Shown here piece after piece: positions 1-64,000 of a DNA stretch of 64,000 bases. The stretch's first letter is position 1; each line of letters opens with the position of its first letter. The notes under the pieces were generated by a model. The model saw only the letters and a program-made list of their open reading frames with translations. It was not told where the DNA came from and made no database searches. The position numbers and the translations under genes were made by a program. Source of the DNA: Polycladomyces zharkentensis (lineage in GTDB: Bacteria; Bacillota; Bacilli; Thermoactinomycetales; JIR-001). The DNA lies in contig NZ_JAFHAP010000008.1 in NCBI RefSeq assembly GCF_016938855.1, forward strand, positions 558,280-622,279, read 5' to 3'.

Positions 1-555
1 CGCTTCGATATACAGATCCTGAACGGAATCGGTCAACAAGCTGATCGCGATCCCCATTTTGCGGATGACCCACAACTCCCCCTTTTGTTCCCGAACACGG
101 GACGCATGTGCTTCCAACATGGACCAGACGCGATGTGCCTCTTCCAAGCTGACATCGCCCGTTTTCAGTGTGCGGGCTATGACGTACAAGCGGAGGATTT
201 GCTCAAAATGGAGCGTCTTCACCCCGTTCCACTCATCAGCAAACAGATCCCACACTTCTTTCGAAACAATGTTACGTTTGATGATCTCCTCAACAGGCAG
301 CATCACCTCAGCAAGATTGGGGGACAATCGCTCCGCGATTTCATCCAGCGACAAATCATCTTTCATACGTTTGATCTTGTCGATCCGGTCCAATATCTTC
401 TGCTTCGGAAAAAAGGTTTCCTGACCCGTGTAGGTTGACTTGCGAATGAACCATTCCTCCGGGATCAGGTTCTTCCGCTTCCATCTGTAAAGTTGACCGT
501 ATGAAATGCCGGTGAGTCGCAACAATTCCTTTTTGGAGATCAACTTTTCGTCCAT
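1..555 (-). CDS. yhbD: YhbD-family (DUF4004) DNA-binding protein, partial
   Basis: The reading frame starts at the ATG at 555 behind a strong GAGGAGG and runs off the left edge, so only the first 185 codons are visible. The N-terminus has an HTH resembling the MerR type (LISKKELLRLTGISYGQLYRWKR is too long to quote whole; key pieces are SKKELL and SYGQLYRWKRK, residues 7-24) followed by a helical region rich in charged residues. This matches the Bacillus YhbD/DUF4004 family, usually about 220 residues, whose role is poorly known. A sigma-A-like promoter with an embedded palindrome lies directly upstream, suggesting autoregulation. Family assignment is from recall of the sequence and is fairly sure; function is not. 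Confidence 0.8.
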   Translation of the reverse strand, partial: MDEKLISKKELLRLTGISYGQLYRWKRKNLIPEEWFIRKSTYTGQETFFPKQKILDRIDKIKRMKDDLSLDEIAERLSPNLAEVMLPVEEIIKRNIVSKEVWDLFADEWNGVKTLHFEQILRLYVIARTLKTGDVSLEEAHRVWSMLEAHASRVREQKGELWVIRKMGIAISLLTDSVQDLYIEA

Positions 556-582
556 GGATGGCCACCTCCTCTCTCGATATCG

Positions 583-611
583 AATATAACATAACAATGT
601 TACGTTGTAAA
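583..611 (-). promoter_or_regulatory. Promoter of the yhbD-like gene with overlapping palindrome
   Basis: On the minus strand TTTACA (611-606), a 17-base spacer and TATATT (588-583) form a sigma-A-like promoter 28 bases before the ATG at 555. The perfect inverted repeat TAACAT-AACA-ATGTTA (587-602) lies between the two boxes, where a bound repressor would block polymerase. The gene product itself has a predicted HTH, so autoregulation is a reasonable inference. Confidence 0.55.
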
Positions 612-631
612 TCGTCATCAGCATAATAGAA

Positions 632-653
632 GAAGCTCCCATATGGGAGCCTC
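632..653 (-). terminator. Weak hairpin, possible terminator
   Basis: The palindrome GCTCCCATATGGGAGC is followed on the minus strand by a T-rich stretch (TTCTTCTATTAT). It could end leftward transcription coming from the truncated methyltransferase region. The T-run is interrupted, so this is a weak call. Confidence 0.35.
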
Positions 654-1080
654 CGTATCAACGCTTCAAACCACCAAAGATGGCTGTTTCCAACCATTTC
701 AGGCAAATGTCCACATGGGAAAAGCCGTTGTGCGCAACCAATCACACGGGACTTCAATGGACAACACGATGTTTTATTCCCGGTCATCATCCCGTTATTT
801 TTTTCCGAATTTGTTCTCCATACGACCGGTTCCGCTTCGCAAGTGGCAAGCAACCAAGGAATCGGACATCTTGCGGTGAAACAAGGTTCCGGCATACGGG
901 TCATGGGAGGACTCATGCTTCCGACTCAGGAACTCCACGCCATTTTGGAGGCAGCTGTGGGAAAGGTGATGAATGCAGAAACCTGATACGACATTGTCAA
1001 AAGATGACCCGAAGTTAATCCACCCAACCTGGACTGGGATCAATCCATTTGTATGAAACCAATCCGGTTTTATCCCTTTT
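654..1080. other. Intergenic stretch without a supported gene
   Basis: No frame here combines a start codon, a ribosome site and a recognisable family. A rightward frame from 630 to about 986 is open and protein-like at its end (LMLPTQELHAILEAAVGK) but has no start near its beginning. It may be the remnant of a decayed gene; the truncated methyltransferase just downstream supports the idea that this is a decayed stretch. Confidence 0.4.
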
Positions 1081-1341
1081 TCATCGTTGCCCCGCTTTTT
1101 CCAGCATCGGACCGGAGAAATCGACGAGTACGGCTTGGGAATGGGGGAAGCGATCCATCAGGTAATGACTGAGAATACCGTCGCCACACCCCAGATCCAG
1201 AAACAACCGGGGCGGATGCTGAGCCAGCAATTGCTCCAGCAACAATAGGTGCTCGGCAGCAAATGGAATGGATTGCCGAGTTCCTTCCAAGTAAAACGAG
1301 ACCGTGTGATCGTTTTTCCAAGCACTTTGCGTATGCTGCAC
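1081..1341 (-). pseudogene. Truncated class I SAM-dependent methyltransferase
   Basis: The GTG at 1341 follows GGAGGAACTGAC, and the 86-residue product contains the SAM-binding motif I LFLDLGCGDGILSHYL (about residues 47-62) and the following acidic strand AVLVDFSGPMLEKA. Class I methyltransferases of this kind are about 200-260 residues, so the frame ends right after motif II and the rest of the fold is missing. No continuation was found in the next frames. The gene is best read as a 3'-truncated remnant; a small functional protein is unlikely because most of the substrate-binding half is absent. Confidence 0.7.
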
Positions 1342-1470
1342 GTCAGTTCCTCCATTTTTCCCAATATTGACAATATCTTAACAAACTGGGAAACCACGGT
1401 CAACTGAGAAGAGTGACTGCATCAACAAACGCAAGTGAAGGGTCAACCGGCGTCGTTCTTCAAGGCACTT

Positions 1471-1833
1471 TCAATCATCGCCCGCATTTCCGTTTCCGGC
1501 AATCTCTCGTTTGGCTCGGATGAAGGCAATCAGTTGCTGAATCTCTTCTTCCGAAAGGGGTTGTCCGTCCACGGTCAGTTTTTGTCGGGACAACCGCGTC
1601 AATTCGATTTCCTTTCCTTCGGGACAAAAGGTGGGATCGTCGACACGACCGATCAGATAATCCACCGAGGTGTCAAACAGATCCGCGATGCTCTTGATCG
1701 CCTCCAGTGAAGGGCGGCGGTATCCCGATTCATAACCGGCATAGGTGCTTTTGGCAATCCCCAGTTGATCAGCGGTATATTGAATGGACCACTTTTTTTG
1801 TTTTCGCAAACCGATGATTCTGTCAAGGAGCAT
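1471..1833 (-). CDS. ansR: XRE-family repressor of the asparaginase operon
   Basis: A 120-residue protein with an N-terminal XRE-type helix-turn-helix (about residues 5-60; QYTADQLGIAKSTYAGYESG is the core) and a short acidic C-terminal extension. It is transcribed divergently from ansA-ansB, exactly as ansR is in Bacillus subtilis, where AnsR represses ansAB. The core sequence also matches AnsR as remembered. The start is ATG 1833, behind GGAGGAGAGGCG. Two copies of a GTWCGC-N5-GMGTAC palindrome lie in the shared upstream region and bracket the ansA promoter, consistent with its repressor role. That the released effector is asparagine or aspartate is family knowledge. Confidence 0.88.
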   Translation of the reverse strand: MLLDRIIGLRKQKKWSIQYTADQLGIAKSTYAGYESGYRRPSLEAIKSIADLFDTSVDYLIGRVDDPTFCPEGKEIELTRLSRQKLTVDGQPLSEEEIQQLIAFIRAKREIAGNGNAGDD

Positions 1834-1874
1834 CGCCTCTCCTCCTTCTCAACCATTTTGACACACCATGAAAA

Positions 1875-1891
1875 GTACGCGAAACGAGTAC
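1875..1891. promoter_or_regulatory. Candidate AnsR operator 1
   Basis: GTACGC-GAAAC-GAGTAC is a 6-5-6 inverted repeat with one mismatch, just upstream of the -35 box of the ansA promoter. The same layout recurs at 1939-1955. Assignment to AnsR is inferred from position between the divergent genes. Confidence 0.55.
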
Positions 1892-1898
1892 ATTTTGC

Positions 1899-1927
1899 TT
1901 GATTTGCGCCCTCATTCACCCTATAAT
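1899..1927 (+). promoter_or_regulatory. sigma-A promoter of ansA-ansB
   Basis: TTGATT (1899-1904), exactly 17 bases, then TATAAT (1922-1927), which is close to consensus. Transcription would start near 1934, leaving a leader of roughly 120 bases before ansA. Candidate operators lie immediately upstream of the -35 box and at the start site. Confidence 0.7.
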
Positions 1928-1938
1928 TACTCATGAAC

Positions 1939-1955
1939 GTTCGCAATAAGCGTAC
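1939..1955. promoter_or_regulatory. Candidate AnsR operator 2
   Basis: GTTCGC-AATAA-GCGTAC is a 6-5-6 inverted repeat with one mismatch, located a few bases downstream of the predicted ansA start site. It has the same spacing as the copy at 1875-1891, with centres 64 bases apart. Confidence 0.55.
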
Positions 1956-2056
1956 ACTCTACGTTAATATACAATGATTCATTTGTTTCTCGCAACCATG
2001 ATCCGGGATCGTTTGCATTCATGCTGAAATCCTGCGCGTGGAAGAGGTGAAGGGGT

Positions 2057-3064
2057 ATGAAGAAATTGCTGCTTTTGGCCACCGGGGGAACGATCGCATC
2101 CGTTCCGAGCGAGGAAGGACTGACCCCGGGAATGAACGCAGAAGAGTTGGCGAGGTACCTGCCGAAGGATACAGCAGATTATGAGTTGGAAAGCAAAATG
2201 CTGATGAATATTGACAGTACCAATATGCAACCGGAATTCTGGGTCGAGATCGCGGAAGCCATCTATCGGCATTATGACCAATACGACGGTTTTATCATCA
2301 CGCACGGGACGGACACGATGGCCTACACCTCCGCGGCCCTGTCCTATATGATGCAAAACGTCACCAAACCGATCGTCCTGACCGGTTCCCAAGTCCCCAT
2401 CAGTTTCAAACGGACTGATGCCAAGAAAAACATTGCGGATGCCGTTCGCTTTGCATGCGAGGAGATCGGCGGCGTATTCATCGTGTTCGACGGCAAGGTG
2501 ATTCAAGGCACGAGGGCCGTCAAGATGCGTACCAAGAGCTACGACGCTTTTGAAAGTATCAACTATCCGTATGTTGCATATATCAACGGGACGGACGTGA
2601 CGTATTACAAATCCGTCCGCGCCAAAAAACAGGGCGAACCGATTCTGGATACTTCTCTGTGCCCGGACGTGTTTGTCATGAAATTGCACCCTGGAGCCAA
2701 ACCCGAGTTGTTCGACTGCATTCGTCATCTATATAAAGGTGTGATCATCGAGAGTTTCGGGAGCGGTGGCATCCCGTTCCAAGGCAGAAATCTGCTGCCC
2801 AAACTGAGAGAGCTGACCAATGCGGGCATTGCGGTGGTGATCACCACACAATGCCTGGAAGAAGGCGAAGACATTCTGCTGTATGAAGTGGGACGAAAAG
2901 CCGCTCAAAACCTGATCATCCTGTCAAGGGACATGAATACGGAAGCGATCGTCCCCAAATTGATGTGGGCTTTGGGCAAGACAACCGATCTTAAAGAAGT
3001 GAAACGGATTATGGAAACACCCATCGCTGACGATATTTCCGTTTCGTCTGGGTTGTGTCAGTAA
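2057..3064 (+). CDS. ansA: L-asparaginase
   Basis: Hydrolyses L-asparagine to L-aspartate and ammonia in the cytoplasm. The 335-residue product has the two hallmark asparaginase motifs: [10 protein letters not shown] (residues 6-15, with the nucleophilic threonine 12) and the second active-site block [10 protein letters not shown] (about residues 83-92). TGSQVPI follows in the conserved core. There is no signal peptide, so this is the cytoplasmic AnsA type. Start ATG 2057 follows GAGGTGAAGGGGT. It is the first gene of the ansA-ansB operon, with the aspartase gene 208 bases downstream and the divergent repressor ansR upstream; the product aspartate is the substrate of the next enzyme. Confidence 0.95.
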
Positions 3065-3119
3065 ATCCCACGCTGCAACGGATTCCCAGGCAGCGAGTTC
3101 CCAAGCCCCCACCTTGATT

Positions 3120-3162
3120 CGCGGGCAATTTGCTTCAAGCGAAGCGTACTACTTTGCCCGCG
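3120..3162 (+). other. Nested hairpin between ansA and ansB
   Basis: CGCGGGCAA (3120-3128) pairs with TTGCCCGCG (3154-3162), and inside it GCTTC-AAGC-GAAGC (3132-3145) forms a second stem. There is no T-run, so it is not a normal terminator. It may protect or define a processed end between the two cistrons. Confidence 0.5.
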
Positions 3163-3272
3163 CACTGCACCCCGGTTCGGAACAGCCTGATTCCGCCGTG
3201 GTGCGAGCCGGGAAAGCGATACGGATCGATTCATCAAACACGCCATCGATACGATGCAAAGGAGTGAACCCG

Positions 3273-4700
3273 ATGATCCAAGCATCTGCATATCGCAAGG
3301 AAAAAGATTTTCTCGGGGAAAAAGACATCCCCGCTGACGCATATTACGGCATCCAAACACTGCGTGCAAAAGAAAACTTCCCGATTACGGGATACCGCCT
3401 GGACAAATCGCTCATTCGGGCGGTGGCGATGGTCAAAAAAGCGGCCGCCCTCGCCAACATGGAAATCGGTCGCCTGAATCCCCGCTTGGGAAACGCGATC
3501 GTCACAGCCGCACAGGAAATCATCGACGGTAAATGGCATGACCAATTTATCGTGGATCCGATCCAGGGCGGAGCAGGAACATCCATCAACATGAACGCCA
3601 ACGAAGTGATCGCCAATCGCGCGCTGGAACTGTTGGGAGAGCAAAAAGGGAACTATTTCGCTCTCAGTCCCAATACCCATGTCAATATGTCCCAATCGAC
3701 CAACGACGTCTTCCCCACCGCGATCCACATCGCGACGTTGACGCTTTTGGATCAACTGCTGGAAACCATGAAACACATGCATCAAGTGTTTGAGAAGAAA
3801 GCGGAGGAATTCGACCCGATCATCAAAATGGGGCGGACCCATCTGCAGGATGCCGTCCCCATCCGACTCGGTCAGGAGTTTGAAGCGTACAGCCGGGTGT
3901 TGGGACGCGACATCAAACGGATTGAGCAATCGCGCCAGCATCTGTACGAAGTCAACATGGGTGCCACAGCCGTTGGCACGGGATTGAACGCCGATCCACG
4001 CTACATCGAAAGTGTGGTCAAACATCTGGCCGAGATCAGCGGGTATCCGTTGGTGCGTGCCGATCATCTCGTGGATGCCACACAGAACACGGATGCGTAT
4101 ACGGAAGTCTCTGCGGCACTGAAAGTGTGCATGATGAACATGTCCAAGATCGCCAACGACTTGCGTCTGATGGCATCCGGTCCCCGCACGGGACTCGGGG
4201 AAATTACGCTGCCGGCCCGTCAGCCCGGCTCCTCCATCATGCCCGGAAAAGTAAACCCCGTCATGGCGGAAGTCATCAACCAGGTCGCCTTTCAAGTGAT
4301 CGGCAATGATCATACCATCTGCTTGGCATCCGAAGCAGGACAGCTTGAATTGAACGTGATGGAACCCGTCCTGGTGTTTAACCTGCTGCAATCGATCAGC
4401 ATCATGAACAATGCATTTCGCGTATTTACGGATTATTGCTTGTCCGGAATCCAAGCAAACAAAGAACGTTTAAAGGAGTACGTGGAAAAGAGCGTGAGCG
4501 TCATCACCGCCGTGAACCCGCACATCGGATATGAAACAGCCGCCCGGATCGCGCGGGAGGCTGTGTTGACAGGACAATCGATCCGGGAATTGTGTCTGAA
4601 GTATGATGTCCTGACCGAAGAGGAACTGGACCTCATACTGGACCCTTACGAAATGACGCATCCCGGAATCGCCGGTGCTTCTCTGTTGGACAAACAGTGA
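3273..4700 (+). CDS. ansB: Aspartate ammonia-lyase (aspartase)
   Basis: Converts L-aspartate to fumarate and ammonia, feeding the TCA cycle. The 475-residue length equals that remembered for Bacillus AnsB. The fumarase/aspartase superfamily signature GSSIMPGKVNP is present near residue 320, with the earlier conserved blocks SQSTNDVFPTA and GRTHLQDAVP. The frame is open further upstream to 3114, but the ATG at 3273 has AAAGGAG nine bases ahead and begins the conserved N-terminus (RKEKDFLGEKDIPADAYYG), so it is taken as the start. It is co-transcribed with ansA and probably under AnsR control. Confidence 0.95.
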   Translation: MIQASAYRKEKDFLGEKDIPADAYYGIQTLRAKENFPITGYRLDKSLIRAVAMVKKAAALANMEIGRLNPRLGNAIVTAAQEIIDGKWHDQFIVDPIQGGAGTSINMNANEVIANRALELLGEQKGNYFALSPNTHVNMSQSTNDVFPTAIHIATLTLLDQLLETMKHMHQVFEKKAEEFDPIIKMGRTHLQDAVPIRLGQEFEAYSRVLGRDIKRIEQSRQHLYEVNMGATAVGTGLNADPRYIESVVKHLAEISGYPLVRADHLVDATQNTDAYTEVSAALKVCMMNMSKIANDLRLMASGPRTGLGEITLPARQPGSSIMPGKVNPVMAEVINQVAFQVIGNDHTICLASEAGQLELNVMEPVLVFNLLQSISIMNNAFRVFTDYCLSGIQANKERLKEYVEKSVSVITAVNPHIGYETAARIAREAVLTGQSIRELCLKYDVLTEEELDLILDPYEMTHPGIAGASLLDKQ

Positions 4701-4801
4701 CGGATCGACACCGAACGCCATCGCCATACGAAAAGCCCTTTTCAGCAGAGAAGAAACGACGTGAGATTTGCAAAGTGCTCTGCCATCCCGATTTCGGGTG
4801 A

Positions 4802-4859
4802 GCCGTTTTCCCTCTCGCTCTTCTTTTGCAGGCTCCAGGGGCGCTTGTGGGAAAACGGC
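4802..4859. repeat. Long-loop inverted repeat between convergent genes
   Basis: GCCGTTTTCCC (4802-4812) and GGGAAAACGGC (4849-4859) are perfect 11-base arms with a 36-base loop. It sits between the convergent ansB and spoIIIAH genes and may terminate from both sides. Similar long-loop hairpins with GGGA..CGG and TTTCCC elements occur at 30892, 50771 and 53030. Confidence 0.5.
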
Positions 4860-4883
4860 CAACCTCCTTCAGAATAGCAGGGG

Positions 4884-5154
4884 GTGACTTGCCCCAAACG
4901 GCTGAAGCACCAGAGGCCTTCTCGCTCCATCCGGCGTGGCAACCCACATCCATCCACGATGGCTTCTTCCAGGCCCGGGTTCATTTTCGTAACGTGCTTT
5001 CGCTCGCATAGTCGTTTTCAATGGTTTCGCACTTCTCGACTCCATTGTACCAAAAATTCTGTCGGACTTGCGAGAGGGACAAAGCCCTCCCGCGTCCGAC
5101 GCTCGCTTTCATCCAAACCCTGAAGGACTGGGTTTTCCCGCACGCTCTTTATAA
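4884..5154 (+). repeat. Dispersed repeat, copy A (long form)
   Basis: About 271 bp, closely similar to 24059-24340. It starts at GTGACTTGCCCC, passes through GGCTGAAGCACCAGAGGC, CAACCCACATCCA and TTTTCGTAACG..TTTCGCTC, then a long hairpin (GTCGGAC...GTCCGAC with inner GAGGG/CCCTC, 5060-5100) and ends at GGGTTTTCCCGC. Shorter copies of the first half occur at 36648, 57445, 60455 and 63780. Paired hairpins near both ends and the AGCCGTG-like motif recall IS200/IS605 ends, but no transposase lies inside. It fills most of the ansB-spoIIIAH gap. Confidence 0.75.
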
Positions 5155-5228
5155 ATGGGGCGACTCCAGCCGTGGCTGGGGAGCGTTGACGGGATATCGG
5201 GTCCGTGAACTTGTCTTTCTCCTCATTT

Positions 5229-5780
5229 TCAAGGCCGATAGGCCACCGACACCTGTGTTGCCGGGATGTTCAACCGTTCTTTCACCAGACCGATCAGTTT
5301 TACCACTTGCCGGTTGGCCAATTGGTCCGCCTGCACGATCACATCCACATGACGATCGTTCGTAATCACGACGGCATCGTGATATCCCTCACTGCGGATC
5401 AGCTCTTCCAGAACGGACTCCGTTTTGTCTACTTTCATCAATTGGTTGATTTTCGCTTCTGCTTCCTTCAGTTGTTGCGGGCTTGATTCGGGGTCCGTCA
5501 GTATTTTCATGTATTCCTCCGTCATTTTGGACCTGAGCGTACTTCGCTGCAATTGGTATCCGACAAAGTAATCGCTGTTATTTTCCTCCGACAACGCCTT
5601 ATTTGCGTCGGATGGCGATTTGGTCGTTTTGACACTCACATCCGCCGGAGCAGGTCCTTTCTCCTTCTGAGCCGCCTGATTGGCCGGCTCCACCGGGCCG
5701 GTCACGATATAATAAGCGGACAACACCACCATCAAGGTAAGCATCGTCACCAACCACATGGTTTGCTTGTTCATGGTCAT
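5229..5780 (-). CDS. spoIIIAH: Stage III sporulation protein AH
   Basis: Mother-cell component of the SpoIIIA-SpoIIQ channel that joins the mother cell to the engulfed forespore; SpoIIIAH binds SpoIIQ across the intermembrane space. The 183-residue product has one N-terminal membrane span (about residues 8-28), a low-complexity linker and a C-terminal ring-building (YscJ/FliF-like) domain ending VVKLIGLVKERLNIPATQVS. Start ATG 5780 follows GGAGGGGTATTC. It is the last gene of the eight-gene operon, 13 bases after spoIIIAG. Confidence 0.95.
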   Translation of the reverse strand: MTMNKQTMWLVTMLTLMVVLSAYYIVTGPVEPANQAAQKEKGPAPADVSVKTTKSPSDANKALSEENNSDYFVGYQLQRSTLRSKMTEEYMKILTDPESSPQQLKEAEAKINQLMKVDKTESVLEELIRSEGYHDAVVITNDRHVDVIVQADQLANRQVVKLIGLVKERLNIPATQVSVAYRP

Positions 5781-5793
5781 GAATACCCCTCCT

Positions 5794-6414
5794 TCACCCT
5801 TTTGGCAATACGGCGATCTTGTGGATCGGGACGTCCAGCACCCGTTGAACGGCTTCGATGATAGCGGCTTTCACCTGCAGATTTTCCGCCCCTTTGGCTA
5901 CGATCAACACTCCCGTTACACTCGGCTTCAACCGTTTGACCACGATGGGTCGCTCCCCGTCTCCTCCCCGGTACAGCACCACTTTTTCATCCTCACTTTG
6001 TTCCTGGATCTTACGCGTCCCCCCTCTGCGGTCGTTTTCTTCAGTCGTCTGCTCCTGCGTCCGCGAATCCTGGGCCAGCACTTCTTCTTCCGTGGATGCC
6101 ATGTTGATCATCACGGTGACATCTTCCACTCCGACAATTTTGCTGAGTGTTTCGGACAGTTGCGATTCATACTCTGCTTCGTAATCATGGATCGTCATTT
6201 TTTCCGACGACTTTCTTCCTGCGCTTTCCACTGCGGGTTGCAGTTGGCGGGCGGAATCCGACGGAACCACTTCATTCTGGACGGAGAAAAATGAAGAGAG
6301 GATCATCAACCCGGCCCCCAAACACCCCAGCAGAATCAACCACCGAAATGGTTGGATGCGTGATTTCCCTTGTGCGCCGCTTCCTTCCAACTGTTCCAAC
6401 AGCCGTTTGAACAC
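5794..6414 (-). CDS. spoIIIAG: Stage III sporulation protein AG
   Basis: Forms the large ring of the SpoIIIA-SpoIIQ channel. The 206-residue product has a cytoplasmic N-terminus, one membrane span (about residues 25-43) and an extracytoplasmic ring-building motif region (YESQLSETLSKIVGVEDVTV and SVTGVLIVAKGAENLQVKAA) interrupted by a charged insertion typical of SpoIIIAG. The start is the GTG at 6414, behind GAGGGGAATCCG, 13 bases after spoIIIAF. Mother-cell, sigma-E dependent expression is established for the family. Confidence 0.95.
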   Translation of the reverse strand: MFKRLLEQLEGSGAQGKSRIQPFRWLILLGCLGAGLMILSSFFSVQNEVVPSDSARQLQPAVESAGRKSSEKMTIHDYEAEYESQLSETLSKIVGVEDVTVMINMASTEEEVLAQDSRTQEQTTEENDRRGGTRKIQEQSEDEKVVLYRGGDGERPIVVKRLKPSVTGVLIVAKGAENLQVKAAIIEAVQRVLDVPIHKIAVLPKG

Positions 6415-6427
6415 CGGATTCCCCTCC

Positions 6428-7078
6428 CTAACCTGCTTGTTCCACCGACACGCGGATTTGGCCGGGGCGCAAATGCCATGTCTCCTCCAAGTAGGTGCGG
6501 ATACGGCGGTACAGCGCCTCGTTCCCTGCCCCCTCCTGCTTTACCGGTTCCTGTTTCATCGTGTCGATCTCGACCGGTCCCACCTCCTTGACCGGTGCCA
6601 CTGACGTCCGTCCCTCCCGTGATCCGGGGTCTTCCGGTATGACAACCAGCGAAACGAGCGAGACACCGGGCGGTCGGTTGTCTGCAGGTGGAGCGGCTTG
6701 GACATGTACGGAGGTAACGGTGACGTGGAAACGATTCTCGACCTCCCGCCGGATCGATTGAGCCATTTGGTCCTCTGCCTGCTCCTTGATCAGCCGGTCC
6801 TGCGTCCGGCTCAACGTTTCCCCGCGTTGCCGGATGGATTCCAATGATGTCATGTCTTGTACATCGGTACCGCCGTTCCGAAAGGCCAAGGCAGAGACAT
6901 CCCAGTCTTTGCGGATCAGGGAAAAGACAGGGGACAAAATGGCCAGGATGATCAAAAGACCCATGACGAGCTTCACGTACCGATCCATCGAATGATTGGG
7001 CAACAAGAGATCGATAAACGTGGCGATGAGAACAAGCAGTACGATCTGTCGCAGCCAATCGCTGATCAGTTCTATCAT
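6428..7078 (-). CDS. spoIIIAF: Stage III sporulation protein AF
   Basis: SpoIIIA channel component with two N-terminal membrane segments (about residues 6-24 and 36-54, the second LVMGLLIILAILSPVF) and a soluble C-terminal domain rich in charged residues. ATG 7078 is preferred because AGGTG lies nine bases ahead; upstream GTG 7090 and ATG 7087 are in frame but have no spaced ribosome site. The gene begins immediately after the spoIIIAE stop codon, implying translational coupling. Confidence 0.9.
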   Translation of the reverse strand: MIELISDWLRQIVLLVLIATFIDLLLPNHSMDRYVKLVMGLLIILAILSPVFSLIRKDWDVSALAFRNGGTDVQDMTSLESIRQRGETLSRTQDRLIKEQAEDQMAQSIRREVENRFHVTVTSVHVQAAPPADNRPPGVSLVSLVVIPEDPGSREGRTSVAPVKEVGPVEIDTMKQEPVKQEGAGNEALYRRIRTYLEETWHLRPGQIRVSVEQAG

Positions 7079-7090
7079 GATCCCCATCAC

Positions 7091-8278
7091 CTACCGCATC
7101 ATGACCGAGATATTTCCCGCGGCGACAATAATCGTGACGGCCAGGAAAAACATCAACCCCACAGTGGCCAGCGACGCAAACACATAGATGAGTGTTTTGC
7201 CGATGATGTTGAGACATTGGATGATCGGGCTGTTGCCCAAGGGTTGCATCACCGCTGCCGAAAAGTTGTAGATGAAAGCGAGCGACAAAATCTTGACCGC
7301 AGGAAACGCACTGATCAGGAGGAGAATCAACACGCCTGCCATACCGATGGCATTTTTGACCAAGAGAGACGCCCCGATCACCGTATCCGCCGCGTCGGAA
7401 AACATGCGCCCCACCACGGGAACAAAGTTGCCTGCCACATATTTGGCCGTCCGAATCGTCACACCGTCCGCCACCGCCGCCGTAGCCCCCTGCACCGAGA
7501 TCACGGCGAGAAAGATCGTGAGCAGCGACCCCAGCAAGCCGACACTGATCCTGCGCAACAAATTGGCCAACTGGTTCACCTTGTACTTCTCGGACAAACA
7601 GCTGACAATGCCCAATACCGCCGAGAAAAACAAGAGCGGAAAGACGACCGCATAGATCAACGTACCGATCGCGTGAATCATGAACACGATCAGCGGGTGG
7701 AACATCGCGACTGAGCCGACATTGCCCATCGAAGCCAAAAGCGTCAACACGAGCGGCACCAGCGCGATCATGAACTGGATCATGGTATGGATCGCCGATT
7801 TGGCTGAGTCGACGGCGGTGGAAAAGCTGTCGATGGCCAGGATGATGATGACCATGAACGCCACTGCATACGCCACTTTGCTTACCTGTTTTTGCTCGAA
7901 CGCCGTTTGCAGTGTCTGGAGCAACATGCTGAACACCGTCAGGATGATGATGGTGCCCAGCAATTTTCCGTTGTACAGCACCTCGTGAAAAAAGTAACGC
8001 AACATGCCCTCCAACACGTCGCTCAACTGAAACCCGTCCCGCGATTTGGACAAGATCAGGTCAAACAAGCCGGGGGGTTGTTGACCGGGAAAAAACTTGC
8101 CGTACTCCTGTTGCAATTGTCTCCAGTAGGATTCCAACTCCTGTGTCTGCAATTGATCCAATTGCGTCTTCACTACGTGATCCTGCAAGGACGCTTCCGA
8201 GGCAGCCTGTACGATCGACGGCGCCAAGATCCAGAAAAGTGACAAGAACATCAGTAAGGACCATCGTTTGTGCATCAT
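7091..8278 (-). CDS. spoIIIAE: Stage III sporulation protein AE
   Basis: Polytopic membrane protein of the SpoIIIA complex. The 395-residue product begins with a signal-type hydrophobic segment ending at IVQAASEA (residues 1-28), then a soluble stretch, and from about residue 100 a series of membrane spans, consistent with the transporter-like SpoIIIAE family. It lies between spoIIIAD and spoIIIAF in the standard order, with nine bases to spoIIIAD. Confidence 0.95.
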   Translation of the reverse strand: MMHKRWSLLMFLSLFWILAPSIVQAASEASLQDHVVKTQLDQLQTQELESYWRQLQQEYGKFFPGQQPPGLFDLILSKSRDGFQLSDVLEGMLRYFFHEVLYNGKLLGTIIILTVFSMLLQTLQTAFEQKQVSKVAYAVAFMVIIILAIDSFSTAVDSAKSAIHTMIQFMIALVPLVLTLLASMGNVGSVAMFHPLIVFMIHAIGTLIYAVVFPLLFFSAVLGIVSCLSEKYKVNQLANLLRRISVGLLGSLLTIFLAVISVQGATAAVADGVTIRTAKYVAGNFVPVVGRMFSDAADTVIGASLLVKNAIGMAGVLILLLISAFPAVKILSLAFIYNFSAAVMQPLGNSPIIQCLNIIGKTLIYVFASLATVGLMFFLAVTIIVAAGNISVMMR

Positions 8279-8287
8279 CCATCATCC

Positions 8288-8677
8288 TTATGAGGGCAAA
8301 ATTTGCATCACGGTTTCGATGATCAGCGTGATGATCGGAATCGCCATCACCATGATGAGGATCTTGCCCGCCAGTTCAATCTTGGACGCGATCGCATTTT
8401 GACCGGCGTCCCGCGTCACTTGCGCACCGAACTCGGCGATGTAGGCAATGCCGATAATCTTGAGGATCGTACCCAGGAAAAGCGTATTGACCTTCGCCTT
8501 TTCCGCCAGGGATTCGATCACCCGGATCACATCGGCGATTTTATCTGCCAATGCGATAAAAATGATCACCCCGACAAATGTGGCCAACAGAAATGCGAAC
8601 ATCGGTTTTTGTTCTTTGATGATCAGGATGAGAAACGTGGCGATCAATCCGAGGCCAACCACCTGAATGATTTCCAC
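8288..8677 (-). CDS. spoIIIAD: Stage III sporulation protein AD
   Basis: Small membrane protein of 129 residues with three or four hydrophobic segments and the conserved central NTLFLGTILKIIGIAYIAEF region shared by SpoIIIAC and SpoIIIAD. Part of the mother-cell side of the SpoIIIA channel. It lies 15 bases after spoIIIAC, with its GGGAGGCGAT ribosome site in that gap. Confidence 0.95.
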   Translation of the reverse strand: MEIIQVVGLGLIATFLILIIKEQKPMFAFLLATFVGVIIFIALADKIADVIRVIESLAEKAKVNTLFLGTILKIIGIAYIAEFGAQVTRDAGQNAIASKIELAGKILIMVMAIPIITLIIETVMQILPS

Positions 8678-8692
8678 CGGGATCGCCTCCCG

Positions 8693-8899
8693 TCACGGTC
8701 GGAACAAAAAGACGTTTTTAATCGTTTGAAACAGGTCCTGGATCAGCATGGCGACCATGAAGAGTACCACGACAAACCCGATCAGCGTTACCCAATGGGC
8801 CCAGTCCTCTTTTCCCATCTGTTTGAGGATCGTGTGAATCATCGCCACAATAATCCCGATCCCCGCGATTTGAAAGACGGCGTCGACGTCAAATGGCAT
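8693..8899 (-). CDS. spoIIIAC: Stage III sporulation protein AC
   Basis: Sixty-eight residues with two membrane spans (AVFQIAGIGIIVAMIHTIL and TLIGFVVVLFMVAMLIQDLF), the usual size of SpoIIIAC. Start ATG 8899 follows GGTGGAGGGACGTAAGCG. Forms part of the SpoIIIA membrane assembly together with AD and AE. Confidence 0.95.
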   Translation of the reverse strand: MPFDVDAVFQIAGIGIIVAMIHTILKQMGKEDWAHWVTLIGFVVVLFMVAMLIQDLFQTIKNVFLFRP

Positions 8900-8936
8900 C
8901 GCTTACGTCCCTCCACCTCCAAGCGGGTTGTGTTCC

Positions 8937-9455
8937 TCAGTACATCAGGATGACCAGCAGGGCTCCTCCCAGAACGCCCAGGCTTTTGCACATTTTCTCG
9001 TATCGGGCTTGATCATCGCGGGCATGCTGTTCCTCCGCCTGCAAATGTGCCATGGCCATCCGAATGTGTTGCAGTTGGTCCTGACGGTCGGAGACCCCCA
9101 ACGTCTGTCCGAAATGAAGCAGAATCTCCCGCTCCGGTTGACGCAGGGCCGTTTGCTCCCAAGTGGCCTCGATTGCCCTTCTCCAGCATTCATAGGCGGT
9201 TGCGCCATCCAAAGTGCGCAAACGGGTTCCGCATTCTCGAAACAACGTTCCCACGGGGGATGGTTCCCGATCGGCGATATGAATCATCACTTCCGCCAGC
9301 GGGCGTGACCCATACACAATCTCCGTTTCCAAAATGGCCAATGATTGCAACAGGGCACGGATCTGGCGCGGTCGGTCGGCATACCGCTTGGCTACGCGAA
9401 AACCGGCGGTGGAGGAAGCGACCAGAATGAAAACGGCACCCAGCAGTTTCAACAT
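8937..9455 (-). CDS. spoIIIAB: Stage III sporulation protein AB
   Basis: The 172-residue product resembles GspF-type platform proteins of type II secretion: one N-terminal membrane span (GAVFILVASSTAGF), a helical cytoplasmic domain (RALLQSLAILETEIVYG) and a C-terminal hydrophobic segment (LGVLGGALLVILMY). The start ATG 9455 overlaps the end of spoIIIAA by seven bases, indicating translational coupling. It probably works with the SpoIIIAA ATPase. Confidence 0.95.
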   Translation of the reverse strand: MLKLLGAVFILVASSTAGFRVAKRYADRPRQIRALLQSLAILETEIVYGSRPLAEVMIHIADREPSPVGTLFRECGTRLRTLDGATAYECWRRAIEATWEQTALRQPEREILLHFGQTLGVSDRQDQLQHIRMAMAHLQAEEQHARDDQARYEKMCKSLGVLGGALLVILMY

Positions 9456-10417
9456 CTTGCCCGCACCGACCGCTCCCGATCCATCCTGTTCAGCGAACTG
9501 TCATAAATCCCCTCGATGGTGCCGGGACGAAGGCGGCGACTCAACAACACCACACGGGAGAAGACGCCCTCACGGATCAGTCCGGTCAATCCGGGACGAC
9601 GACAAATCTCATCCAGGGAACGTCCATGCGCCGTGACAAACAGGTTCACTCCGGCAAAAACAGCTTCGTAGACCGCCTCGCTGTCCTCTTTGCGACCGAT
9701 TTCATCCACCACCAGAATCTCCGGGGACATCGACCGGATCATCATCATCATCCCTTCAGCCTTGGGACATGCGTCCAGCACATCCGTACGCGGGCCAACA
9801 TCATGTTGGGGAACCCCCCGCAAACATCCCGCGATTTCTGAACGCTCGTCCACAATCCCAACCTTTCGAGGCTTCACGCCCCATTCCCCCGTGCTGGCAA
9901 TGCGCGCAAGGTCGCGCAACAACGTGGTTTTGCCGCACTGCGGCGGGGAGACGATCAGCACGTTTTCCACGCGATCCGGTCCGAACACATACGGGATCAA
10001 TGCCTTCCCCGACCCTTTCACCTGACGGGCCAACCGGATATTGAACCCGGTCACATCGCGCAAATGTTTCACTTTCCCGTTCTCCACCACCACCTTACCG
10101 GCCAAGCCGATCCGGTGGCCGCCGTCCACCGTCACGTACCCGCGTCGAAGTTCTTCCTCCAATGCATACAGAGAATGTTGGCTGATCAGATTCAGCAGTT
10201 TGAGGCAATCCTCTCTGCCGGGGACATACGCTCGTTCCGCACGGGTTCCCCATCTCCCACCCGTCGCGACAAAACCGGTTCCTTCCGCAGTCACCACCTC
10301 CAACGGGCGGTTTTCCCGAATGCGAATCTCCTCCACGCGTTGCCGAACCTCCTCGGGAAGCGCGGCGATGACATCCCGTATGGACGGCGGGAGGACCTGC
10401 AAAATGGCGTTCAACAC
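9449..10417 (-). CDS. spoIIIAA: Stage III sporulation protein AA, ATPase
   Basis: AAA-type ATPase of the secretion-ATPase class that powers the SpoIIIA channel. In the 322-residue product the Walker A motif SPPQCGKTTLL lies near residue 157 and Walker B EILVVDEIGR near residue 236. It is the first gene of the operon, start ATG 10417 behind ACAGGAGGTTTTCCGCGTG-type sequence (core AGGAGG). A sigma-E-like promoter is about 35 bases upstream of the start codon. Confidence 0.95.
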   Translation of the reverse strand: MLNAILQVLPPSIRDVIAALPEEVRQRVEEIRIRENRPLEVVTAEGTGFVATGGRWGTRAERAYVPGREDCLKLLNLISQHSLYALEEELRRGYVTVDGGHRIGLAGKVVVENGKVKHLRDVTGFNIRLARQVKGSGKALIPYVFGPDRVENVLIVSPPQCGKTTLLRDLARIASTGEWGVKPRKVGIVDERSEIAGCLRGVPQHDVGPRTDVLDACPKAEGMMMMIRSMSPEILVVDEIGRKEDSEAVYEAVFAGVNLFVTAHGRSLDEICRRPGLTGLIREGVFSRVVLLSRRLRPGTIEGIYDSSLNRMDRERSVRARC

Positions 10418-10451
10418 GCGGAAAACCTCCTGTCCATGCGGGTTTTACCTA

Positions 10452-10481
10452 ATCTATATGGCAGGCTTGTATTCTTTATGC
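10452..10481 (-). promoter_or_regulatory. sigma-E-like promoter of the spoIIIA operon
   Basis: On the minus strand GCATAAA (10481-10475), 14 bases, then CATATAGA (10460-10453). This fits the mother-cell sigma-E pattern (KMATATT, 14, CATACAnT) with a few mismatches. Its place about 35 bases before spoIIIAA agrees with known sigma-E control of spoIIIA in Bacillus. Confidence 0.6.
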
Positions 10482-10582
10482 CCAAGCCTCAAAGAAAAAG
10501 CAGCCCAATCAGGGCCGCAAGACTGTTGACATCAATGATGGGAACCACTCGATTCGGTACACCGTTTCCCTTTTGCTCTTGA

Positions 10583-11032
10583 TCAGAGTTGTACCGTTTG
10601 TTCCGTTTCCGATTCCGCTGTCTTTTGACCGGACTCATCATCTTCATCATTGACGAGCAATACCGTATGACATTCGGGACAAAGCACTTCATATGTGTCA
10701 ACGTCGTCGAAAATGTCGTCATCAATCAACACGTGCTCCCCGCACTTGGGACACTCCATCTCAAAAAATCCGGCATTCTCATCCTCTTCTTCTTCGTCTT
10801 CGTATACCAACAGCTCCAATTCGTTCAGGTCTTCATCCACCGCTTCCACGTACTCTTCCAATTCGCTCAACCGCAGATTCAATTGATGCACTTCCTCGAT
10901 CAGATCATCGATCAACGTCAACAGCCGGGAGAGCACTTTCCCCTCCATACGCTGATCGATTTGGCCTGATCCTTCCATCATGCCTTGAATAAACGCGACA
11001 TCTTTGCGCAAATCATGATTCGTGGTATCCAT
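10583..11032 (-). CDS. CD1247-type zinc-ribbon protein
   Basis: A 149-residue acidic protein. The N-terminal half is helical (DVAFIQGMMEG, then LIEEVHQLNLRLSELEEYVE, a likely coiled coil), followed by a run of acidic residues, a zinc ribbon with two CPxC pairs (MECPKCGEH near residue 91 and VLCPECHTV near residue 117) and a charged tail. This matches proteins annotated as having a CD1247 N-terminal domain, common near spoIIIA or efp in Firmicutes. ATG 11032 is chosen for AAGGAGG nine bases upstream; the frame is open to 11065. Role unknown; the coiled coil plus zinc ribbon suggests protein or nucleic-acid binding. Confidence 0.75.
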   Translation of the reverse strand: MDTTNHDLRKDVAFIQGMMEGSGQIDQRMEGKVLSRLLTLIDDLIEEVHQLNLRLSELEEYVEAVDEDLNELELLVYEDEEEEDENAGFFEMECPKCGEHVLIDDDIFDDVDTYEVLCPECHTVLLVNDEDDESGQKTAESETEQTVQL

Positions 11033-11130
11033 GTTGACGTTTCCTCCTTGCGAATCGACCTTCATCCCTATTGTGGTATTTCTGCGGCCACGAGATTCGT
11101 GACGGTAAAAATCCGTCGGTTGGGAAAGGC

Positions 11131-11141
11131 TACACAGTGTA
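11131..11141. promoter_or_regulatory. Small palindrome before the MFS gene
   Basis: TACAC-A-GTGTA is a perfect five-base inverted repeat 25 bases ahead of the exporter start. Many drug-type exporters are controlled by local repressors binding such sites, but no regulator gene is adjacent, so this is tentative. Confidence 0.25.
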
Positions 11142-11165
11142 CAGGTGAAAAGGAGGAGACAGAAG

Positions 11166-12449
11166 TTGCCAAATATGACGGTTGCATCCCCCGGGCAAAA
11201 CGCGGACGCTTCCCGTCACCACTCATGGTTGGACATCGCTGTATTGAGTTCGGTTCCACTTTTGATGGTGTTGGGGAACTCCATGATCATTCCCGCTTTG
11301 CCGTCGATTCGTGAATCACTGGGGATTACTTCGCTGCAAGTCAGTTTGCTGATCACGTTGTTTTCTGTTCCCGCTGGCATCGTCATTCCGTTGGCCGGTA
11401 TTTTGTCCGACCGGTTTGGCCGAAAAAAAATCATCGCCATCAGTTTGCTTCTCTATGGTGCAGGCGGGATTGTAGCCGGGTTGTCCGCATTCGGTTCTTA
11501 TACCCTGATGTTGATCGGCCGCATGATTCAAGGAATCGGGGCGGCAGGGACCGCACCGATCGCCATGGCCCTGGTGAGTGACCTATACAAAGGAAACGAG
11601 CGCAGTCAGGTCCTCGGCATGATCGAAGCGGCAAACGGGTTGGGCAAAGTGATCAGTCCGATTCTCGGATCGTTGATCGCCTTGATCTCGTGGTCTGCTC
11701 TTTTCTTCACCTTTCCGGCACTGGTCGTTCCTGCTGTTGCCGCGTTGTGGTGGATCATTCGGGAACCGCGGCGTGAAGGGGATGTTCCTGCTTTGTCACA
11801 GTACAAAGATCATGTGATCAAAACGTTCCGTCGCCAGGGAAAATGGTTGTCGGTCGCCTTTTTGTCCGGTGCCGCCACGCTGTTCATTCTCTTCGGCGTA
11901 TTGTTCTTCCTGTCCGATTTGCTGGAAAAACGATACGGCATCGATGGCGTTGTGAAAGGATTGATATTGGCCATTCCGCTGTTGGCCATGAGCAGCACCT
12001 CCTATTGGTGCGGCAATCATATCGATCAAAACGTCAAACGGATGAAGCATTTCATCGTCACCGGCATGTTCACCGTCTCCGTTGTCATGGCACTGGTACC
12101 CTTGATCACCAACACATACCTTCTGTTGGGGGTTTTGTTTATCGGCGGGATCGGTTCGGGGTTGGTTCTCCCTTGTTTGAATACGTTGATCACGTCTGCG
12201 GTCAATACGGCGGAACGGGGGATCATCACATCACTGTATAACGGTGTCCGCTTTTTAGGTGTAGCGATGGGTCCTCCGATTTTCGGAGCCCTGTCCGACA
12301 ACAAATGGTTGTTGTTCGGCGGCTCTTCCGCCCTCACCGCCATCACGGGGATGTTAGCCGCATTCGTGATTCATCAGCCGAGGAGACTGCGGGGAACAGG
12401 CGGCCAGTCACGTCTGTTGATACGCAAAAAACGGCTTCAACAGATATGA
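11166..12449 (+). CDS. MFS transporter, drug-efflux type
   Basis: A 427-residue major facilitator with about 12-14 membrane segments. The loop motif A of drug:H+ antiporters is seen as GILSDRFGRKK (about residues 78-88) and the motif-C-like IGAAGTAPIAMAL follows. It probably exports a small molecule across the cytoplasmic membrane; similarity to Bacillus YmfD-like exporters is possible, but the substrate cannot be told. The TTG at 11166 is taken as the start because AAGGAGG ends about 10 bases ahead; GTG 11145 overlaps that ribosome site and ATG 11175 is the other option. It stands alone between the leftward zinc-ribbon gene and the sulfolactate genes. Confidence 0.8.
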   Translation: MPNMTVASPGQNADASRHHSWLDIAVLSSVPLLMVLGNSMIIPALPSIRESLGITSLQVSLLITLFSVPAGIVIPLAGILSDRFGRKKIIAISLLLYGAGGIVAGLSAFGSYTLMLIGRMIQGIGAAGTAPIAMALVSDLYKGNERSQVLGMIEAANGLGKVISPILGSLIALISWSALFFTFPALVVPAVAALWWIIREPRREGDVPALSQYKDHVIKTFRRQGKWLSVAFLSGAATLFILFGVLFFLSDLLEKRYGIDGVVKGLILAIPLLAMSSTSYWCGNHIDQNVKRMKHFIVTGMFTVSVVMALVPLITNTYLLLGVLFIGGIGSGLVLPCLNTLITSAVNTAERGIITSLYNGVRFLGVAMGPPIFGALSDNKWLLFGGSSALTAITGMLAAFVIHQPRRLRGTGGQSRLLIRKKRLQQI

Positions 12450-12723
12450 GGAGTGCCAATGGTCACTGACAAACGAACCGGTCAACGCTTCTCCGCACAC
12501 AACAGAAAATCCGGGTCGCTTCACGATCAGAGTGGGAACGCTTTGCGCTGCCAAAAGAGGAGCGAAGGAAAAAGCTTACACGAAATCGTGAGCGGTTCAA
12601 CCACTTTTTCCGCATTCTCCTTCCTTTCTTCTCTTATCACGTTCCAACATTGGGCACCGGACAACCGCTTCCGCATATCATATCAAGGGTACGATCCTTG
12701 AGGAAGGAAGCGAGGAGAAACGG
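12450..12723. other. Spacer between the MFS gene and the sulfolactate genes
   Basis: No supported gene. A weak hairpin GCTTACACG-AAAT-CGTGAGC (about 12572-12591) may end the exporter transcript, though the T-rich stretch comes late. The right part holds the sigma-K-like promoter at 12656-12682 and the ribosome site GAGGAGAAACGG. Confidence 0.4.
12656..12682 (+). promoter_or_regulatory. sigma-K-like promoter of the sulfolactate genes
   Basis: AC (12656-12657), 16 bases, then CATATCATA (12674-12682), which fits the late mother-cell consensus AC-N16-CATAnnnTA exactly. Transcription would start about 35 bases before the first gene. In Bacillus subtilis sulfolactate accumulates late in sporulation, which agrees with this promoter type. 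Confidence 0.6.
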
Positions 12724-13536
12724 ATGAAATCATTGCCGGTGATGTGTTGGCCTCAGGAAATGATTGATCCGTCAGGTATCCGTCAATCCAAGCCGCGTAC
12801 GACCGGATGCACGATGATACTGGACAAAGGTTTGGGACTGTCCGCTTTTCGTGATCTGGTGTCGACGGCGGGTGACTATATCGACTGGATCAAACTGGGG
12901 TTCGGCACGCCAGTACTGACCCCTGTTCCGATTTTGAGAGAAAAACTGGCCATCGCCCAATCACGAGGGGTGATCTTGTATCCGGGTGGGACGATGTTTG
13001 AGGTGGCCCATGCCCAGGGTCAGGTAGAACGTTACTTCTCCGCTCTGGTCGAACTGGGGTTCACTTATATGGAAATTTCCGACGGTACCGTGGAACTCTC
13101 CCTCAAGGAGAGGGAGCGTTATATTCGGGCAGCTTTGGCCAACGGATTGAACGTCATCACGGAAATCGGCAAAAAAGCGGATGGTTCGTTCACGCCCATC
13201 CCGCTGCTGACGGAAATGTATCATCGCGACCGCGAGGCGGGAGCCGCTTTTGTCATCGTCGAGGGACGCGAATCGGGGAAAAACGTCGGGATATACAATG
13301 AAAAAGGGGAAGCTGATCTGGAATACCTGTACACCGTTCATGAACTGATCGGTTCACGCTTTCTGATCTGGGAGGCACCGCAAAAATCCCAGCAGGTACA
13401 ATTGCTCCAAGCACTGGGGCCCGACATACACCTGGGCAACGTATCCCCACAGGAAACGCTCGCGGTCGAAGCACTCCGACGCGGTCTTCGCTCGGACACG
13501 TTTTCAATCGGGTTACGCATGGAGCGCAACGAATGA
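12724..13536 (+). CDS. Phosphosulfolactate synthase (ComA type)
   Basis: Adds sulfite to phosphoenolpyruvate to give phosphosulfolactate, the first step towards 3-sulfolactate, an abundant small molecule of Bacillus spores. The 270-residue product contains the ComA-family blocks GCTMILDKGLGL, YIDWIKLGFGT, LYPGGTMFEVA and GFTYMEISDGTVEL of a TIM-barrel enzyme, matching Bacillus YitD in length and sequence as remembered. Start ATG 12724 follows GAGGAGAAACGG. Its stop overlaps the start of the next gene by four bases (ATGA), so the two are translationally coupled. Confidence 0.9.
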   Translation: MKSLPVMCWPQEMIDPSGIRQSKPRTTGCTMILDKGLGLSAFRDLVSTAGDYIDWIKLGFGTPVLTPVPILREKLAIAQSRGVILYPGGTMFEVAHAQGQVERYFSALVELGFTYMEISDGTVELSLKERERYIRAALANGLNVITEIGKKADGSFTPIPLLTEMYHRDREAGAAFVIVEGRESGKNVGIYNEKGEADLEYLYTVHELIGSRFLIWEAPQKSQQVQLLQALGPDIHLGNVSPQETLAVEALRRGLRSDTFSIGLRMERNE

Positions 13537-14246
13537 TGCATATCTCCGTTTGTCCTCATGTGGATGAAGTGCAAACAGATCGGCTGCACAATAAGACCGT
13601 CATCGTGATCGACGTGTTCCGGGCCATGAGTTGCATTGTTACCGCATTGGCTCACGGTGCCACCCATGTTGTTCCGTATGCCACCGTCAATGAAGCCAAA
13701 CAATCCGCCAAACGGGACGGACTGTTGCTGGGCGGTGAACGATATGGCAAACGGTTGGAAGGTTCCGATCTGGGCAATTCTCCCCGTGATTACGCGTCTT
13801 CCCTCGTGAACGGAAAGGGAATCGCGCTCACGACCACCAACGGGACGCGTGCCTTGATCAAAGCGTCCAAAGGCGCTTACATTTTGGGCGGCTGCTTTCT
13901 CAACGCGAGCGCTTGCGCGGAACGGGCCTGTACCCTTCAGCAGGATCTGGTCTTACTCTGTTCCGGTACACGCGGCACATTTTCCTTGGAGGACGGGACG
14001 GCCGCCGGGTTCATGATCGACTACATCATGAAAAAGGTTCCCCATGCCGTCTGCGACGATCTGGGCCAATCCATGCGGGCCTGTTATTGGGGATGCCGCG
14101 ACCGGTTGGAAGAAATCCTCTCAATGAGCCAAACCGGTCAACGATTGCTGCGCATGGGAGCTCGGGAAGATTTACGTGCCTGTCTGGAAGTGGATCGCTA
14201 TTCGATTGTGCCTGCGTGGGATCAAGGGCGGATGATTTCCGTTTAA
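13533..14246 (+). CDS. 2-phosphosulfolactate phosphatase (ComB type)
   Basis: Removes phosphate from 2-phosphosulfolactate to give sulfolactate, the second step of the pathway. The 237-residue product carries ComB-family features [35 protein letters not shown] and [11 protein letters not shown] (Mg-dependent phosphatase). It starts inside the stop codon of the synthase gene and corresponds to Bacillus YitC. The dehydrogenase that would interconvert sulfolactate and sulfopyruvate is not in the window. Confidence 0.9.
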
Positions 14247-14302
14247 TATTTTGTCCCCCTTGTACATACAGTGATGGTAAGACTGTGGGACAGGGGATGG
14301 AC

Positions 14303-14761
14303 ATGAAACCGGACCTGTTGTTGGTGGCATTGATTCTCATCGGATTGATGGGCCGATCTTCCATCATCGCAACAGCGGCCAGCCTGTTGCTCATCCTGAA
14401 GCTGACGCATCTGGAACGATATTTCGGTGCGGTGGAAAGGCGCGGGATGGAACTGGGGCTGCTGTTTTTAACCATTGCGGTACTGGTTCCCTTTGCCTCC
14501 GGCAGGATTAACCTGCGTGAAATCGTCTCCGTTTTTACCACTTGGCCGGGGGTGCTTGCACTCTTGGGAGGTGCGTTGGCCACTTATATGAACGGCAAAG
14601 GTCTTGATTTGCTGAAGGTCGACCCCCAACTGATCATTGGTTTGGTGATCGGCTCGATCTTCGGCATCCTGTTTTTGCGCGGAATTCCCGTCGGCCCGCT
14701 GATGGCCGCCGGAATCACCGCCTTTTTGCTGAAATTGTTTCAATTGTTGGGCAAGGGGTGA
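14303..14761 (+). CDS. DUF441 (UPF0756) membrane protein
   Basis: A 152-residue integral membrane protein with four hydrophobic segments ([43 protein letters not shown] and [16 protein letters not shown]) typical of the YtwI-like UPF0756 family. Function is unknown. The frame is open far upstream inside the phosphatase gene; ATG 14303 is favoured because CAGGGG is six bases ahead (ATG 14297 is too close). It lies 56 bases after the sulfolactate pair and may be read through from it. Confidence 0.8.
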
Positions 14762-14762
14762 C

Positions 14763-14789
14763 AAAATAAAAAGAGGCATCATGCCCCTG
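14763..14789 (-). terminator. Intrinsic terminator of the Pro-rich membrane protein gene
   Basis: On the minus strand GGGGCAT-G-ATGCCTC is followed by TTTTTATTTT. The stem overlaps the stop codon at 14779-14781. It also lies just after the DUF441 stop and could act weakly in that direction. Confidence 0.7.
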
Positions 14790-15054
14790 TGGACTTCTCC
14801 GCTTCTTTCTTTTCAGCCGGTGCATCCGGTAACGGTTTTGGCTGCGGTTTCGCGGGTTTGGCAGGTGGGATCGGTTTCGGTTCCGGTGGAACCTGCGGAA
14901 TTTTCCGCGGATTCGGCTGATAGTGATACCCTTCGGTCACCTCAGACTCCTGTTTTGCTTTTCTGTCCACATCTTTCCAAGCGTACCGCATCCATGCGAA
15001 AACTCCGATCACTCCGATCACAAGGATCAACATTCCCAACCCGATTTTTTTCAT
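14779..15054 (-). CDS. Small membrane-anchored protein with Pro/Lys-rich tail
   Basis: A 91-residue protein with one N-terminal membrane span (IGLGMLILVIGVIGVFAWM), a charged linker and a tail made of Pro, Lys, Glu and Ala (PEPKPIPPAKPAKPQPKPLP) expected to be disordered and extracytoplasmic. No family is recognised. ATG 15054 follows GGAGGGAAAGT; the frame is open to 15105 without a better site. It ends in its own terminator and has no obvious partner. Confidence 0.65.
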   Translation of the reverse strand: MKKIGLGMLILVIGVIGVFAWMRYAWKDVDRKAKQESEVTEGYHYQPNPRKIPQVPPEPKPIPPAKPAKPQPKPLPDAPAEKKEAEKSTGA

Positions 15055-15298
15055 ACTTTCCCTCCAACTCGGAACAGGATTCACTCCATAACTTGATTGT
15101 AACAAAATTTCCGTCTCATTTGCGACTGTGAAGAAAGAATGGTCCCTGCACCCCTGTTCTGCTCTTCAAAATGCTACTTCCCGGCTATTTGTACGGAACC
15201 ACGGAAGGTATTTTTCCGTATATATCGAATTATTTGATTTAACGATCTATTCATTCGCTGCTGTCCCGGTCTGTGGTCCAATGTCCACTCCACCTTTT

Positions 15299-15312
15299 TG
15301 TAAGCGCTAACA
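15299..15312. promoter_or_regulatory. cre site (CcpA operator)
   Basis: TGTAAGCGCTAACA fits the catabolite-response consensus TGWAANCGNTNWCA at every position. It lies 22 bases before the permease start, between any promoter and the ribosome site, where bound CcpA would act as a roadblock. Glucose repression of the permease is inferred. Confidence 0.8.
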
Positions 15313-15334
15313 ACAAACAAGGAGGGAAGAAGAC

Positions 15335-16981
15335 ATGTGGAAACAAATTTATGACCCGTTGTCCGGAAGTATTTGGTTATCGACATTGGCAGCAGTTTCC
15401 CCGATTGTTTACTTTTTTTGGGCGCTTGCATTCCGGCGAACCAAAGGGCATATCGCCGGCCTGATTACCGTTGCCTTGGCTTTTCTCATTTCAGTGTGGG
15501 TATACAAAATGCCCGTAAAAATGTCGGTTCTCTCTTTTGTATATGGTGGAGCGGTCGGATTATTTCCCATCGGATGGATTATTGTGACCGCTGTTTTTTT
15601 ATACAAAATAACAGTCAAAACAGGAAAATTTGACATCATTCGCGCATCGGTCACCAACCTGACCGACGACCACCGCCTGCAAGCCCTCCTGATCGCCTTT
15701 TGTTTTGGCGCTTTTTTGGAAGGTTGCGCAGGGTTTGGCACCCCTGTTGTGATTACGGCCGCTCTTTTGGCCGGATTAGGGTTTCGTCCCTTATATGCCG
15801 CCGGAATATGCCTCATTGCCAATACAGCGCCTGTCGCTTTCGGGGCCATCGGGATTCCGATTACCGTGGCCGGCACGATCTCCGGATTGGACCCGTTTGC
15901 AATCAGCCAAATGGTTGGGCGTCAATTGCCGCTATTATCGGTATTTGTTCCGTTCTGGCTCGTGTTCGTCATGTGCGGATGGAAAAAGACGCGGGAGGTG
16001 ATGCCGGCCATTTTCGTGACTGGCGGTACTTTTGCCATCGTCCAATATCTCTCTTCCAACTTTCTCGGCCCAGAACTGCCGGATATCCTCTCTTCTTTGA
16101 TCTGTCTGCTCGTTTTGTCCTTCTTTTTGCGCATTTGGAAACCCAAACAAATTTTCCGCTTTGATTCCATAACGAAAAAATCCAAAGCCACTGAAACGGA
16201 AATAGCCGCTGCAACGGAAGGATATTCAACCGGACAAATTTTGCTCGCCTGGTCCCCTTTTATTTTACTGACCGGCTTTATCGTGCTGTGGAGCATTCCC
16301 GCAGTGAAGAACTTCCTGAATCAATGGACATTCAAATGGAGCGTACCCGTCCTTCATCAGATGGTGCTGAAAATGTCCCCGATCGTAACCAAACCGACCC
16401 CGTATGATGCCGTATATACCTTTGATTGGTTGGCTGCTGTCGGGACTGCCATCTTCATCGCTTCCTTTTTCAGCATGTTTCTGGTCGGCATGCGGTTTCG
16501 GACATGGCTGTATACTTTTTGGGAAACCTTGATGGAACTGCGTTATCCTCTTCTTACGATTTTCTCCGTGCTGGGATTGGCTTATATCTTTAATTACTCG
16601 GGGATGAGCGCTACCCTGGGGCTCGCTCTGGCCAAAACCGGTGTCTTGTTTCCCTTTTTCTCACCAATCCTCGGGTGGCTGGGTGTATTTCTCAGCGGAA
16701 GCGACACCTCTTCCAATGCCTTGTTCGGAAATTTGCAAAAGATCACCGCAAATCAGATTGGAATCGATCCGGTACTCACAGTTGCCGCCAACTCCTCCGG
16801 CGGTGTGACCGGAAAAATGATCTCTCCCCAGTCCATCGCCGTTGCGACCGCTTCGACCGGATTGGTCGGAAAAGAGAGCGATTTATTCCGGTTTACGATC
16901 AAACACAGCCTCTTTCTCGTGTTGATCATCTGTACGATCACTCTTTTACAAGCCTATGTTTTGAAATGGATGATCCCCTAG
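15335..16981 (+). CDS. L-lactate/glycolate permease (LctP family)
   Basis: A 548-residue permease with about 13 membrane segments of the lactate permease family, which includes LldP and the glycolate permease GlcA. Conserved blocks seen are FGAFLEGCAGFGTPVVITA, VFLSGSDTSSNALFGNLQ and AANSSGGVTGKMISPQSIAVA. The start ATG 15335 follows AAGGAGGGAAGAAGAC. It faces the leftward glycolate oxidase/malate synthase operon that follows, so glycolate uptake is the favoured role; lactate is the alternative. A perfect cre site lies just upstream and a strong terminator follows. Confidence 0.9.
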   Translation: MWKQIYDPLSGSIWLSTLAAVSPIVYFFWALAFRRTKGHIAGLITVALAFLISVWVYKMPVKMSVLSFVYGGAVGLFPIGWIIVTAVFLYKITVKTGKFDIIRASVTNLTDDHRLQALLIAFCFGAFLEGCAGFGTPVVITAALLAGLGFRPLYAAGICLIANTAPVAFGAIGIPITVAGTISGLDPFAISQMVGRQLPLLSVFVPFWLVFVMCGWKKTREVMPAIFVTGGTFAIVQYLSSNFLGPELPDILSSLICLLVLSFFLRIWKPKQIFRFDSITKKSKATETEIAAATEGYSTGQILLAWSPFILLTGFIVLWSIPAVKNFLNQWTFKWSVPVLHQMVLKMSPIVTKPTPYDAVYTFDWLAAVGTAIFIASFFSMFLVGMRFRTWLYTFWETLMELRYPLLTIFSVLGLAYIFNYSGMSATLGLALAKTGVLFPFFSPILGWLGVFLSGSDTSSNALFGNLQKITANQIGIDPVLTVAANSSGGVTGKMISPQSIAVATASTGLVGKESDLFRFTIKHSLFLVLIICTITLLQAYVLKWMIP

Positions 16982-17009
16982 AAAAACAAGCCCGATCTTT
17001 TGTGGGCAG

Positions 17010-17041
17010 GCTGTTGACCGAGAAGGTCAACAGCTTTTTTG
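17010..17041 (+). terminator. Intrinsic terminator of the permease gene
   Basis: GCTGTTGACC-GAGAA-GGTCAACAGC is a perfect ten-base stem followed by TTTTTTG, 29 bases after the permease stop. Confidence 0.92.
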
Positions 17042-17086
17042 TTGATGATCAGGAATTTTTTGCTCCCAAGAATCGCAACCGTATTT

Positions 17087-17359
17087 TCATTTGATCGTGA
17101 GGGAATGAGCCAGCGAAGGTTTTTCTTGAATCGCCTTACAGCTCTGGCCACTGCAATGAATCAGGTCGATAGCAACCACATCCCCGTCTGCATCACTGAT
17201 GATGGAGGCGATTTTCCCGAACGATACCAATTCTTTATCCAGTTTTAACGCATCATGATACGCATATCGGCTCCCATGGAAATGATCCGTCTTCATCCCC
17301 TTTTTCACTTGATCATGATGACCCTTGAAAGGAATTGACCCTGTGTAAGTCCATTTCAC
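17087..17359 (-). CDS. Possible small hypothetical protein
   Basis: A 90-codon frame after malate synthase in the same direction. The amino acid make-up is protein-like in its second half (LKLDKELVSFGKIASIISDA), but the first ATG lies inside an inverted repeat and neither it nor the internal ATG at 17296 has a spaced ribosome site. No family is recognised. It may be a remnant or a small real gene. Confidence 0.3.
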   Translation of the reverse strand: MKWTYTGSIPFKGHHDQVKKGMKTDHFHGSRYAYHDALKLDKELVSFGKIASIISDADGDVVAIDLIHCSGQSCKAIQEKPSLAHSLTIK

Positions 17360-17367
17360 ACAGGGTC
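17337..17367 (-). terminator. Inverted repeat after malate synthase
   Basis: GACCCTGTGT (17337-17346) and ACACAGGGTC (17358-17367) form a perfect ten-base stem with an 11-base loop, 27 bases past the malate synthase stop. There is no strong T-run on the minus strand, so termination is likely but not certain. Confidence 0.5.
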
Positions 17368-17394
17368 AAAATCCATGGGTTATTTTTCACACTT

Positions 17395-19002
17395 CTACGC
17401 GATGCGTTCATATCCCGGCAAGGTGAGAAAATCGATGAAACGGTCGCTTTTGGTCAAGTGAATCAACAGTTCACGCGCTTCTGCATATTTTGATTCGGCG
17501 AAGCGGCTTTCGCTTAGGCGTCCCTTGATTTTCGACAGCTCTTCTTCCAAGATTTGTTCAAACAGCGAAAAGGTGATCTTGCGCCCGTCCTCCAGAATTC
17601 CTTTGGGGTGACGAATCCAGTGCCAAACCTGGGCCCTGGAGATTTCCGCCGTCGCTGCATCCTCCATCAAGTGGTCGATCGCCACTGCCCCGTTTCCGCG
17701 CAGCCACTCTTCGATATATTGCAGCCCGACGCGGATATTGGTTCTCAGGCCCGCTTCGGTAATGGTCCCTTCCGGTACGCGCAATAAATCCTCCGCCGTA
17801 ACCTCAACATCTTCCCGCAACCGATCCAATTGGTTGGGATTTGGCATCTTCTCATCAAATACGGCTTTGGCCACCGGAACCAACCCGGGATGCGCGACCC
17901 ATGTCCCGTCATGTCCGTCCAGCACTTCCCGCTCTTTATCCTCTTTTACCTTTCTCAGCGCTTCTCTGTTTGCCTCCGGATCATTTTTGATCGGAATTTG
18001 TGCCGCCATCCCGCCGATGGCATGGGCCCCGCGTTTATGGCAGGTTTTGATCGCCAACAAGGTGTAAGCCCTCATCATCGGCACAGTCATGGTCACCTGT
18101 TGCCGGTCCGGCAGGATTACATCCGGTTGATTGCGCAACACTTTTAGATAACTGAAAATATAATCCCAGCGGCCGCAGTTTAAGCCGGCAGCGTGATCCC
18201 GGAGTTCATACAGGATTTCATCCATTTCAAACGCCGCCAGAATCGTTTCGATCAACACTGTCGCTTTGATCGTGCCTTGTGGAATCCCCAAGGCATCCTG
18301 CGCATAAACAAATACGTCATTCCACAGTCGCGCTTCCAAGTGACTTTCCAATTTCGGAAGGTAAAAATAAGGCCCCGAACCATTCTCCAGCAAGGTACGG
18401 GCATTGTGGAAAAAGTACAATCCGAAATCGAACAGACCGCCCGGAACCGGTTTCCCGTCTACCCTGACGTGTTTTTCATCCAAATGCCAACCGCGCGGGC
18501 GAACGACGAGGGTGGCGATTTTCTCATTCAACGTATACTTTTTCCCTTCCGGGGAAGTAAAATCGATCTCCCGCCTGATCGCTTTTTTCAAGTTTACTTG
18601 TCCACCCACCGTATTCTCCCATGTCGGAGCATTTGCATCCTCAAAATCGGCCATAAACACACATGCTCCCGAGTTAAGCGCATTGATCACCATTTTGCGG
18701 TTCCCGGCAGGCCCGGTAATTTCCACCCGCCGATCTTGCAAATCTTCAGGAACGGGAGCGATTTTCCAGTCACCCTGCCGAATGGAAGCCGTTTCGGGAA
18801 GGAAATCCGGCAATTTTCCGGAATCGATGGCTTGCTGCCGCTCTATGCGCTTTTGCAACAAAGCGTCACGGGAAGCGGAGAATTTACGGGCCAAGTCTGC
18901 CACGAAATCAAGTGCCTCATCCGTCAAAATCTCTTCAAACCCCGGATGAATCGGCGCAGTCACTTCGACTCCCTTACGATTCGTTCTCGTACTCATTCCC
19001 AC
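17395..19002 (-). CDS. aceB: Malate synthase A
   Basis: Condenses glyoxylate with acetyl-CoA to malate. The 535-residue product is the usual length of the A form and has the family blocks [30 protein letters not shown] (glyoxylate-binding arginine) and [17 protein letters not shown], with [13 protein letters not shown] further on. The first start is GTG 19002 with GAGGAG five bases ahead; ATG 18996 is an alternative at 11 bases. It is the last gene of the glycolate operon, 23 bases after the glcF-glcD fusion, and consumes the glyoxylate made by it. No isocitrate lyase is present here. Confidence 0.95.
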
Positions 19003-19025
19003 TCGATCTCCTCTCCCATTGTTGT

Positions 19026-21824
19026 TTAATCAAGAGCATCCAAAGCTTCTTCGCTGCCCTCGGGCTGTCTCTTCATCTCGGCACAACGGGCCGGGGAAGG
19101 GAATATTTTGCCCGGATTGCATAAATTCCTTGAATTGAATACCTCCCGGATCGCTGTTTGGACGGCAATCTCCTCTTCAGAAAACAAAAACCGCATTTCC
19201 TCTCTCTTTTCCAAACCAACACCATGTTCTCCGGTGATACTGCCGCCAACCTCGACACACACTTGCAAAATTTCCGATCCTGCTTGTACGGCCCGCTCTT
19301 CCTCACCGGGGATTCGTGCATCAAACATAATCAGGGGATGCAGGTTGCCATCGCCGGCGTGAAACACATTGGCAATGCGCACCCCTTTTTCGCGGCTGAT
19401 TTTTTCAATCCGGGACAGAACTTCCGGCAAGCGACTGCGGGGTATCACACCATCTTGGACAAGATAATCCGGCGATATGGTTCCGATGGCGCCAAAAGCG
19501 GTTTTACGGTTATTCCACCAACTTTTTCTTTCTTCCTCCGAGGAGGCGGGTCGCACTTCCCGTACCCCGTGTTTGCGGCACACTTCCACAATGCGTTCAA
19601 TCTGTTCATCCAATGCCTCCACAATACCATCCACTTCAATCAATAAAACAGCGCCAAGATCGCGCGGATACCCCACCGGGAAAGTTCCTTTTTCCACTGC
19701 TTCAATCGCCAGATTGTCCATCATCTCCAAAGCCGCCGGCAAAATTCCCGCGGCGATAATGTCGGAAACCGCTTCACTCGCCTCGCTCACTTCATCAAAC
19801 ATCGCGAGAACGGTGCGAACCCCTTCCGGTTTTTTTTCAAGACGGACCGTGATTTCCGTCACAATGCCCATCGTCCCTTCCGAGCCGACCACCAATCCGA
19901 CCAAATCATAACCTGGTTCATCCGGAAGCCCGCCGAGTTGAACGATTTGCCCGTCGGGTAAGACCATCGTCAAACCGAGCACATGGTTTGTGGTGACACC
20001 ATATTTGAGACAATGGGCACCACCGGCATTTTCACCGACATTGCCTCCGATCGTACATGCCTGCTGACTCGAGGGGTCCGGCGCATAATAGTAACCGCGG
20101 TCGGCGACGGCCTGAGTTAAATGCAGATTGATATATCCCGGTTGCACCACAGCCCGCCGATTCAGAAGGTCGACCTGCAAAAGTCGATTCATCCTCGCCA
20201 AACTGATGATCACCTCTCCTCCCGTCGGAGTGGCACCTCCGCTCAAGCCGGTTCCGGCCCCGCGCGGGATAAAAGGAATTCCCCGTTTCGAGAGCAAGCG
20301 AACAACCTCGGCTGTCTCTTCTGTACTCTTGGGAAAAACGACCGCACGCGGAACCACCTTTTTCAGGGTATAGGCGTCACATTCATAGGCCAGTAAATCT
20401 TCATGGCGGTAAAGGACCGCGTCGTCCCCGACACAGCGCTTCAGTGCGGCAATCAGTTCTTGATTTGGGTCATCCTCATTTGTGCCATCCGCCTTTGGCT
20501 CGCTCTGCTCCCCGCGCCGGTAAGCCTCGTCCAACAATTCAATCGTATGCACGACGCGTTCCCGTCCGCCACGCTGATGAACTCCCATCGCGATCTGCAG
20601 CATGCAACCGGGATTCCCCATCACAATCCGATCCACTTCTTGCGGGAAGTCATCCATTTTTCGCTTGAGCAGACGGCCCGCCATATCCGGATAAGTCAGG
20701 TTATAAATCCCCGCACTTCCGCAGCAGCGATCCGCGTGAGGCATTTCAACCAAAGTAAGCCCGGGGATTTGTTGAAGCAGTTCACGCGGCTGGTTTCTCA
20801 CTTTTTGTCCGTGGACCAAATGACACGCTTCGTGATAGGTGACTGTTTCTTCAACCCTTCCCGTTGGTGGTTTTATGCCGGTTTCACATAAGAAAGCGGA
20901 TACATCTTGAACCTTCTTGACAAATTCCTTCGCCTTATCTTTGTAATCCGGATCGTGCTTGAGAAGTTCGTCGTATTCTTTCATCGCTGACCCGCATCCG
21001 GCCGCATTCACAATGATTCGATCAACATCCGCTCGCAAAAACGCGTCAATGTTTTGTTTGGCCAATTTCTTCGCTGTCTCCCGGTCTCCGGCATGCACTT
21101 GCAGGGCGCCGCAACAAACCTGCCCCCGCGGCACCACCACCTCAGCTCCGTTACGGCTTAGCACCCGCACCGTCGCCTCATTGATCCCGGCGTACAAAAC
21201 ATCCATCACACACCCTGTCAAGATGGCAACACGATAACGCGTTTCCCCAAGCGCAGGGGTTACTTCAGCCAGAGTTTGCCGGGAAAATCGAGCCGGGATC
21301 TGCGGCAGGACGGCCTCCATATCCCGGATGTGCGCAGGGAATAACCGAAGAATCCCTGTTTTTCGAGCCAAAACCTGAAGACCCGATCGTTGGTAAAATC
21401 TCAGCAATCGGCCCAGCCAATGCAAGCGTGCGGGATGGGGAAACAAATGCCTTAAAAATAACCGGTTGATCATCCCCTTCAGTCCCTTGGGAGGCATAAC
21501 CTGAAACAGTTGGCCGCGCGCTTCTTCAATCAAGGCTCCGACCTCTACTCCCGATGGACAAGCCGTTTCGCACGCACGGCAATCCAAGCACTGAAAAACC
21601 GGGTCATATAAACCTTGGTTTAACTCCAGCCGCCCTTCACCCACCGCTTTGATCAAATGAACGCGGCCACGCGGGGAATGAGCCTCCAATTGCTCTTCCT
21701 GATAGGTGGGGCACGCGTCCAAACACATTCCGCAATGAATGCATTTCGACCACTTATCCGGGTCAGGCGGATCGGCAAACGGAAATCCCGTCAATGGTTT
21801 CGTTTCCTTGATCGGGTCGGACAT
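19026..21824 (-). CDS. Fused glycolate oxidase: GlcF-like Fe-S subunit + GlcD-like FAD subunit
   Basis: A 932-residue protein that joins two normally separate subunits. Residues about 1-440 are GlcF-like: two 4Fe-4S motifs ([12 protein letters not shown] near residue 34 and [12 protein letters not shown] near residue 85) and two CCG domains ([13 protein letters not shown] and [13 protein letters not shown]). Residues about 460-910 are GlcD-like: an FAD-binding PCMH fold ([33 protein letters not shown]) and the C-terminal [10 protein letters not shown] and [10 protein letters not shown]. It oxidises glycolate to glyoxylate, with electrons passing to a membrane acceptor. It lies three bases after the glcE-like gene. 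A lactate-type substrate is possible, but malate synthase next door favours glycolate. Confidence 0.92.
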
Positions 21825-21827
21825 GGT

Positions 21828-23177
21828 TTAGATCCCTCCTACCCATCGTCCCGGTTGAAATCGCCCTTCAGGATCCAATTGCGCTTTGATCTTCCGCATG
21901 AGAAACAGTCCGGCCGGCGTTCTTCCCCAAACGGGAATGAGCTCTTTAAAAAAGAAAGGCGCATGCAGGATGACCACATAACCAAGTTGCTCTTCTATCC
22001 GCTGCCTGACTTTTTCGAGCAGTTCTTTTGCCATTAGCCACTGATCCCGTTTCGGCTGCAATATGGCAAATGTAATTCCCGTGCCCGTTCCCCCGTGAAT
22101 CATCGCATCAATTCCCAGTTCTTCGGCCAGATAGTGAATCATTTGAACAGCAGCGGCCACTTGATCGGGAAGGGTGCTTATCTTGACAGCGACTTTCGCA
22201 GCGGAACTTTCCGAATCTTTGGCGTGAGGCATAAGCTCGCCAAAGGCTCGCCATAACGCTGCCGCCCATTCGTTTCGAAAAGTTTCCCGGAGCCTGATGC
22301 CTTCTTCCTTTGCCCATTTCAAAACTTGATCTTGTTCTTTGTCCACGGCTTTGGCTTCGTCTTCAAAACCGATCATCAATCCGAACGTGGCGTGTTCACC
22401 GGGCAAAAGCGCTGACAACACCGAGGAATTCACTATTTCTATCGCCGACGGTTCCAATGAAGAGTCCAATATGCGTCGGCTGAGCCGCAACAGGGCGTTC
22501 ACATCCGAATGTTCCAACATGATCACCGTTTCCTCAGGGGGAAGGGGACGCAATTTGAATGTGCACTCCGTAATGATCCCCAAGGTTCCGAACGAGCCGA
22601 CGAACAACTTGTTCATATCGTATCCGGCGACATTTTTGACGACTTTGCCGCCGGTACGAATGACCTGGCCGTCGGCCAAAATCACCCTGAGACCGATAAC
22701 CCAATCGCGCGGAGTTCCGTACTTTAACCGTTTGGGTCCCGTCAGGGCCGCAGCCACGATCCCCCCTGCCGTTCTCATCTCCGGCCAACCCGGATCCAGC
22801 GGCAGCATCTGGCCTTTTTCCTTCAATACCGCTTGTAAATGACTGAGTAGCGTGCCCGCTTGCACCGTAACCGTCAAGTCGCCAACCGAATGTTCTGTAA
22901 CCTGATGATATCCGGCCAAAGATAAGGTGACCGCCTCTTTTTGGACAGGATTGCCGTATCCGGCGAGTGCCCCCTGGCCTTCGGGCAAAATTGACACTTG
23001 CGATTCGCCGGCCCAGCGGATCACCTTGACCGCCTCTTGCTCCGATTCGGGAAAGACGACCCAATCACTCGCTGGACCGTATTCGGAACCCTTCGCTGGA
23101 AATGTTTGTACTTTGTCCGTCCCCAACTGTTCGATCAACCGGCTGATGTCCGTATTGGTTACATCGCTTTTACTCAC
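21828..23177 (-). CDS. GlcE-like FAD-binding subunit of glycolate oxidase
   Basis: A 449-residue FAD-linked oxidoreductase subunit with the PCMH FAD-binding domain (VSILPEGQGALAGYGNP near residue 62, TAGGIVAAALTGPKRLKYG, GGKVVKNVAGYDMNKLFVG) and a C-terminal GlcE-type half ending LDPEGRFQPGRW. GlcE proteins are usually about 350-410 residues, so this one is somewhat long. It probably forms the oxidase with the GlcF-GlcD fusion. GTG 23177 is chosen because GGGAGAGAGGG lies eight bases ahead; the frame is open to a TTG at 23204. Confidence 0.88.
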   Translation of the reverse strand: MSKSDVTNTDISRLIEQLGTDKVQTFPAKGSEYGPASDWVVFPESEQEAVKVIRWAGESQVSILPEGQGALAGYGNPVQKEAVTLSLAGYHQVTEHSVGDLTVTVQAGTLLSHLQAVLKEKGQMLPLDPGWPEMRTAGGIVAAALTGPKRLKYGTPRDWVIGLRVILADGQVIRTGGKVVKNVAGYDMNKLFVGSFGTLGIITECTFKLRPLPPEETVIMLEHSDVNALLRLSRRILDSSLEPSAIEIVNSSVLSALLPGEHATFGLMIGFEDEAKAVDKEQDQVLKWAKEEGIRLRETFRNEWAAALWRAFGELMPHAKDSESSAAKVAVKISTLPDQVAAAVQMIHYLAEELGIDAMIHGGTGTGITFAILQPKRDQWLMAKELLEKVRQRIEEQLGYVVILHAPFFFKELIPVWGRTPAGLFLMRKIKAQLDPEGRFQPGRWVGGI

Positions 23178-23226
23178 GGTAACAGCCCTCTCTCCCGTAA
23201 TCAAACAAGATCATGGTGCGGGTGTG

Positions 23227-23880
23227 TTATTTTTCACCTTGATACAATTCAATAAAGGATTGTTTCTGATTATGTAAATGTTGTTCCATTTCTTGCTCCG
23301 CCGTTCCGTTTTGAAGTCCTTCTATAATGCTCCGATGTTCACGAACAACTTCTTCGCGCCTGGACGCTCGGTGTAAAACCCGCATGCCAATCCGGCGAAT
23401 CAGGTCTGACGTTTGGTTAAAAACGGAGATCAACCGCTCGTTATCCGTAAGCTCAAACAGCACTTTGTGAAAATCTTTGTCCAATCGCATGAAATCAACA
23501 TCGCTCATTTGCGACGGATCGGTATTCATCGCTGCCGTGATCGCTTGCAATTGATCCAAGTTTTTCCGGTTGATCATCTGCTGAACTTTACGGACAACGC
23601 CGATTTCCAACATAAAACGCAATTCAAATACATCATGGATATCCTTAATGGTAATCGGCGAGATAAAGGTCCCTTTATAAGGGAGGTTATAGACCCATCC
23701 TTCCGCTTCAAGCGTTTGAACAGCTTCACGGAAGGGAGTGCGGCTGATTCCGAACCGCTCTAACGCCACCCGCTCCGTAATCATCTCATGATCCTGCAAT
23801 ATCCCGCGTATAATCGCTTCTTTCAAAATTGTATACGCTTGCACTTTGAGCGGCTTGGGATTGGATAAAAACAGCTCCAC
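23227..23880 (-). CDS. GntR/FCD-family regulator of the glycolate operon
   Basis: A 217-residue regulator: winged HTH (about residues 10-75; GILQDHEMITERVALERFGI and SRTPFREAVQTLEAEG) followed by an FCD ligand domain with conserved acidic/histidine residues (DFMRLDKDFHKVLFE, VVREHRSIIEGL). FCD regulators sense carboxylic acids; position as first gene of the oxidase operon suggests it senses glycolate or lactate. GTG 23880 is chosen for GGGGGAAAGAT just ahead; the frame is open to 23931. Possible operators are the TATA-rich palindromes upstream, one also found before the permease. Confidence 0.85.
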   Translation of the reverse strand: MELFLSNPKPLKVQAYTILKEAIIRGILQDHEMITERVALERFGISRTPFREAVQTLEAEGWVYNLPYKGTFISPITIKDIHDVFELRFMLEIGVVRKVQQMINRKNLDQLQAITAAMNTDPSQMSDVDFMRLDKDFHKVLFELTDNERLISVFNQTSDLIRRIGMRVLHRASRREEVVREHRSIIEGLQNGTAEQEMEQHLHNQKQSFIELYQGEK

Positions 23881-23956
23881 ATCTTTCCCCCTTTCCAGCC
23901 ATGCTCCGGTTGGTGATCGTATATCGTACACAATATATTATACATAATATTGATAC

Positions 23957-23975
23957 TATTTGTATATACGAAATT
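23957..23975. promoter_or_regulatory. Candidate GntR operator upstream of the glycolate operon
   Basis: TTTCGTATATACAAA (minus strand) is nearly palindromic and resembles CCGTATATATCGAA (about 15211-15224) ahead of the permease. A second CGATATACG copy lies nearer the gene. Shared motifs before the two units suggest one regulator; this is an inference from short AT-rich matches. Confidence 0.35.
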
Positions 23976-24017
23976 TTCTTTCCGAAACAGGCACATGCAT
24001 CGACTCCACTCTTCTTT

Positions 24018-24040
24018 GCCACCTCTCCGGTGGCTTTTTT
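24018..24040 (+). terminator. Orphan rightward terminator
   Basis: GCCACC-TCTCC-GGTGGC-TTTTTT is a strong intrinsic terminator on the plus strand, yet no rightward gene precedes it: the gntR gene is divergent. It may end a short RNA arising near 23940, or be left from a lost gene. Confidence 0.75.
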
Positions 24041-24058
24041 GTTGGCTGTGAATCTATT

Positions 24059-24340
24059 GTGACTTGCCCCACACGGCTGAAGCAACGGAGGCACTCCCTT
24101 TGGTCTCCGTGGTCTTCCCGCTTCATCGAGCGTGACAACCCACATCCACCCACGATGACTTCGTCCAAACCTGGGTGATTTTCGTAACGAGTTTTCGCTC
24201 ACATAGTCGTTTTAAGGTGTTTTCGCACTTATCAACTCCACTGTACTCTGTCGGACTTGCGAGAGGGACCAAGCCCTCCCGCGTCCGACGCTCATTTTAT
24301 CCCGACTTGAAGGGCTGGGTTTTCCCGCTCCTTCTTTAAC
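24059..24340 (+). repeat. Dispersed repeat, copy B (long form)
   Basis: About 282 bp and closely similar to 4884-5154 along its whole length, including the hairpin GTCGGAC...GTCCGAC (24250-24289) and the end GGGCTGGGTTTTCCCGC. It ends about 20 bases before the truncated MBL hydrolase frame and seems to have replaced that gene's 5' part. Confidence 0.75.
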
Positions 24341-24361
24341 ACCTTCGATCTCTTAGAAACC

Positions 24362-25051
24362 ATGCGCGAAAGCAATATATACAGAAACGAAATCCAACAC
24401 GAAGAAGAAGGTCTCTACAGCATCACGACAAAGCCGGGATTCGCCATCGGTCAAACGGCCTATCTTGTTCAAAATAAAGGTTTTAATCTCCTATGGGATT
24501 GTATTACATACCTGGATGACAGAACATTAGAGGAAGTAAAGAAGTTGGGAGGAGTTCAAGCTCTTGCCCTCTCCCATCCTCACTACTATTCAGCTCAAGT
24601 TGAGTGGGCGGAGGCACTCGATGCGACGATTTATATCCACGAAGATGATCAAGAATGGGTTATGCGTCCGAGTGATAAAATTCAATTTTGGTCGGGTGAA
24701 ACATTGGAACTGTCAGAAGGTCTCACTCTTCATCGTCTGGGAGGACACTTTAAAGGTGGAACAGTTCTCCATTGGGAAAACGGTAACGATGGAAAAGGAG
24801 TTCTCCTTACAGGGGATATCATCCAAGTTGTTGCAGACCGCAAGTGGGTAAGCTTTATGTATAGCTATCCAAACCTGATCCCGCTACCGGCTAAAAAAGT
24901 AGCGGAGATGGCAGAGAAAGTGAAAAGACTAAAGTTTGATCGTCTATACAATGCTTTCCATCGAATTGTAATGGAGAATGCCAATGAATCTGTACAAAAA
25001 TCCGCCGAAAGATATATTGCTGCACTGGAAGGTAGATTATTTACAACGTAA
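24362..25051 (+). pseudogene. 5'-truncated MBL-fold hydrolase
   Basis: Reads as a metallo-beta-lactamase-fold protein of 229 residues with the metal motif ALSHPHYYSAQVEWAEAL, then GLTLHRLGGHFKGGTVLHW and LLTGDIIQVVADRKWVSFMYSYPN. Relatives known to me carry about 40 more residues with a rubredoxin-like zinc knuckle (CxxC...CPIC) and a W-T-T-L-E-E linker before this point. Here the linker survives only as TFDLLETMRE in frame upstream of the ATG, and then the repeat begins. There is no ribosome site before ATG 24362, so the gene is probably not expressed normally. Confidence 0.75.
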
Positions 25052-25084
25052 ACCAGTGTTCTGCCATGATACTGGTTTATTGTT
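25051..25084 (+). terminator. Terminator after the MBL hydrolase remnant
   Basis: AACCAGT (25051-25057) pairs with ACTGGTT (25071-25077) followed by TATTGTTTG. The stem starts at the stop codon. Confidence 0.6.
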
Positions 25085-25247
25085 TGAGCATCCTGACATT
25101 CGCCTAATGAAATCAAAAAAAAAGCCCTTGATGAAGGAGCGGACGTTACCTCAAATCAAGAAGGGGAGCACGTATCTCCGCCAAGCCGCATATAAACGGT
25201 TCAAGGCGAAAAACGCGTCCCCTTCTCGCATGTTTATCCGGTTCCCA

Positions 25248-25805
25248 TTATGCCCGGGAAACGTATTCGCCGGTCCGGGTGTCGATGATCAGCCGGTCGC
25301 CCACGTTGACGAACAGCGGCACCTGTACGACCAAGCCCGTTTCCAACGTGGCCGATTTGCTTCCGCCCGTCGCGGTATCTCCCTTGATACCCGGTTCGGT
25401 GTCGGTCACTTCCAACTCCACCGTATTGGGCAGTTGCACACCGATGGTTTCCCCTTGGTAGATCATGATGTTGACATTCATGTTTTCCTTCAGGAATTTG
25501 ACCTCCCGCTCCAGACGCTCGGCCGGCAGGCTGATCTGCTCGTAAGTCTCATTGTCCATAAACGTGTACTCACCGCCGCTTTCATACAGGTATTGCATTT
25601 GGCGGGTTTCCACGTGTGCACGCGGCACTTTTTCCCCGGCGCGGAATGTCCGCTCCTGAATGTTGCCGTTGCGCAGGTTGCGCAGTTTGGAACGGACGAA
25701 CGCCGCCCCTTTCCCCGGTTTGACGTGTTGGAACTCCAATACTTGCCACACGTCACCGTCCAGCTCGATTGTCAATCCAGTACGAAAATCATTTACCGAG
25801 ATCAT
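25248..25805 (-). CDS. efp: Translation elongation factor P
   Basis: EF-P relieves ribosomes stalled at polyproline stretches. The 185-residue product has the full three-domain length, starting [20 protein letters not shown] with the domain I loop [15 protein letters not shown] whose lysine near residue 32 is the usual modification site, and the C-terminal signature region [20 protein letters not shown]. Start ATG 25805 follows GGAGGAGACATGCG-like sequence (core GGAGGAGA). It is third in the aroQ-papA-efp operon, 39 bases after the peptidase gene, as in Bacillus. Confidence 0.96.
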
Positions 25806-25844
25806 CGCATGTCTCCTCCAAACTCGATAAGATGAAGCCGATCG

Positions 25845-26915
25845 CTATTCGATCACGATCAGGTTTTTGGGGCTGTGCGTCAGCACTTCCTTGCCCTGCT
25901 CGGTCACGACCACATCGTCCTCGATGCGAACGCCGCCAAAACCGGGCAAATAAATACCCGGTTCAACCGTGACCACCATTCCGGATTGTAACACGGTTTC
26001 CCCGTTGACGGAAAGAGTCGGGGCTTCGTGAATTTCCAAGCCGATGCCGTGGCCGGTGCTGTGCCCGAACTGCTCGCCGTATCCCCGGTCGGTAATGATA
26101 TCCCGGGCAACCTTGTCTACATCGCGTCCGGTCACTCCCGGACGAACCGCCTCCAATGCTGCTTGTTGGGCATGCAGCACAATATCGTAAATTTCCCGTT
26201 GCCGCTCGTTCGGTTTTCCTAATACAATGGTGCGCGTGATGTCCGAACAATATCCCTCATAAAGGGCGCCGAAATCCAGCGTGACCAAATCACCCTTCTC
26301 CAGCACCCGGTCCGAAGCCACGCCGTGCGGAAGTGCCGAACGCGGACCGGAGGCGACGATGATGTCAAATGAGGAAGAATCGGCCCCTTTTTCGCGCATG
26401 AGAAACTCCAGGCGAAAAGCGATGTCCCGCTCGCGCAGTCCGGGGCGGATCTCCTTGAGGATTTCCGCAAACACCTCGTCAACGATTCGCGCCGCACGAC
26501 GCAACGTCTCCAACTCATCGGCATCCTTGGTTTCGCGCAGCTTTTCCACCATATTGCTTACCGGGACCACTTCCACCCCGTCGAGGATGGACTTCAGCTT
26601 TTCGGCACGGGCATACACGAGATGATCCTGTTCAAACGCCAGCCGGCTGACATTCCATTCGCGGCACAACCCCGCCACCGTGCGGAACGGCTCGCCCCCG
26701 ACACGCACCACATCCAGATGAGGGGCTTGTTTTTGTGCCTGCTCCACATACCGGAAGTCGACCAGCAGTTTCGCCTCCTTTTCCGTGACCAGCACCATGC
26801 CCGCAGTGCCTGTAAACCCGGTCAGATATCTTCTGTTCATCGGATGGGTGACGAGCAAGGCTTCGAGATCTTGTTCTTTCAACCGTTCACGCAATCGGTC
26901 GATCCGCTTTTTCAA
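25845..26915 (-). CDS. yqhT: Xaa-Pro aminopeptidase (YqhT type)
   Basis: An M24-family metallopeptidase that removes an N-terminal residue preceding proline. The 356-residue product has an N-terminal creatinase-like domain (THPMNRRYLTGFTGTAGMVLV) and a C-terminal pita-bread domain with metal ligands in VTLDFGALYEGYCSDITRT, the histidine of FGHSTGHGIGLEIHE and the glutamates of VVTVEPGIYLPG and VRIEDDVVV. TTG 26915 is chosen because GAGGAGG is seven bases ahead; ATG 26933 overlaps the aroQ stop but has no ribosome site. It sits between aroQ and efp as in B. subtilis. Confidence 0.9.
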   Translation of the reverse strand: MKKRIDRLRERLKEQDLEALLVTHPMNRRYLTGFTGTAGMVLVTEKEAKLLVDFRYVEQAQKQAPHLDVVRVGGEPFRTVAGLCREWNVSRLAFEQDHLVYARAEKLKSILDGVEVVPVSNMVEKLRETKDADELETLRRAARIVDEVFAEILKEIRPGLRERDIAFRLEFLMREKGADSSSFDIIVASGPRSALPHGVASDRVLEKGDLVTLDFGALYEGYCSDITRTIVLGKPNERQREIYDIVLHAQQAALEAVRPGVTGRDVDKVARDIITDRGYGEQFGHSTGHGIGLEIHEAPTLSVNGETVLQSGMVVTVEPGIYLPGFGGVRIEDDVVVTEQGKEVLTHSPKNLIVIE

Positions 26916-26929
26916 CAGGTATCCTCCTC

Positions 26930-27373
26930 TCATTCGATCAGCCCCAACCGAATCGCTACCGCCCGGAGAGCCAGCTCATAGCTGAGAAAGCCGAGTCCCG
27001 CGATTTGACCGACGGCGGCCGGCGCCGTGACAGAATGCGCCCGAAACGCTTCGCGATTATGTATGTTGGACAGATGTACCTCGATCGCAGGTACTTCCAC
27101 AGAGGCCAAGGCGTCCCGAAGGGCGTAACTGTAGTGTGTCAATGCACCGGGGTTGATGATGAGATGATCAAACGTTCCATCCGCGGCATGAATCCGGTCA
27201 ATCAATTCTCCTTCATGGTTGGACTGAAACGTTTCCACTTTCAACCCCCATGCACGACCCATTTCTTCCAGACGGCGGTTTAGCTCTGCCAATGTTTTTC
27301 GGCCATATACACCGGGCTCCCTTTTCCCCAGCCGGTTCAAATTGGGGCCGTGCAGCACGAGTACCTTCGGCAT
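26930..27373 (-). CDS. aroQ: 3-dehydroquinate dehydratase, type II
   Basis: Third step of the shikimate pathway. The 147-residue product shows the type II signatures VLHGPNLNRLGKREPGVYG (with the catalytic tyrosine of VYG), QSNHEGELIDRIH, INPGALTHYSYALRDAL and VEVHLSNIHNREAFRAHS-like EVHLSNIHNREAFR. ATG 27373 follows GAGGAGGTGTGCCG; the longer frame to 27409 lacks a ribosome site. First gene of the aroQ-yqhT-efp operon, divergent from yqhQ. Confidence 0.95.
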   Translation of the reverse strand: MPKVLVLHGPNLNRLGKREPGVYGRKTLAELNRRLEEMGRAWGLKVETFQSNHEGELIDRIHAADGTFDHLIINPGALTHYSYALRDALASVEVPAIEVHLSNIHNREAFRAHSVTAPAAVGQIAGLGFLSYELALRAVAIRLGLIE

Positions 27374-27465
27374 CGGCACACCTCCTCTCTCCTTCGCCAA
27401 TTGTACCACAAAATCCCTTGTTGACGCAGAATTTCACCGGATAACTGCGACGAACGCCGTTTCTG

Positions 27466-27474
27466 TGATACAAT
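27466..27474 (+). promoter_or_regulatory. Extended -10 promoter of yqhQ
   Basis: TGATACAAT matches the extended -10 form (TGnTAnAAT) about 77 bases before the yqhQ start. No good -35 box is seen, as is usual for extended -10 promoters. Confidence 0.5.
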
Positions 27475-27550
27475 GGGAATACATCACAACACAAGAACGT
27501 ATTTTCGACCGTTCTTCTATATGGAAATTACAAAAAGGCGGTGTGGGTAA

Positions 27551-28513
27551 GTGTCGGAAAAACCAGTCGCATACGGCGGGCAGGCCGTCATCGAAGGGGT
27601 GATGTTCGGAGGGCGTTATGTTCAAGTGACCGCCATCCGACGCAAAGACGGCTCGATCGAAACCTGGGAATTGGTACGAAATCCATCACCATTTTTATCT
27701 TTCCTGAAAAAAATCCCCCTGATTCGGGGTATCGTGGCATTGATCGAGGCGAGCGCATCCGGTGCCAAGCACCTGCAATTTGCGACGGAACGATATGAAT
27801 TGGATGATTCCAATGAGGAGTCCCGGCAGGAAGATCGACGTTCCCCGTCTAAATTAACCACATATATCGGTGTGGCCGTCGTCGGTGTCCTCTCTCTGGT
27901 GATCGGAAAAATCCTTTTCACCGCATTGCCGGCTTTTTTGGCCAGTGTATTGTTTGACCGGTATGTCCATAATCTGGTCACCCAAAATCTGATCGAAGGC
28001 GGCATCAAAACTTTGCTTCTCCTTGCGTATCTTGTATTGATATCGCAGACGCCGACAGTCAAACGGGTCTTCCAATATCACGGGGCGGAACACAAAGTGA
28101 TTAACGCCTATGAATCAGGGGTAGAATTAACAATAAGAAACGTCCAACGGCAGTCCACCCTTCATTACCGATGCGGCAGCAGTTTCATCATACTGACTGT
28201 TCTTGTCGGGGTGATTGTCTACTCCTTTTTTCCCTACGACAACGTCTGGGAACGCATCGGCATCCGGCTGTTGCTTCTGCCCATGGTGGTCGGACTCTCC
28301 TACGAATTGTTGAAATTGACCAACGCTTTGCGAGATGTTCCCGGCCTCTCCTATCTGGGGTATCCCGGACTCTGGCTGCAAAAGTTGACCACCCGACAAC
28401 CGGATGATGATCAAGTGGAAGTGGCCATTGCCGCATTCAATAAAATGAGGGAGCTGGATTTGCAAACCGAAGCAACGGTCGCATCCTCCTCGCTGGCACA
28501 CTCCCGTTCGTAA
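27551..28513 (+). CDS. yqhQ: DUF1385 membrane protein YqhQ
   Basis: A 320-residue membrane protein of the YqhQ/DUF1385 family. Diagnostic pieces are YGGQAVIEGVMFGGR near the N-terminus and FQYHGAEHKVINAYESGVEL near residue 175, with four or five membrane segments and a C-terminal YLGYPGLWLQKLTTRQPDD block. Function is unknown; the family is widespread in Firmicutes beside aroQ/efp. Start GTG 27551 follows AAAGGCGGTG. Confidence 0.9.
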   Translation: MSEKPVAYGGQAVIEGVMFGGRYVQVTAIRRKDGSIETWELVRNPSPFLSFLKKIPLIRGIVALIEASASGAKHLQFATERYELDDSNEESRQEDRRSPSKLTTYIGVAVVGVLSLVIGKILFTALPAFLASVLFDRYVHNLVTQNLIEGGIKTLLLLAYLVLISQTPTVKRVFQYHGAEHKVINAYESGVELTIRNVQRQSTLHYRCGSSFIILTVLVGVIVYSFFPYDNVWERIGIRLLLLPMVVGLSYELLKLTNALRDVPGLSYLGYPGLWLQKLTTRQPDDDQVEVAIAAFNKMRELDLQTEATVASSSLAHSRS

Positions 28514-28554
28514 GTCGGCTTTTCGGATTCTTCATGGAATGAGGGTGAATGGTC

Positions 28555-28860
28555 ATGGTAAGGCAACCAAACAACGGGTGGCGTCTGATCCTGTTCGTCT
28601 TGATGGGCATCGGTTTCCTCCGCCTGCTCGTCGTCAATCCTGTTCAAGTATTGATTCCCCTGCTCATTGCCGGTGTTGTCTTTTACCTGTACAAGTTTCC
28701 ACCGCAATGGTTTCTGCGGTGGAACATCCCCTCTCATTCCCGGTCGATCCGCCCGCGTAAAAAAGGGCGGCCGACAGGAAACCGCTTTCGTGGCAGGCGC
28801 CCTGCTTTCCGCGTGATTGAAGGCAATAAAAAGCCGGAACAAAAAACAAAAACCCCATGA
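28555..28860 (+). CDS. Small membrane protein with basic tail
   Basis: A 101-residue protein with two closely spaced hydrophobic segments (LILFVLMGIGFLRLLVV and LIPLLIAGVVFYLYKF) and a strongly basic C-terminal tail (RPRKKGRPTGNRFRGRRP), which should face the cytoplasm and could contact nucleic acid or lipid head groups. ATG 28555 is chosen because GAGGGTG is seven bases ahead; ATG 28549 is too close. It follows yqhQ by 41 bases and is probably co-transcribed. No family is recognised. Confidence 0.65.
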   Translation: MVRQPNNGWRLILFVLMGIGFLRLLVVNPVQVLIPLLIAGVVFYLYKFPPQWFLRWNIPSHSRSIRPRKKGRPTGNRFRGRRPAFRVIEGNKKPEQKTKTP

Positions 28861-28936
28861 CAAATCACCACCAAGAGCGAAACCCGAATTCCAACTCGAA
28901 CCAGGGTGCATCCGGCGACCGTGGATTCCGATATAT

Positions 28937-29003
28937 GGGTGGCCTTTTTGGATGAGTGACTTTTCAGCACAGCCATTCTGGATCGCAAGGAAAAAGGCCA
29001 CCC
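28937..29003. repeat. Long-loop inverted repeat between convergent genes
   Basis: GGGTGGCCTTTTT (28937-28949) and AAAAAGGCCACCC (28991-29003) are perfect 13-base arms with a 41-base loop. It lies between the rightward small membrane protein gene and the leftward PrcB-like gene and probably stops transcription from both sides. Confidence 0.6.
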
Positions 29004-29051
29004 GGAAGCCTGAATATGATACGAATACGGATTGGGCACAGACGCACAGAC

Positions 29052-29408
29052 TTAAAACAATGCATCGGTGGCCTCATCCACCACTTTGGGCGTCCCGGTG
29101 ACGATCCCCAACAGATAGGGTATGGTCACGATCTGCGGATAGACAAATTCGGGTTCGGGGGACAACACCTTAACCACGATCCGGGTGTAGCCCTGTCCCG
29201 TTTCCACTTTCACCAACTGAAGCCGGTAGCCCGCATTTGGTTTTTCCCCCAGCGTGATCAACAAATAGCGACGGTTGCCATAATTGTACAAATGCGTTCC
29301 TTTTTTCTTTTTATGCTGCGACAGCCACTGCAAAACCCGGGGAGACAAGCGCGACTCCTCTCGATGGGTGATCAATCTGAACCCTCTGAAATTTTTTCTC
29401 TCTGACAT
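29052..29408 (-). CDS. PrcB_C-domain protein
   Basis: A 118-residue protein whose centre (RRYLLITLGEKPNAGYRLQL through ETGQGYTRIVVKVLSPEPEF to QIVTIPYLLGIV) matches the PrcB_C domain, named after a treponemal protease-complex inhibitor. No signal peptide or membrane segment is seen, so the usual secreted location is doubtful. ATG 29408 follows GGGGGGAGAAAA. It follows yqhO by 14 bases and is probably in the same transcript; this slot is held by yqhP in B. subtilis, but I cannot show that the two are related. Confidence 0.7.
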   Translation of the reverse strand: MSERKNFRGFRLITHREESRLSPRVLQWLSQHKKKKGTHLYNYGNRRYLLITLGEKPNAGYRLQLVKVETGQGYTRIVVKVLSPEPEFVYPQIVTIPYLLGIVTGTPKVVDEATDALF

Positions 29409-29422
29409 TTTTCTCCCCCCTC

Positions 29423-30373
29423 CTATCCCGACTCCGTCGGACGAATGGTGTAGGAAACACCCCGCTTCGCCCGACGTACCGCCAAATATTCAGCGAATGT
29501 CCAGTTACGGAAAAAATTTTCCGCCGCTTGTCTGCCTGCTTCATACAGTAATCGCCGTTTTTCCTTGGAGATGTGGAATTCAATCATCTTGACGTCCAGC
29601 GATGGAACCAATATGGTCCGTACCTTTTCCTGATCCTTTATATACCGGTTGTCATGCGCCTCCATCATCGTCAGAAAGAGCGCCCGCAACAGGGTAATCG
29701 GACCAAAAATGCGATGTTCCTCCCCGCTTAAATCGGAAACGAGGCGAAAACCGAATGTGGGCCATCGCGGTTGTTCCTGATCAAACAACCAAACCGGGAA
29801 GTTGCTGAGAATGGCACCATCGACAACATAGCAGATTTTTTTGGATATCCGGTTGACCACCTTCACCGGATCAAAAAAATACGGGATACTGCAACTCATC
29901 CGCACTGCTCGGGCCACGGTCAGTTTGACCGGATCGTATCCGTAGTCGCGATAATCATGAGGGAGAACCATCAGGTTTCCTCCGCTGATATCCGATGCGA
30001 TGATGGACAATTCACACTCTTTCAGGTCTGCAAACGTATAGACACCCCGACGTGCCAACAGCTCGCCGACCCACTTTTCCAGCGATCCGCCCGGATACAA
30101 TCCCTTGTGAATCCACAACCGCAAAGCCGGACCCACATACGGAATGCGATGGTACCACGTCTTGGGCATAAACTGCAGGAAATCTTGTTCCATCATCAGT
30201 TTGTGAATGTCACAAGCGCGGTAACCAGCCGCCAGCAGCGCCGCGATGATGGACCCGGCAGACGTACCCGCCAATCGCTTCCATCGATACCCTTTCTCCT
30301 CCGCCACAGTCAGGGCCCCGACCAAACCGATGGCTTTGACCCCGCCGCCCTCAAATACCGCATCAGCCCACAA
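29423..30373 (-). CDS. yqhO: Patatin-like phospholipase YqhO
   Basis: A patatin-family serine hydrolase, predicted to cleave acyl chains from phospholipids. The 316-residue product has the oxyanion motif FEGGGVKAIGLVGAL near the N-terminus, the nucleophile elbow GTSAGS near residue 37 and the catalytic Asp in VVDGAILSNFP near residue 190. TTG 30373 is preferred because GGGAGGG is six bases ahead and the enzyme core starts right after; ATG 30379 abuts the ribosome site. Synteny with mntR agrees with B. subtilis yqhO. Confidence 0.88.
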   Translation of the reverse strand: MWADAVFEGGGVKAIGLVGALTVAEEKGYRWKRLAGTSAGSIIAALLAAGYRACDIHKLMMEQDFLQFMPKTWYHRIPYVGPALRLWIHKGLYPGGSLEKWVGELLARRGVYTFADLKECELSIIASDISGGNLMVLPHDYRDYGYDPVKLTVARAVRMSCSIPYFFDPVKVVNRISKKICYVVDGAILSNFPVWLFDQEQPRWPTFGFRLVSDLSGEEHRIFGPITLLRALFLTMMEAHDNRYIKDQEKVRTILVPSLDVKMIEFHISKEKRRLLYEAGRQAAENFFRNWTFAEYLAVRRAKRGVSYTIRPTESG

Positions 30374-30469
30374 GGTCATCCCTCCCGATATGCTCCTGGT
30401 TTATCTATATGTAACGCGAAAGAGAAAAAACTATGGAACCGCACTCCAGACTTTATCATGAGCGACCGG

Positions 30470-30750
30470 AAAACCCGTCCTTCAGGGTGATGACTTGCTC
30501 CGCCTACGTCTTTTTTACGATCTGACCGCCTTTCGAGAAACTTGTGACATGTTGTGAGGAATCCACTTCCATCACTGGCTCACTGACTCAGCTCTGCCTT
30601 GAAAGCCGTGAATTGGACGGCATCCTCCCAACCCGCGTCTGCAATGCTCTCGGCAAGACGATGTTTTTCACATCCCCCGGATGTTCAAGTCTTCAAAAGC
30701 GATCCCATCGTAGTTGTCCACCAAAATATCGGCTGATTTTGTAAGTGGCG
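30470..30750 (-). pseudogene. Decayed tnpB (OrfB) remnant
   Basis: On the minus strand the frame DGIAFEDLNIRGM is followed by a stop, and after a frame change the next stretch reads EKHRLAESIADAGWEDAVQF, then in another frame VDSSQHVTSFSKGGQIVKK. These match in order the RuvC-II glutamate block (ALEDLNVKGM), the SI-DA-W helix and the zinc-finger entry (CSSCGQIVKKT) of IS605-type TnpB proteins. Several frameshifts and lost cysteines show long decay. The lower edge (GGAAAACCCGTCCTTCAGG) resembles an element end. Confidence 0.6.
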
Positions 30751-30971
30751 TCTTTTCACGGAAGCACTGAAAACCACTATGCGAACAAGTCGTCATGAAA
30801 CATCGATCACACAGGTTTGGACGAAATCTTCGTGGACGGATGTGGAAGCGGCTGCGACCCGCCGCGCAGAGCCAGTCACGACAATGTGAAACGGGAGCCG
30901 ATTTCCCGCCTTCTCTCCATAGCCTGACGGCAAAGAGTCGCTCGGCAGGGAAACGGCTCCCGCTTGAACCA
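30751..30971. other. Spacer left of mntR
   Basis: No supported gene. It may include further traces of the tnpB remnant but no frame is recognisable; the right part is the hairpin at 30892-30962. Confidence 0.4.
30892..30962 (-). terminator. Long-loop hairpin after mntR
   Basis: CGGGAGCCGATTTCCC (30892-30907) pairs with GGGAAACGGCTCCCG (30948-30962) with one unpaired base and a 40-base loop. On the minus strand it begins 10 bases after the mntR stop and is followed by TTTCACATTGT. It probably ends mntR transcription. Confidence 0.55.
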
Positions 30972-31433
30972 TTATTCCACCGTTTTTCCGCTGTCCACGT
31001 CCTGTTCCGCTTCTGAAACCTCGTCGGCCTCTTTGAGCGCCCGTAGTTCTGCAATTCGTTCCGGATTTCGCTGGAAATACTCCACCAGATATTCAATGCA
31101 CGTGATGGAATCCCAGCTCAGATGATGTTCGATTCCCTCGACATCCTGATAGATCTTCTCCTCGCTCACACCGATGATGCGCAGAAAATCCTCCAAAAGA
31201 TCGTGGCGGTCCACCAACCGTTTGCCGATTTTTTTCCCTTTGGGGGTGAGAACCAAACCGCGATATTTCTCATATACCAAGTATTTGTCCTTGTCCAGTT
31301 TCTGCACCATCTTGGTGACGGACGAGGGGTGCACGTCCAACGCTTCGGCAATGTCGGAAACGCGCGCATAACCCTTCTGATCAATCAATTTGTAGATGTT
31401 TTCCAAGTAATCCTCCATACTGGGTGTCGGCAT
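30972..31433 (-). CDS. mntR: Manganese transport regulator MntR
   Basis: A 153-residue DtxR-family regulator that represses manganese uptake and activates export when Mn2+ is bound. It has the N-terminal winged HTH ([20 protein letters not shown]) and metal ligands recognisable as MEDYLENIY (Asp8-like), [13 protein letters not shown] and [10 protein letters not shown]. The tail after residue 138 is about 10 residues longer than in B. subtilis MntR and acidic. ATG 31433 follows GGGGAGGATTCGC. The neighbour yqhO is conserved. Confidence 0.93.
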
Positions 31434-31719
31434 GCGAATCCTCCCCTGTCCGTCGTTTCCGTTCTATTAGTGAAGCACATTTATTTTACCACAAACTTGG
31501 CTGTTGTGAAGAAGTTTCTCACCAATATACCAGCAATGATGGATTGGCAAATCCCTTTTCCGACTCACTCTACCGACCTGCAAACGAATCGGGAAAGTGC
31601 TTAGCGGACATACCCGCCCAATCATTCCGTGCTTTTCCGGTTTTCTGCTCGATCGGGCTTAGGTTCTCACTCACCTGGTTCGACATTGCCCCCTGTTGAA
31701 ATGACCAAACACACCCTGG
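31434..31719. other. Spacer upstream of mntR
   Basis: No gene, repeat copy or clear terminator is recognised. An AT-rich patch around 31470-31500 probably holds the mntR promoter on the minus strand (GTAAAATAAATGTG), but no confident -35/-10 pair can be set. Confidence 0.35.
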
Positions 31720-32271
31720 TTACGCTGATCCTTTGACTGCCATCCTCACGGCTTTCACCAGTTGGCGTCCCAGTTGTTCCAAGCGGTTCTGCAATTTTTC
31801 ATCCTTCAGCGTACCGTCCGGTCGAAACGCCTGATACGACTGGGGCACTGACGGCATCGACGGCAACGGCCACGCATGCAGCGTGCGGCAGATGATGTTG
31901 AGTGTATTGAGCGTGTTGGTCGCACCCATCGCACCGCCAGAGGTCCCAACCAAGGCGACGAATTTGCCTTCCAATTCCCGTGCCCCGATGAAATCGAGTG
32001 CGTTTTTCAGCGCTCCGGACACACTGCCATGATACTCCGGCGACCCGATAATGAACGCGTCGGCTTCAAGCATCCATTGTTTGAACAGGTGAACCGATTC
32101 CGGATAAGTGGACTCATCCTCACGGCAATCGTACACCGGCAGATTCAATTCGCGCAGATCGACACGTCGAACCTTGGCGCCTTCGGCTTCCGCGGCTTTT
32201 GCCACGATCTCCACCGCTTTTTTCGTCGTGGATTCCGGATTCATGCTACCGGAAACGGCAACGATGTTCAT
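31720..32271 (-). CDS. NADPH-dependent FMN reductase family protein
   Basis: A 183-residue flavodoxin-fold oxidoreductase. The FMN phosphate loop is VAVSGSMNPESTTKKAV near the N-terminus and the second flavin motif is IGSPEYHGSVSGALKNALDFI (about residues 77-97), typical of the azoreductase/chromate reductase-like group. It reduces flavin or quinone-like substrates with NADPH; the real substrate is unknown. ATG 32271 follows GAGGAGTGGAGCTG; the frame is open to 32307. It appears to be a single-gene unit. Confidence 0.88.
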   Translation of the reverse strand: MNIVAVSGSMNPESTTKKAVEIVAKAAEAEGAKVRRVDLRELNLPVYDCREDESTYPESVHLFKQWMLEADAFIIGSPEYHGSVSGALKNALDFIGARELEGKFVALVGTSGGAMGATNTLNTLNIICRTLHAWPLPSMPSVPQSYQAFRPDGTLKDEKLQNRLEQLGRQLVKAVRMAVKGSA

Positions 32272-32321
32272 CAGCTCCACTCCTCGTTTTAAAGCAATTA
32301 TCATCATTCATCGTTTACAAA

Positions 32322-32450
32322 AAGAGCAGCTACCACACGGCTAAAGCCGTAGGCTTGTACCTGTCCATCAGTACCAACGCTTCCAAGAAGCTCCTGCCTT
32401 GGAGTGACGGTACAGGGCAGGCTGACAGCTACCCGTCCGACACAAGTCAT
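32322..32450 (-). ncRNA. Candidate omega-RNA region at the tnpB 3' end
   Basis: IS200/IS605 elements encode a guide RNA that overlaps the end of tnpB and runs to the right end. Here the 130 bases after the tnpB stop hold several short hairpins (GGACGG...CCGTCC, AGGCAGGAGC, CGGCTTTAGCCG) in the right place. As the nuclease gene is broken, the RNA is probably a relic. Confidence 0.4.
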
Positions 32451-33456
32451 TGTGCCGTCCCTGCACCAAGGTACTCAATTCCCTTTCTTTGCAGATTCAT
32501 CGCTGCAATACGGTCATCATTAGAAGCGTAACCACATGTTCTGCAACGAAAGATATGTTTTTTCTTGTTTCGATTTGCTTTTTCAGTGTGTCCGCATTTC
32601 GGGCAAGTTTAAGAAGTGTATTTTGGATCAACAGTAATTACAGTAGATTGGTTCATTTTCGCCTTGTATTTCATTGTGTACCAACAGGTACGCTTATTAC
32701 AATAATACTGTTTTTTCCTGCTTTTTCAACGAGTGCCTTAGATACCGCATGATTCATATGCGTCATCCAACGGTTTTCTCGTTGACCAATGGCTTTCAGT
32801 CTCCTTCGGGCCGAAGGAGTTCCTCTCCTCTGAAGAGATTTTCTGATTCGTTGGAAGTGAGCTTTCTTGTCTTTGATCCACCGTCCTCTGAAGAAGGTGG
32901 TGATTCCCTTCGAGTCGTAAGCAGTTGCTATGAAATTGATTCCCGGATCAACCCTGACGACATTTCGAACTTGATTGAGATCTGCGTCTTCAAATGTCTT
33001 CAACATGGGAATATGTAAAAAGTACTTTCCTTTCTTTTGAACCAGTTTGGATGTTCCAAATTTCCATGTACCATCAAAGAAGTGTTCCATCCCTTTTGTT
33101 TCGAATGGAACCATGATTCTTCCATCCAGAGTGTTTACAGAAAATACACCTTTTGTAAGGAGGTAGTCTCTGTTCCAAAACAGATCATACTCCGGTTTCT
33201 TGAAACGGATTTTTGTCCATTGATGCCCATTGGATTGTACAGATTTATATTTAGCGATCACGGACCTTGCAACACTTTGAGCCATTTGGGATCGAAGGCC
33301 ATATCCAAGCTTTGCCTGACCAAGAACCTTTGTTTTCAATACAACTTTCGAAACATGGTTCAAACCTTATTTAATGGCTCTTATGGTCTGCAACAAAAGT
33401 TCTTTCTGTTCTTCATTTGGTAGGATTTTCATCTTAGCGGTAATGGTTAATTCCAT
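32447..33456 (-). pseudogene. tnpB: tnpB RNA-guided nuclease pseudogene
   Basis: From ATG 33456 the frame reads MELTITAKMKILPNEEQKEL and is readable as TnpB down to 32447. It is broken three times: a stop after TIRAIK (TAA where CAA is expected), an internal deletion with frameshift near 32672 that removes the RuvC-II region after IIVISVPVGTQ, and a second stop in VDPKYTS-TCPKCG (again TAA for CAA). The RuvC-I block reads VRVDPGINF instead of the usual VGVDLGINF. The zinc finger (CPKCGH ... CRTCGY) and final DDRIAAMNLQRKGIEY are intact. Clearly inactive. Confidence 0.9.
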
Positions 33457-33636
33457 CCCTTTTTCACCACATTTCTTCAATAACTTGTAGGTAATTTAAT
33501 CTATTGAAACTTATTTGTCAATTGAAAGGAGGAAAGGGCGGCTCCTCCCACGGTTAAAGCCGATGGGTTTCCGCCGCCCGATTTACTGTGGAAGGGAAGC
33601 CAGCCATTCCCTTGCAGACAGCTTGCGTTCCCTTTC

Positions 33637-34098
33637 TCACATTCCCTCAGGCGGTGCGGGGGTATTCGTCGGCGACAATTGTTGTCCGTATTTTTGCTCG
33701 ATTTGTTGACGCACCTCTTGGAGCGTCTCCCCCGCTTCGATTCCCTTTTTGGCATCCATCACCACATTGACGCAAATCTCGCACGCGGAGCCGTGCACAT
33801 TGTACTCCGTTTGACCGTTTGCTTTTTTTCCGGCAATGAAACAGCTTTTCACACTTTCATGCCCCAGTGATCCGCATCCGCAATAACACGGAATATACTG
33901 AAGCTGATCCGCATTGGCCTCGGCAAAGGCATACGCCTCCCGCACATGCGGTACCGTCGATTGTTTGACGAACGCCGGCATGGCTTGTCCTGACGTGTGC
34001 CGCTGCCCGCCCGTACCGACCTTTGCATCGGTACCATCAGCGCAACCCGCGGCAAAAAGCAAGAGTGCGGCGGTTGTTCCTATCCACCATCGTTTCAC
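33637..34098 (-). CDS. PCYCGC-motif lipoprotein
   Basis: A 153-residue predicted lipoprotein: signal peptide with lipobox LLLFAAGC (cysteine near residue 19), a linker, then the diagnostic YIPCYCGCGSLGHESVKSCFI near residue 88 and a later CEICV pair. The cysteine-rich core gives the family its name; a metal or redox role at the outer membrane face is likely but unproven. ATG 34098 has only a weak ribosome site (ACGGGTGAAACG). It lies right beside the tnpB element, about 50 bases from its edge, and does not seem damaged. Confidence 0.8.
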   Translation of the reverse strand: MKRWWIGTTAALLLFAAGCADGTDAKVGTGGQRHTSGQAMPAFVKQSTVPHVREAYAFAEANADQLQYIPCYCGCGSLGHESVKSCFIAGKKANGQTEYNVHGSACEICVNVVMDAKKGIEAGETLQEVRQQIEQKYGQQLSPTNTPAPPEGM

Positions 34099-34257
34099 CC
34101 GTTCACTCGCTCCTCTCCATCCCGATCATCTCCCATTATATTCAAAAAATATGACGGGGAAAAGCCAAACCTCGGGGTGGGGATGATGGTGTGACGCGCG
34201 CGGCAGGCTGATAGCCCGCTTGGTAAAGGTCAACACTTCTGCCCAGTGATCCATTGT

Positions 34258-34767
34258 TCAGTCGACGCCATTCTCCTCCGCTTCCATTGTCTTCTTAATC
34301 CCGTGGGCTGTCACGGAGATGTAATCGACCATAACGAAACCGCTTTTGACCGAGATGGCGACCACCATGTTTTTGGTGACGGGCGATGGAGGAGGAACGA
34401 TGGTGAAAAAGGTGAAAAATCGTCTGGGCTTTCTATTCGGCGGATCTACCGTCAGAGGCGTTTGGCCTAACAACCTCCCATTCTGCCCCATATAGGCAAC
34501 GTTGGCTACGGCGCGTGCCCCTGCCTGTGGTGAGTGGTTCATGACGCGAAAGCGAAGGTGATACGCGCATCGCCAATTAAAAGGACCTTTTACCACCTGA
34601 TAGATCAGTCCACCGGGACCCATGGCGACGGAGACATCTCCCTCCGCCATCGGATTGGCCACCAGATGAGCCTTTTTGCCGCGCCAACGGTGGAATCCGG
34701 AGGTGAAATTGCCGTTCGTCAAGATGTTTTGACCGTTGCAAGCCAAGGTGCTTCCCTCTTTTCTCAT
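34258..34767 (-). CDS. Carbohydrate-binding-like (jelly-roll) hypothetical protein
   Basis: About 169 residues without signal peptide. The opening NILTNGNFTSGFHRWRG and the alternating beta-strand pattern (YHLRFRVMNHSP, ANVAYMGQNGRLLGQ, TFFTIVPPPSPVTKNMVVA) resemble NTTRR/CBM-type jelly-roll domains seen in Bacillus spore-surface or secreted proteins. The start is uncertain: ATG 34767 has a modest GAGTGAG ahead, ATG 34782 and GTG 34851 are in frame upstream. It stands alone and divergent from hutH. Function unknown. Confidence 0.55.
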   Translation of the reverse strand: MRKEGSTLACNGQNILTNGNFTSGFHRWRGKKAHLVANPMAEGDVSVAMGPGGLIYQVVKGPFNWRCAYHLRFRVMNHSPQAGARAVANVAYMGQNGRLLGQTPLTVDPPNRKPRRFFTFFTIVPPPSPVTKNMVVAISVKSGFVMVDYISVTAHGIKKTMEAEENGVD

Positions 34768-34875
34768 CGCTATCTCACTCATTACAATATATGCGGATTG
34801 CCGCACGTTCCCTTGGACTCCTGGTAAAAAAGGCTCGCCTCCGTCACCCACAACATTCCATTTTCACGACAAAGA

Positions 34876-34884
34876 TGATACAAT
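34876..34884 (+). promoter_or_regulatory. Extended -10 promoter of hutH
   Basis: TGATACAAT is an extended -10 element placed so that the transcript would start near 34890, giving a leader of about 110 bases before hutH. No clear -35 box is seen. Confidence 0.5.
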
Positions 34885-34912
34885 AACGTCAACAGAATCA
34901 TGGGAAGATTTC

Positions 34913-34979
34913 GCCGACCTTGGTTGGAAAGGGGGGATGGTCACATTCCATCCCTCCTCCTCCGGGTCGGCTTTTCTTT
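34913..34979 (+). terminator. Leader terminator (putative attenuator) of hutH
   Basis: GCCGACC (34913-34919) pairs with GGTCGGC (34965-34971), enclosing a second stem GGGATGG-TCACATT-CCATCCC (about 34935-34955), and is followed by TTTTCTTT. It sits between the only visible promoter and the hutH ribosome site. In B. subtilis the hut operon is controlled by HutP at a terminator before hutH; no hutP gene is nearby here, so the mechanism is inferred. Confidence 0.6.
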
Positions 34980-35001
34980 GATAAAGGAGTGACGCATTAG
35001 T

Positions 35002-36528
35002 ATGAATCGAATGATCGCACTGGACGGTGAACATTTAACATTGGAAGCGTTTTCGGAAATCGTGCTTCACCGGACTCCGGCCTTTTTGAGCGTTGAAGCG
35101 ATCCGGCGCATGCACCGTTCCCGCGAGATGGTGGAACGCCTGATCGGGGAAAACCGGATCGTTTACGGCATCACCACCGGATTCGGCAAATTGTGCGACA
35201 CGATCATCGCACCGGAACAATCCGAACTGCTGCAACTGAACCTCATCCGTTCCCATGCGTGCGGCGTTGGCGACCCATTGCCGGAGGAAGTGGTGCGGGG
35301 CATGATGCTCCTTCGTGCCAATGCACTTGCCAAGGGGTACTCCGGGGTTCGTCCCGGCGTGGTGGAATGCCTGATCGAGTGGTTAAACCTCGGCCTCCAC
35401 CCCGTCGTACCCGCGCAAGGTTCACTGGGTGCCAGCGGCGACTTGGCCCCCCTCGCACATATGATCCTGCCCTTGCTCGGATACGGGGAAGTGTGGGTAA
35501 ACGGCAGACGGGAACCGGCTGAAGCGGTCTGGCGCGCGCAGGGACGGTCTCCTCTGCGGTTGGCGGCAAAAGAAGGGCTGGCGCTCATCAACGGTACGCA
35601 GATGATGACGAGTCTGCTCGCCCTTGGACTGTTGCAGGCGAAACAATTGATCTTGGCTGCCGACATTATCGGGGCGATGACGGTGGAAGCTCTGCGCGGC
35701 ATTCCACACGCCTTTCATCCCCTCCTGCACGAGGTTCGGGGTCAAATCGGACAGATCACCACCGCCGCCAATCTGCGCTCCCTGTTGGCGGACAGCGCCC
35801 AAGTGATGCAACCGGACGAAGTACGTGTGCAGGACGCTTACAGCCTGCGGTGCATACCGCAAGTCCACGGTGCATCCAAAGATGTCTACCATTATGTGAA
35901 AGACGTGGTATCCCGCGAATTGAACGCCGCAACCGATAACCCCCTCCTCTTTCCGGAAACGGGAGAAGCGGTCTCCGGGGGCAACTTTCACGGCCAACCG
36001 CTGGCGTTGGCGGCCGATTTTCTTACGATCGCCATGGCGGAGCTGGCCAATATCTCGGAGCGACGAACCGAACGGCTGGTCAACCCGCAACTGTCCGGAT
36101 TGCCCGCCTTTTTAACCAGCCAAAGCGGTCTGCATTCCGGTTACATGATCCTGCAATACGTCGCCGCCTCGCTCGTCTCCGAAAACAAAGGTCTCTGTCA
36201 TCCTGCATCGGTCGACTCCATCCCCTCTTCGGCCAACCAGGAGGATCACGTCAGCATGGGAGCCACAGCCGCCCGTAAACTGCATCATGTCCTGGACAAC
36301 GTCACCCGCGTACTGGCCATTGAGTACATCTGTGCAGGACAGGCGTTGGAGTTTGCAAAACAGCGGTTGGGGAAAGGAACACTGGCGGCATATCGATTGT
36401 TGAGGCAACACGTCCCGCCATTGGTGGAAGACCGAGAGGGCCATCGTGACATAGAAACGACCGCCCGATTGATACGCGACGGCCTGTTGGTCGAAGAAGC
36501 AGGGAAAACGGTACCGATCTCGTTGTAG
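35002..36528 (+). CDS. hutH: Histidine ammonia-lyase
   Basis: Converts L-histidine to trans-urocanate and ammonia, first step of histidine use. The 508-residue product is the usual length; the MIO cofactor forms from Ala-Ser-Gly in GSLGASGDLAPLAHM (near residue 145), and ATDNPLLF, HGQPLALAADF and SANQEDHVSMG follow. ATG 35002 has AAAGGAGTGACGC ahead. It is alone: hutU, hutI, hutG and hutP are not in the window. A nested hairpin with T-run in the leader suggests attenuation control. Confidence 0.95.
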   Translation: MNRMIALDGEHLTLEAFSEIVLHRTPAFLSVEAIRRMHRSREMVERLIGENRIVYGITTGFGKLCDTIIAPEQSELLQLNLIRSHACGVGDPLPEEVVRGMMLLRANALAKGYSGVRPGVVECLIEWLNLGLHPVVPAQGSLGASGDLAPLAHMILPLLGYGEVWVNGRREPAEAVWRAQGRSPLRLAAKEGLALINGTQMMTSLLALGLLQAKQLILAADIIGAMTVEALRGIPHAFHPLLHEVRGQIGQITTAANLRSLLADSAQVMQPDEVRVQDAYSLRCIPQVHGASKDVYHYVKDVVSRELNAATDNPLLFPETGEAVSGGNFHGQPLALAADFLTIAMAELANISERRTERLVNPQLSGLPAFLTSQSGLHSGYMILQYVAASLVSENKGLCHPASVDSIPSSANQEDHVSMGATAARKLHHVLDNVTRVLAIEYICAGQALEFAKQRLGKGTLAAYRLLRQHVPPLVEDREGHRDIETTARLIRDGLLVEEAGKTVPISL

Positions 36529-36647
36529 GTCTGTGTTGGGAATCACACGCTTGCAAGGTTGGAATTCTTGGAGCGTACGCTTCCGCAATCGCAGGACGAC
36601 GACCCATTTGCGGGCTGTCTCATCAGCCCGTCCCATGCAGTTCCACA

Positions 36648-36744
36648 ACCCGGGATGGATGTGGGTTAGGCGCCATGAAGCGCGAAGCCCACGGCGACCA
36701 AAGGGTGTGCCTCTGGTGCTTCAGCCGTGTGGAGGAAGTCACAA
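36648..36744 (-). repeat. Dispersed repeat, copy C (short form)
   Basis: Inverted relative to copies A and B and limited to their first half: GGATGGATGTGGGTT, CGCCATGAAGCGCGAAGCC, GACCAAAGGG, GGTGCTTCAGCCGTGTGG and ending AAGTCAC. The hairpin half is absent. Confidence 0.65.
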
Positions 36745-36881
36745 TGGAATTAAGTTAGTTCTGTGAATTTCGTGTTTATATACCACACAAAGGGATAACA
36801 AACCAGCAAATCACACCATTTATCGTTTATCGATAAATCCGCTGATCCAGCAAAGAGCGACGTTTCTGGTCATTCACCAAC

Positions 36882-36929
36882 AAAAAAGAAAGGTGTTCCT
36901 TTTTCCGAATGGGAGGAAGAAGGAACACC
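36882..36929 (-). terminator. Terminator of the metallophosphoesterase gene
   Basis: On the minus strand GGTGTTCCTT...AAGGAACACC is followed by TTTCTTTTTTG. It starts 27 bases after the gene's stop. Confidence 0.85.
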
Positions 36930-36955
36930 CGATTGAGATTTGACGGATCAACGAC

Positions 36956-37714
36956 CTAGTCGTTCCTGTGATCCATTTCCGGCACCTTCACCTGTACCGG
37001 CCGAAAATCCAGATAATCGCACGCAACCAGTTGCAGCTCAATCCCTTCGTATTCTCCTTGCACCGCTTCGTCGGCCGCTTTGCCGTGCATGTGACCGTAC
37101 ACACAGGTGGCAACGCCAAATTCCTTCATCACGTCAAAAAAACCCGAGCCGCGGACATGCTTGGTGACCGGCGGATAGTGGAGCATCACGATGATCGGCT
37201 TGTCCGGTTCCGCTTTCACCGCCGCTTCCAATGCAAGCCGCAGGCGCCCCACCTGCCGTTCGTAGATCGGCCGATCCCGCTCTTCATCCCAAAAACGATG
37301 GTCCCCCGGCAAAGTCCAACCGCGCGTGCCGGCCACGACACACCCTTCCACCACCGTGTAATCGGCATCAATCCAGTACATTCCCTCCGGCAGCGCTTCG
37401 CGCACCTTTTTTTTGCTGGAAACGTAATAGCAGTGATTGCCGGGAGAGAGAACCTTTTTTCCCGGCAGTTGGGCGATCCAGCCAAAATCGTTTTTCGCCG
37501 TTTCGATTTTCATCGCCCAACTGATATCTCCAGGGATCAGTACCGTATCCTCCGGTTTTACCACTTCCAACCACTGATCCCGGATGCGGTCGTAGTGACG
37601 ATCCCAGCCAAACACATCCATCGGCTTGGACACGTCACGGTCATGGTCGATCCCGTACAATGTCACCGGTTTGTTGAATGACAAATGCAAATCGCTGATG
37701 GCATAGATGGTCAA
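36956..37714 (-). CDS. Calcineurin-like metallophosphoesterase
   Basis: A 252-residue two-metal phosphoesterase with the family motifs in order: ISDLHLSF near the N-terminus, IPGDISWAMKIE, SPGNHCYYVSS, MLHYPPV and YGHMHGKAAD. Substrate unknown; related stand-alone proteins in Firmicutes act on small phosphodiesters or nucleotides. ATG 37714 has no strong ribosome site (GGGCGTG lies 13 bases ahead). It is a single-gene unit with its own terminator, divergent from the GDSL hydrolase gene. Confidence 0.88.
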   Translation of the reverse strand: MTIYAISDLHLSFNKPVTLYGIDHDRDVSKPMDVFGWDRHYDRIRDQWLEVVKPEDTVLIPGDISWAMKIETAKNDFGWIAQLPGKKVLSPGNHCYYVSSKKKVREALPEGMYWIDADYTVVEGCVVAGTRGWTLPGDHRFWDEERDRPIYERQVGRLRLALEAAVKAEPDKPIIVMLHYPPVTKHVRGSGFFDVMKEFGVATCVYGHMHGKAADEAVQGEYEGIELQLVACDYLDFRPVQVKVPEMDHRND

Positions 37715-37838
37715 TCTGGTACACGCCCTTCTCCTGACTTGAAACTGTTGCCATTATACCACGAAAGCCCTACCTTTTCTTCCTGTCTCGACATATTCAT
37801 ATAACAGGAATCGAATCGACTCCGGGGGGAGGGAGGCG

Positions 37839-38495
37839 ATGGCACAACCTTTTGTTTACACCGCATTGGGCGACTCCATCACTGCCGGGTACAACGCACC
37901 CCGCCGTCGGGGATATGCGCATCGGCTGACCAGACGGTTGAAATACCAGGGACTTCCGGCCAAATTATACACCATCTGCATGAAAGGCTGGACGAGCGGA
38001 GATTTGCTCTTTGCATCCGCATGGCCTTCAAACCGTCTGGCCATCCGAAACGCCCATCTGATTACGGTGTACGTCGGAGGCAATGATCTCATTTTTGCCC
38101 ATGTCAAATATCTGCTGACCCGCAATCCAAATGTGTTCAGTCAAGTGATCGCCACCTACGGAAACAACCTGCAACATCTGTACAAGCGAATCCGCAGGCT
38201 GTCCTCCGCTCCCGTTTATGCCTTGAACCTTTACAATCCGTTTCCCCATTCGGTATTGCCCAACACCTTGGTGCCCGCACTCAACCAAATGACTGCCGAT
38301 GTATCCGCGCGTTGGGACATCACCGTCGTCAACATTTACGAATCGTTTCAAGGAATGGAACCCCTGCTGATTGACGGATACCAAACCGGCCGATTGGAGA
38401 ACTATGTGCCCATCATCTCCCGAAACCCCGTACACCCCAATGAACACGGACATGAGCAGATCGCACGGGAACTGTGGGAGACGATCTCGGATTAG
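37839..38495 (+). CDS. SGNH/GDSL-type lipase/esterase
   Basis: A 218-residue SGNH hydrolase with block I LGDSITAGY (nucleophile Ser near residue 13), block III VYVGGNDLIF near residue 72 and block V NPVHPNEHGHEQIA with the catalytic Asp/His pair replaced by the common HPNxxGH form near residue 200. No signal peptide, so it is probably cytoplasmic; close to the Bacillus YpmR/lysophospholipase-like group. ATG 37839 follows GGGAGGGAGGCG. Confidence 0.88.
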   Translation: MAQPFVYTALGDSITAGYNAPRRRGYAHRLTRRLKYQGLPAKLYTICMKGWTSGDLLFASAWPSNRLAIRNAHLITVYVGGNDLIFAHVKYLLTRNPNVFSQVIATYGNNLQHLYKRIRRLSSAPVYALNLYNPFPHSVLPNTLVPALNQMTADVSARWDITVVNIYESFQGMEPLLIDGYQTGRLENYVPIISRNPVHPNEHGHEQIARELWETISD

Positions 38496-38543
38496 TGGCA
38501 TAAAAACAGCGACCGCACCCTCACGGGGTACGGCCGCAAACGA

Positions 38544-41500
38544 TCACGAACAACCGGTGGTGGCGCCGCAATCGAGACAGACATAGCAGGAGCCATTCCG
38601 TTTGGTCATGCCTCCGCACTCAATACACAACGGTGCGCCGCTGCTGGCCCGAATCGCGTCGATGTTCTGGTCGTTGCCGGGTTCCTGCGCTCCGGTCACT
38701 TCACGGTATCCCTGTTCCACTTCCGCCGATGCCCGGGTGGAGCTTGTTTCCTCCCTGGTCTCGGCTTGTTGTTTTCGTTTTTGCTCGTTGACATAACAAC
38801 GCAGTTCTTCCTTTTTCGGCGGCACTTGTACGAAATCGGTGCGACCCAGGTATTCCATGCCCAACAGGCGAAACACGTAATCGATCACGGACGTGGCCAT
38901 CTTGATGTTGGGATGGTCTACCGTACCGGCCGGTTCAAAGCGGGTAAACGTCATGGAATTGACGTATTTCTCCAACGGAACACCATGTTGCAGACCGAGC
39001 GAGACTGCCACGGCGAAGGCGTCCAGCAAACCGCGCATCGTGCTTCCCGCCTTGTGCATGTCGATGAAAATCTCACCCAGCGAGCCGTCCGGATACTCCC
39101 CGGTACGGACGAACACCTTTTGACCCGCGATGCGTGCTTCCTGCGTAAATCCTTCGCGTTTGCGCGGGAGGCGACGCCGCACGCTGGGAACGTGGCCGTC
39201 AGCGAACACTTCGCGCAGCTGGGAAGCTGCGGCATAGGCTTCTGCCGTTTCAGGCACTTCCGTCGGCTCTTCTTCTTTCTCCCGCTTGTCGCCCCGGGTG
39301 TTGAGCGGTTGTGAGCTCTTCGAACCGTCACGGTAGAGTGCCACCGCCTTGAGTCCCAGTTTCCAGCCTTCCAGGTAGGCATGGCAAATATCCTCCACCG
39401 TGGCCGATTCCGGCATGTTGATCGTTTTGGAGATCGCACCGCTCAGGAACGGCTGGGCGGCCGCCATCATCCGCAGGTGGCCCATGTAGTGGATGAACCG
39501 CGTACCGTGTTTACCGCATTTATTTGCGGTATCGAATACGGGGTAGTGTTCCTTTTTCAGGTGAGGTGCCCCCTCGATCGTCATCATGCCGCAGATGACG
39601 TCGTTGGCTTCCTCGATCTGCTCCTGGTTGAAGCCGAGTTCCCGCAGGAGATTGAAATCCGGCGCATTGTACTCTTCCGGTTGGAAGCCGAGCCGTTGCA
39701 GGGTTTCCTCACCCAAAGTCCACACCGTGAACGCATACGGCAATTCAAACACGGTGGGCAGCTTTTCTTCCACCTTCCGCAAATCGTCATCGGTAAACCC
39801 TTTTTCCTTCAGCGTCTCGCGGTTGATGTGCGGAGCGCCGTCCAGGGTCAGCGTACCGATCACGTAGCGCAGGATATCCTCGATTTGTTCCTCGGTGTAG
39901 CCCAGATTTTTCAGTGCCGGACGGATGGATTGGTTGGCGATTTTGAAATACCCGCCGCCGGCCAGCTTTTTGAATTTCACCAAGGCGAAATCCGGCTCAA
40001 TCCCCGTCGTGTCGCAATCCATCAACAAACCGATCGTGCCCGTCGGCGCAAGCAATGTGGTCTGAGCGTTACGATACCCGTATTGTTCACCCATCTTCAG
40101 TGCCTCGTCCCAACTTTCCCGTGCCGCCTCAAGCAGATCCGGCGGGCACTTGGTCGGATGGATCCCCATCGGGGTGATCGTCAATCCTTCATATTCCTCC
40201 GCGGGAGCGTTGTACGCCGCACGCCGGTGGTTGCGGATCACGCGCAACATGTGCTCCCGGTTGATCGGAAAGGCTTTGAACGGTCCCAGCTCTTTGGCCA
40301 TCTCAGCCGAGGTGGCATACGCGGTTCCGGTCATGATCGCCGTGATCGCGCCGGTGATCGCCAATGCCTCTTCGGAGTCATAGGGGATGCCGGAGACCAT
40401 CAACAGCGTACCGATGTTGGCATACCCCAGCCCCAGTGTACGGTATTCATAGGAGAGCTTGGCGATTTCCCGGGACGGATATTGCGCCATCAGTACCGAG
40501 ATCTCCAGCACGATCGTCCAGAGGCGCACCGCGTGTTTGAACGCCGGGATGTCAAACTGGCGACTGTCCGCGTCGAAAAACTTCATCAGGTTGAGCGACG
40601 CCAAGTTACACGCCGTATTGTCGAGGAACATGTACTCCGAGCACGGGTTGGAGGCATTGATCCGGTTGTGGCGTGCACCCACTTGGCCGTCCATCCCGGC
40701 CGGGCAGGTGTGCCATTCGTTGATCGTGCCGTCATATTGCACGCCGGGATCAGCACATTCCCATGCGGCTTGTCCGATCTGCCGCCACAAATCGCGGGCG
40801 GAGACGACTTTGGCCGTTTTGCCGTTGGTACGGTATTTGAGCGCCCAGCCGCCGTCTTCCTCCAGCGCTTTAAAGAACTCATGCGGGACGCGTACCGAGT
40901 TGTTGGAGTTTTGACCGGATACCGTCTCATACGCTTCGCCGTTGAACGAAGGATCGTATCCGGCGGCGATCAACGCGCGCACTTTTTTCTCTTCGTTGGA
41001 TTTCCAGTTGATGAACTCCTCCACATCCGGGTGGTCGATGTCCAAACAGACCATTTTGGCCGCCCGACGGGTCGTTCCACCCGACTTGATCGCACCGGCG
41101 GCTCGGTCACCGATTTTGAGGAACGACAGCAATCCCGATGAGGTGCCCCCGCCGGAAAGCGGTTCACCCTTGCCGCGGATGTTGGAGAAGTTGGTGCCCG
41201 TTCCGCTTCCGTATTTGAACAGGCGGGCTTCACGCACCCACAGGTCCATGATGCCGCCTTCGTTCACCAGATCGTCCTCGACGGACTGGATGAAACAGGC
41301 GTGCGGCTGCGGCCGGCTGTAGGCGTCTTCCCCCTGTTTCAGTTCTTCCGTTTCGGGGTCGACGTAATAGTGGCCCTGTGGTTTCCCCTTGATGCCGTAG
41401 GCATAGGCCAGCCCCGTGTTAAACCATTGCGGCGAGTTGGGTGCGGCCATCTGATGCAACATCATGTACACCAATTCATCGTAAAACGCCTGCGCGTCCT

Positions 41501-41909
41501 CTTCGGTATCAAAATAGCCGTAACGCTCTCCCCAATCCCGCCAGCAACCGGCCAGACGGTGAACCACCTGCTTGACGCTCGTTTCCGGTCCGGTTACCGG
41601 CTGACCGTTTTCATCCAAGATCGGATTGCCGTTTTCATCCTTCTGCGGAACACCGGCTTTTCGGAAATACTTCGAGATCATGATATCGGCCGCCACCTGC
41701 GACCATGCTTTGGGCACTTCCGCCCCCTTCATCTCAAACACAACCGAACCATCCGGGTTGGTGATCCGACAGTCCCGTTTCACATACTCTACGGAGTCGA
41801 AAGGATCTTCTCCCGGACGGGTAAAGTATCGTTTGATTTTCACTCCGAAATCCTCCTCATGATCGCTTTTTTCTTTCGTTTCATCATGGTTGGTTGATGC
41901 AATCACCAT
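38544..41909 (-). CDS. nrdJ: Vitamin B12-dependent ribonucleotide reductase (class II)
   Basis: Reduces ribonucleotides to deoxyribonucleotides using adenosylcobalamin. The 1121-residue product is the long class II form: active-site region NPCSEYMFLDNTACNLASLN (near residue 420), LLAPTGTIGLLMDCDTTGIE, ALYRDGSKSSQPLN, and a C-terminal zinc ribbon/thiol region CIECGG...CYVCLDCGATTGCS that re-reduces the active site. ATG 41909 has no strong ribosome site. Two NrdR boxes surround its -10 element, so expression should respond to dNTP pools. No class I nrdAB is seen here. Confidence 0.95.
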   Translation of the reverse strand: MVIASTNHDETKEKSDHEEDFGVKIKRYFTRPGEDPFDSVEYVKRDCRITNPDGSVVFEMKGAEVPKAWSQVAADIMISKYFRKAGVPQKDENGNPILDENGQPVTGPETSVKQVVHRLAGCWRDWGERYGYFDTEEDAQAFYDELVYMMLHQMAAPNSPQWFNTGLAYAYGIKGKPQGHYYVDPETEELKQGEDAYSRPQPHACFIQSVEDDLVNEGGIMDLWVREARLFKYGSGTGTNFSNIRGKGEPLSGGGTSSGLLSFLKIGDRAAGAIKSGGTTRRAAKMVCLDIDHPDVEEFINWKSNEEKKVRALIAAGYDPSFNGEAYETVSGQNSNNSVRVPHEFFKALEEDGGWALKYRTNGKTAKVVSARDLWRQIGQAAWECADPGVQYDGTINEWHTCPAGMDGQVGARHNRINASNPCSEYMFLDNTACNLASLNLMKFFDADSRQFDIPAFKHAVRLWTIVLEISVLMAQYPSREIAKLSYEYRTLGLGYANIGTLLMVSGIPYDSEEALAITGAITAIMTGTAYATSAEMAKELGPFKAFPINREHMLRVIRNHRRAAYNAPAEEYEGLTITPMGIHPTKCPPDLLEAARESWDEALKMGEQYGYRNAQTTLLAPTGTIGLLMDCDTTGIEPDFALVKFKKLAGGGYFKIANQSIRPALKNLGYTEEQIEDILRYVIGTLTLDGAPHINRETLKEKGFTDDDLRKVEEKLPTVFELPYAFTVWTLGEETLQRLGFQPEEYNAPDFNLLRELGFNQEQIEEANDVICGMMTIEGAPHLKKEHYPVFDTANKCGKHGTRFIHYMGHLRMMAAAQPFLSGAISKTINMPESATVEDICHAYLEGWKLGLKAVALYRDGSKSSQPLNTRGDKREKEEEPTEVPETAEAYAAASQLREVFADGHVPSVRRRLPRKREGFTQEARIAGQKVFVRTGEYPDGSLGEIFIDMHKAGSTMRGLLDAFAVAVSLGLQHGVPLEKYVNSMTFTRFEPAGTVDHPNIKMATSVIDYVFRLLGMEYLGRTDFVQVPPKKEELRCYVNEQKRKQQAETREETSSTRASAEVEQGYREVTGAQEPGNDQNIDAIRASSGAPLCIECGGMTKRNGSCYVCLDCGATTGCS

Positions 41910-41915
41910 TCATTT

Positions 41916-41962
41916 CGCAATATGTAGGTGTAAGCTTATTATACCACTACTACATATTGTGT
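41916..41962 (-). promoter_or_regulatory. nrdJ promoter with tandem NrdR boxes
   Basis: On the minus strand ACACAATATGTAGTAG (41962-41947) and ACACCTACATATTGCG (41931-41916) resemble the NrdR box, with centres exactly 31 bases apart, the three-turn spacing known for NrdR operators. The -10 element TATAAT in TGGTATAAT (41943-41938) lies between them. Binding would cover the promoter. Confidence 0.8.
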
Positions 41963-42221
41963 AAAATTTGCATTTTGCCGATTGCGAGCGAATGATGCGC
42001 ACCTGTTTGTCCCTGGTGGTGCTCACTCGTTATAACCGTGGATTTTCCGGTTTGATTTTCTTCCTATCCTCCCCAGTCTGACCGGAAAGCACCGTTGTTT
42101 CGATTTTTGAGAAAAGGTTGTCAACTGCCGCAACTTCATGCAAACTAAAACGTATATGGTGGATGAAGAAGCGGGAAATATGATTTCCCCGACAAATAAC
42201 TGGGACAAGGAGGCCAAACGC

Positions 42222-43061
42222 ATGACCATTCTTTTCAACGACCAATTGATCGCGCGTGACGAGGCGCGTGTGGACGTGGAAGACCGCGGATACCAGTTCG
42301 GCGACGGTGTATATGAAGTGATCCGTGTTTACGGCGGCCACCCCTTCTGCCTGGAAGAGCATCTCGACCGCCTGGAACGAAGCGCTCGGGAAATCCGCAT
42401 GCCGTTGCCGTATTCCCGAGAGAAGACGGAACACCTGCTGCTGCAATTGATCGAAGCCGATCATCTCAAAGAGGGCTACCTGTATGTACAGATCACACGT
42501 GGCGTCGCCCCTCGGGATCATGCGTTTCCGTCCAAGAGCGAACCGGTGTTGACGGCCTATGCCGTTGAATCACAACGCCCCACCGATCTGATGAAAAACG
42601 GCATCCGCGCCATTACACAGGAAGACATCCGCTGGTTGCGCTGCGACATCAAAAGCCTCAACCTGCTGGGCGCGGTATTGGCCAAACAAGCTGCGGTGGA
42701 TGCCGGCGCGCAGGAAGCGATTTTGCATCGGAACGGAACGGTGACGGAAGGCAGTGCCACCAACGTGTTCATCGTCAAGGACAACACCTTGTGGACACAT
42801 CCCGCCAACCACCTCATTTTACACGGAATCACACGTGCCGTCACCTTGAAATTGGCGGAAAAAGAAGGGATTCCCGTTCGCGAGGAGGCATTTTCTTTGG
42901 AAGACCTCCGTTCCGCTGACGAAGTCTTCATCACCAGTACGACCAAAGAAATCGTACCGGTTGTAGCGGTGGACGGCATCCCCGTCGGGACGGGCCAACC
43001 GGGATTGGTGACGCGGAAACTTCAGCAGGCCTTTGAACAAAAAATCGGTGTCTCGGTGTAA
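42222..43061 (+). CDS. dat: D-amino-acid transaminase
   Basis: PLP enzyme that makes D-glutamate from D-alanine and 2-oxoglutarate, for peptidoglycan. The 279-residue length fits Bacillus Dat; fold-type IV pieces are YQFGDGVYEVIRVYGG near residue 30, the PLP lysine in DIKSLNLLGAVLAKQ near residue 146, and GTVTEGSATNVFIV near residue 175. ATG 42222 follows AAGGAGGCCAAACGC; the frame is open to 42138. Branched-chain aminotransferase or ADC lyase of the same fold are less likely given the overall match. Confidence 0.92.
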   Translation: MTILFNDQLIARDEARVDVEDRGYQFGDGVYEVIRVYGGHPFCLEEHLDRLERSAREIRMPLPYSREKTEHLLLQLIEADHLKEGYLYVQITRGVAPRDHAFPSKSEPVLTAYAVESQRPTDLMKNGIRAITQEDIRWLRCDIKSLNLLGAVLAKQAAVDAGAQEAILHRNGTVTEGSATNVFIVKDNTLWTHPANHLILHGITRAVTLKLAEKEGIPVREEAFSLEDLRSADEVFITSTTKEIVPVVAVDGIPVGTGQPGLVTRKLQQAFEQKIGVSV

Positions 43062-43154
43062 CCGACCACCTGTTCACCCGACATGATCCATCACCTGCCC
43101 GTCACAGGTTTCCTGTCCATCTCCGCGAAAACCTCCAACCATCTTTTCCCGTTA

Positions 43155-43163
43155 TGGTATAAT
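43155..43163 (+). promoter_or_regulatory. Extended -10 promoter
   Basis: TGGTATAAT has a perfect extended -10 element 32 bases before the TTG start of the small gene at 43195. No good -35 is present. Confidence 0.6.
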
Positions 43164-43194
43164 ACGTACATGCTTTGACGGGAGGATGCGAGAA

Positions 43195-43470
43195 TTGAAA
43201 AGAAGACGGAGGGAGCCGACCGACATGGGCGGTGTCAAAAATATCTTTGAGGTGATCCGGGGCCGTGAAGAAGATATGAAAAAACAGCTTCAGCAGGCCC
43301 TGGAGTACATCGTCAAAGAAAGCGAACATTACGAAGGCATGGTTTTGGTGGCCATCGACAAAGACGGCCAACCGATCATCCACACGGTTGGCGTCAATGT
43401 GTTTGAGGCGGTCGGCTTGATGGAGCTGGGAAAACAGATCATTTTGTCCGAAGAACCGGACGTGCCGTGA
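43195..43470 (+). CDS. Small hypothetical protein
   Basis: A 91-residue soluble protein: basic N-terminus (KRRRREP), an amphipathic helix (EEDMKKQLQQALEYIVKESE) and a C-terminal part with two beta strands and a helix (MVLVAIDKDGQPIIHTVGVN). No family is recognised. TTG 43195 is preferred because GGAGG is eight bases ahead; ATG 43186 abuts the ribosome site and ATG 43225 is a shorter option. It has its own promoter and terminator, which supports it being a real single gene. Confidence 0.65.
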   Translation: MKRRRREPTDMGGVKNIFEVIRGREEDMKKQLQQALEYIVKESEHYEGMVLVAIDKDGQPIIHTVGVNVFEAVGLMELGKQIILSEEPDVP

Positions 43471-43486
43471 ACAAATATACAAAGTG

Positions 43487-43512
43487 ACCCCCTGAGCTGC
43501 TCAGGGGGTTTC
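43487..43512 (+). terminator. Terminator between convergent genes
   Basis: ACCCCCTGAGC-T-GCTCAGGGGGT is a perfect stem followed by TTCATG, 16 bases after the small gene's stop. The T-run is short; it may also serve the leftward hydantoinase-type gene, which ends at 43544. Confidence 0.65.
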
Positions 43513-43543
43513 ATGTTATGAGCAAAGTCTCACAAAGGTGTAT

Positions 43544-45103
43544 TCAGAAAGGCGATGCACATCCTTTGAACGGTCCGGCCACCTTGACACGGATCCGCAC
43601 CGCGTTGCCAGGCAGATAGGCGAGCGGAATCTCCTCCACTTCCACCACTTGCAGTCGTGACGGGTCCGCCCCCGCTTGCACCGCATCGGCCCGGGCCGTT
43701 TCTTCAGCTTCAGCCAATGCCTGATCCCGCGATTGGTCGGCCAACGAATAGATTCGATCCACCTGGCCTCCGATCTGCCCGATGCCGGCCCCCACTGCGT
43801 TGGCCACTTCAAAATGATCCGGGCGGATCACCTCGCTGGCGCCTGCCAACTGTTCGGGCAACATGGCACTGCCGCCGCCCACCAGAACCACGGGAACAGG
43901 TCCGGCCTGTGTTTTCATCCGATCCAACGCTTCTTCCACTTCGGCCACCATTAGTCGGTAGACCTGTTCGCAGCGGTCACGATCCAAAAGCGGCATCCGT
44001 TCCCCCTTCATCACCCCAAGCGCGACGGCCGTATCCGTCAGTGTCCACGCATCCCCGCCGAAAGCCAGTCCTTTCTCCACAAGACGGTATCCGACGCTGT
44101 CCGGTCCGAGACGAACCCGTCCGTTTTCCACTCGCACCAGCGTTCCCCCGCCGATTCCCACTGACAGCAGATCGGGCATCCGAAAATGCGTGCGGATGCC
44201 GCCGATCTCCACCGCCACCGACGATTCTCTCGGATACCCGCGAACGAGAACCCCCACATCCGTTGTCGTTCCGCCCACATCGATGACTACCCCGTCGGTA
44301 CAACCGGACAGATGGGCGGCACCACGGATGGAGTTGGTCGGACCGCAGGCTATCGTCCGAATGGGATACTTCTGCGCGTACTCCACCGACATAAGCGTGC
44401 CGTCATTTTGGCCAAAAAACAGCCGCGCCCGGATTCCCTCCCGTTCCAATGCCCGCCTGAACCCTTCGGCCACCGTACGGGCCGTCATGATCAGCGCGGC
44501 ATTGACGATGGTGGCGTTTTCCCTTTCCAACAGCCCGATACTGCCGATCTCATGGGAGAGAGAGACTGGCACATCTGCTCCCATCTCCTCAGCGACGATA
44601 GCAGCCGCCCGCTCCTCATGTTCCCGACTGACAGGCGAGAAAACGGACGTAATCGCCACGGCGTCCACCTTTTCCATCATCTTTTGACACGCCGCACGAA
44701 CCGCTTCCTCATCCAACGGCGCGATCATTCTGCCGTCGTACTCGACGCCTCCCTTCACCATCGCGACAGTCGGGGACAATTCCGCCTTCAGATCAGCGGG
44801 CCAGGCAGTCATCGGCGGTACTGCCGTGGTCGCGGGAAGTCCGATGCGAATGATCCCCACTCGATTGAGCCGTTTCCGCTCCACAATGGCATTGGTGCAA
44901 TGAGTGGTGCCCAGCATCGCGTATCCGATGTGTTCGGGCGGGACCCCGCTATCCTTTATTACACGGTGCAACGCTTCGCAGATGCCCGTTTCCACATCGG
45001 GAGTCGTGGGCACTTTCACTTTGGTCACCAGCCGCAGCCGGTCGTCCAGCAGGACCGCATCCGTATTGGTCCCGCCCACGTCGATACCGATCCGATAGGT
45101 CAC
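43544..45103 (-). CDS. Hydantoinase/oxoprolinase family protein (HyuA type)
   Basis: A 519-residue protein of the ATP-dependent hydantoinase/oxoprolinase A family with two actin-fold nucleotide regions: GIDVGGTNTDAVLLDD at the N-terminus and VVIDVGGTTTDVGVLVRG near residue 275, plus PVVLVGGGSAMLPEQ near residue 407. Such proteins open cyclic amide rings using ATP. The start overlaps the DUF917 gene by four bases. With DUF917 and an NCS1 permease in the same operon it probably serves uptake and breakdown of a cyclic nitrogen compound such as a hydantoin or pyrimidine derivative; the exact substrate is not shown. Confidence 0.88.
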   Translation of the reverse strand: MTYRIGIDVGGTNTDAVLLDDRLRLVTKVKVPTTPDVETGICEALHRVIKDSGVPPEHIGYAMLGTTHCTNAIVERKRLNRVGIIRIGLPATTAVPPMTAWPADLKAELSPTVAMVKGGVEYDGRMIAPLDEEAVRAACQKMMEKVDAVAITSVFSPVSREHEERAAAIVAEEMGADVPVSLSHEIGSIGLLERENATIVNAALIMTARTVAEGFRRALEREGIRARLFFGQNDGTLMSVEYAQKYPIRTIACGPTNSIRGAAHLSGCTDGVVIDVGGTTTDVGVLVRGYPRESSVAVEIGGIRTHFRMPDLLSVGIGGGTLVRVENGRVRLGPDSVGYRLVEKGLAFGGDAWTLTDTAVALGVMKGERMPLLDRDRCEQVYRLMVAEVEEALDRMKTQAGPVPVVLVGGGSAMLPEQLAGASEVIRPDHFEVANAVGAGIGQIGGQVDRIYSLADQSRDQALAEAEETARADAVQAGADPSRLQVVEVEEIPLAYLPGNAVRIRVKVAGPFKGCASPF

Positions 45104-46191
45104 GGCCGCCCTCCTTCCAACCGTTGTTCCACCGGGACATAGTCCAAATCATAGCCGAAATAGCGGGGACCCACGGTCTCAAGTCCCTTTTCCGTCCGCC
45201 ACGCCGGATGACACGGCATCGCAATCACCGCCGCGCGAATCCCGTACCGCAATCGTTCCGTGGTGAACGGCATTCCCGTTTCCGTATCCAACACGGCGAT
45301 CAAATCAGGAGTGGTAGCGACCGGAATCCCTTCCCTTTCCACAACCAGAAACTCATTTTGAAAATGAAGGCACCATTGTCTGCCCTGCCATTCCCCTGTC
45401 CCGGCAAAGCGGGCTGTACCTTTGACAAAACCACCTTCTGTCCGCCGTTTCACGTCCACCACTTTTCCCCTGAACAACATCCATCCCCCGGTCACCTCCA
45501 ACAGCTGCTCAACCGGGTCACGGCTCAAACGGCGCGCGTGCAGCAACACCCGACCGATTTGACGTGCCTGCGTTAACGTTTTCGGGATGGCGTGCGTCTT
45601 CACTTGCGCACCCGTAACCGGAAACCCCGCGGTGGTGGCCGTACCGCCCATCGTGACAGTCGCACTGCGCATCAAGGCTTCCAACCACAATCCGTCTTCC
45701 GTTTCAAACAACATCCGGTTTCCTTTCTCGTCCACCAATGAAACGGGATAGGGACGGATCCCCGCCAAATGAAAAGTGTCCATCTGCATTTCGGGGAATG
45801 CCCGTCCCATCCCGTCGGCATCCACGATGGGGATGCCTCTCTCCGCAGCAACCACGATTGGAATCAACGAATTCACTCCGCCGATCTCAATCGGCATTGT
45901 TGCCTGCGCCGTTTGACCACACCATTTCTCCACCATGGCAAATGCCTGTCCGCTTTCGCGACCGCTCGGAATTTTTTCCACCACCACAGTGGGCGCACCG
46001 ATCATCGACAATGGAATCACCATATCGTCGTCCTGCAACTCTTCGGGATCGATACACAGAACGGGGCCGTATCGCTCAATAGCGGCCAACGCCATCAATT
46101 TGCCGAGATAGGGATCACCGCCCCCGCCTGAACCCAGCACAGCGGCTCCGACCGCGATCTCCTCGATCGCTTGCGCGTCCAGTCTATTCAT
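45100..46191 (-). CDS. DUF917 family protein
   Basis: A 363-residue protein of the DUF917 family, regularly paired with hydantoinase-type proteins. Recognisable pieces are AVLGSGGGGDPYLGKLMAL near residue 20, the IPIVDADGMGRAFPEMQM block near residue 130 and LIAVLDTETGMPFTTERLRYG near residue 310. Activity is unproven; the family is thought to take part in the same ring-opening or hydrolysis step. It lies seven bases after the permease gene and overlaps the following gene by four bases. Confidence 0.88.
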   Translation of the reverse strand: MNRLDAQAIEEIAVGAAVLGSGGGGDPYLGKLMALAAIERYGPVLCIDPEELQDDDMVIPLSMIGAPTVVVEKIPSGRESGQAFAMVEKWCGQTAQATMPIEIGGVNSLIPIVVAAERGIPIVDADGMGRAFPEMQMDTFHLAGIRPYPVSLVDEKGNRMLFETEDGLWLEALMRSATVTMGGTATTAGFPVTGAQVKTHAIPKTLTQARQIGRVLLHARRLSRDPVEQLLEVTGGWMLFRGKVVDVKRRTEGGFVKGTARFAGTGEWQGRQWCLHFQNEFLVVEREGIPVATTPDLIAVLDTETGMPFTTERLRYGIRAAVIAMPCHPAWRTEKGLETVGPRYFGYDLDYVPVEQRLEGGRP

Positions 46192-46198
46192 GATGAGA

Positions 46199-47533
46199 TC
46201 ACTCCCCCGGAGTCACAGAAGAAGAGGCACCGGCGGCCATCTTTTCCCGCACCTTGCCCAGCACCCATTGCAGTAAAAATCCGGTCAAAAACGAATCCAG
46301 CAACGGGATGGTGGTCAGGCTGAACCAACCCAATCCGTTGGGCGCCGGGGTGGTTGCCAGCCCGATAAACGCAGCGATCACCCACACCAACACCGCATGC
46401 CAATAGAAGCCCGGTATGTACTCCTCACGAATGAATACGAACTGGAACCGTGAACGGTTCAACAGGAAAAATTCGGCCAGATAGATACCGCCGATCGGGG
46501 CGATGAAAGCGGTCAAATACGTCAAAAACGTAAGAAAGTGATTGAATATGTCCAGATACGCCAGCACCGTCCCGATCAAACCGGCGATGATCGTCAGCAG
46601 ATACTTGGGTACACGGCTGAAAATGACAGAGAAACCGAGAGACGCCGAGTAAAGGTTGTTGTGGTTGGTCGTCCATTGCGCCAGGATCAACACGATAATC
46701 GCGGGAACCCCGAATCCCATCGTGACGAAAATGTGCAGGATATCCGATGATCCGGTTGCCTTGGTCAACAGGACCACAATCAACAGCATCAGACTGGTGC
46801 CGATCAGAAAACCGAAGAAAGAAGACAAAACGGCATCACGCGGGGTTTTGGCCCAACGTGCCAAATCGGGCGTGATCACGGTCCCAACCAGGAACGAGCT
46901 GGCTACCAACGAAATGGACAACCCCATCGGCAATGCTGAGCCGGTCGGCGGAGCGGTCAACAGAGCGGATAGCGGTTGACCGGTCAATGCCCATATGACC
47001 GCACCGACCAAAATGCCCACCATCAACGGAACGGACCACACATTCAACCACTCGATGGCCCGATATCCGACCACGGCCGTCGACGTCATCAACAATCCCC
47101 CCACCATCGCCAAGACCGTCGGGGACCACTTCACCCCCAGCACCTCCAGCAGGAGTGTATGAGCGGATGCGCCAAAAAATCCCGCCTGCACCCCGAACCA
47201 GCCAAACAGCGAGATTCCGATGACGCCAGAGACCAACTTTGCCCCGTGCTCACCGAAAACATAACGAGAGATCATGGCGGTGGACAGTCCGGAAACAGCA
47301 CCGACATACGCAGTGAACGAACCGAGGACAGCCAACAGCAACGATCCCGCAATCACCGCCAATACAGCATTCGACAGCGTCATGCCGGCCCCCAACTGCG
47401 TTCCCAACAATACCGCCGACAGATCAATGCCAATGGCGATCCATACAAAGGCGAGCGTCAACCACTTTTTACGCTTGGCGATAGGTACCGGCTCCCGCTC
47501 GTAATCGTAAAATGTAAGATCCCGCTTTTGCAT
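46199..47533 (-). CDS. NCS1-family cytosine/purine-type permease
   Basis: A 444-residue transporter with about 12 membrane segments. Family features include WIAIGIDLSAVLLGTQLGAG in helix 1, FGVQAGFFGASAHTLL and TPDLARWAKTPRDAVLSSFFG. It would import a nucleobase- or hydantoin-like compound for the two downstream gene products. ATG 47533 follows AGAGGTGAGGAGG; GTG 47542 lies within the ribosome site. First gene of a three-gene operon. A second NCS1 permease lies at 60640-62025. Confidence 0.88.
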   Translation of the reverse strand: MQKRDLTFYDYEREPVPIAKRKKWLTLAFVWIAIGIDLSAVLLGTQLGAGMTLSNAVLAVIAGSLLLAVLGSFTAYVGAVSGLSTAMISRYVFGEHGAKLVSGVIGISLFGWFGVQAGFFGASAHTLLLEVLGVKWSPTVLAMVGGLLMTSTAVVGYRAIEWLNVWSVPLMVGILVGAVIWALTGQPLSALLTAPPTGSALPMGLSISLVASSFLVGTVITPDLARWAKTPRDAVLSSFFGFLIGTSLMLLIVVLLTKATGSSDILHIFVTMGFGVPAIIVLILAQWTTNHNNLYSASLGFSVIFSRVPKYLLTIIAGLIGTVLAYLDIFNHFLTFLTYLTAFIAPIGGIYLAEFFLLNRSRFQFVFIREEYIPGFYWHAVLVWVIAAFIGLATTPAPNGLGWFSLTTIPLLDSFLTGFLLQWVLGKVREKMAAGASSSVTPGE

Positions 47534-47564
47534 CCTCCTCACCTCTGTACATCTTGTGATGGTC

Positions 47565-49277
47565 CTATTGTGTTTGGGTCAACACGGTTTGTCTGATGGC
47601 ACTGATTTTCGCAGACGACAGTTGATCGGAAGGAAGTGTGTGGGCCAGTGTAGCCGTATTTCTGCCCTGTTTCAAATGAACAGCCAACCCGTCGTCAACG
47701 GAAACGGACACGATGGTATTACGATCCGAGCGCAACCTTTGCTCAAACGGTTGCTTCTGCAACGGAACCGGTTTCCTTCCCATACGGAACAGTGTCATCC
47801 CGTCTGACTTCACCACCAAACGCAACGGATCACCCTGTTTCCGCTCCCATTCCATGATCAACTGTGCTTGCTGGTTGGAGCGCGGACGGAACGTCAGTGA
47901 AACCGGCACATCCGGCTGGACAGCGGCCACACTGCCGGCTCCCAGTGTCCACTCTCCTTCCTTGATCAGGGCTTCTCCTTGCACCAACGACCAGGGATGA
48001 CCTCCGTTCCAGGAAGCAGCCACTTCCCCAGTCCGTGCCAAGGAGCGAACGACGCCCTCCGTTATGCTCACCCCATCGCCTCCCGACAGATTCACTTCGC
48101 CAGGAACTGAATCAATGGACGGGGCGGCCGCCATCCACTTCCATCCCCCTTTCGGATCGGACAGCGCAAACCGAACGGGCTGCCGCGGCAGCAACAGGAT
48201 CTCCATCTGTGCTTCGTAGGTGCCGGTTTCACCCGGCTCCCACACCTCCCAGAACAACGACTCCTCCTCTTTTTGGACGGTAATGGTCGGGGCATCCGGA
48301 GCGGGACCCAACCGGACGACCAATGGCCAACCATTTTCCGGGACACTCACATGAAAACGGATCCAAGCACCGTCGGTCGCCTTGAAATTGACGGGGTGAA
48401 ACGAGCCGCTTCCGTCAAACCGCATGGCGGAAAAAGGTTGATCCACATTCTGCCCCTGTTGTGCGATGGCAGTCTGATCCAACGGCTTCTTCTGCAGTGA
48501 GGCCTGCGTGGCCACCTGATACCCCACAATCGCGCCAAAGACCAATACAGCGGCCATAGCTGCGGAGAAAACCACCCGCTTGGAAGTGCGCTTGGTCTGA
48601 ATACGGGGTCTTTCCCACTGAATATTTGATGCTTTGGATAAAATTTCCGCAACCCTTTTCTCCCTGTCAAAACATTCCCGTACCAGGGATTGCATCTCCG
48701 GGGGAATCCGGTGCTTCACACGTTCCCACTGTTTTTCAAATCCATTTCGAACCGGCCTTTCTCCTGTCAGCAAAAAAAACAGCAAATCACGCCACTGTTC
48801 GTCTTCCTGGTATGGACTGAAATGCTTGAAATGAACGAACAGGAGATAGGGATGATCCCCATCCATGATGATATTGCGAGGATCCAAGGTGGTTCCCAGG
48901 GGCAACGGCAACTGGTTGAGATCGAGCAAAGTCCGAAGTAATTTTTTAAATATTTCCAATGATTTCATCGGATGCATCACGGTTTTTTCATTCACAAGCA
49001 AGGACAATGGTTCGCCCGTCAACGGGGGATGGACCAACACCACTGAATCGGCCTCTTCCAACACATCAACAATCTTCGGCAGATGGGGATGATCCAAGTG
49101 ACGAAGTACCATATCAAACCCCGGGGGCAATGCGCGACGCAACTGGATTTCCTGGAGAAAATACCGTGAGCCGTCCAACGCTCTGGCCATCAGGAGCTGA
49201 CCGGATGAAAGCGTGATCACATCTTCGATGCAAAACCGAACGAGATAATTTTTTTGTGAAGCGTCAGCCGAAAACAA
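47565..49277 (-). CDS. Membrane pseudokinase with beta-rich outer domain (paralogue 1)
   Basis: A 570-residue protein in three parts. Residues about 15-215 follow the kinase fold (LRHLDHPHLPKIVDVLEEAD and VVLVHPPLTGEPLSLLV), but the key residues are gone: the N-lobe lysine position reads YFLQEI, the catalytic loop reads TTLDPRNI instead of HRDxKPxNI, and no DFG is seen (FVHFKHF). A membrane span follows (about 236-254) and then 300 outer residues of alternating beta strands, possibly lectin-like. Start TTG 49277 follows AAGGGGGGAATGGG. It is a paralogue of the gene at 50843-52660. A signalling or scaffold role is inferred. Confidence 0.75.
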   Translation of the reverse strand: MFSADASQKNYLVRFCIEDVITLSSGQLLMARALDGSRYFLQEIQLRRALPPGFDMVLRHLDHPHLPKIVDVLEEADSVVLVHPPLTGEPLSLLVNEKTVMHPMKSLEIFKKLLRTLLDLNQLPLPLGTTLDPRNIIMDGDHPYLLFVHFKHFSPYQEDEQWRDLLFFLLTGERPVRNGFEKQWERVKHRIPPEMQSLVRECFDREKRVAEILSKASNIQWERPRIQTKRTSKRVVFSAAMAAVLVFGAIVGYQVATQASLQKKPLDQTAIAQQGQNVDQPFSAMRFDGSGSFHPVNFKATDGAWIRFHVSVPENGWPLVVRLGPAPDAPTITVQKEEESLFWEVWEPGETGTYEAQMEILLLPRQPVRFALSDPKGGWKWMAAAPSIDSVPGEVNLSGGDGVSITEGVVRSLARTGEVAASWNGGHPWSLVQGEALIKEGEWTLGAGSVAAVQPDVPVSLTFRPRSNQQAQLIMEWERKQGDPLRLVVKSDGMTLFRMGRKPVPLQKQPFEQRLRSDRNTIVSVSVDDGLAVHLKQGRNTATLAHTLPSDQLSSAKISAIRQTVLTQTQ

Positions 49278-49371
49278 CCCATTCCCCCCTTAAAATACAA
49301 TTATTGTAAATTTAAATATCTAAAATTATAATTCATATACTTATCGTAGAATGCTTTACAACAAAAATCAA

Positions 49372-49403
49372 TAAAAAAAAAACGGGTCCCCGATCCCGTT
49401 TTC
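49372..49403 (-). terminator. Terminator of mrfB
   Basis: On the minus strand AACGGG-ATCGGGGA-CCCGTT is followed by a run of eight or more T. It starts a few bases past the mrfB stop. Confidence 0.9.
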
Positions 49404-49406
49404 GAT

Positions 49407-50675
49407 TCAGATCCCCAAATCCAATTGACCCACATGGTGTCGATTGGCCAGTTTCTTCAATAATCTGCGTTCCCGCTTTCGCGCATCCTCCCATTCATAT
49501 CGCCATTCTCGGGAAAACGCTCTTCCCAGCAGCCTTTTCGTTCCAAGCACTTCCAACGCCTTCTGCGTCATCTGCAGCGCTTGTTCAAAGTCCCGCACCT
49601 GATGTTCGTAGTATTTGGCCAGTTCGATCCAGCAATAGACGGACCATGGGTCGTCCTCCAACCAACGCTTCCAATGTGGCACTACGGTTTCCCACTCCCC
49701 GCCCCGTTTCCAAATCACACTCAGCAACCGTCGTGCTTCCCGGCGTAACGAAAGGGGCAATCCATTTTCCCGGGAAAGCGGAACCAGCCATGCTTCCGCT
49801 TCAGTGTCTTTTCCCGCAGCGATCCACCAACGTCCGATCGCCAGCCGTTCTTCGGGGGATCCCTCCACTTCGCCGTGTATCAGATGACACAGATGAGCCA
49901 GCAATCCCACCAGTGTCATCAGATCCTGCTCATTATGGCGAAACACCCCGTCCAACTGTGTCAGATCATGATGGCGCAAATAATCGAAGTACAGAGCTGG
50001 AGCCAAACGACCCGGTACATCACCCTGCCGTCGAATCGCCAAACATTTCGCCTCCACCTCGCTCAAACGACAACTCGGCAAACCATGACGCCACAAGCGG
50101 CGTGCAGGATACAGCAAATCCCAGTGCCGCCAAGCCGGTAAAGAAGAACGGTCAGGCATCCGGTGGAAATCGTACCGCGTCTCCACCAGTCCCCAGTCAA
50201 ACCCTTTGCCGTTATAGGTGACCAACACGCGGAACGGCCGAACCGCCTCGGCGAAATCCTGCAACAACGCCCTTTCCTGTGAGATATCCGGCAGAAAATA
50301 ATGCTCCACCACCAATGTGCTGTCCCGATAATACCCCAGACCGTACAAAAACACGTATGTACCGGCACCCGTACCCAAACCTGTCGTCTCTGTGTCGAAA
50401 AACAGGATTTCCTGTGGTTCCACCGGATGATCCGATCCCTCCGTCAAGCGGGCGAATGTGGAAAGCATCTCGCCGGTCAACGAGTCCAGCGGATAGGGTC
50501 CCACCCGTTTTTCCAGAGAAAAAGTGCGGCGCCGAAACAGATACCGGCCTTGTGCGTTTTCCCGCCACACAAATCCCAATGGTGCTTTTTCCGGGATGGG
50601 CGTTGGGTCCGCAGAGGGAGATTCTTTTTTCGTGCCGCCGTGATACGCACGCAATCGGTCGCGCAGGGTTCGCAT
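49407..50675 (-). CDS. mrfB: DEDD exonuclease MrfB (YprB)
   Basis: A 422-residue RNase H-like 3'-5' exonuclease with the DEDD residues in FFDTETTGLGTGAGTYVF (near residue 90), VTYNGKGFDWGLVETRYDFH (near 150) and HNEQDLMTLVGL (near 250), followed by a TPR-like helical C-terminus (WCWIELAKYYE-type repeats). In B. subtilis YprB/MrfB works with the helicase YprA/MrfA in repair of mitomycin-induced damage. ATG 50675 follows GGAG at nine bases; the frame is open to 50708. Here it is separated from mrfA by about 3.3 kb and lies between the two pseudokinase genes. Confidence 0.88.
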   Translation of the reverse strand: MRTLRDRLRAYHGGTKKESPSADPTPIPEKAPLGFVWRENAQGRYLFRRRTFSLEKRVGPYPLDSLTGEMLSTFARLTEGSDHPVEPQEILFFDTETTGLGTGAGTYVFLYGLGYYRDSTLVVEHYFLPDISQERALLQDFAEAVRPFRVLVTYNGKGFDWGLVETRYDFHRMPDRSSLPAWRHWDLLYPARRLWRHGLPSCRLSEVEAKCLAIRRQGDVPGRLAPALYFDYLRHHDLTQLDGVFRHNEQDLMTLVGLLAHLCHLIHGEVEGSPEERLAIGRWWIAAGKDTEAEAWLVPLSRENGLPLSLRREARRLLSVIWKRGGEWETVVPHWKRWLEDDPWSVYCWIELAKYYEHQVRDFEQALQMTQKALEVLGTKRLLGRAFSREWRYEWEDARKRERRLLKKLANRHHVGQLDLGI

Positions 50676-50770
50676 GGGGTAACACTCCATTTTATCCATC
50701 TTCGGCATCGGTTTTTACCTTCATTGTAGTGGAAAGGGGCAGGCATTTCCACAATCACCGATGATGAGAA

Positions 50771-50828
50771 CGGGACCGCTTTCCCGTTTGATCGCCTTCG
50801 ATGAAAGCGAAACGGGAAAACGGTCCCG
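50771..50828 (-). terminator. Long inverted repeat after pseudokinase 2
   Basis: CGGGACCGCTTTCCCGTTT (50771-50789) pairs with AAACGGGAAAACGGTCCCG (50810-50828) with a single mismatch; the loop is about 20 bases. It starts 14 bases past the stop of the pseudokinase 2 gene and probably ends its transcript. Confidence 0.65.
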
Positions 50829-50842
50829 ATGGAGAACCTCGC

Positions 50843-52660
50843 TTATGGCAAAACCAATAAGTCGATCGCTTCATGGTTGATCAAGTCCAACTCTTCCAAC
50901 GAGACGGGAACGGAGTGCGTATATCCGATCGTTCCTTCATTCCCGGATTGCTTTACGCGAATGTTTAACACATTGGAATCCCCCGAAACGGCCACCGACG
51001 TTTCCTGATCCGGTTGCCACTTCCAGCCCAACGGACGGTCAGCCACCTTCTTGATTTCCTCATCCAGTCGGTACAACACCATCCGATCGGTGCGTGTCAG
51101 GACAAAGCGGAACCGATGACCGTCCGCATTGTCCATCTCCAATTGCAATGGATCTCCGAGATTACCGGACGGCCTGAGAAAGGAAAACGTGCCCGAACGC
51201 CCCAATTTCACTTGCGCGGTTGAGTTCAAGTGAAGCCGCTTGGGTTCCAAGACACCTTTCCCGTAAACCAAATCCCACGGGTGACCCTGCATCCACTCGC
51301 CTGCGGCAGAACTGGCCGCAGAACCTGTTGCCGTTTCCACGTTGTTCAACTTCGTGGCCTGTCCACCCCGGAATGTCAACGCGTAGACCGACTCCGGCGG
51401 AACGACTCCGGCCGCCAACCATCGGGCACTTTTTCCTTTTTCCCCGATCGCGAACCGCAAGGGCTCTTCCGGCATGTAATAGAAATGCCATAAATAAGTC
51501 CGATTGGGCAGCACGCGAAATTCCTCATCGGATCGCGAAAGGGTATAGGATTTGCCTGATTTGGTCATCACCAGATTGATCCGGCCTTCACCGTCCACCT
51601 GTACGCCGAACATTGGACCCTGCCCCTCTTGGGTCAGCGCGATGGTAAGGGGTTGGTTCGCTTTTTGTTGCAATTCCCCCGACAGATGTGTCGGACCCTG
51701 TACCGGTTGCGGCCACCGATACACTGATTCGCTTCCCCCTGTTAACGGAATGGTGGACACACGGGTTCCGACATTCGGTTGACGGGACTGTGTCGCACTG
51801 GCTACACCCACCTGTGTACCTGTGTGATCCGATGAGGCCACAGGTTCGCGTTCCATCCACTGTTGGAGCACATGAGACGGGTTGATCTTCGAACCAACCG
51901 CCAGCATTCCCAACAGGCCCCCCACTACAACGGTCGCCGCCGTCAGCGCCCGGTACCAGTAACGGCGACGAAAGCGGAACGATTTTTTCATCTTCGCTTG
52001 CAACAGCAACTGGCGCGACCGTTTGATCGCATCGCTCATCGAGGATGTCCCTTCCAAACAATCCAATGCCAACTGGCGGACGGGCTGGGGCACTTTTCGC
52101 AACGCTTCTCCCGTCTCAGCCGCATTCATTTCGGGATGCCACTGATGGCCGGTCAACAAAAAATACAGGAGGGAACGCCATTTCTCGTCTTTTCCTGTTT
52201 CACCGAAGCGATTGATACCGTAAAACAACAACATCGGTTGTTCTTCCACCATGCACACATTACGCGGATCGAGCGTCGTATCGATGGGGAGAGGCAATCG
52301 ATTCAAATCCCGCTTCGTCTTGAGCAACCGTTCGAACACACGTACCGCTTGCAGCGGAGACATCGGCTGCTCTTTTGTCACCACCAGTGGCAGGGGATCA
52401 CCCACCAACGGCGGATGGACGAGCACCACCCGGTTTTTTTCCTCCATCACATCCAATATGGGAGCCAAGTGAGGGTGCCGCAATTGGAGCAACATTTCCT
52501 TTGATCCCGGCGGCAAAGGTCTGTCGATGGCGATGTCCTGCAAAAACACTTGTGTTCCTGACCGCGATTTGGCCAGCACCAAGCGGCCGGAAAAAAAGGA
52601 CAAAACGTCTTCTACCTGAAAACGCTCGTAATACTGAGTGTTTTCGCTCGTTTTGCTCAT
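50843..52660 (-). CDS. Membrane pseudokinase with beta-rich outer domain (paralogue 2)
   Basis: A 605-residue paralogue of the 47565-49277 product with the same plan: kinase-like region about 12-215 (QLRHPHLAPILDVMEEKNRV, VVLVHPPLVGDPLPLVV), loss of catalytic residues (FLQDI for the lysine strand, TTLDPRNV for the catalytic loop, FYGINRF in the DFG place), a basic stretch and membrane span about 238-256, then 350 mostly beta residues outside (FGVQVDGEGRINLVM, LHLNSTAQVKLGRSG). The shared VHPP and TTLDPRN strings show common descent. ATG 52660 follows AAAGGAGGGAACGA. No obvious partner enzyme is adjacent; mrfB and an SDR gene flank it. Confidence 0.75.
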   Translation of the reverse strand: MSKTSENTQYYERFQVEDVLSFFSGRLVLAKSRSGTQVFLQDIAIDRPLPPGSKEMLLQLRHPHLAPILDVMEEKNRVVLVHPPLVGDPLPLVVTKEQPMSPLQAVRVFERLLKTKRDLNRLPLPIDTTLDPRNVCMVEEQPMLLFYGINRFGETGKDEKWRSLLYFLLTGHQWHPEMNAAETGEALRKVPQPVRQLALDCLEGTSSMSDAIKRSRQLLLQAKMKKSFRFRRRYWYRALTAATVVVGGLLGMLAVGSKINPSHVLQQWMEREPVASSDHTGTQVGVASATQSRQPNVGTRVSTIPLTGGSESVYRWPQPVQGPTHLSGELQQKANQPLTIALTQEGQGPMFGVQVDGEGRINLVMTKSGKSYTLSRSDEEFRVLPNRTYLWHFYYMPEEPLRFAIGEKGKSARWLAAGVVPPESVYALTFRGGQATKLNNVETATGSAASSAAGEWMQGHPWDLVYGKGVLEPKRLHLNSTAQVKLGRSGTFSFLRPSGNLGDPLQLEMDNADGHRFRFVLTRTDRMVLYRLDEEIKKVADRPLGWKWQPDQETSVAVSGDSNVLNIRVKQSGNEGTIGYTHSVPVSLEELDLINHEAIDLLVLP

Positions 52661-53017
52661 TTCGTTCCCTCCTTTTCGCGCCATATCCGACAAGAAATAG
52701 CATTCTCCGAATGAACAGAGGACAGCACTCTTATCCTAGCTGTCCACCCGGTAAAAATCAACCCACGACATTCATACTATTTAACGCTAGTACAAAAAAA
52801 TAATACCCATCTCTCCCCTTGAAAGCAGACACTTTGCCCGATAAGGCCTATCTTCTAACCAAAAATTTGGGAATAACAGGGTTCAATTGGAATCTTAATA
52901 TTTCACTGCGAAATCGAAACTTATGAAGGTCTTGAGATAGGTGAAGGCTCATCCTGTGGCATATCTCGGCATATATCGGCAACCGGCAGTAAAAAAGCGG
53001 TCACTTTGCAGGCTGAC

Positions 53018-53089
53018 GAAAAAACAACACGGGAGCCGCTTTCGCCGTTGCTCCACACTGGTGGTGCAATTTGTGGAAGCAAGCTCCCG
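53018..53089 (-). terminator. Terminator of the SDR gene
   Basis: On the minus strand CGGGAGCTTGC...GCGGCTCCCG forms a stem with a long loop that contains a second hairpin (CACCAGTGTGG region), followed by TTGTTTTTTC. It starts 34 bases past the SDR stop. Confidence 0.7.
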
Positions 53090-53122
53090 TTCCGAGATAT
53101 GCATATGGTTTCGGTTTCTGTT

Positions 53123-53872
53123 TTACCCCCGTTTTTGTACAGGACGGACGATGACTTCATTGACGTTGACATGCTCCGGCTGGGATACCGCGTAAACGAC
53201 GGCGGCGGCGATATCGGCGGCATCCAGGAACACCATATCTTTGCTTCCTTTGAGGAACGTATCCCGCACTTCCTGATCGGTGATGTGCTGAGTCAATTCG
53301 GTTGCCACCGCACCCGGCGAGATGTTGGTCACGCGGATGCCCAACCGGGACAATTCCTTCTCGATCCCTTCAGAAAAAGCACGCACCGCGAATTTGGTCG
53401 CACAGTACACGGCTGCAGAAGGGAAGATCTCGTGTCCGGCCACCGAAGAGACGTTGACGATATGACCGCTTCCTTGCTCCAACATTGTCGGCATCACGGC
53501 ATGGACGCCGAACAGTACCCCTTTGATGTTGACGTCCACCATGCGCTCCCACTCGTCCACATGGTCGTTTTTCAGGTAGGACAACAGCATGACCCCGGCG
53601 TTGTTGACCAGAATATCCACCCGGCCGAACCGTCCTTTCGTTTTTTCCACCAACTGCTCCACGTCGGACCGTTTCGTCACGTCGGTGGGCACGACCAGAG
53701 ATTGCGCAGCCGTTTCCCGCTCGATCGTGGCAGCCAACTTCTCCAGTCGATCCGTCCGGCGGGCAGCCAGTACAACATCGGCCCCCGCACGGGCCAACTC
53801 CAGTGCAGTCGCTTCCCCGATTCCACTGCTGGCTCCGGTGACAATGGCCACTTTCCCCTTCAACTCAGCCAT
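53123..53872 (-). CDS. Short-chain dehydrogenase/reductase
   Basis: A 249-residue classical SDR: cofactor motif VTGASSGIGEATALELA near residue 10, NNAG in VDILVNNAGVMLLS near residue 85, the catalytic serine in VNVSSVAGHEIFPSAAVYCATK with Tyr and Lys of YxxxK near residue 150. The ADVVLAARR stretch favours NADP(H). Substrate unknown. ATG 53872 follows AAGGAGACTCACC; the frame is open to 53908. Single-gene unit between mrfA and pseudokinase 2. Confidence 0.9.
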   Translation of the reverse strand: MAELKGKVAIVTGASSGIGEATALELARAGADVVLAARRTDRLEKLAATIERETAAQSLVVPTDVTKRSDVEQLVEKTKGRFGRVDILVNNAGVMLLSYLKNDHVDEWERMVDVNIKGVLFGVHAVMPTMLEQGSGHIVNVSSVAGHEIFPSAAVYCATKFAVRAFSEGIEKELSRLGIRVTNISPGAVATELTQHITDQEVRDTFLKGSKDMVFLDAADIAAAVVYAVSQPEHVNVNEVIVRPVQKRG

Positions 53873-54010
53873 GGTGAGTCTCCTTCCCGTTGTAAAGTTA
53901 CTGACCAATTTTATTTTATCGAACGCGGCCCGGCTCGTCCAATCGCGAAACGTTTGCTTACAACGAATCCATGCGTTTATACGGGTGAACCTTATCCTCC
54001 CGCTCCTTGA

Positions 54011-56290
54011 TCAGCGAGAAAAGAGACTTCCCGCAGCGGACTGATCCAACATCAATTCCAGCAACTCCAGCGTCTTGCGCTTTCCTTGCACCCCGACTTC
54101 CTCCGCAGGACCGACACAGGAGGGACAACCCGTTTCGCACCGGCAACTTGCCACGTGTTCCCGCGCCAGGTGCAACAATGTCTCGTGCAGATCGTAGAGT
54201 TTGTCGCTCAAGCCAACCCCGCCCGGATATTTGTCATACAGAAAAATGGTCGGTTTTTTGGAATGCACCGCTTTCACCTGTGTCACCACACCCAAATCTT
54301 TCGGATCGCACATCAGATACAGCGGTGCCAGATGAGAGAGCACATGGCTCAATCCGACCAGCCCCGATTGCAGATCGTCCTGTTTCCATGCCTGCAACGC
54401 GGGATGATCCACCGTCAACCAATACGCTGTCGTGTGCATCTCCTCTTCCGGCAGACGAACCGGCCCCGATCCGATATTCTCGTGTGTTCCCATCTTGATC
54501 TTTTTGAAAATGGTCACCAGGACGTTTACCGTCACCTCGCCCACACTGCGGGTACCACCCGTCACTGTCTCCTCGCGGTCCACGTCCAAGACGCGCAACT
54601 GCACGGCCAGATTGGCATCGGTGTAGTAATCGACGTTTACTTGCCGGACATACGCCTTTTTCTCTTCATAGTCCAATTTCTCCACCTGGTACTGGATGCC
54701 CTCGTGCAGGTAGATCGCTTCCTCGTGCAGCAACATCGGCGCGCTGAATCGGTCCACTTCACCGATCACGCGGTGTTTTCCCGTCACGGAGATGTCGATG
54801 ATGACGAAGTTTTCCTGTGCTGCTGAACGCAAGCTGATCTCCGTCGCCGGGAAGGATTGGTCCATCCAGTACCAGCGCCCGCCACTCTCATGGAGGATGC
54901 CCTCTTCCGACAGGAAATTCAAGATCTCCTCTGTTCCGGCGACACCGAACTGTTCCCCGCGTTCAAACGGCAGTTCATACGCGGCGCATTTGATGTGATT
55001 GACGAGGATGATCAGGTTGTCCGGGTGAATCAAGGCATGTTCCGGCGTCTGACGCAAAAAATATTCCGGGTGCTGGATGATGTACTGATCCAACGGGCCG
55101 GATGAGGCGACGAGAAACGTCAACGACTTTCCGTGCCGCCGTCCCGCCCGCCCCGCCTGCTGCCACGTGCTGGCGATCGTCCCCGGATACCCGCACATCA
55201 CACACGCCTCCAGCTGGCCGATGTCGATCCCCAGCTCCAACGCATTGGTGCTGACCACGCCGCGGATTTCGCCTTCCCGCAGCCCCCGCTCGATCTCCCG
55301 CCGTTGATTGGGCAGGTAGCCGCCGCGGTACCCGCGGATGTTTTTCTTCGGCATCGCCTGTTGCAGATAGGTGAGCAACAACTCCACCCGTACGCGTGAA
55401 CGGGCAAACACGATGGTCTGGATGTCGTTTTTGATCAATCGTTCCGCCAGATTGCGCGCCTCCAACAAACTGCTTTTGCGGATGCCAAGCGACGCATTCA
55501 CTACCGGCGGATTGTAAAAGACGAAATGCTTCTCGCCTGACGGTGCCCCGTTATTGTCCACCACCCGGACCGCTGTACCCGTCAGTTTTTCCGCAAACTC
55601 CCGCGGGTTGGCGATGGTGGCCGAAGAACAGAGAAACTGCGGATTCGACCCGTAATGACGGCAAATGCGCCTCAATCGGCGCAACACATTGGCGAAATGG
55701 CTGCCGAACACCCCCCGGTACGCGTGCAACTCGTCAATCACGACATACCGCAGGTTTTCAAACAGCTTCACCCATTTGGTATGGTGCGGCAAAATCGCCT
55801 GATGCAACATGTCCGGGTTGGTCACCACGATATGCCCGGCCTGGCGGATCGTCTGCCGTGCGGTGGGCGGCGTGTCCCCGTCGTATGTATATCCCTTGAT
55901 ATCCCGTCCCAACCGTTCGATCCACCGGTTCAACTCCGTCATCTGATCGTAGGCCAGCGCTTTGGTCGGAAATATGTACAGCGCTCGCGCGGACGGGTCT
56001 TCCAGTATCGTGTGCAGCACCGGCAGGTTGTAGCACAAAGTTTTCCCCGACGCCGTCGGAGTCACCGTCACGATGTGCTCCCCACTGAGCGCCGCCTCCA
56101 CCGCGGTGGCCTGGTGCGTGTACAGTTGCGTGATCCCCCGCCCCTGCAACAAGCGGATCAGATCCGGATGAAGCTTGTCCGGAAATGGTGCATAACGGGC
56201 TTCCCGCGCCGGGATCACCTCCCAATGGGTGACGCAGGCTTGCCACTCCTTCTCCCTGCGCATGCGGTCGATCAGCATCTCAATGTTCAC
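54011..56290 (-). CDS. mrfA: DEAD/DEAH-box helicase MrfA (YprA) with DUF1998
   Basis: A 759-residue superfamily 2 helicase: Q-type start, Walker A TPTASGKTLCYNLPVL near residue 80, DELHAY box II near residue 188, the second RecA-fold with YRGGYLPNQRREIE and QAGRAGRRHGKSLTFLV, and a C-terminal DUF1998 zinc region CRCETGCPSCVGP near residue 727. In B. subtilis YprA/MrfA with MrfB removes mitomycin-type lesions. The start is GTG 56290 behind GAGGAGGCGAAGCGC. It is not adjacent to mrfB here, unlike in B. subtilis. Confidence 0.9.
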   Translation of the reverse strand: MNIEMLIDRMRREKEWQACVTHWEVIPAREARYAPFPDKLHPDLIRLLQGRGITQLYTHQATAVEAALSGEHIVTVTPTASGKTLCYNLPVLHTILEDPSARALYIFPTKALAYDQMTELNRWIERLGRDIKGYTYDGDTPPTARQTIRQAGHIVVTNPDMLHQAILPHHTKWVKLFENLRYVVIDELHAYRGVFGSHFANVLRRLRRICRHYGSNPQFLCSSATIANPREFAEKLTGTAVRVVDNNGAPSGEKHFVFYNPPVVNASLGIRKSSLLEARNLAERLIKNDIQTIVFARSRVRVELLLTYLQQAMPKKNIRGYRGGYLPNQRREIERGLREGEIRGVVSTNALELGIDIGQLEACVMCGYPGTIASTWQQAGRAGRRHGKSLTFLVASSGPLDQYIIQHPEYFLRQTPEHALIHPDNLIILVNHIKCAAYELPFERGEQFGVAGTEEILNFLSEEGILHESGGRWYWMDQSFPATEISLRSAAQENFVIIDISVTGKHRVIGEVDRFSAPMLLHEEAIYLHEGIQYQVEKLDYEEKKAYVRQVNVDYYTDANLAVQLRVLDVDREETVTGGTRSVGEVTVNVLVTIFKKIKMGTHENIGSGPVRLPEEEMHTTAYWLTVDHPALQAWKQDDLQSGLVGLSHVLSHLAPLYLMCDPKDLGVVTQVKAVHSKKPTIFLYDKYPGGVGLSDKLYDLHETLLHLAREHVASCRCETGCPSCVGPAEEVGVQGKRKTLELLELMLDQSAAGSLFSR

Positions 56291-56413
56291 GCGCTTCGCC
56301 TCCTCTCTCCCATTAGTGTAGCGGAAAACGGGAGGAAGCGGACCAGCCTTCCAATCATTTCATGTCCATTTCTTATTTGGATGAAAAATCCTTGAAGGGC
56401 TCGAAAAACTTCT

Positions 56414-57280
56414 CTAGCGCTCTCTTTCATATTCCGGTTCGATGTGGATCAAAACATGCGCTTGGGGAAACGCTTTTCGGATTTCTCCCTCGATCCGGTC
56501 ACACAGGTCGTGGGCATCCGCCACCGGCATATGAGACGACACAACCAGGTGCAGATCAATATGTTCTTCCGGACCGGACCTGCGGGTCCGAAGCGCATGA
56601 TACTCCAGATATTCATCGGAAAAGGATTGCAGAATCTCACGGATGCGTTCCTCTTCTTCCGGTTCCAGCCGGACATCCAACAGGGGCAAAAATGATTCTT
56701 TCCCCAGCTGAACCGCTTCCCTCATGATAAACAGTGCGATCGCGATCCCGATCAGGGGATCCAGTATATACAAGTCGGTCAGGCTCACCGCGAGCAGACC
56801 GACTGCGACACCCACGGATGAGTAGACGTCCGTCAAAAGATGCAGCGCATTGGACCGCATGGCAACCGATTTGCTCTCCTCACCCACCCGCTTGACGATA
56901 CGACCCACGATCCAATTGATCATGGCTCCGGTCAACATCACGGCGACCCCGACGATGGGCAGGTGAATCGGTTCGGGGGACAGCAATTTTCCTCCGGATT
57001 CCAAGATAACCCAAATCCCCGCGACTACGATCAGCAGGGTTTCGATGGTCCCGGAGATATTTTCAAATTTGCCGTGCCCGAATGGATGATCCCGATCCGG
57101 CGGCTTATTGGACATACGAACAGAAACATAGGCGATGAGAGAAGCGATGAGATCGAGAGAAGAGTGTATCGCCTCGGATAATATGGCGACCGATCCGGTG
57201 ATGATGCCGGTCACGACTTTCAGCAAAACGATGGCTGTGTTACTGATGATGGAAAGTCCTGCCGCAAGATGGGGTTTCAT
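56414..57280 (-). CDS. Cation diffusion facilitator (CDF) metal transporter
   Basis: A 288-residue CDF exporter with six membrane segments and a cytoplasmic C-terminal domain. Metal-site motifs are SEAIHSSLDLIASLIAY (helix 2), DHPFGHGKFEN after it and LHLLTDVYSSVGV in helix 5 (HxxxD form), with the C-terminal HIDLHLVVSSHMPVADAHDL. This pattern suits Mn, Zn or Fe export; MntR in the window makes Mn an option but no direct link is seen. ATG 57280 follows GGAGGGAAAAAC; the frame is open to 57415. A terminator hairpin lies in its leader. Confidence 0.88.
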   Translation of the reverse strand: MKPHLAAGLSIISNTAIVLLKVVTGIITGSVAILSEAIHSSLDLIASLIAYVSVRMSNKPPDRDHPFGHGKFENISGTIETLLIVVAGIWVILESGGKLLSPEPIHLPIVGVAVMLTGAMINWIVGRIVKRVGEESKSVAMRSNALHLLTDVYSSVGVAVGLLAVSLTDLYILDPLIGIAIALFIMREAVQLGKESFLPLLDVRLEPEEEERIREILQSFSDEYLEYHALRTRRSGPEEHIDLHLVVSSHMPVADAHDLCDRIEGEIRKAFPQAHVLIHIEPEYERER

Positions 57281-57355
57281 GTTTTTCCCTCCATTCATGG
57301 CGTTTGTGAAAAAATTGGTCCGTATACAGGAAAGTTGCTGGCGGGAAACAAACAA

Positions 57356-57392
57356 AAAAACCGGTAACGCGCTTGGCGTTACCGGTTTTTTT
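57356..57392. terminator. Bidirectional terminator in the CDF leader
   Basis: AAAAACCGGTAACGC-GCTTG-GCGTTACCGGTTTTT has a perfect stem with A/T runs on both sides, so it can work in either direction. It lies about 76 bases ahead of the CDF start. It may insulate the gene or act as an attenuator. Confidence 0.8.
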
Positions 57393-57670
57393 CGATTTTC
57401 GCATCCCATAACCAAACCTGATCATCATGTGGACCCCTTGCGGTTTGCTCCACACGGTTAAGGTACCAGAGGCACTCCCTTGTGGCCGGTGGGCTTCTCG
57501 CTCGCTCATTCACCACGAGAAGTCAATTTCATTATAAAGCATTTGGACGAAATGGAACAGGTCATGCGCTCAAACATCAAATGGAACTGTACACCGCCTT
57601 CGTATCGTATCCCCATAATTCATGTGGCCCAAAAGGGAGAAAGTTACCATGGGAACCAACACTTCCTTAA
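57393..57670. other. Spacer between the CDF gene and the quorum-sensing cassette
   Basis: No gene. It contains dispersed repeat copy D (57445-57535). The remainder shows no recognised riboswitch, promoter or frame. Confidence 0.5.
57445..57535 (+). repeat. Dispersed repeat, copy D (short, diverged)
   Basis: TTGCTCCACACGGTTAAGG-TACCAGAGGCACTCCCTT, then GGGCTTCTCGCTCG and ACCACGAG match the first half of copies A and B with more differences. It lies upstream of the CDF leader terminator. Confidence 0.5.
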
Positions 57671-57697
57671 AAATCAAAAAAGGAGGTTGCCCTCCTG
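57671..57697 (-). terminator. Terminator of the regulator-propeptide operon
   Basis: On the minus strand AGGAGG-GCAA-CCTCCT is followed by TTTTTTGATTT, eight bases past the propeptide stop codon. Confidence 0.9.
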
Positions 57698-57704
57698 TAA
57701 GAAA

Positions 57705-57827
57705 TCAGCCGTGGCTAGGTTCACCAAAAATGGAGACGTTTGTTGTATAAAAAGTGGGTTGTTCCGGAAGTCCATACGCTAAGACAGCTAGAAATGCTAA
57801 AACAAAGATAATTTTACAAAATCTCAT
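57705..57827 (-). CDS. RRNPP-type signalling propeptide
   Basis: A 40-codon gene: basic N-terminus MRFCK, a hydrophobic stretch IIFVLAFLAVLAYG suited to Sec export, then a polar tail LPEQPTFYTTNVSIFGEPSHG from which a short pheromone would be cut. ATG 57827 has AAGGAGG nine bases ahead, inside the end of the regulator gene, and the two frames overlap by 14 bases. A terminator follows at once. Size, architecture and position match Phr, PapR and NprX propeptides, which are exported, processed and re-imported by Opp to bind their cognate regulator. The mature peptide cannot be fixed but probably lies in the last 5-10 residues. Confidence 0.8.
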   Translation of the reverse strand: MRFCKIIFVLAFLAVLAYGLPEQPTFYTTNVSIFGEPSHG

Positions 57828-59139
57828 CACTTTCTTCCTCCTTGCTTTCCTCTGAAATGGTGGCAGCTACTTCATACATATTTTCCAAAACGGAGAGGAA
57901 TTCCTCTCTGCTGTCACCTTTTTTTAGTTTGGCAAGGCGGAACAGGGCTTTGTATTCCAGATTTTTATTTCGAATCTTTCGAGATAATTCCAGAGCTTTT
58001 TTGTAAAAATCAGTTGATCCAAGTATATTTCCGCGACACTGATCGAGATCACCCATCATTAAGTAAGCATAGGTCAAGGGGATCGCATTATTTGTATCTT
58101 TCCCCAATTGGATCGCCCTGTTTAAACTTTCCTCTGCTTCCTTTTCTTTTTGAAGGCGTGTATACAAAATTCCCAATTTTGTATATGCACTGATAAGTAC
58201 TCGATGCAGCTCGATTGTTTCTCCTATTTCCACGGCAGTCAGTAAACAGGTTTCTGCCTTGTTCCAATCCTGTATGGAAAGGTATACACTGCCTAAAGCT
58301 GTCCACAGCTCAAACAGACGATCCCTTTTATCAGTGAGGCGTGCTTTTTCAATCCCTTCCTTGGCGCATTGGATCGCCTCCCGAAACATTTTAGATTTTC
58401 TGAACACATTGGTTCGAATGTCATACAGATTCAAAGCAGTATCTATGTCCATTTTTTCGATATGATGCCACAACTCCTGAACAATCTTCATCGTTTCCCC
58501 AATCCGCCCCAGTTTTTCAAGATAAGCGGCTTTGTTACATGCAAACTTGTATTTGATCCAAGAATCCCCGTCTACGGTTTCCAATGCGTTTTCCGTGTAT
58601 TGTATGGCTTGCTCCAAATCATTCTGGTAAAAGCTGCAAATCCCCAACTCGTTGAAACTGAGCGCTTCAATATTGTTCACCTTATTGAAAGATGAGAGTC
58701 CCGCCAGACGAATGGCATTATAGAAAGATCGTTCCGCACGTTTCAAATCTTTCAGGTTGAAATAGCATCGCCCCATCAGATAGTGGCGGTAGGCCGCCAA
58801 CTTGTGCTGGTCGTCGATGGGAAGATCATGAAGCTGATTCAACAACTTCTGGTTATCGATGATATTGAGTTTGGACTCAACCGCCATCAGCTGATTGAGC
58901 AATTCCTCCAGTTTTTCGTTTTCCTCTTCCAATATCTCTGGAATCTGATCCAGAGTGATGCCAAGCTTGTCCAGCAGATACATCACTTTCTCCGAGCCGA
59001 CATGGGGAACGCCCCGCTCTATGTTGCTGACAGTGGCTGAGGAGATCTTTTGATCCGCCAAATCCTCCAAGCGAAGTCCCCTGCTTTTGCGAACTTTCCG
59101 AATCACTTCACCGATCTTAATCAGATCGAGATCCGCCAT
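57814..59139 (-). CDS. RRNPP-family HTH-TPR quorum-sensing regulator
   Basis: A 441-residue regulator with an N-terminal XRE-type HTH (about residues 8-65; RKVRKSRGLRLEDLADQKIS and ATVSNIERGVPHVG) and about seven TPR-like helical pairs from residue 100 to 420 (HYLMGRCYFNLKDLKRAERS, GSVYLSIQDWNKAETCLLTA, MGDLDQCRGNILGSTDFYKK). This is the plan of NprR, PlcR and AimR-like regulators that bind a re-imported peptide. Start ATG 59139 follows ATAGGAGGGGG. The gene ends inside the propeptide gene. Two TACGAnTTTTAA direct repeats (59186-59196 and 59208-59219) upstream may be binding sites. Confidence 0.88.
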   Translation of the reverse strand: MADLDLIKIGEVIRKVRKSRGLRLEDLADQKISSATVSNIERGVPHVGSEKVMYLLDKLGITLDQIPEILEEENEKLEELLNQLMAVESKLNIIDNQKLLNQLHDLPIDDQHKLAAYRHYLMGRCYFNLKDLKRAERSFYNAIRLAGLSSFNKVNNIEALSFNELGICSFYQNDLEQAIQYTENALETVDGDSWIKYKFACNKAAYLEKLGRIGETMKIVQELWHHIEKMDIDTALNLYDIRTNVFRKSKMFREAIQCAKEGIEKARLTDKRDRLFELWTALGSVYLSIQDWNKAETCLLTAVEIGETIELHRVLISAYTKLGILYTRLQKEKEAEESLNRAIQLGKDTNNAIPLTYAYLMMGDLDQCRGNILGSTDFYKKALELSRKIRNKNLEYKALFRLAKLKKGDSREEFLSVLENMYEVAATISEESKEEESDEIL

Positions 59140-59368
59140 GCCTCTGTATCCCCCTCCTATAAAATACTGATCATAAATATCATACTACGATTTTAAGAAT
59201 CTGGAAATACGAATTTTAACCTATTTTTTTAATTTCCATTTTGAAAGGGCATTATCGTGTGTAGTCCTTGGTGTGATGAGATCAAATTTCAATTACACGT
59301 CCATCGATTCCTAAAAAGACCGTTTGAGCCTATCAGGCTTCCGGATCGACCGTAAAATGTGCCACGTT
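59140..59368. other. Spacer right of the quorum-sensing regulator
   Basis: AT-rich to 59240, containing the regulator's promoter region and the direct repeats TACGATTTTAA and TACGAATTTTAA spaced 22 bases apart. No gene or repeat copy is recognised. Confidence 0.45.
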
Positions 59369-59392
59369 AAAAAAAGAAACCGTTGACACGGT
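59369..59392 (-). terminator. Terminator downstream of the hydrolase pseudogene
   Basis: On the minus strand ACCGT-GTCA-ACGGT is followed by TTCTTTTTTT. It lies 166 bases past the hydrolase stop. Confidence 0.75.
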
Positions 59393-59557
59393 CAGTTGAA
59401 TGGATCAAATGAAACATACCGGTCGAATCCCATATACTTTCGGGTTTGTGATCTGTTGAAGGTCCACTCTCTACTCGACATTGATAGACTGTGAATCTCC
59501 ACTGCGTCTGGTTATCTTGGGGCTTTTCGACAAAATCGTTTTCACGAATGAGCATGG

Positions 59558-60309
59558 TTAAACCGGAAAATGCTTGAAAAACCAATCTGTCGCCAGCTTC
59601 TCCACGATCGACCAATGCTCCATCAAACCATGCTTCGCCCCGTCAATGATCTCCAACTTGGAGTCAGGGGACAACCACTTCATGCCCCGTTTCGTCAACT
59701 CGCACAAAGCCCTTTCCTCTTCATCGGCATTACCGTGAATGATCAATACCGGGCAGTGTACATTTTTCGCAATTTCTCCTGGTTGATCAACTCAAAATCC
59801 AAGAGCATTTGCCGGTCAACCATGACGCTTCTGTTTCCCCTCCGTACGGTGATATGGCCTTTTTCTCTTAACTCTTGCATTTGCTCTTTTGTAAAATATT
59901 CATCCCAATCATATTTCATCGGGCCTGTTAAGGCGCCTGTCAACACCATCGTCGAAATCTGAGGTGTGTAACATTGTAAGCAAACGGTACTCCCCAAACT
60001 ATTTCCATAGAGGGCAATCCTGGCATATCCCATGGATGTTACAAATGAAATGGCGGAACGCAGATCATCCACCCATTTGGCCAGTGTCAGTCGATCATCG
60101 TCACTTTCACCGCAACCGCTGAAATCAAAAACCAGGACACTATACCCTGACCGCTGAAAGGAATTTGCGAGTTGATCAAACCTGCCTCGGGACGATTTAT
60201 CCGAAGTAAAGCCATGACACATGATTATGATGGATTTGGCAGAAGATGAATAAAGATTTCCTGCCAGCGTGAGATTTCGGGAATTATGAAAGGTGACCCT
60301 TTTCATCAT
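59558..60309 (-). pseudogene. Alpha/beta hydrolase with a frameshift
   Basis: An alpha/beta hydrolase in two frames. The first part (60309-59743) holds the oxyanion region IIIMCHGFTSDKSSRGRF and the nucleophile elbow LYGNSLGSTV near residue 102, and derails at EKLRKM; the second frame continues HGNADEEERAL (catalytic Asp region) and IDGAKHGLMEHW (catalytic His). The break is at an A-run (five T on the plus strand at 59763-59767): one extra A would give KNVHCPVLIIHGN and restore a normal protein of about 250 residues. It may be a true frameshift or a homopolymer reading error. Confidence 0.8.
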
Positions 60310-60454
60310 ACCATTCCTTATCTATCGACTTTGGAATTCAACACACCCAATACAACTTTTCAAGCAGCTCTGTGAATGAACATAAACGGAAATCAGCTTA
60401 TCCCACTCGTGATCCCTGAGGACAATCTTTGGTTTCAAAACACTTAAAACTATT
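60310..60454. other. Upstream region of the hydrolase
   Basis: No gene. The ribosome site AAGGA lies just before the hydrolase start; no promoter boxes can be set with confidence. Repeat copy E begins at 60455. Confidence 0.4.
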
Positions 60455-60599
60455 ATACGAGCGAAAACTCGATCCGAAAATCACCCAGGCCTGGACGAAG
60501 CCATCGTGGATGTGGTTGCCACGCCAGATGAAGCGAGAAGCCTACGGCGACCAAAGGGAGTGCCTTTGGTACTTCAGCTGTGTGGGGCCAGTCACGAAC
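60455..60599 (-). repeat. Dispersed repeat, copy E (short form)
   Basis: Inverted relative to A and B. It runs from ATACGAGCGAAAACTCG through AAAATCACCCAGGCCTGG, ATCGTGGATGTGGTTGCC, GATGAAGCGAGAAGCC, GACCAAAGGGAGTGCC to TCAGCTGTGTGGGGCCAG and GTCACGAAC. It keeps the TTTTCGCTC part but lacks the long hairpin half. Confidence 0.7.
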
Positions 60600-60610
60600 A
60601 GTTACATCAT

Positions 60611-60631
60611 AAAAAGCCGGTAGACACCGGC
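60611..60631 (-). terminator. Terminator of the aldehyde dehydrogenase-permease operon
   Basis: On the minus strand GCCGGT-GTCT-ACCGGC is followed by TTTTTATG, nine bases past the permease stop. Confidence 0.88.
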
Positions 60632-60639
60632 CGCAGCAT

Positions 60640-62025
60640 TCATCTGGAAAATCTGCCTTGAAGGTTGTTCGCCTTGGTCATACCGGACAGCCTTCTTTCC
60701 TGTACGGAAAATTTCATTAACGCCCCATATACCAATGCGGTGATGATGAAAGTCAGTATGGTGGCACCTGTTGGCAGTGTGTGAATATAAGAGAAACAGT
60801 AGGCAAAAACCGCCCCCGCCACATACGCTGCATATGCCCTTGGATTCACACCCCTGAAATACCAGTACGTTTTGTTTTGCCCCGTGACGATCTCCTCCCC
60901 GTCATAGTGCATTCGTTTGAAAAGATAGTAATCAACCAAAACGATGGCAACGACGGGGATGAAGAGCGTTCCGATCATCAGCAGGAAGTTTTGGAAATGT
61001 TCCAACAACCAACTTTTCAAGAGCGCCCCGACAATACTGATGATCCCCATCACCAATGCAGGCACCCAGAAACGGTGCCGGGGGAAAATGGCCAAATAAG
61101 ACATGGTTGCACTGTAGAGTGCCATCACGTTCGTCGACAATACGGACAGGAAAATCACAATGGCCGCGACAAAACCCAGAACCGGATGACTCCGGCCGAT
61201 CAAGTCTACGGGATCATAGGTTTGGGTCATGTTTTCCATGAGAGAAAAACCGGATACCGTTGCCCCCAACCCCATGGCGATCAAAGTGGCAAGATTGTAT
61301 CCCAGATAGGTTCCCATCATTCCCGTTTTTTCGGAAACGCAATTCCGGTTGTAATCACAAACGGTCGGCATCCAGGAAAAAGCCGTCGCCACCACGATAT
61401 CAAATGCCACCATTGCTGTCATGTTCGAATTTTTTTCGGCCGCCATATGAATCAGCTTTCCAAAATCAAAGGCGGTGAACAGATAACCGAAGACGATCAC
61501 GGACAATAGGATCATCAAGGTTGCCACCACCTTTTCCGTCGATTCGATTCCCCGATGACCATAAATCGTGATCGCCACCACAGCGATCTCCGTCACCACG
61601 GTAAACAGGTTGATGTTGCTGTACCCCGTCAAGTAGGTCACCGCATGATCCAAGCTTAATCCTGCCATATACGCCTGAATCCATGTCCACCCGATCAGGA
61701 TGATGGCATTGACGGCGGATGGCAACACCGCTCCCCTGTCGCCGAAAGCACCTTTGGTTACGATCATGGTGGGAAGACCGGTTCTCGTGCCGATGTTGCC
61801 CATGAGAATCAGTGGAACGGCGCCAATCAGGGAGCCCAAAAGGATCACCATGATCGCGGTTGGATAATCCAGAGCAGGAACCAAAAGCATGCCGGTATAG
61901 ACCGTCGTTACCACGACATTGGCCCCGATCCACAAGGAAAACGTGGCAAAGAACCCCATGCTTCTCCCATCCATCGAAACCGGTTGAACACTGTCCCGGC
62001 CAAAATTTTTGGTGAAATCGGACAT
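60640..62025 (-). CDS. NCS1-family cytosine/purine-type permease
   Basis: A 461-residue transporter with about 12 membrane segments, of the same superfamily as 46199-47533 but clearly different in sequence. Features include SLWIGANVVVTTVYTGMLLV in helix 1, GTRTGLPTMIVTKGAFGDRG and the TAFSWMPTVCDYNRNCVSEK segment. ATG 62025 follows AGGAGGGAATCC; the frame is open far upstream inside the dehydrogenase gene. It lies 14 bases after the aldehyde dehydrogenase gene, so the imported compound probably yields an aldehyde that the enzyme oxidises. Confidence 0.88.
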   Translation of the reverse strand: MSDFTKNFGRDSVQPVSMDGRSMGFFATFSLWIGANVVVTTVYTGMLLVPALDYPTAIMVILLGSLIGAVPLILMGNIGTRTGLPTMIVTKGAFGDRGAVLPSAVNAIILIGWTWIQAYMAGLSLDHAVTYLTGYSNINLFTVVTEIAVVAITIYGHRGIESTEKVVATLMILLSVIVFGYLFTAFDFGKLIHMAAEKNSNMTAMVAFDIVVATAFSWMPTVCDYNRNCVSEKTGMMGTYLGYNLATLIAMGLGATVSGFSLMENMTQTYDPVDLIGRSHPVLGFVAAIVIFLSVLSTNVMALYSATMSYLAIFPRHRFWVPALVMGIISIVGALLKSWLLEHFQNFLLMIGTLFIPVVAIVLVDYYLFKRMHYDGEEIVTGQNKTYWYFRGVNPRAYAAYVAGAVFAYCFSYIHTLPTGATILTFIITALVYGALMKFSVQERRLSGMTKANNLQGRFSR

Positions 62026-62039
62026 GGATTCCCTCCTGT

Positions 62040-63494
62040 TCAGGAATACCAGCCAATGGGTTGAAGCTGATGACGGATGTTGGTATGTTTGGGTTCCATG
62101 AAAGCAGCCAAGCCGTGGGGACCCAGTTCCCGGCCAATGCCGCTTTGTTTGAATCCTCCCCATGGTGCTTCGACATAGGGAGTATGGTAACCATTGATCC
62201 AAACCGTACCGGCGCGAAGACGGGCCGCCACGCGTTTCGCCCTTTCCACATCTTTGCTGAAAATCCCGGCAGCCAGACCGTATTTTGTCCCATTGGCCAA
62301 ATCAATGGCTTCCTCTTCGTCATAAAACGGCTGAACGGTGACAACGGGACCAAAGATTTCTTCCTGAACGATCCTCATCTGTTGATGCACATGGGTAAAA
62401 ACAGCAGGTGTCAAGTAATACCCGTTTTCGTCGCCTGTTCGTTGTCCGCCCGCGAGCAGTGTCGCCCCTTCCGATTGACCGATTTGGATGAATTCCTCTA
62501 TTTTCCGAAGATGCTGAAGACTGATCACAGGCCCCATTTCCGTCGATTCGTCCAACGGATTTCCAATCCGGATTTTCGCCAGTCTGGCCGTCAGTTTTTT
62601 CAAGAATTCCTGTTCCAATGAATGATGAACCAACAACCTGGAAGACGCCACACACACTTGTCCCTGATTGAAAAAGGAACCGTAGAGCGCCCAATCGACT
62701 GCGGTGTCCACATCTGCATCATCAAAAACGAGCAGCGGCGATTTCCCCCCCAGTTCCAGCGAGACCCGCTTCATGGTCTTGGCGCATTCCCGGTAGATGT
62801 GTTTCCCCGTCTCGGTTCCGCCCGTGAAAGAAACTTTGTCAATCTCCGGATGGCTCACAAGGGCTTGACCCACTTCCGTCCCGCCCAATATCAGATTGAA
62901 CACGCCATCCGGCATCCCCACTTTTTCCGCCAATTCCGTCAGCTTGATGAAGGACAGGGGAGTCAGTTCCGACGGTTTGAAGACCACGGTATTTCCGGCG
63001 GCCAAAGCCGGAGCCAATTTCCACATCCCCAGAAGCAACGGAAAGTTCCAAGGCACAATGAGCGCACACACCCCAATGGGTTCCTCCGTGATCAGGCTGT
63101 ATGTCCCGTCGTTCATCTCTTTTTGGTATTCCCTGCGTGATTCAACCAGATCGGCATAATAACGCAGGCAGGCAACGGCATCGTGAACGTCCAGGCGGGA
63201 TTCGCGAATGGGCTTCCCCGTATTGCGGCTTTCGATCCGCGCCAATGCCTCCGTCGAATGTTCCAGAAGGGCGGCGAGCTGACGCAAGAGGCCGACTCGA
63301 TCACTTGTATTCTGAGACCATTCTGTTTTCTCAAATGCTTTTTTTGCCGCCCATACCGCTTCATTTACCTGTTCTGATGAAGCATCCGATATCTCGGCAA
63401 TAACCTTACCCGAGGAAGGATCGATAATCGCACGCGATTCTCCCTTTCCTTCGACCCATTTGCCGCCCACGTACATTTGAAACTGATCCACCAT
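62040..63494 (-). CDS. NAD(P)-dependent aldehyde dehydrogenase
   Basis: A 484-residue enzyme of the aldehyde dehydrogenase superfamily, closest in type to betaine- or aminoaldehyde dehydrogenases. Signature pieces are PWNFPLLLGMWKLAPALAAGN near residue 145, the catalytic glutamate in LELGGKSPL near residue 250 and the catalytic cysteine in NQGQVCVASSR near residue 285, with EEIFGPVV later. ATG 63494 begins the conserved FQMYVGGKW start; its ribosome site (GGATGTGA) is weak and the frame is open to 63737. First gene of a two-gene operon with the NCS1 permease. Confidence 0.92.
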   Translation of the reverse strand: MVDQFQMYVGGKWVEGKGESRAIIDPSSGKVIAEISDASSEQVNEAVWAAKKAFEKTEWSQNTSDRVGLLRQLAALLEHSTEALARIESRNTGKPIRESRLDVHDAVACLRYYADLVESRREYQKEMNDGTYSLITEEPIGVCALIVPWNFPLLLGMWKLAPALAAGNTVVFKPSELTPLSFIKLTELAEKVGMPDGVFNLILGGTEVGQALVSHPEIDKVSFTGGTETGKHIYRECAKTMKRVSLELGGKSPLLVFDDADVDTAVDWALYGSFFNQGQVCVASSRLLVHHSLEQEFLKKLTARLAKIRIGNPLDESTEMGPVISLQHLRKIEEFIQIGQSEGATLLAGGQRTGDENGYYLTPAVFTHVHQQMRIVQEEIFGPVVTVQPFYDEEEAIDLANGTKYGLAAGIFSKDVERAKRVAARLRAGTVWINGYHTPYVEAPWGGFKQSGIGRELGPHGLAAFMEPKHTNIRHQLQPIGWYS

Positions 63495-63779
63495 CACGCT
63501 CACATCCTGATGATTTGCTAAATGGTAATAGTTGTATATTATTTGCGTGTTGCAAAATACAAGATGGAACTCAGAATGCGTATCTTCGTCCATCCCCTCG
63601 ATGGCCAATCCAATCAGCATCACCGCGGTCGAATAAAAGCGGCTCCTGCCGCCGCCTTTTCCCAAAAAACCCCGAAAATAACCGGAAAGAAACTGGAGCC
63701 TGATCATCTCGCATACCAACATCATGTGTGTCCACATACATCCTGAATCCTGACTGCATAAATGAAAACTGGTGATCCT
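63495..63779. other. Spacer right of the aldehyde dehydrogenase gene
   Basis: No supported gene. The AT-rich stretch 63510-63560 probably holds the operon promoter on the minus strand (TATAATATACAAC region, reading TTGCAACACGCAAATAATA), but no exact boxes can be assigned. Confidence 0.35.
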
Positions 63780-63906
63780 TGGTGACTTGCTTCACACCAC
63801 GAAGTGTACAGAGATACTCCCTTTGGTTTCACGGGCGTCTTGCTTCATCTGTCCGGCAATCCAAATCCATCCACGGAGTGTCTTCGTCCAAGCCCGGGTG
63901 ATCTGG
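63780..63906 (+). repeat. Dispersed repeat, copy F (short, diverged)
   Basis: GGTGACTTGCTTCACACCACG, then ACTCCCTTTGGTTTCACGGG, CTTGCTTCATCTG, AATCCATCCACGG, TCTTCGTCCAAGCCCGGGTG match the first half of copy B in order and orientation. The following sequence to the window end (63907-64000) shows no gene. Confidence 0.6.
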
Positions 63907-64000
63907 TTTGACGCGCCTTCAACCCAACAGGACCAAATCATCACCGTCATCTCCAATGCACCGGTTTTATGCAATCCACCATCCTATTTGGTTATTTGCA

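Follow-up and report, generated by a model that had tools for sequence, protein, structure and literature searches.

A regulator gene of Polycladomyces zharkentensis overlaps, at its 3' end, a frame of only 40 codons. This arrangement raises the question of whether the two genes encode a receptor and its own signal and, if so, which residues of the small product represent that signal. The locus lies on the minus strand of the window (the whole 64,000-nucleotide stretch of DNA that was analysed), and a sequence-only reading took it for a self-contained RRNPP quorum-sensing cassette. This proposal is supported by the gene arrangement, the predicted fold of the regulator, the recurrent pairing of its homologues with similar small genes and a shared rule for the peptide tails; the two genes very probably constitute a self-contained RRNPP-type cell-cell signalling pair. 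The unit consists of the following elements.

57814 to 59139, minus strand: HTH-TPR regulator gene (441 aa), delineated by its ORF, Pfam matches and structure model; predicted intracellular pheromone receptor and transcription factor.
57705 to 57827, minus strand: propeptide gene of 40 codons (ATG at 57827, stop at 57705), overlapping the regulator gene.
57837 to 57843, minus strand: Shine-Dalgarno sequence AAGGAGG of the propeptide gene, 9 bases before its ATG, read from the sequence.
57681 to 57696, minus strand: intrinsic terminator stem of 6 pairs with a T tract, 8 bases past the propeptide stop, closing the two-gene unit.
59179 to 59207, minus strand: promoter-like site TTTCCA-17-TATGAT upstream of the regulator, recognised by eye and similar in five other members of the genus.

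The two genes share 14 bases (57814 to 57827), and the 40-residue propeptide reads MRFCKIIFVLAFLAVLAYGLPEQPTFYTTNVSIFGEPSHG. Its AAGGAGG sits within the codons for the low-confidence C-terminal tail of the regulator. Translation from a GTG one codon upstream would give 41 residues; the ATG is the likelier start, because the orthologous locus L005 has GCG at the GTG position. The terminator has a minimum free energy of -10.2 kcal/mol (z -3.5; 1 of 200 shuffles is equally good), and the stem at L005 is weaker relative to its own shuffles (z -1.2; 26 of 200). The sequence-only reading was thus correct in describing a 441-residue regulator with a 14-base overlap, a strong ribosome site for the small gene (57843 to 57837) and a terminator right behind it (57696 to 57681).

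Upstream of the regulator, the window (59179 to 59230, minus strand) and loci L002 and L005 to L008 carry the element TATTTCCA or ATATTCCA. By eye, it is followed in all six genus members by about 17 bases and then TATGAT. The poor -35 part of this shared element suggests a regulated promoter.

The regulator comprises two predicted parts.

58966 to 59124, minus strand: helix-turn-helix part (residues 6 to 58), from an HTH_3 match at residues 13 to 65 and helices in the model.
57820 to 58953, minus strand: TPR superhelix (residues 63 to 440) of nine helical hairpins by our count, from the secondary structure of the model; NprR 5dbk_A aligns over residues 72 to 429.

Pfam searches find HTH_3 and several TPR families above their cutoffs, and no NCBIfam family exceeds its cutoff. 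The AlphaFold2 model (72 aligned proteins) has a mean pLDDT of 93.7 and shows, in order, the HTH, nine helical hairpins and a low-confidence tail, with a mean pLDDT of 55 for residues 431 to 440 and values below 50 for residues 436 to 441. When the structural matches from Foldseek are realigned with VIA-align, the best is apo NprR 5dbk_A (Z 28.9, rmsd 4.4, 345 residues aligned) and the second is Rap 4gyo_A (Z 28.4). The NprR-NprX complex 4gpk_G scores Z 25.9, and eukaryotic TPR proteins, including LGN, come close behind NprR and Rap, with Z up to 27.1; AimR chains are absent from the 50 entries listed by VIA-align. Foldseek itself ranks LGN-type chains first and Rap 4gyo_B 28th, with no NprR among its best 50 matches. 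The NprR/Rap-like fold of the model supports RRNPP membership; the fold alone is weak evidence, because LGN and similar proteins lie near NprR and Rap in VIA-align and above Rap in Foldseek.

Sequence searches against the PDB return matches of the HTH part to regulators that we take to be of the Rgg type. In the corresponding profile search, most of the best 60 of 146 matches are generic TPR proteins and none is NprR; Rap105 takes rank 60 (1.7e-8). The viral structure library yields mostly generic TPR and repeat proteins from giant viruses. The sequence-only reading had proposed a search against profile models, counting the lack of a TPR match against itself; the Pfam matches to both HTH and TPR families and the NprR/Rap-like model fall on its side. 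RRNPP(A) receptors are defined by five to nine TPR repeats, with or without an N-terminal HTH, and the regulator has this architecture.

Full-length copies of the regulator number three in the window genome (the window's own included) and five and four in two sister species, a count that leaves out two partial matches in G002. At E <= 1e-60, matches occur in 41 of the 42 genomes of the order; a single genome has as many as 18 copies, and the matches add up to 338 by our sum. Among 398 genomes drawn from the whole class, the 38 that match at E <= 1e-40 all belong to the order; for the other 360, with at most four candidates scored per genome, no match is reported at this threshold, and among 12 of these searched again at E <= 1e-10, one has partial matches. 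A scan of genome contigs with the single protein found no relative, and one with the family alignment found 97, from which 79 named loci were kept. We take these to come from genera of Thermoactinomycetaceae or from metagenome bins.

The homologous loci were inspected for a downstream small ORF with a hydrophobic core, a basic start and a ribosome site. Such export-like ORFs are found at 74 of 139 loci, drawn from 39 genomes, versus 3 of 139 in antisense and 17 of 695 in mononucleotide shuffles; small downstream ORFs are commoner at regulator loci than expected by chance. Setting aside five judged chance hits (L040, L041, L071, L128 and L141) and adding L066 and L068, whose propeptides exceed 80 residues, leaves 71 receptor-propeptide pairs, found in 25 of the 39 genomes; as the 139 loci are the better-scoring part of the 338 matches, 71 of 139 is the rate for this sample and not for the whole family. 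A plausible propeptide with the tail SEPKGT was missed by the filter at L051, and 34 of the 79 named loci have a candidate propeptide. Together, the two sets of loci, largely from the same genomes, provide 76 distinct ORFs, 51 of which start 14 or 17 bases upstream of where the regulator stop codon ends and 66 of which share one common frame relative to the regulator.

The C-terminal ends of these ORFs follow a common hexapeptide rule, roughly [S/G][E/D/N]P[G/S]xx. A proline is found at position -4 in 64 of the 76 (four of which are judged chance), usually preceded by E, D or N and followed by G or S, and S or G occupies position -6 in 41. The 12 ORFs that lack this proline are the four chance hits, seven with a proline at -3 or -2 and L007, which has it at -6. 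The -4 proline also holds in 15 of the 18 clusters into which the receptors fall below 50% identity. In several propeptides the tail unit is repeated in tandem, as in SEPGGL (three and four copies), GNPGEY (four), EDPGMS (three), GDPIHT and SKPGGH (two each); such repeats of the hexapeptide unit probably mark the pheromone part of the propeptide. The most repeated units in the set are those of L066 and L068, with six and seven tandem FPGP units downstream of the regulator.

The sequence-only reading had suggested that conservation of the last residues with a drifting linker would favour a signalling peptide, and this pattern is found at the homologous loci. At L005, whose receptor is 85% identical to that of the window, the tail is GIPSHG in place of GEPSHG and the linker is unrecognisable by eye. 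L030 and the receptors that share 65% identity or more with it are eight in number and are 68 to 88% identical among themselves, apart from one near-identical pair; six have tails of the form S(E/Q)PGG(L/V) and two have SQEPGWP units; their linkers differ in length and sequence and do not align by eye. For receptor pairs below 70% identity, in ungapped alignments from the C terminus, the mean BLOSUM62 score is +5.0 for the last six residues versus -3.3 per six residues of linker, a contrast that somewhat favours the tail as the conserved part. Receptor similarity correlates with tail similarity (Mantel rho 0.295, p 0.002, 499 permutations), versus 0.077 (p 0.052) for the linker.

The propeptide of the window can be divided accordingly.

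57771 to 57827, minus strand: export-signal-like head (residues 1 to 19), read from the sequence, with R2 and K5, a hydrophobic core and a possible A-Y-G cleavage site after G19.
57708 to 57725, minus strand: predicted mature pheromone GEPSHG, the last six residues, suggested by the family motif and the tandem repeats.

This agrees with the layout of export-type hydrophobic core and polar tail described in the sequence-only reading. Hydropathy, charge and the ribosome site characterise the small gene as the adjacent propeptide gene with an export-type head that is expected of RRNPP(A) systems, and sequence conservation places the signal, as expected, in its C-terminal residues. The mature signal is predicted to be GEPSHG, since the tail shares the -4 proline, the unit is repeated elsewhere in the family and the linker drifts. 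The cut near VSIFGEPSHG proposed in the sequence-only reading is narrowed by the -4 proline and the tandem units to a putative cleavage that leaves the last six residues. The propeptide would thus be translated from the ribosome site in the regulator's tail, exported by the general secretion route, to which its basic start, hydrophobic core and possible A-Y-G site point, and cut before G35, as the family pattern indicates, leaving GEPSHG. The genome encodes four Opp-type binding proteins (SBP_bac_5), and an oligopeptide permease might take the hexapeptide back in. Judging from the fold, it would then be held in the concave groove that the nine TPR hairpins form, and its binding may change the DNA binding of the regulator.

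Several other readings of the small ORF have to be weighed against this one. That it is a spurious frame over the regulator end and the terminator is scarcely credible: the ORF is short and 68 of 139 homologues have no detected counterpart, but the recurrent start (51/76) and common frame (66/76), the far lower control counts (3/139 and 17/695) and the conserved tails all argue for a real gene. Small membrane toxins have the same layout, with about 40 residues, basic ones at the start and a hydrophobic core, and the small gene overlaps that of the regulator. The product might therefore act on membranes, for example as a type I-like toxin or as a bacteriocin, with the regulator controlling its own toxin and sensing no signal. 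This is very improbable, though less so than a spurious frame, because what is conserved is the polar hexapeptide at the C terminus, of which several propeptides carry two to seven copies, while the linker drifts, and a pore former would not need a repeated polar tail.

A further reading accepts the RRNPP pair and differs in the active peptide, which would be a longer tail (e.g., SIFGEPSHG) or an internal piece. Mature RRNPP peptides usually have 5 to 10 residues (PMC7425212), the motif of L007 is shifted inward by two residues, and at least four residues come after the repeated unit in L036 and L037. Set against this, the proline is at -4 in 64 of 76 ORFs and most repeated units are of about six to eight residues, so that a different mature form is unlikely, if clearly less so than a toxin. 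GEPSHG accordingly stays the preferred candidate for the signal.

Regulators without an adjacent propeptide are common, amounting to 68 of the 139 under the criteria used. They include three of the five homologues in the sister genome G001. L009, a sister-species paralogue about 50% identical to the window regulator, is followed by a degenerate frame only. Homologous loci with the regulator kept and the small frame broken were named in advance as evidence against the pair. Such loci do exist; the 71 pairs nevertheless stand, and the unpaired regulators look like orphan receptors beside them rather than a refutation. Peptide genes are absent or degenerate among some AloR systems as well (PMC7425212). 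Receptors L003 and L010 to L013 of the genus also have no propeptide, and these and L009 are possible eavesdroppers. No propeptide is detected for any of the eight receptors that come closest to the SEPGG group without belonging to it (L039 to L044, L123 and L124; 58 to 65% identical), and pairs are therefore lost or gained in whole clades; these eight reflect either clade-wide loss or peptides encoded elsewhere.

According to PMC6458997, a conserved Asn contacts the peptide backbone in all RRNPP members. Asn202 of the regulator is suggested by the sequences as a candidate for this residue, as all 71 pair receptors have it, versus 45 of 68 others. So do 40 of the 52 unpaired receptors whose identity to some pair receptor reaches 42%, and the six genus members without a propeptide; since orphans keep it, the residue does not separate the two classes cleanly. 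An EE pair occurs within the last 14 residues of 38 of 71 pair receptors versus 14 of 68 others. This excess fits an acidic regulator tail whose codons contain the ribosome site for the peptide gene, which suggests that the flexible tail of a receptor can serve as a carrier of the ribosome site for its own ligand gene.

The four window neighbours encode cation efflux, alpha/beta hydrolase, permease and aldehyde dehydrogenase proteins; hydrolase and efflux genes also adjoin L005 (the efflux gene there was read by eye). The alpha/beta hydrolase gene (59558 to 60309, minus strand) is split into two overlapping frames of 188 and 62 codons, and a single intact frame is found beside L005; the split is either a frameshift in the gene or a sequencing error. 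A set of 94 neighbour ORFs was chosen at the named propeptide loci, and the 69 of them that were searched show no recurrent target gene; the neighbours across the family are diverse. These 69 ORFs match 85 Pfam families, and the best 25 of the 85 are mostly housekeeping. BrkB (8 members) and DapH (4) were considered as recurrent targets and rejected, being read as one orthologous chromosomal site. SEPGGL/SQEPGWP-type pairs (L154, L155, L161 to L165 and L193) have an upstream minus-strand ORF of 272 to 304 codons, and the tally of all neighbours contains eight ORFs matching BrkB and four matching DapH; these eight pairs look as if they occupy one conserved site across several genera. Among the inverted repeats of 94 upstream regions, with some loci represented twice, no conserved operator is found; A/T-rich dyads alone exceed the shuffles (17, versus at most 8 in ten shuffles) and were rejected as an operator and attributed to composition. 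Carriage by a phage or prophage, typical of AimR-AimP, is not seen: none of the four neighbours is a phage gene, and 50,697 phage records contain no match at E <= 1e-5. Among plasmids, a single weak match is found, in Staphylospora (23%).

Among known systems, NprR-NprX of the Bacillus cereus group resembles the window pair in its receptor with an HTH and nine TPRs and in a small propeptide gene just downstream. The NprX core, SKPDIVG, is unlike the [S/G][E/D/N]P[G/S]xx tail of the window family. The regulator has the predicted NprR-like fold, with an HTH and nine TPRs, that is expected of the NprR subfamily, a fold to which unrelated TPR proteins also score up to Z 27.1. In the structural alignment to 5dbk_A it is 13% identical; PMC10075063 assigns NprR membership from at least 30% sequence identity over 80% to the reference NprR. 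The matches of its family at E <= 1e-40 came from the order alone (38 of 398 class genomes drawn). PMC12700828 places NprR-NprX in RRNPP clan B.

AloR-AloP of Paenibacillus polymyxa is similar in having many HTH-TPR receptors per genome and ORFs of 32 to 50 aa just downstream; as described in PMC7425212, one tested AloP hexapeptide, SHGRGG, lowers expression of its target. This system belongs to another lineage, the likeness is one of description, and the best 25 of the 85 neighbour Pfam families include no spo0E-like one. The AimR-AimP hexapeptide of phage SPbeta, GMPRGA (PMC6458997), agrees with the predicted GEPSHG at G1 and P3; the arbitrium ending RGA is absent from the tails of the window family. 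Moi et al. 2025 (PMC12700828) describe a DPG motif as widespread in AimP peptides and in Paenibacillaceae subfamily 08. DPG and EPG are frequent in the tails studied here too, and by analogy this anchor might predate the individual subfamilies. RRNPP_detector, as presented in PMC10075063, inferred four Thermoactinomycetaceae gene clusters to be under an RRNPP system; because systems were already predicted in this family, the window pair is a new member of a known RRNPP kind. Six tail strings, including GEPSHG and SEPGGL, do not occur in the literature searched, and the words "quorum" and "pheromone" are absent from the main text of a review of Thermoactinomycetaceae (PMC11810901).

The novelty seems to be a lineage-wide hexapeptide rule in which no tail is repeated within a genome. 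Among 62 tails from the 16 genomes with two or more pairs, no last-six tail recurs inside any genome, as expected for separate channels; some, such as GDPVHI and SNPGAG, recur between genomes. The second propeptide tail in the window genome, from a paralogue, is GDPRSG. Tentatively, and with slightly more doubt than confidence, the Thermoactinomycetales might use a lineage-specific many-channel code with up to eighteen receptors, non-repeating hexapeptides of a shared grammar and eavesdropping orphans. The window would then be the private channel GEPSHG, GDPRSG would be the second channel of its genome, and the orphans would listen to sister channels or to neighbouring species. In any case, the locus points to a specific hexapeptide that can be synthesised as a candidate signal, in a group for which the literature searched contains no named signalling peptide. 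The roughly seventy natural receptor-peptide pairs, with their shared anchor and variable positions, form a set for studying how specificity evolves and how orphan receptors arise.
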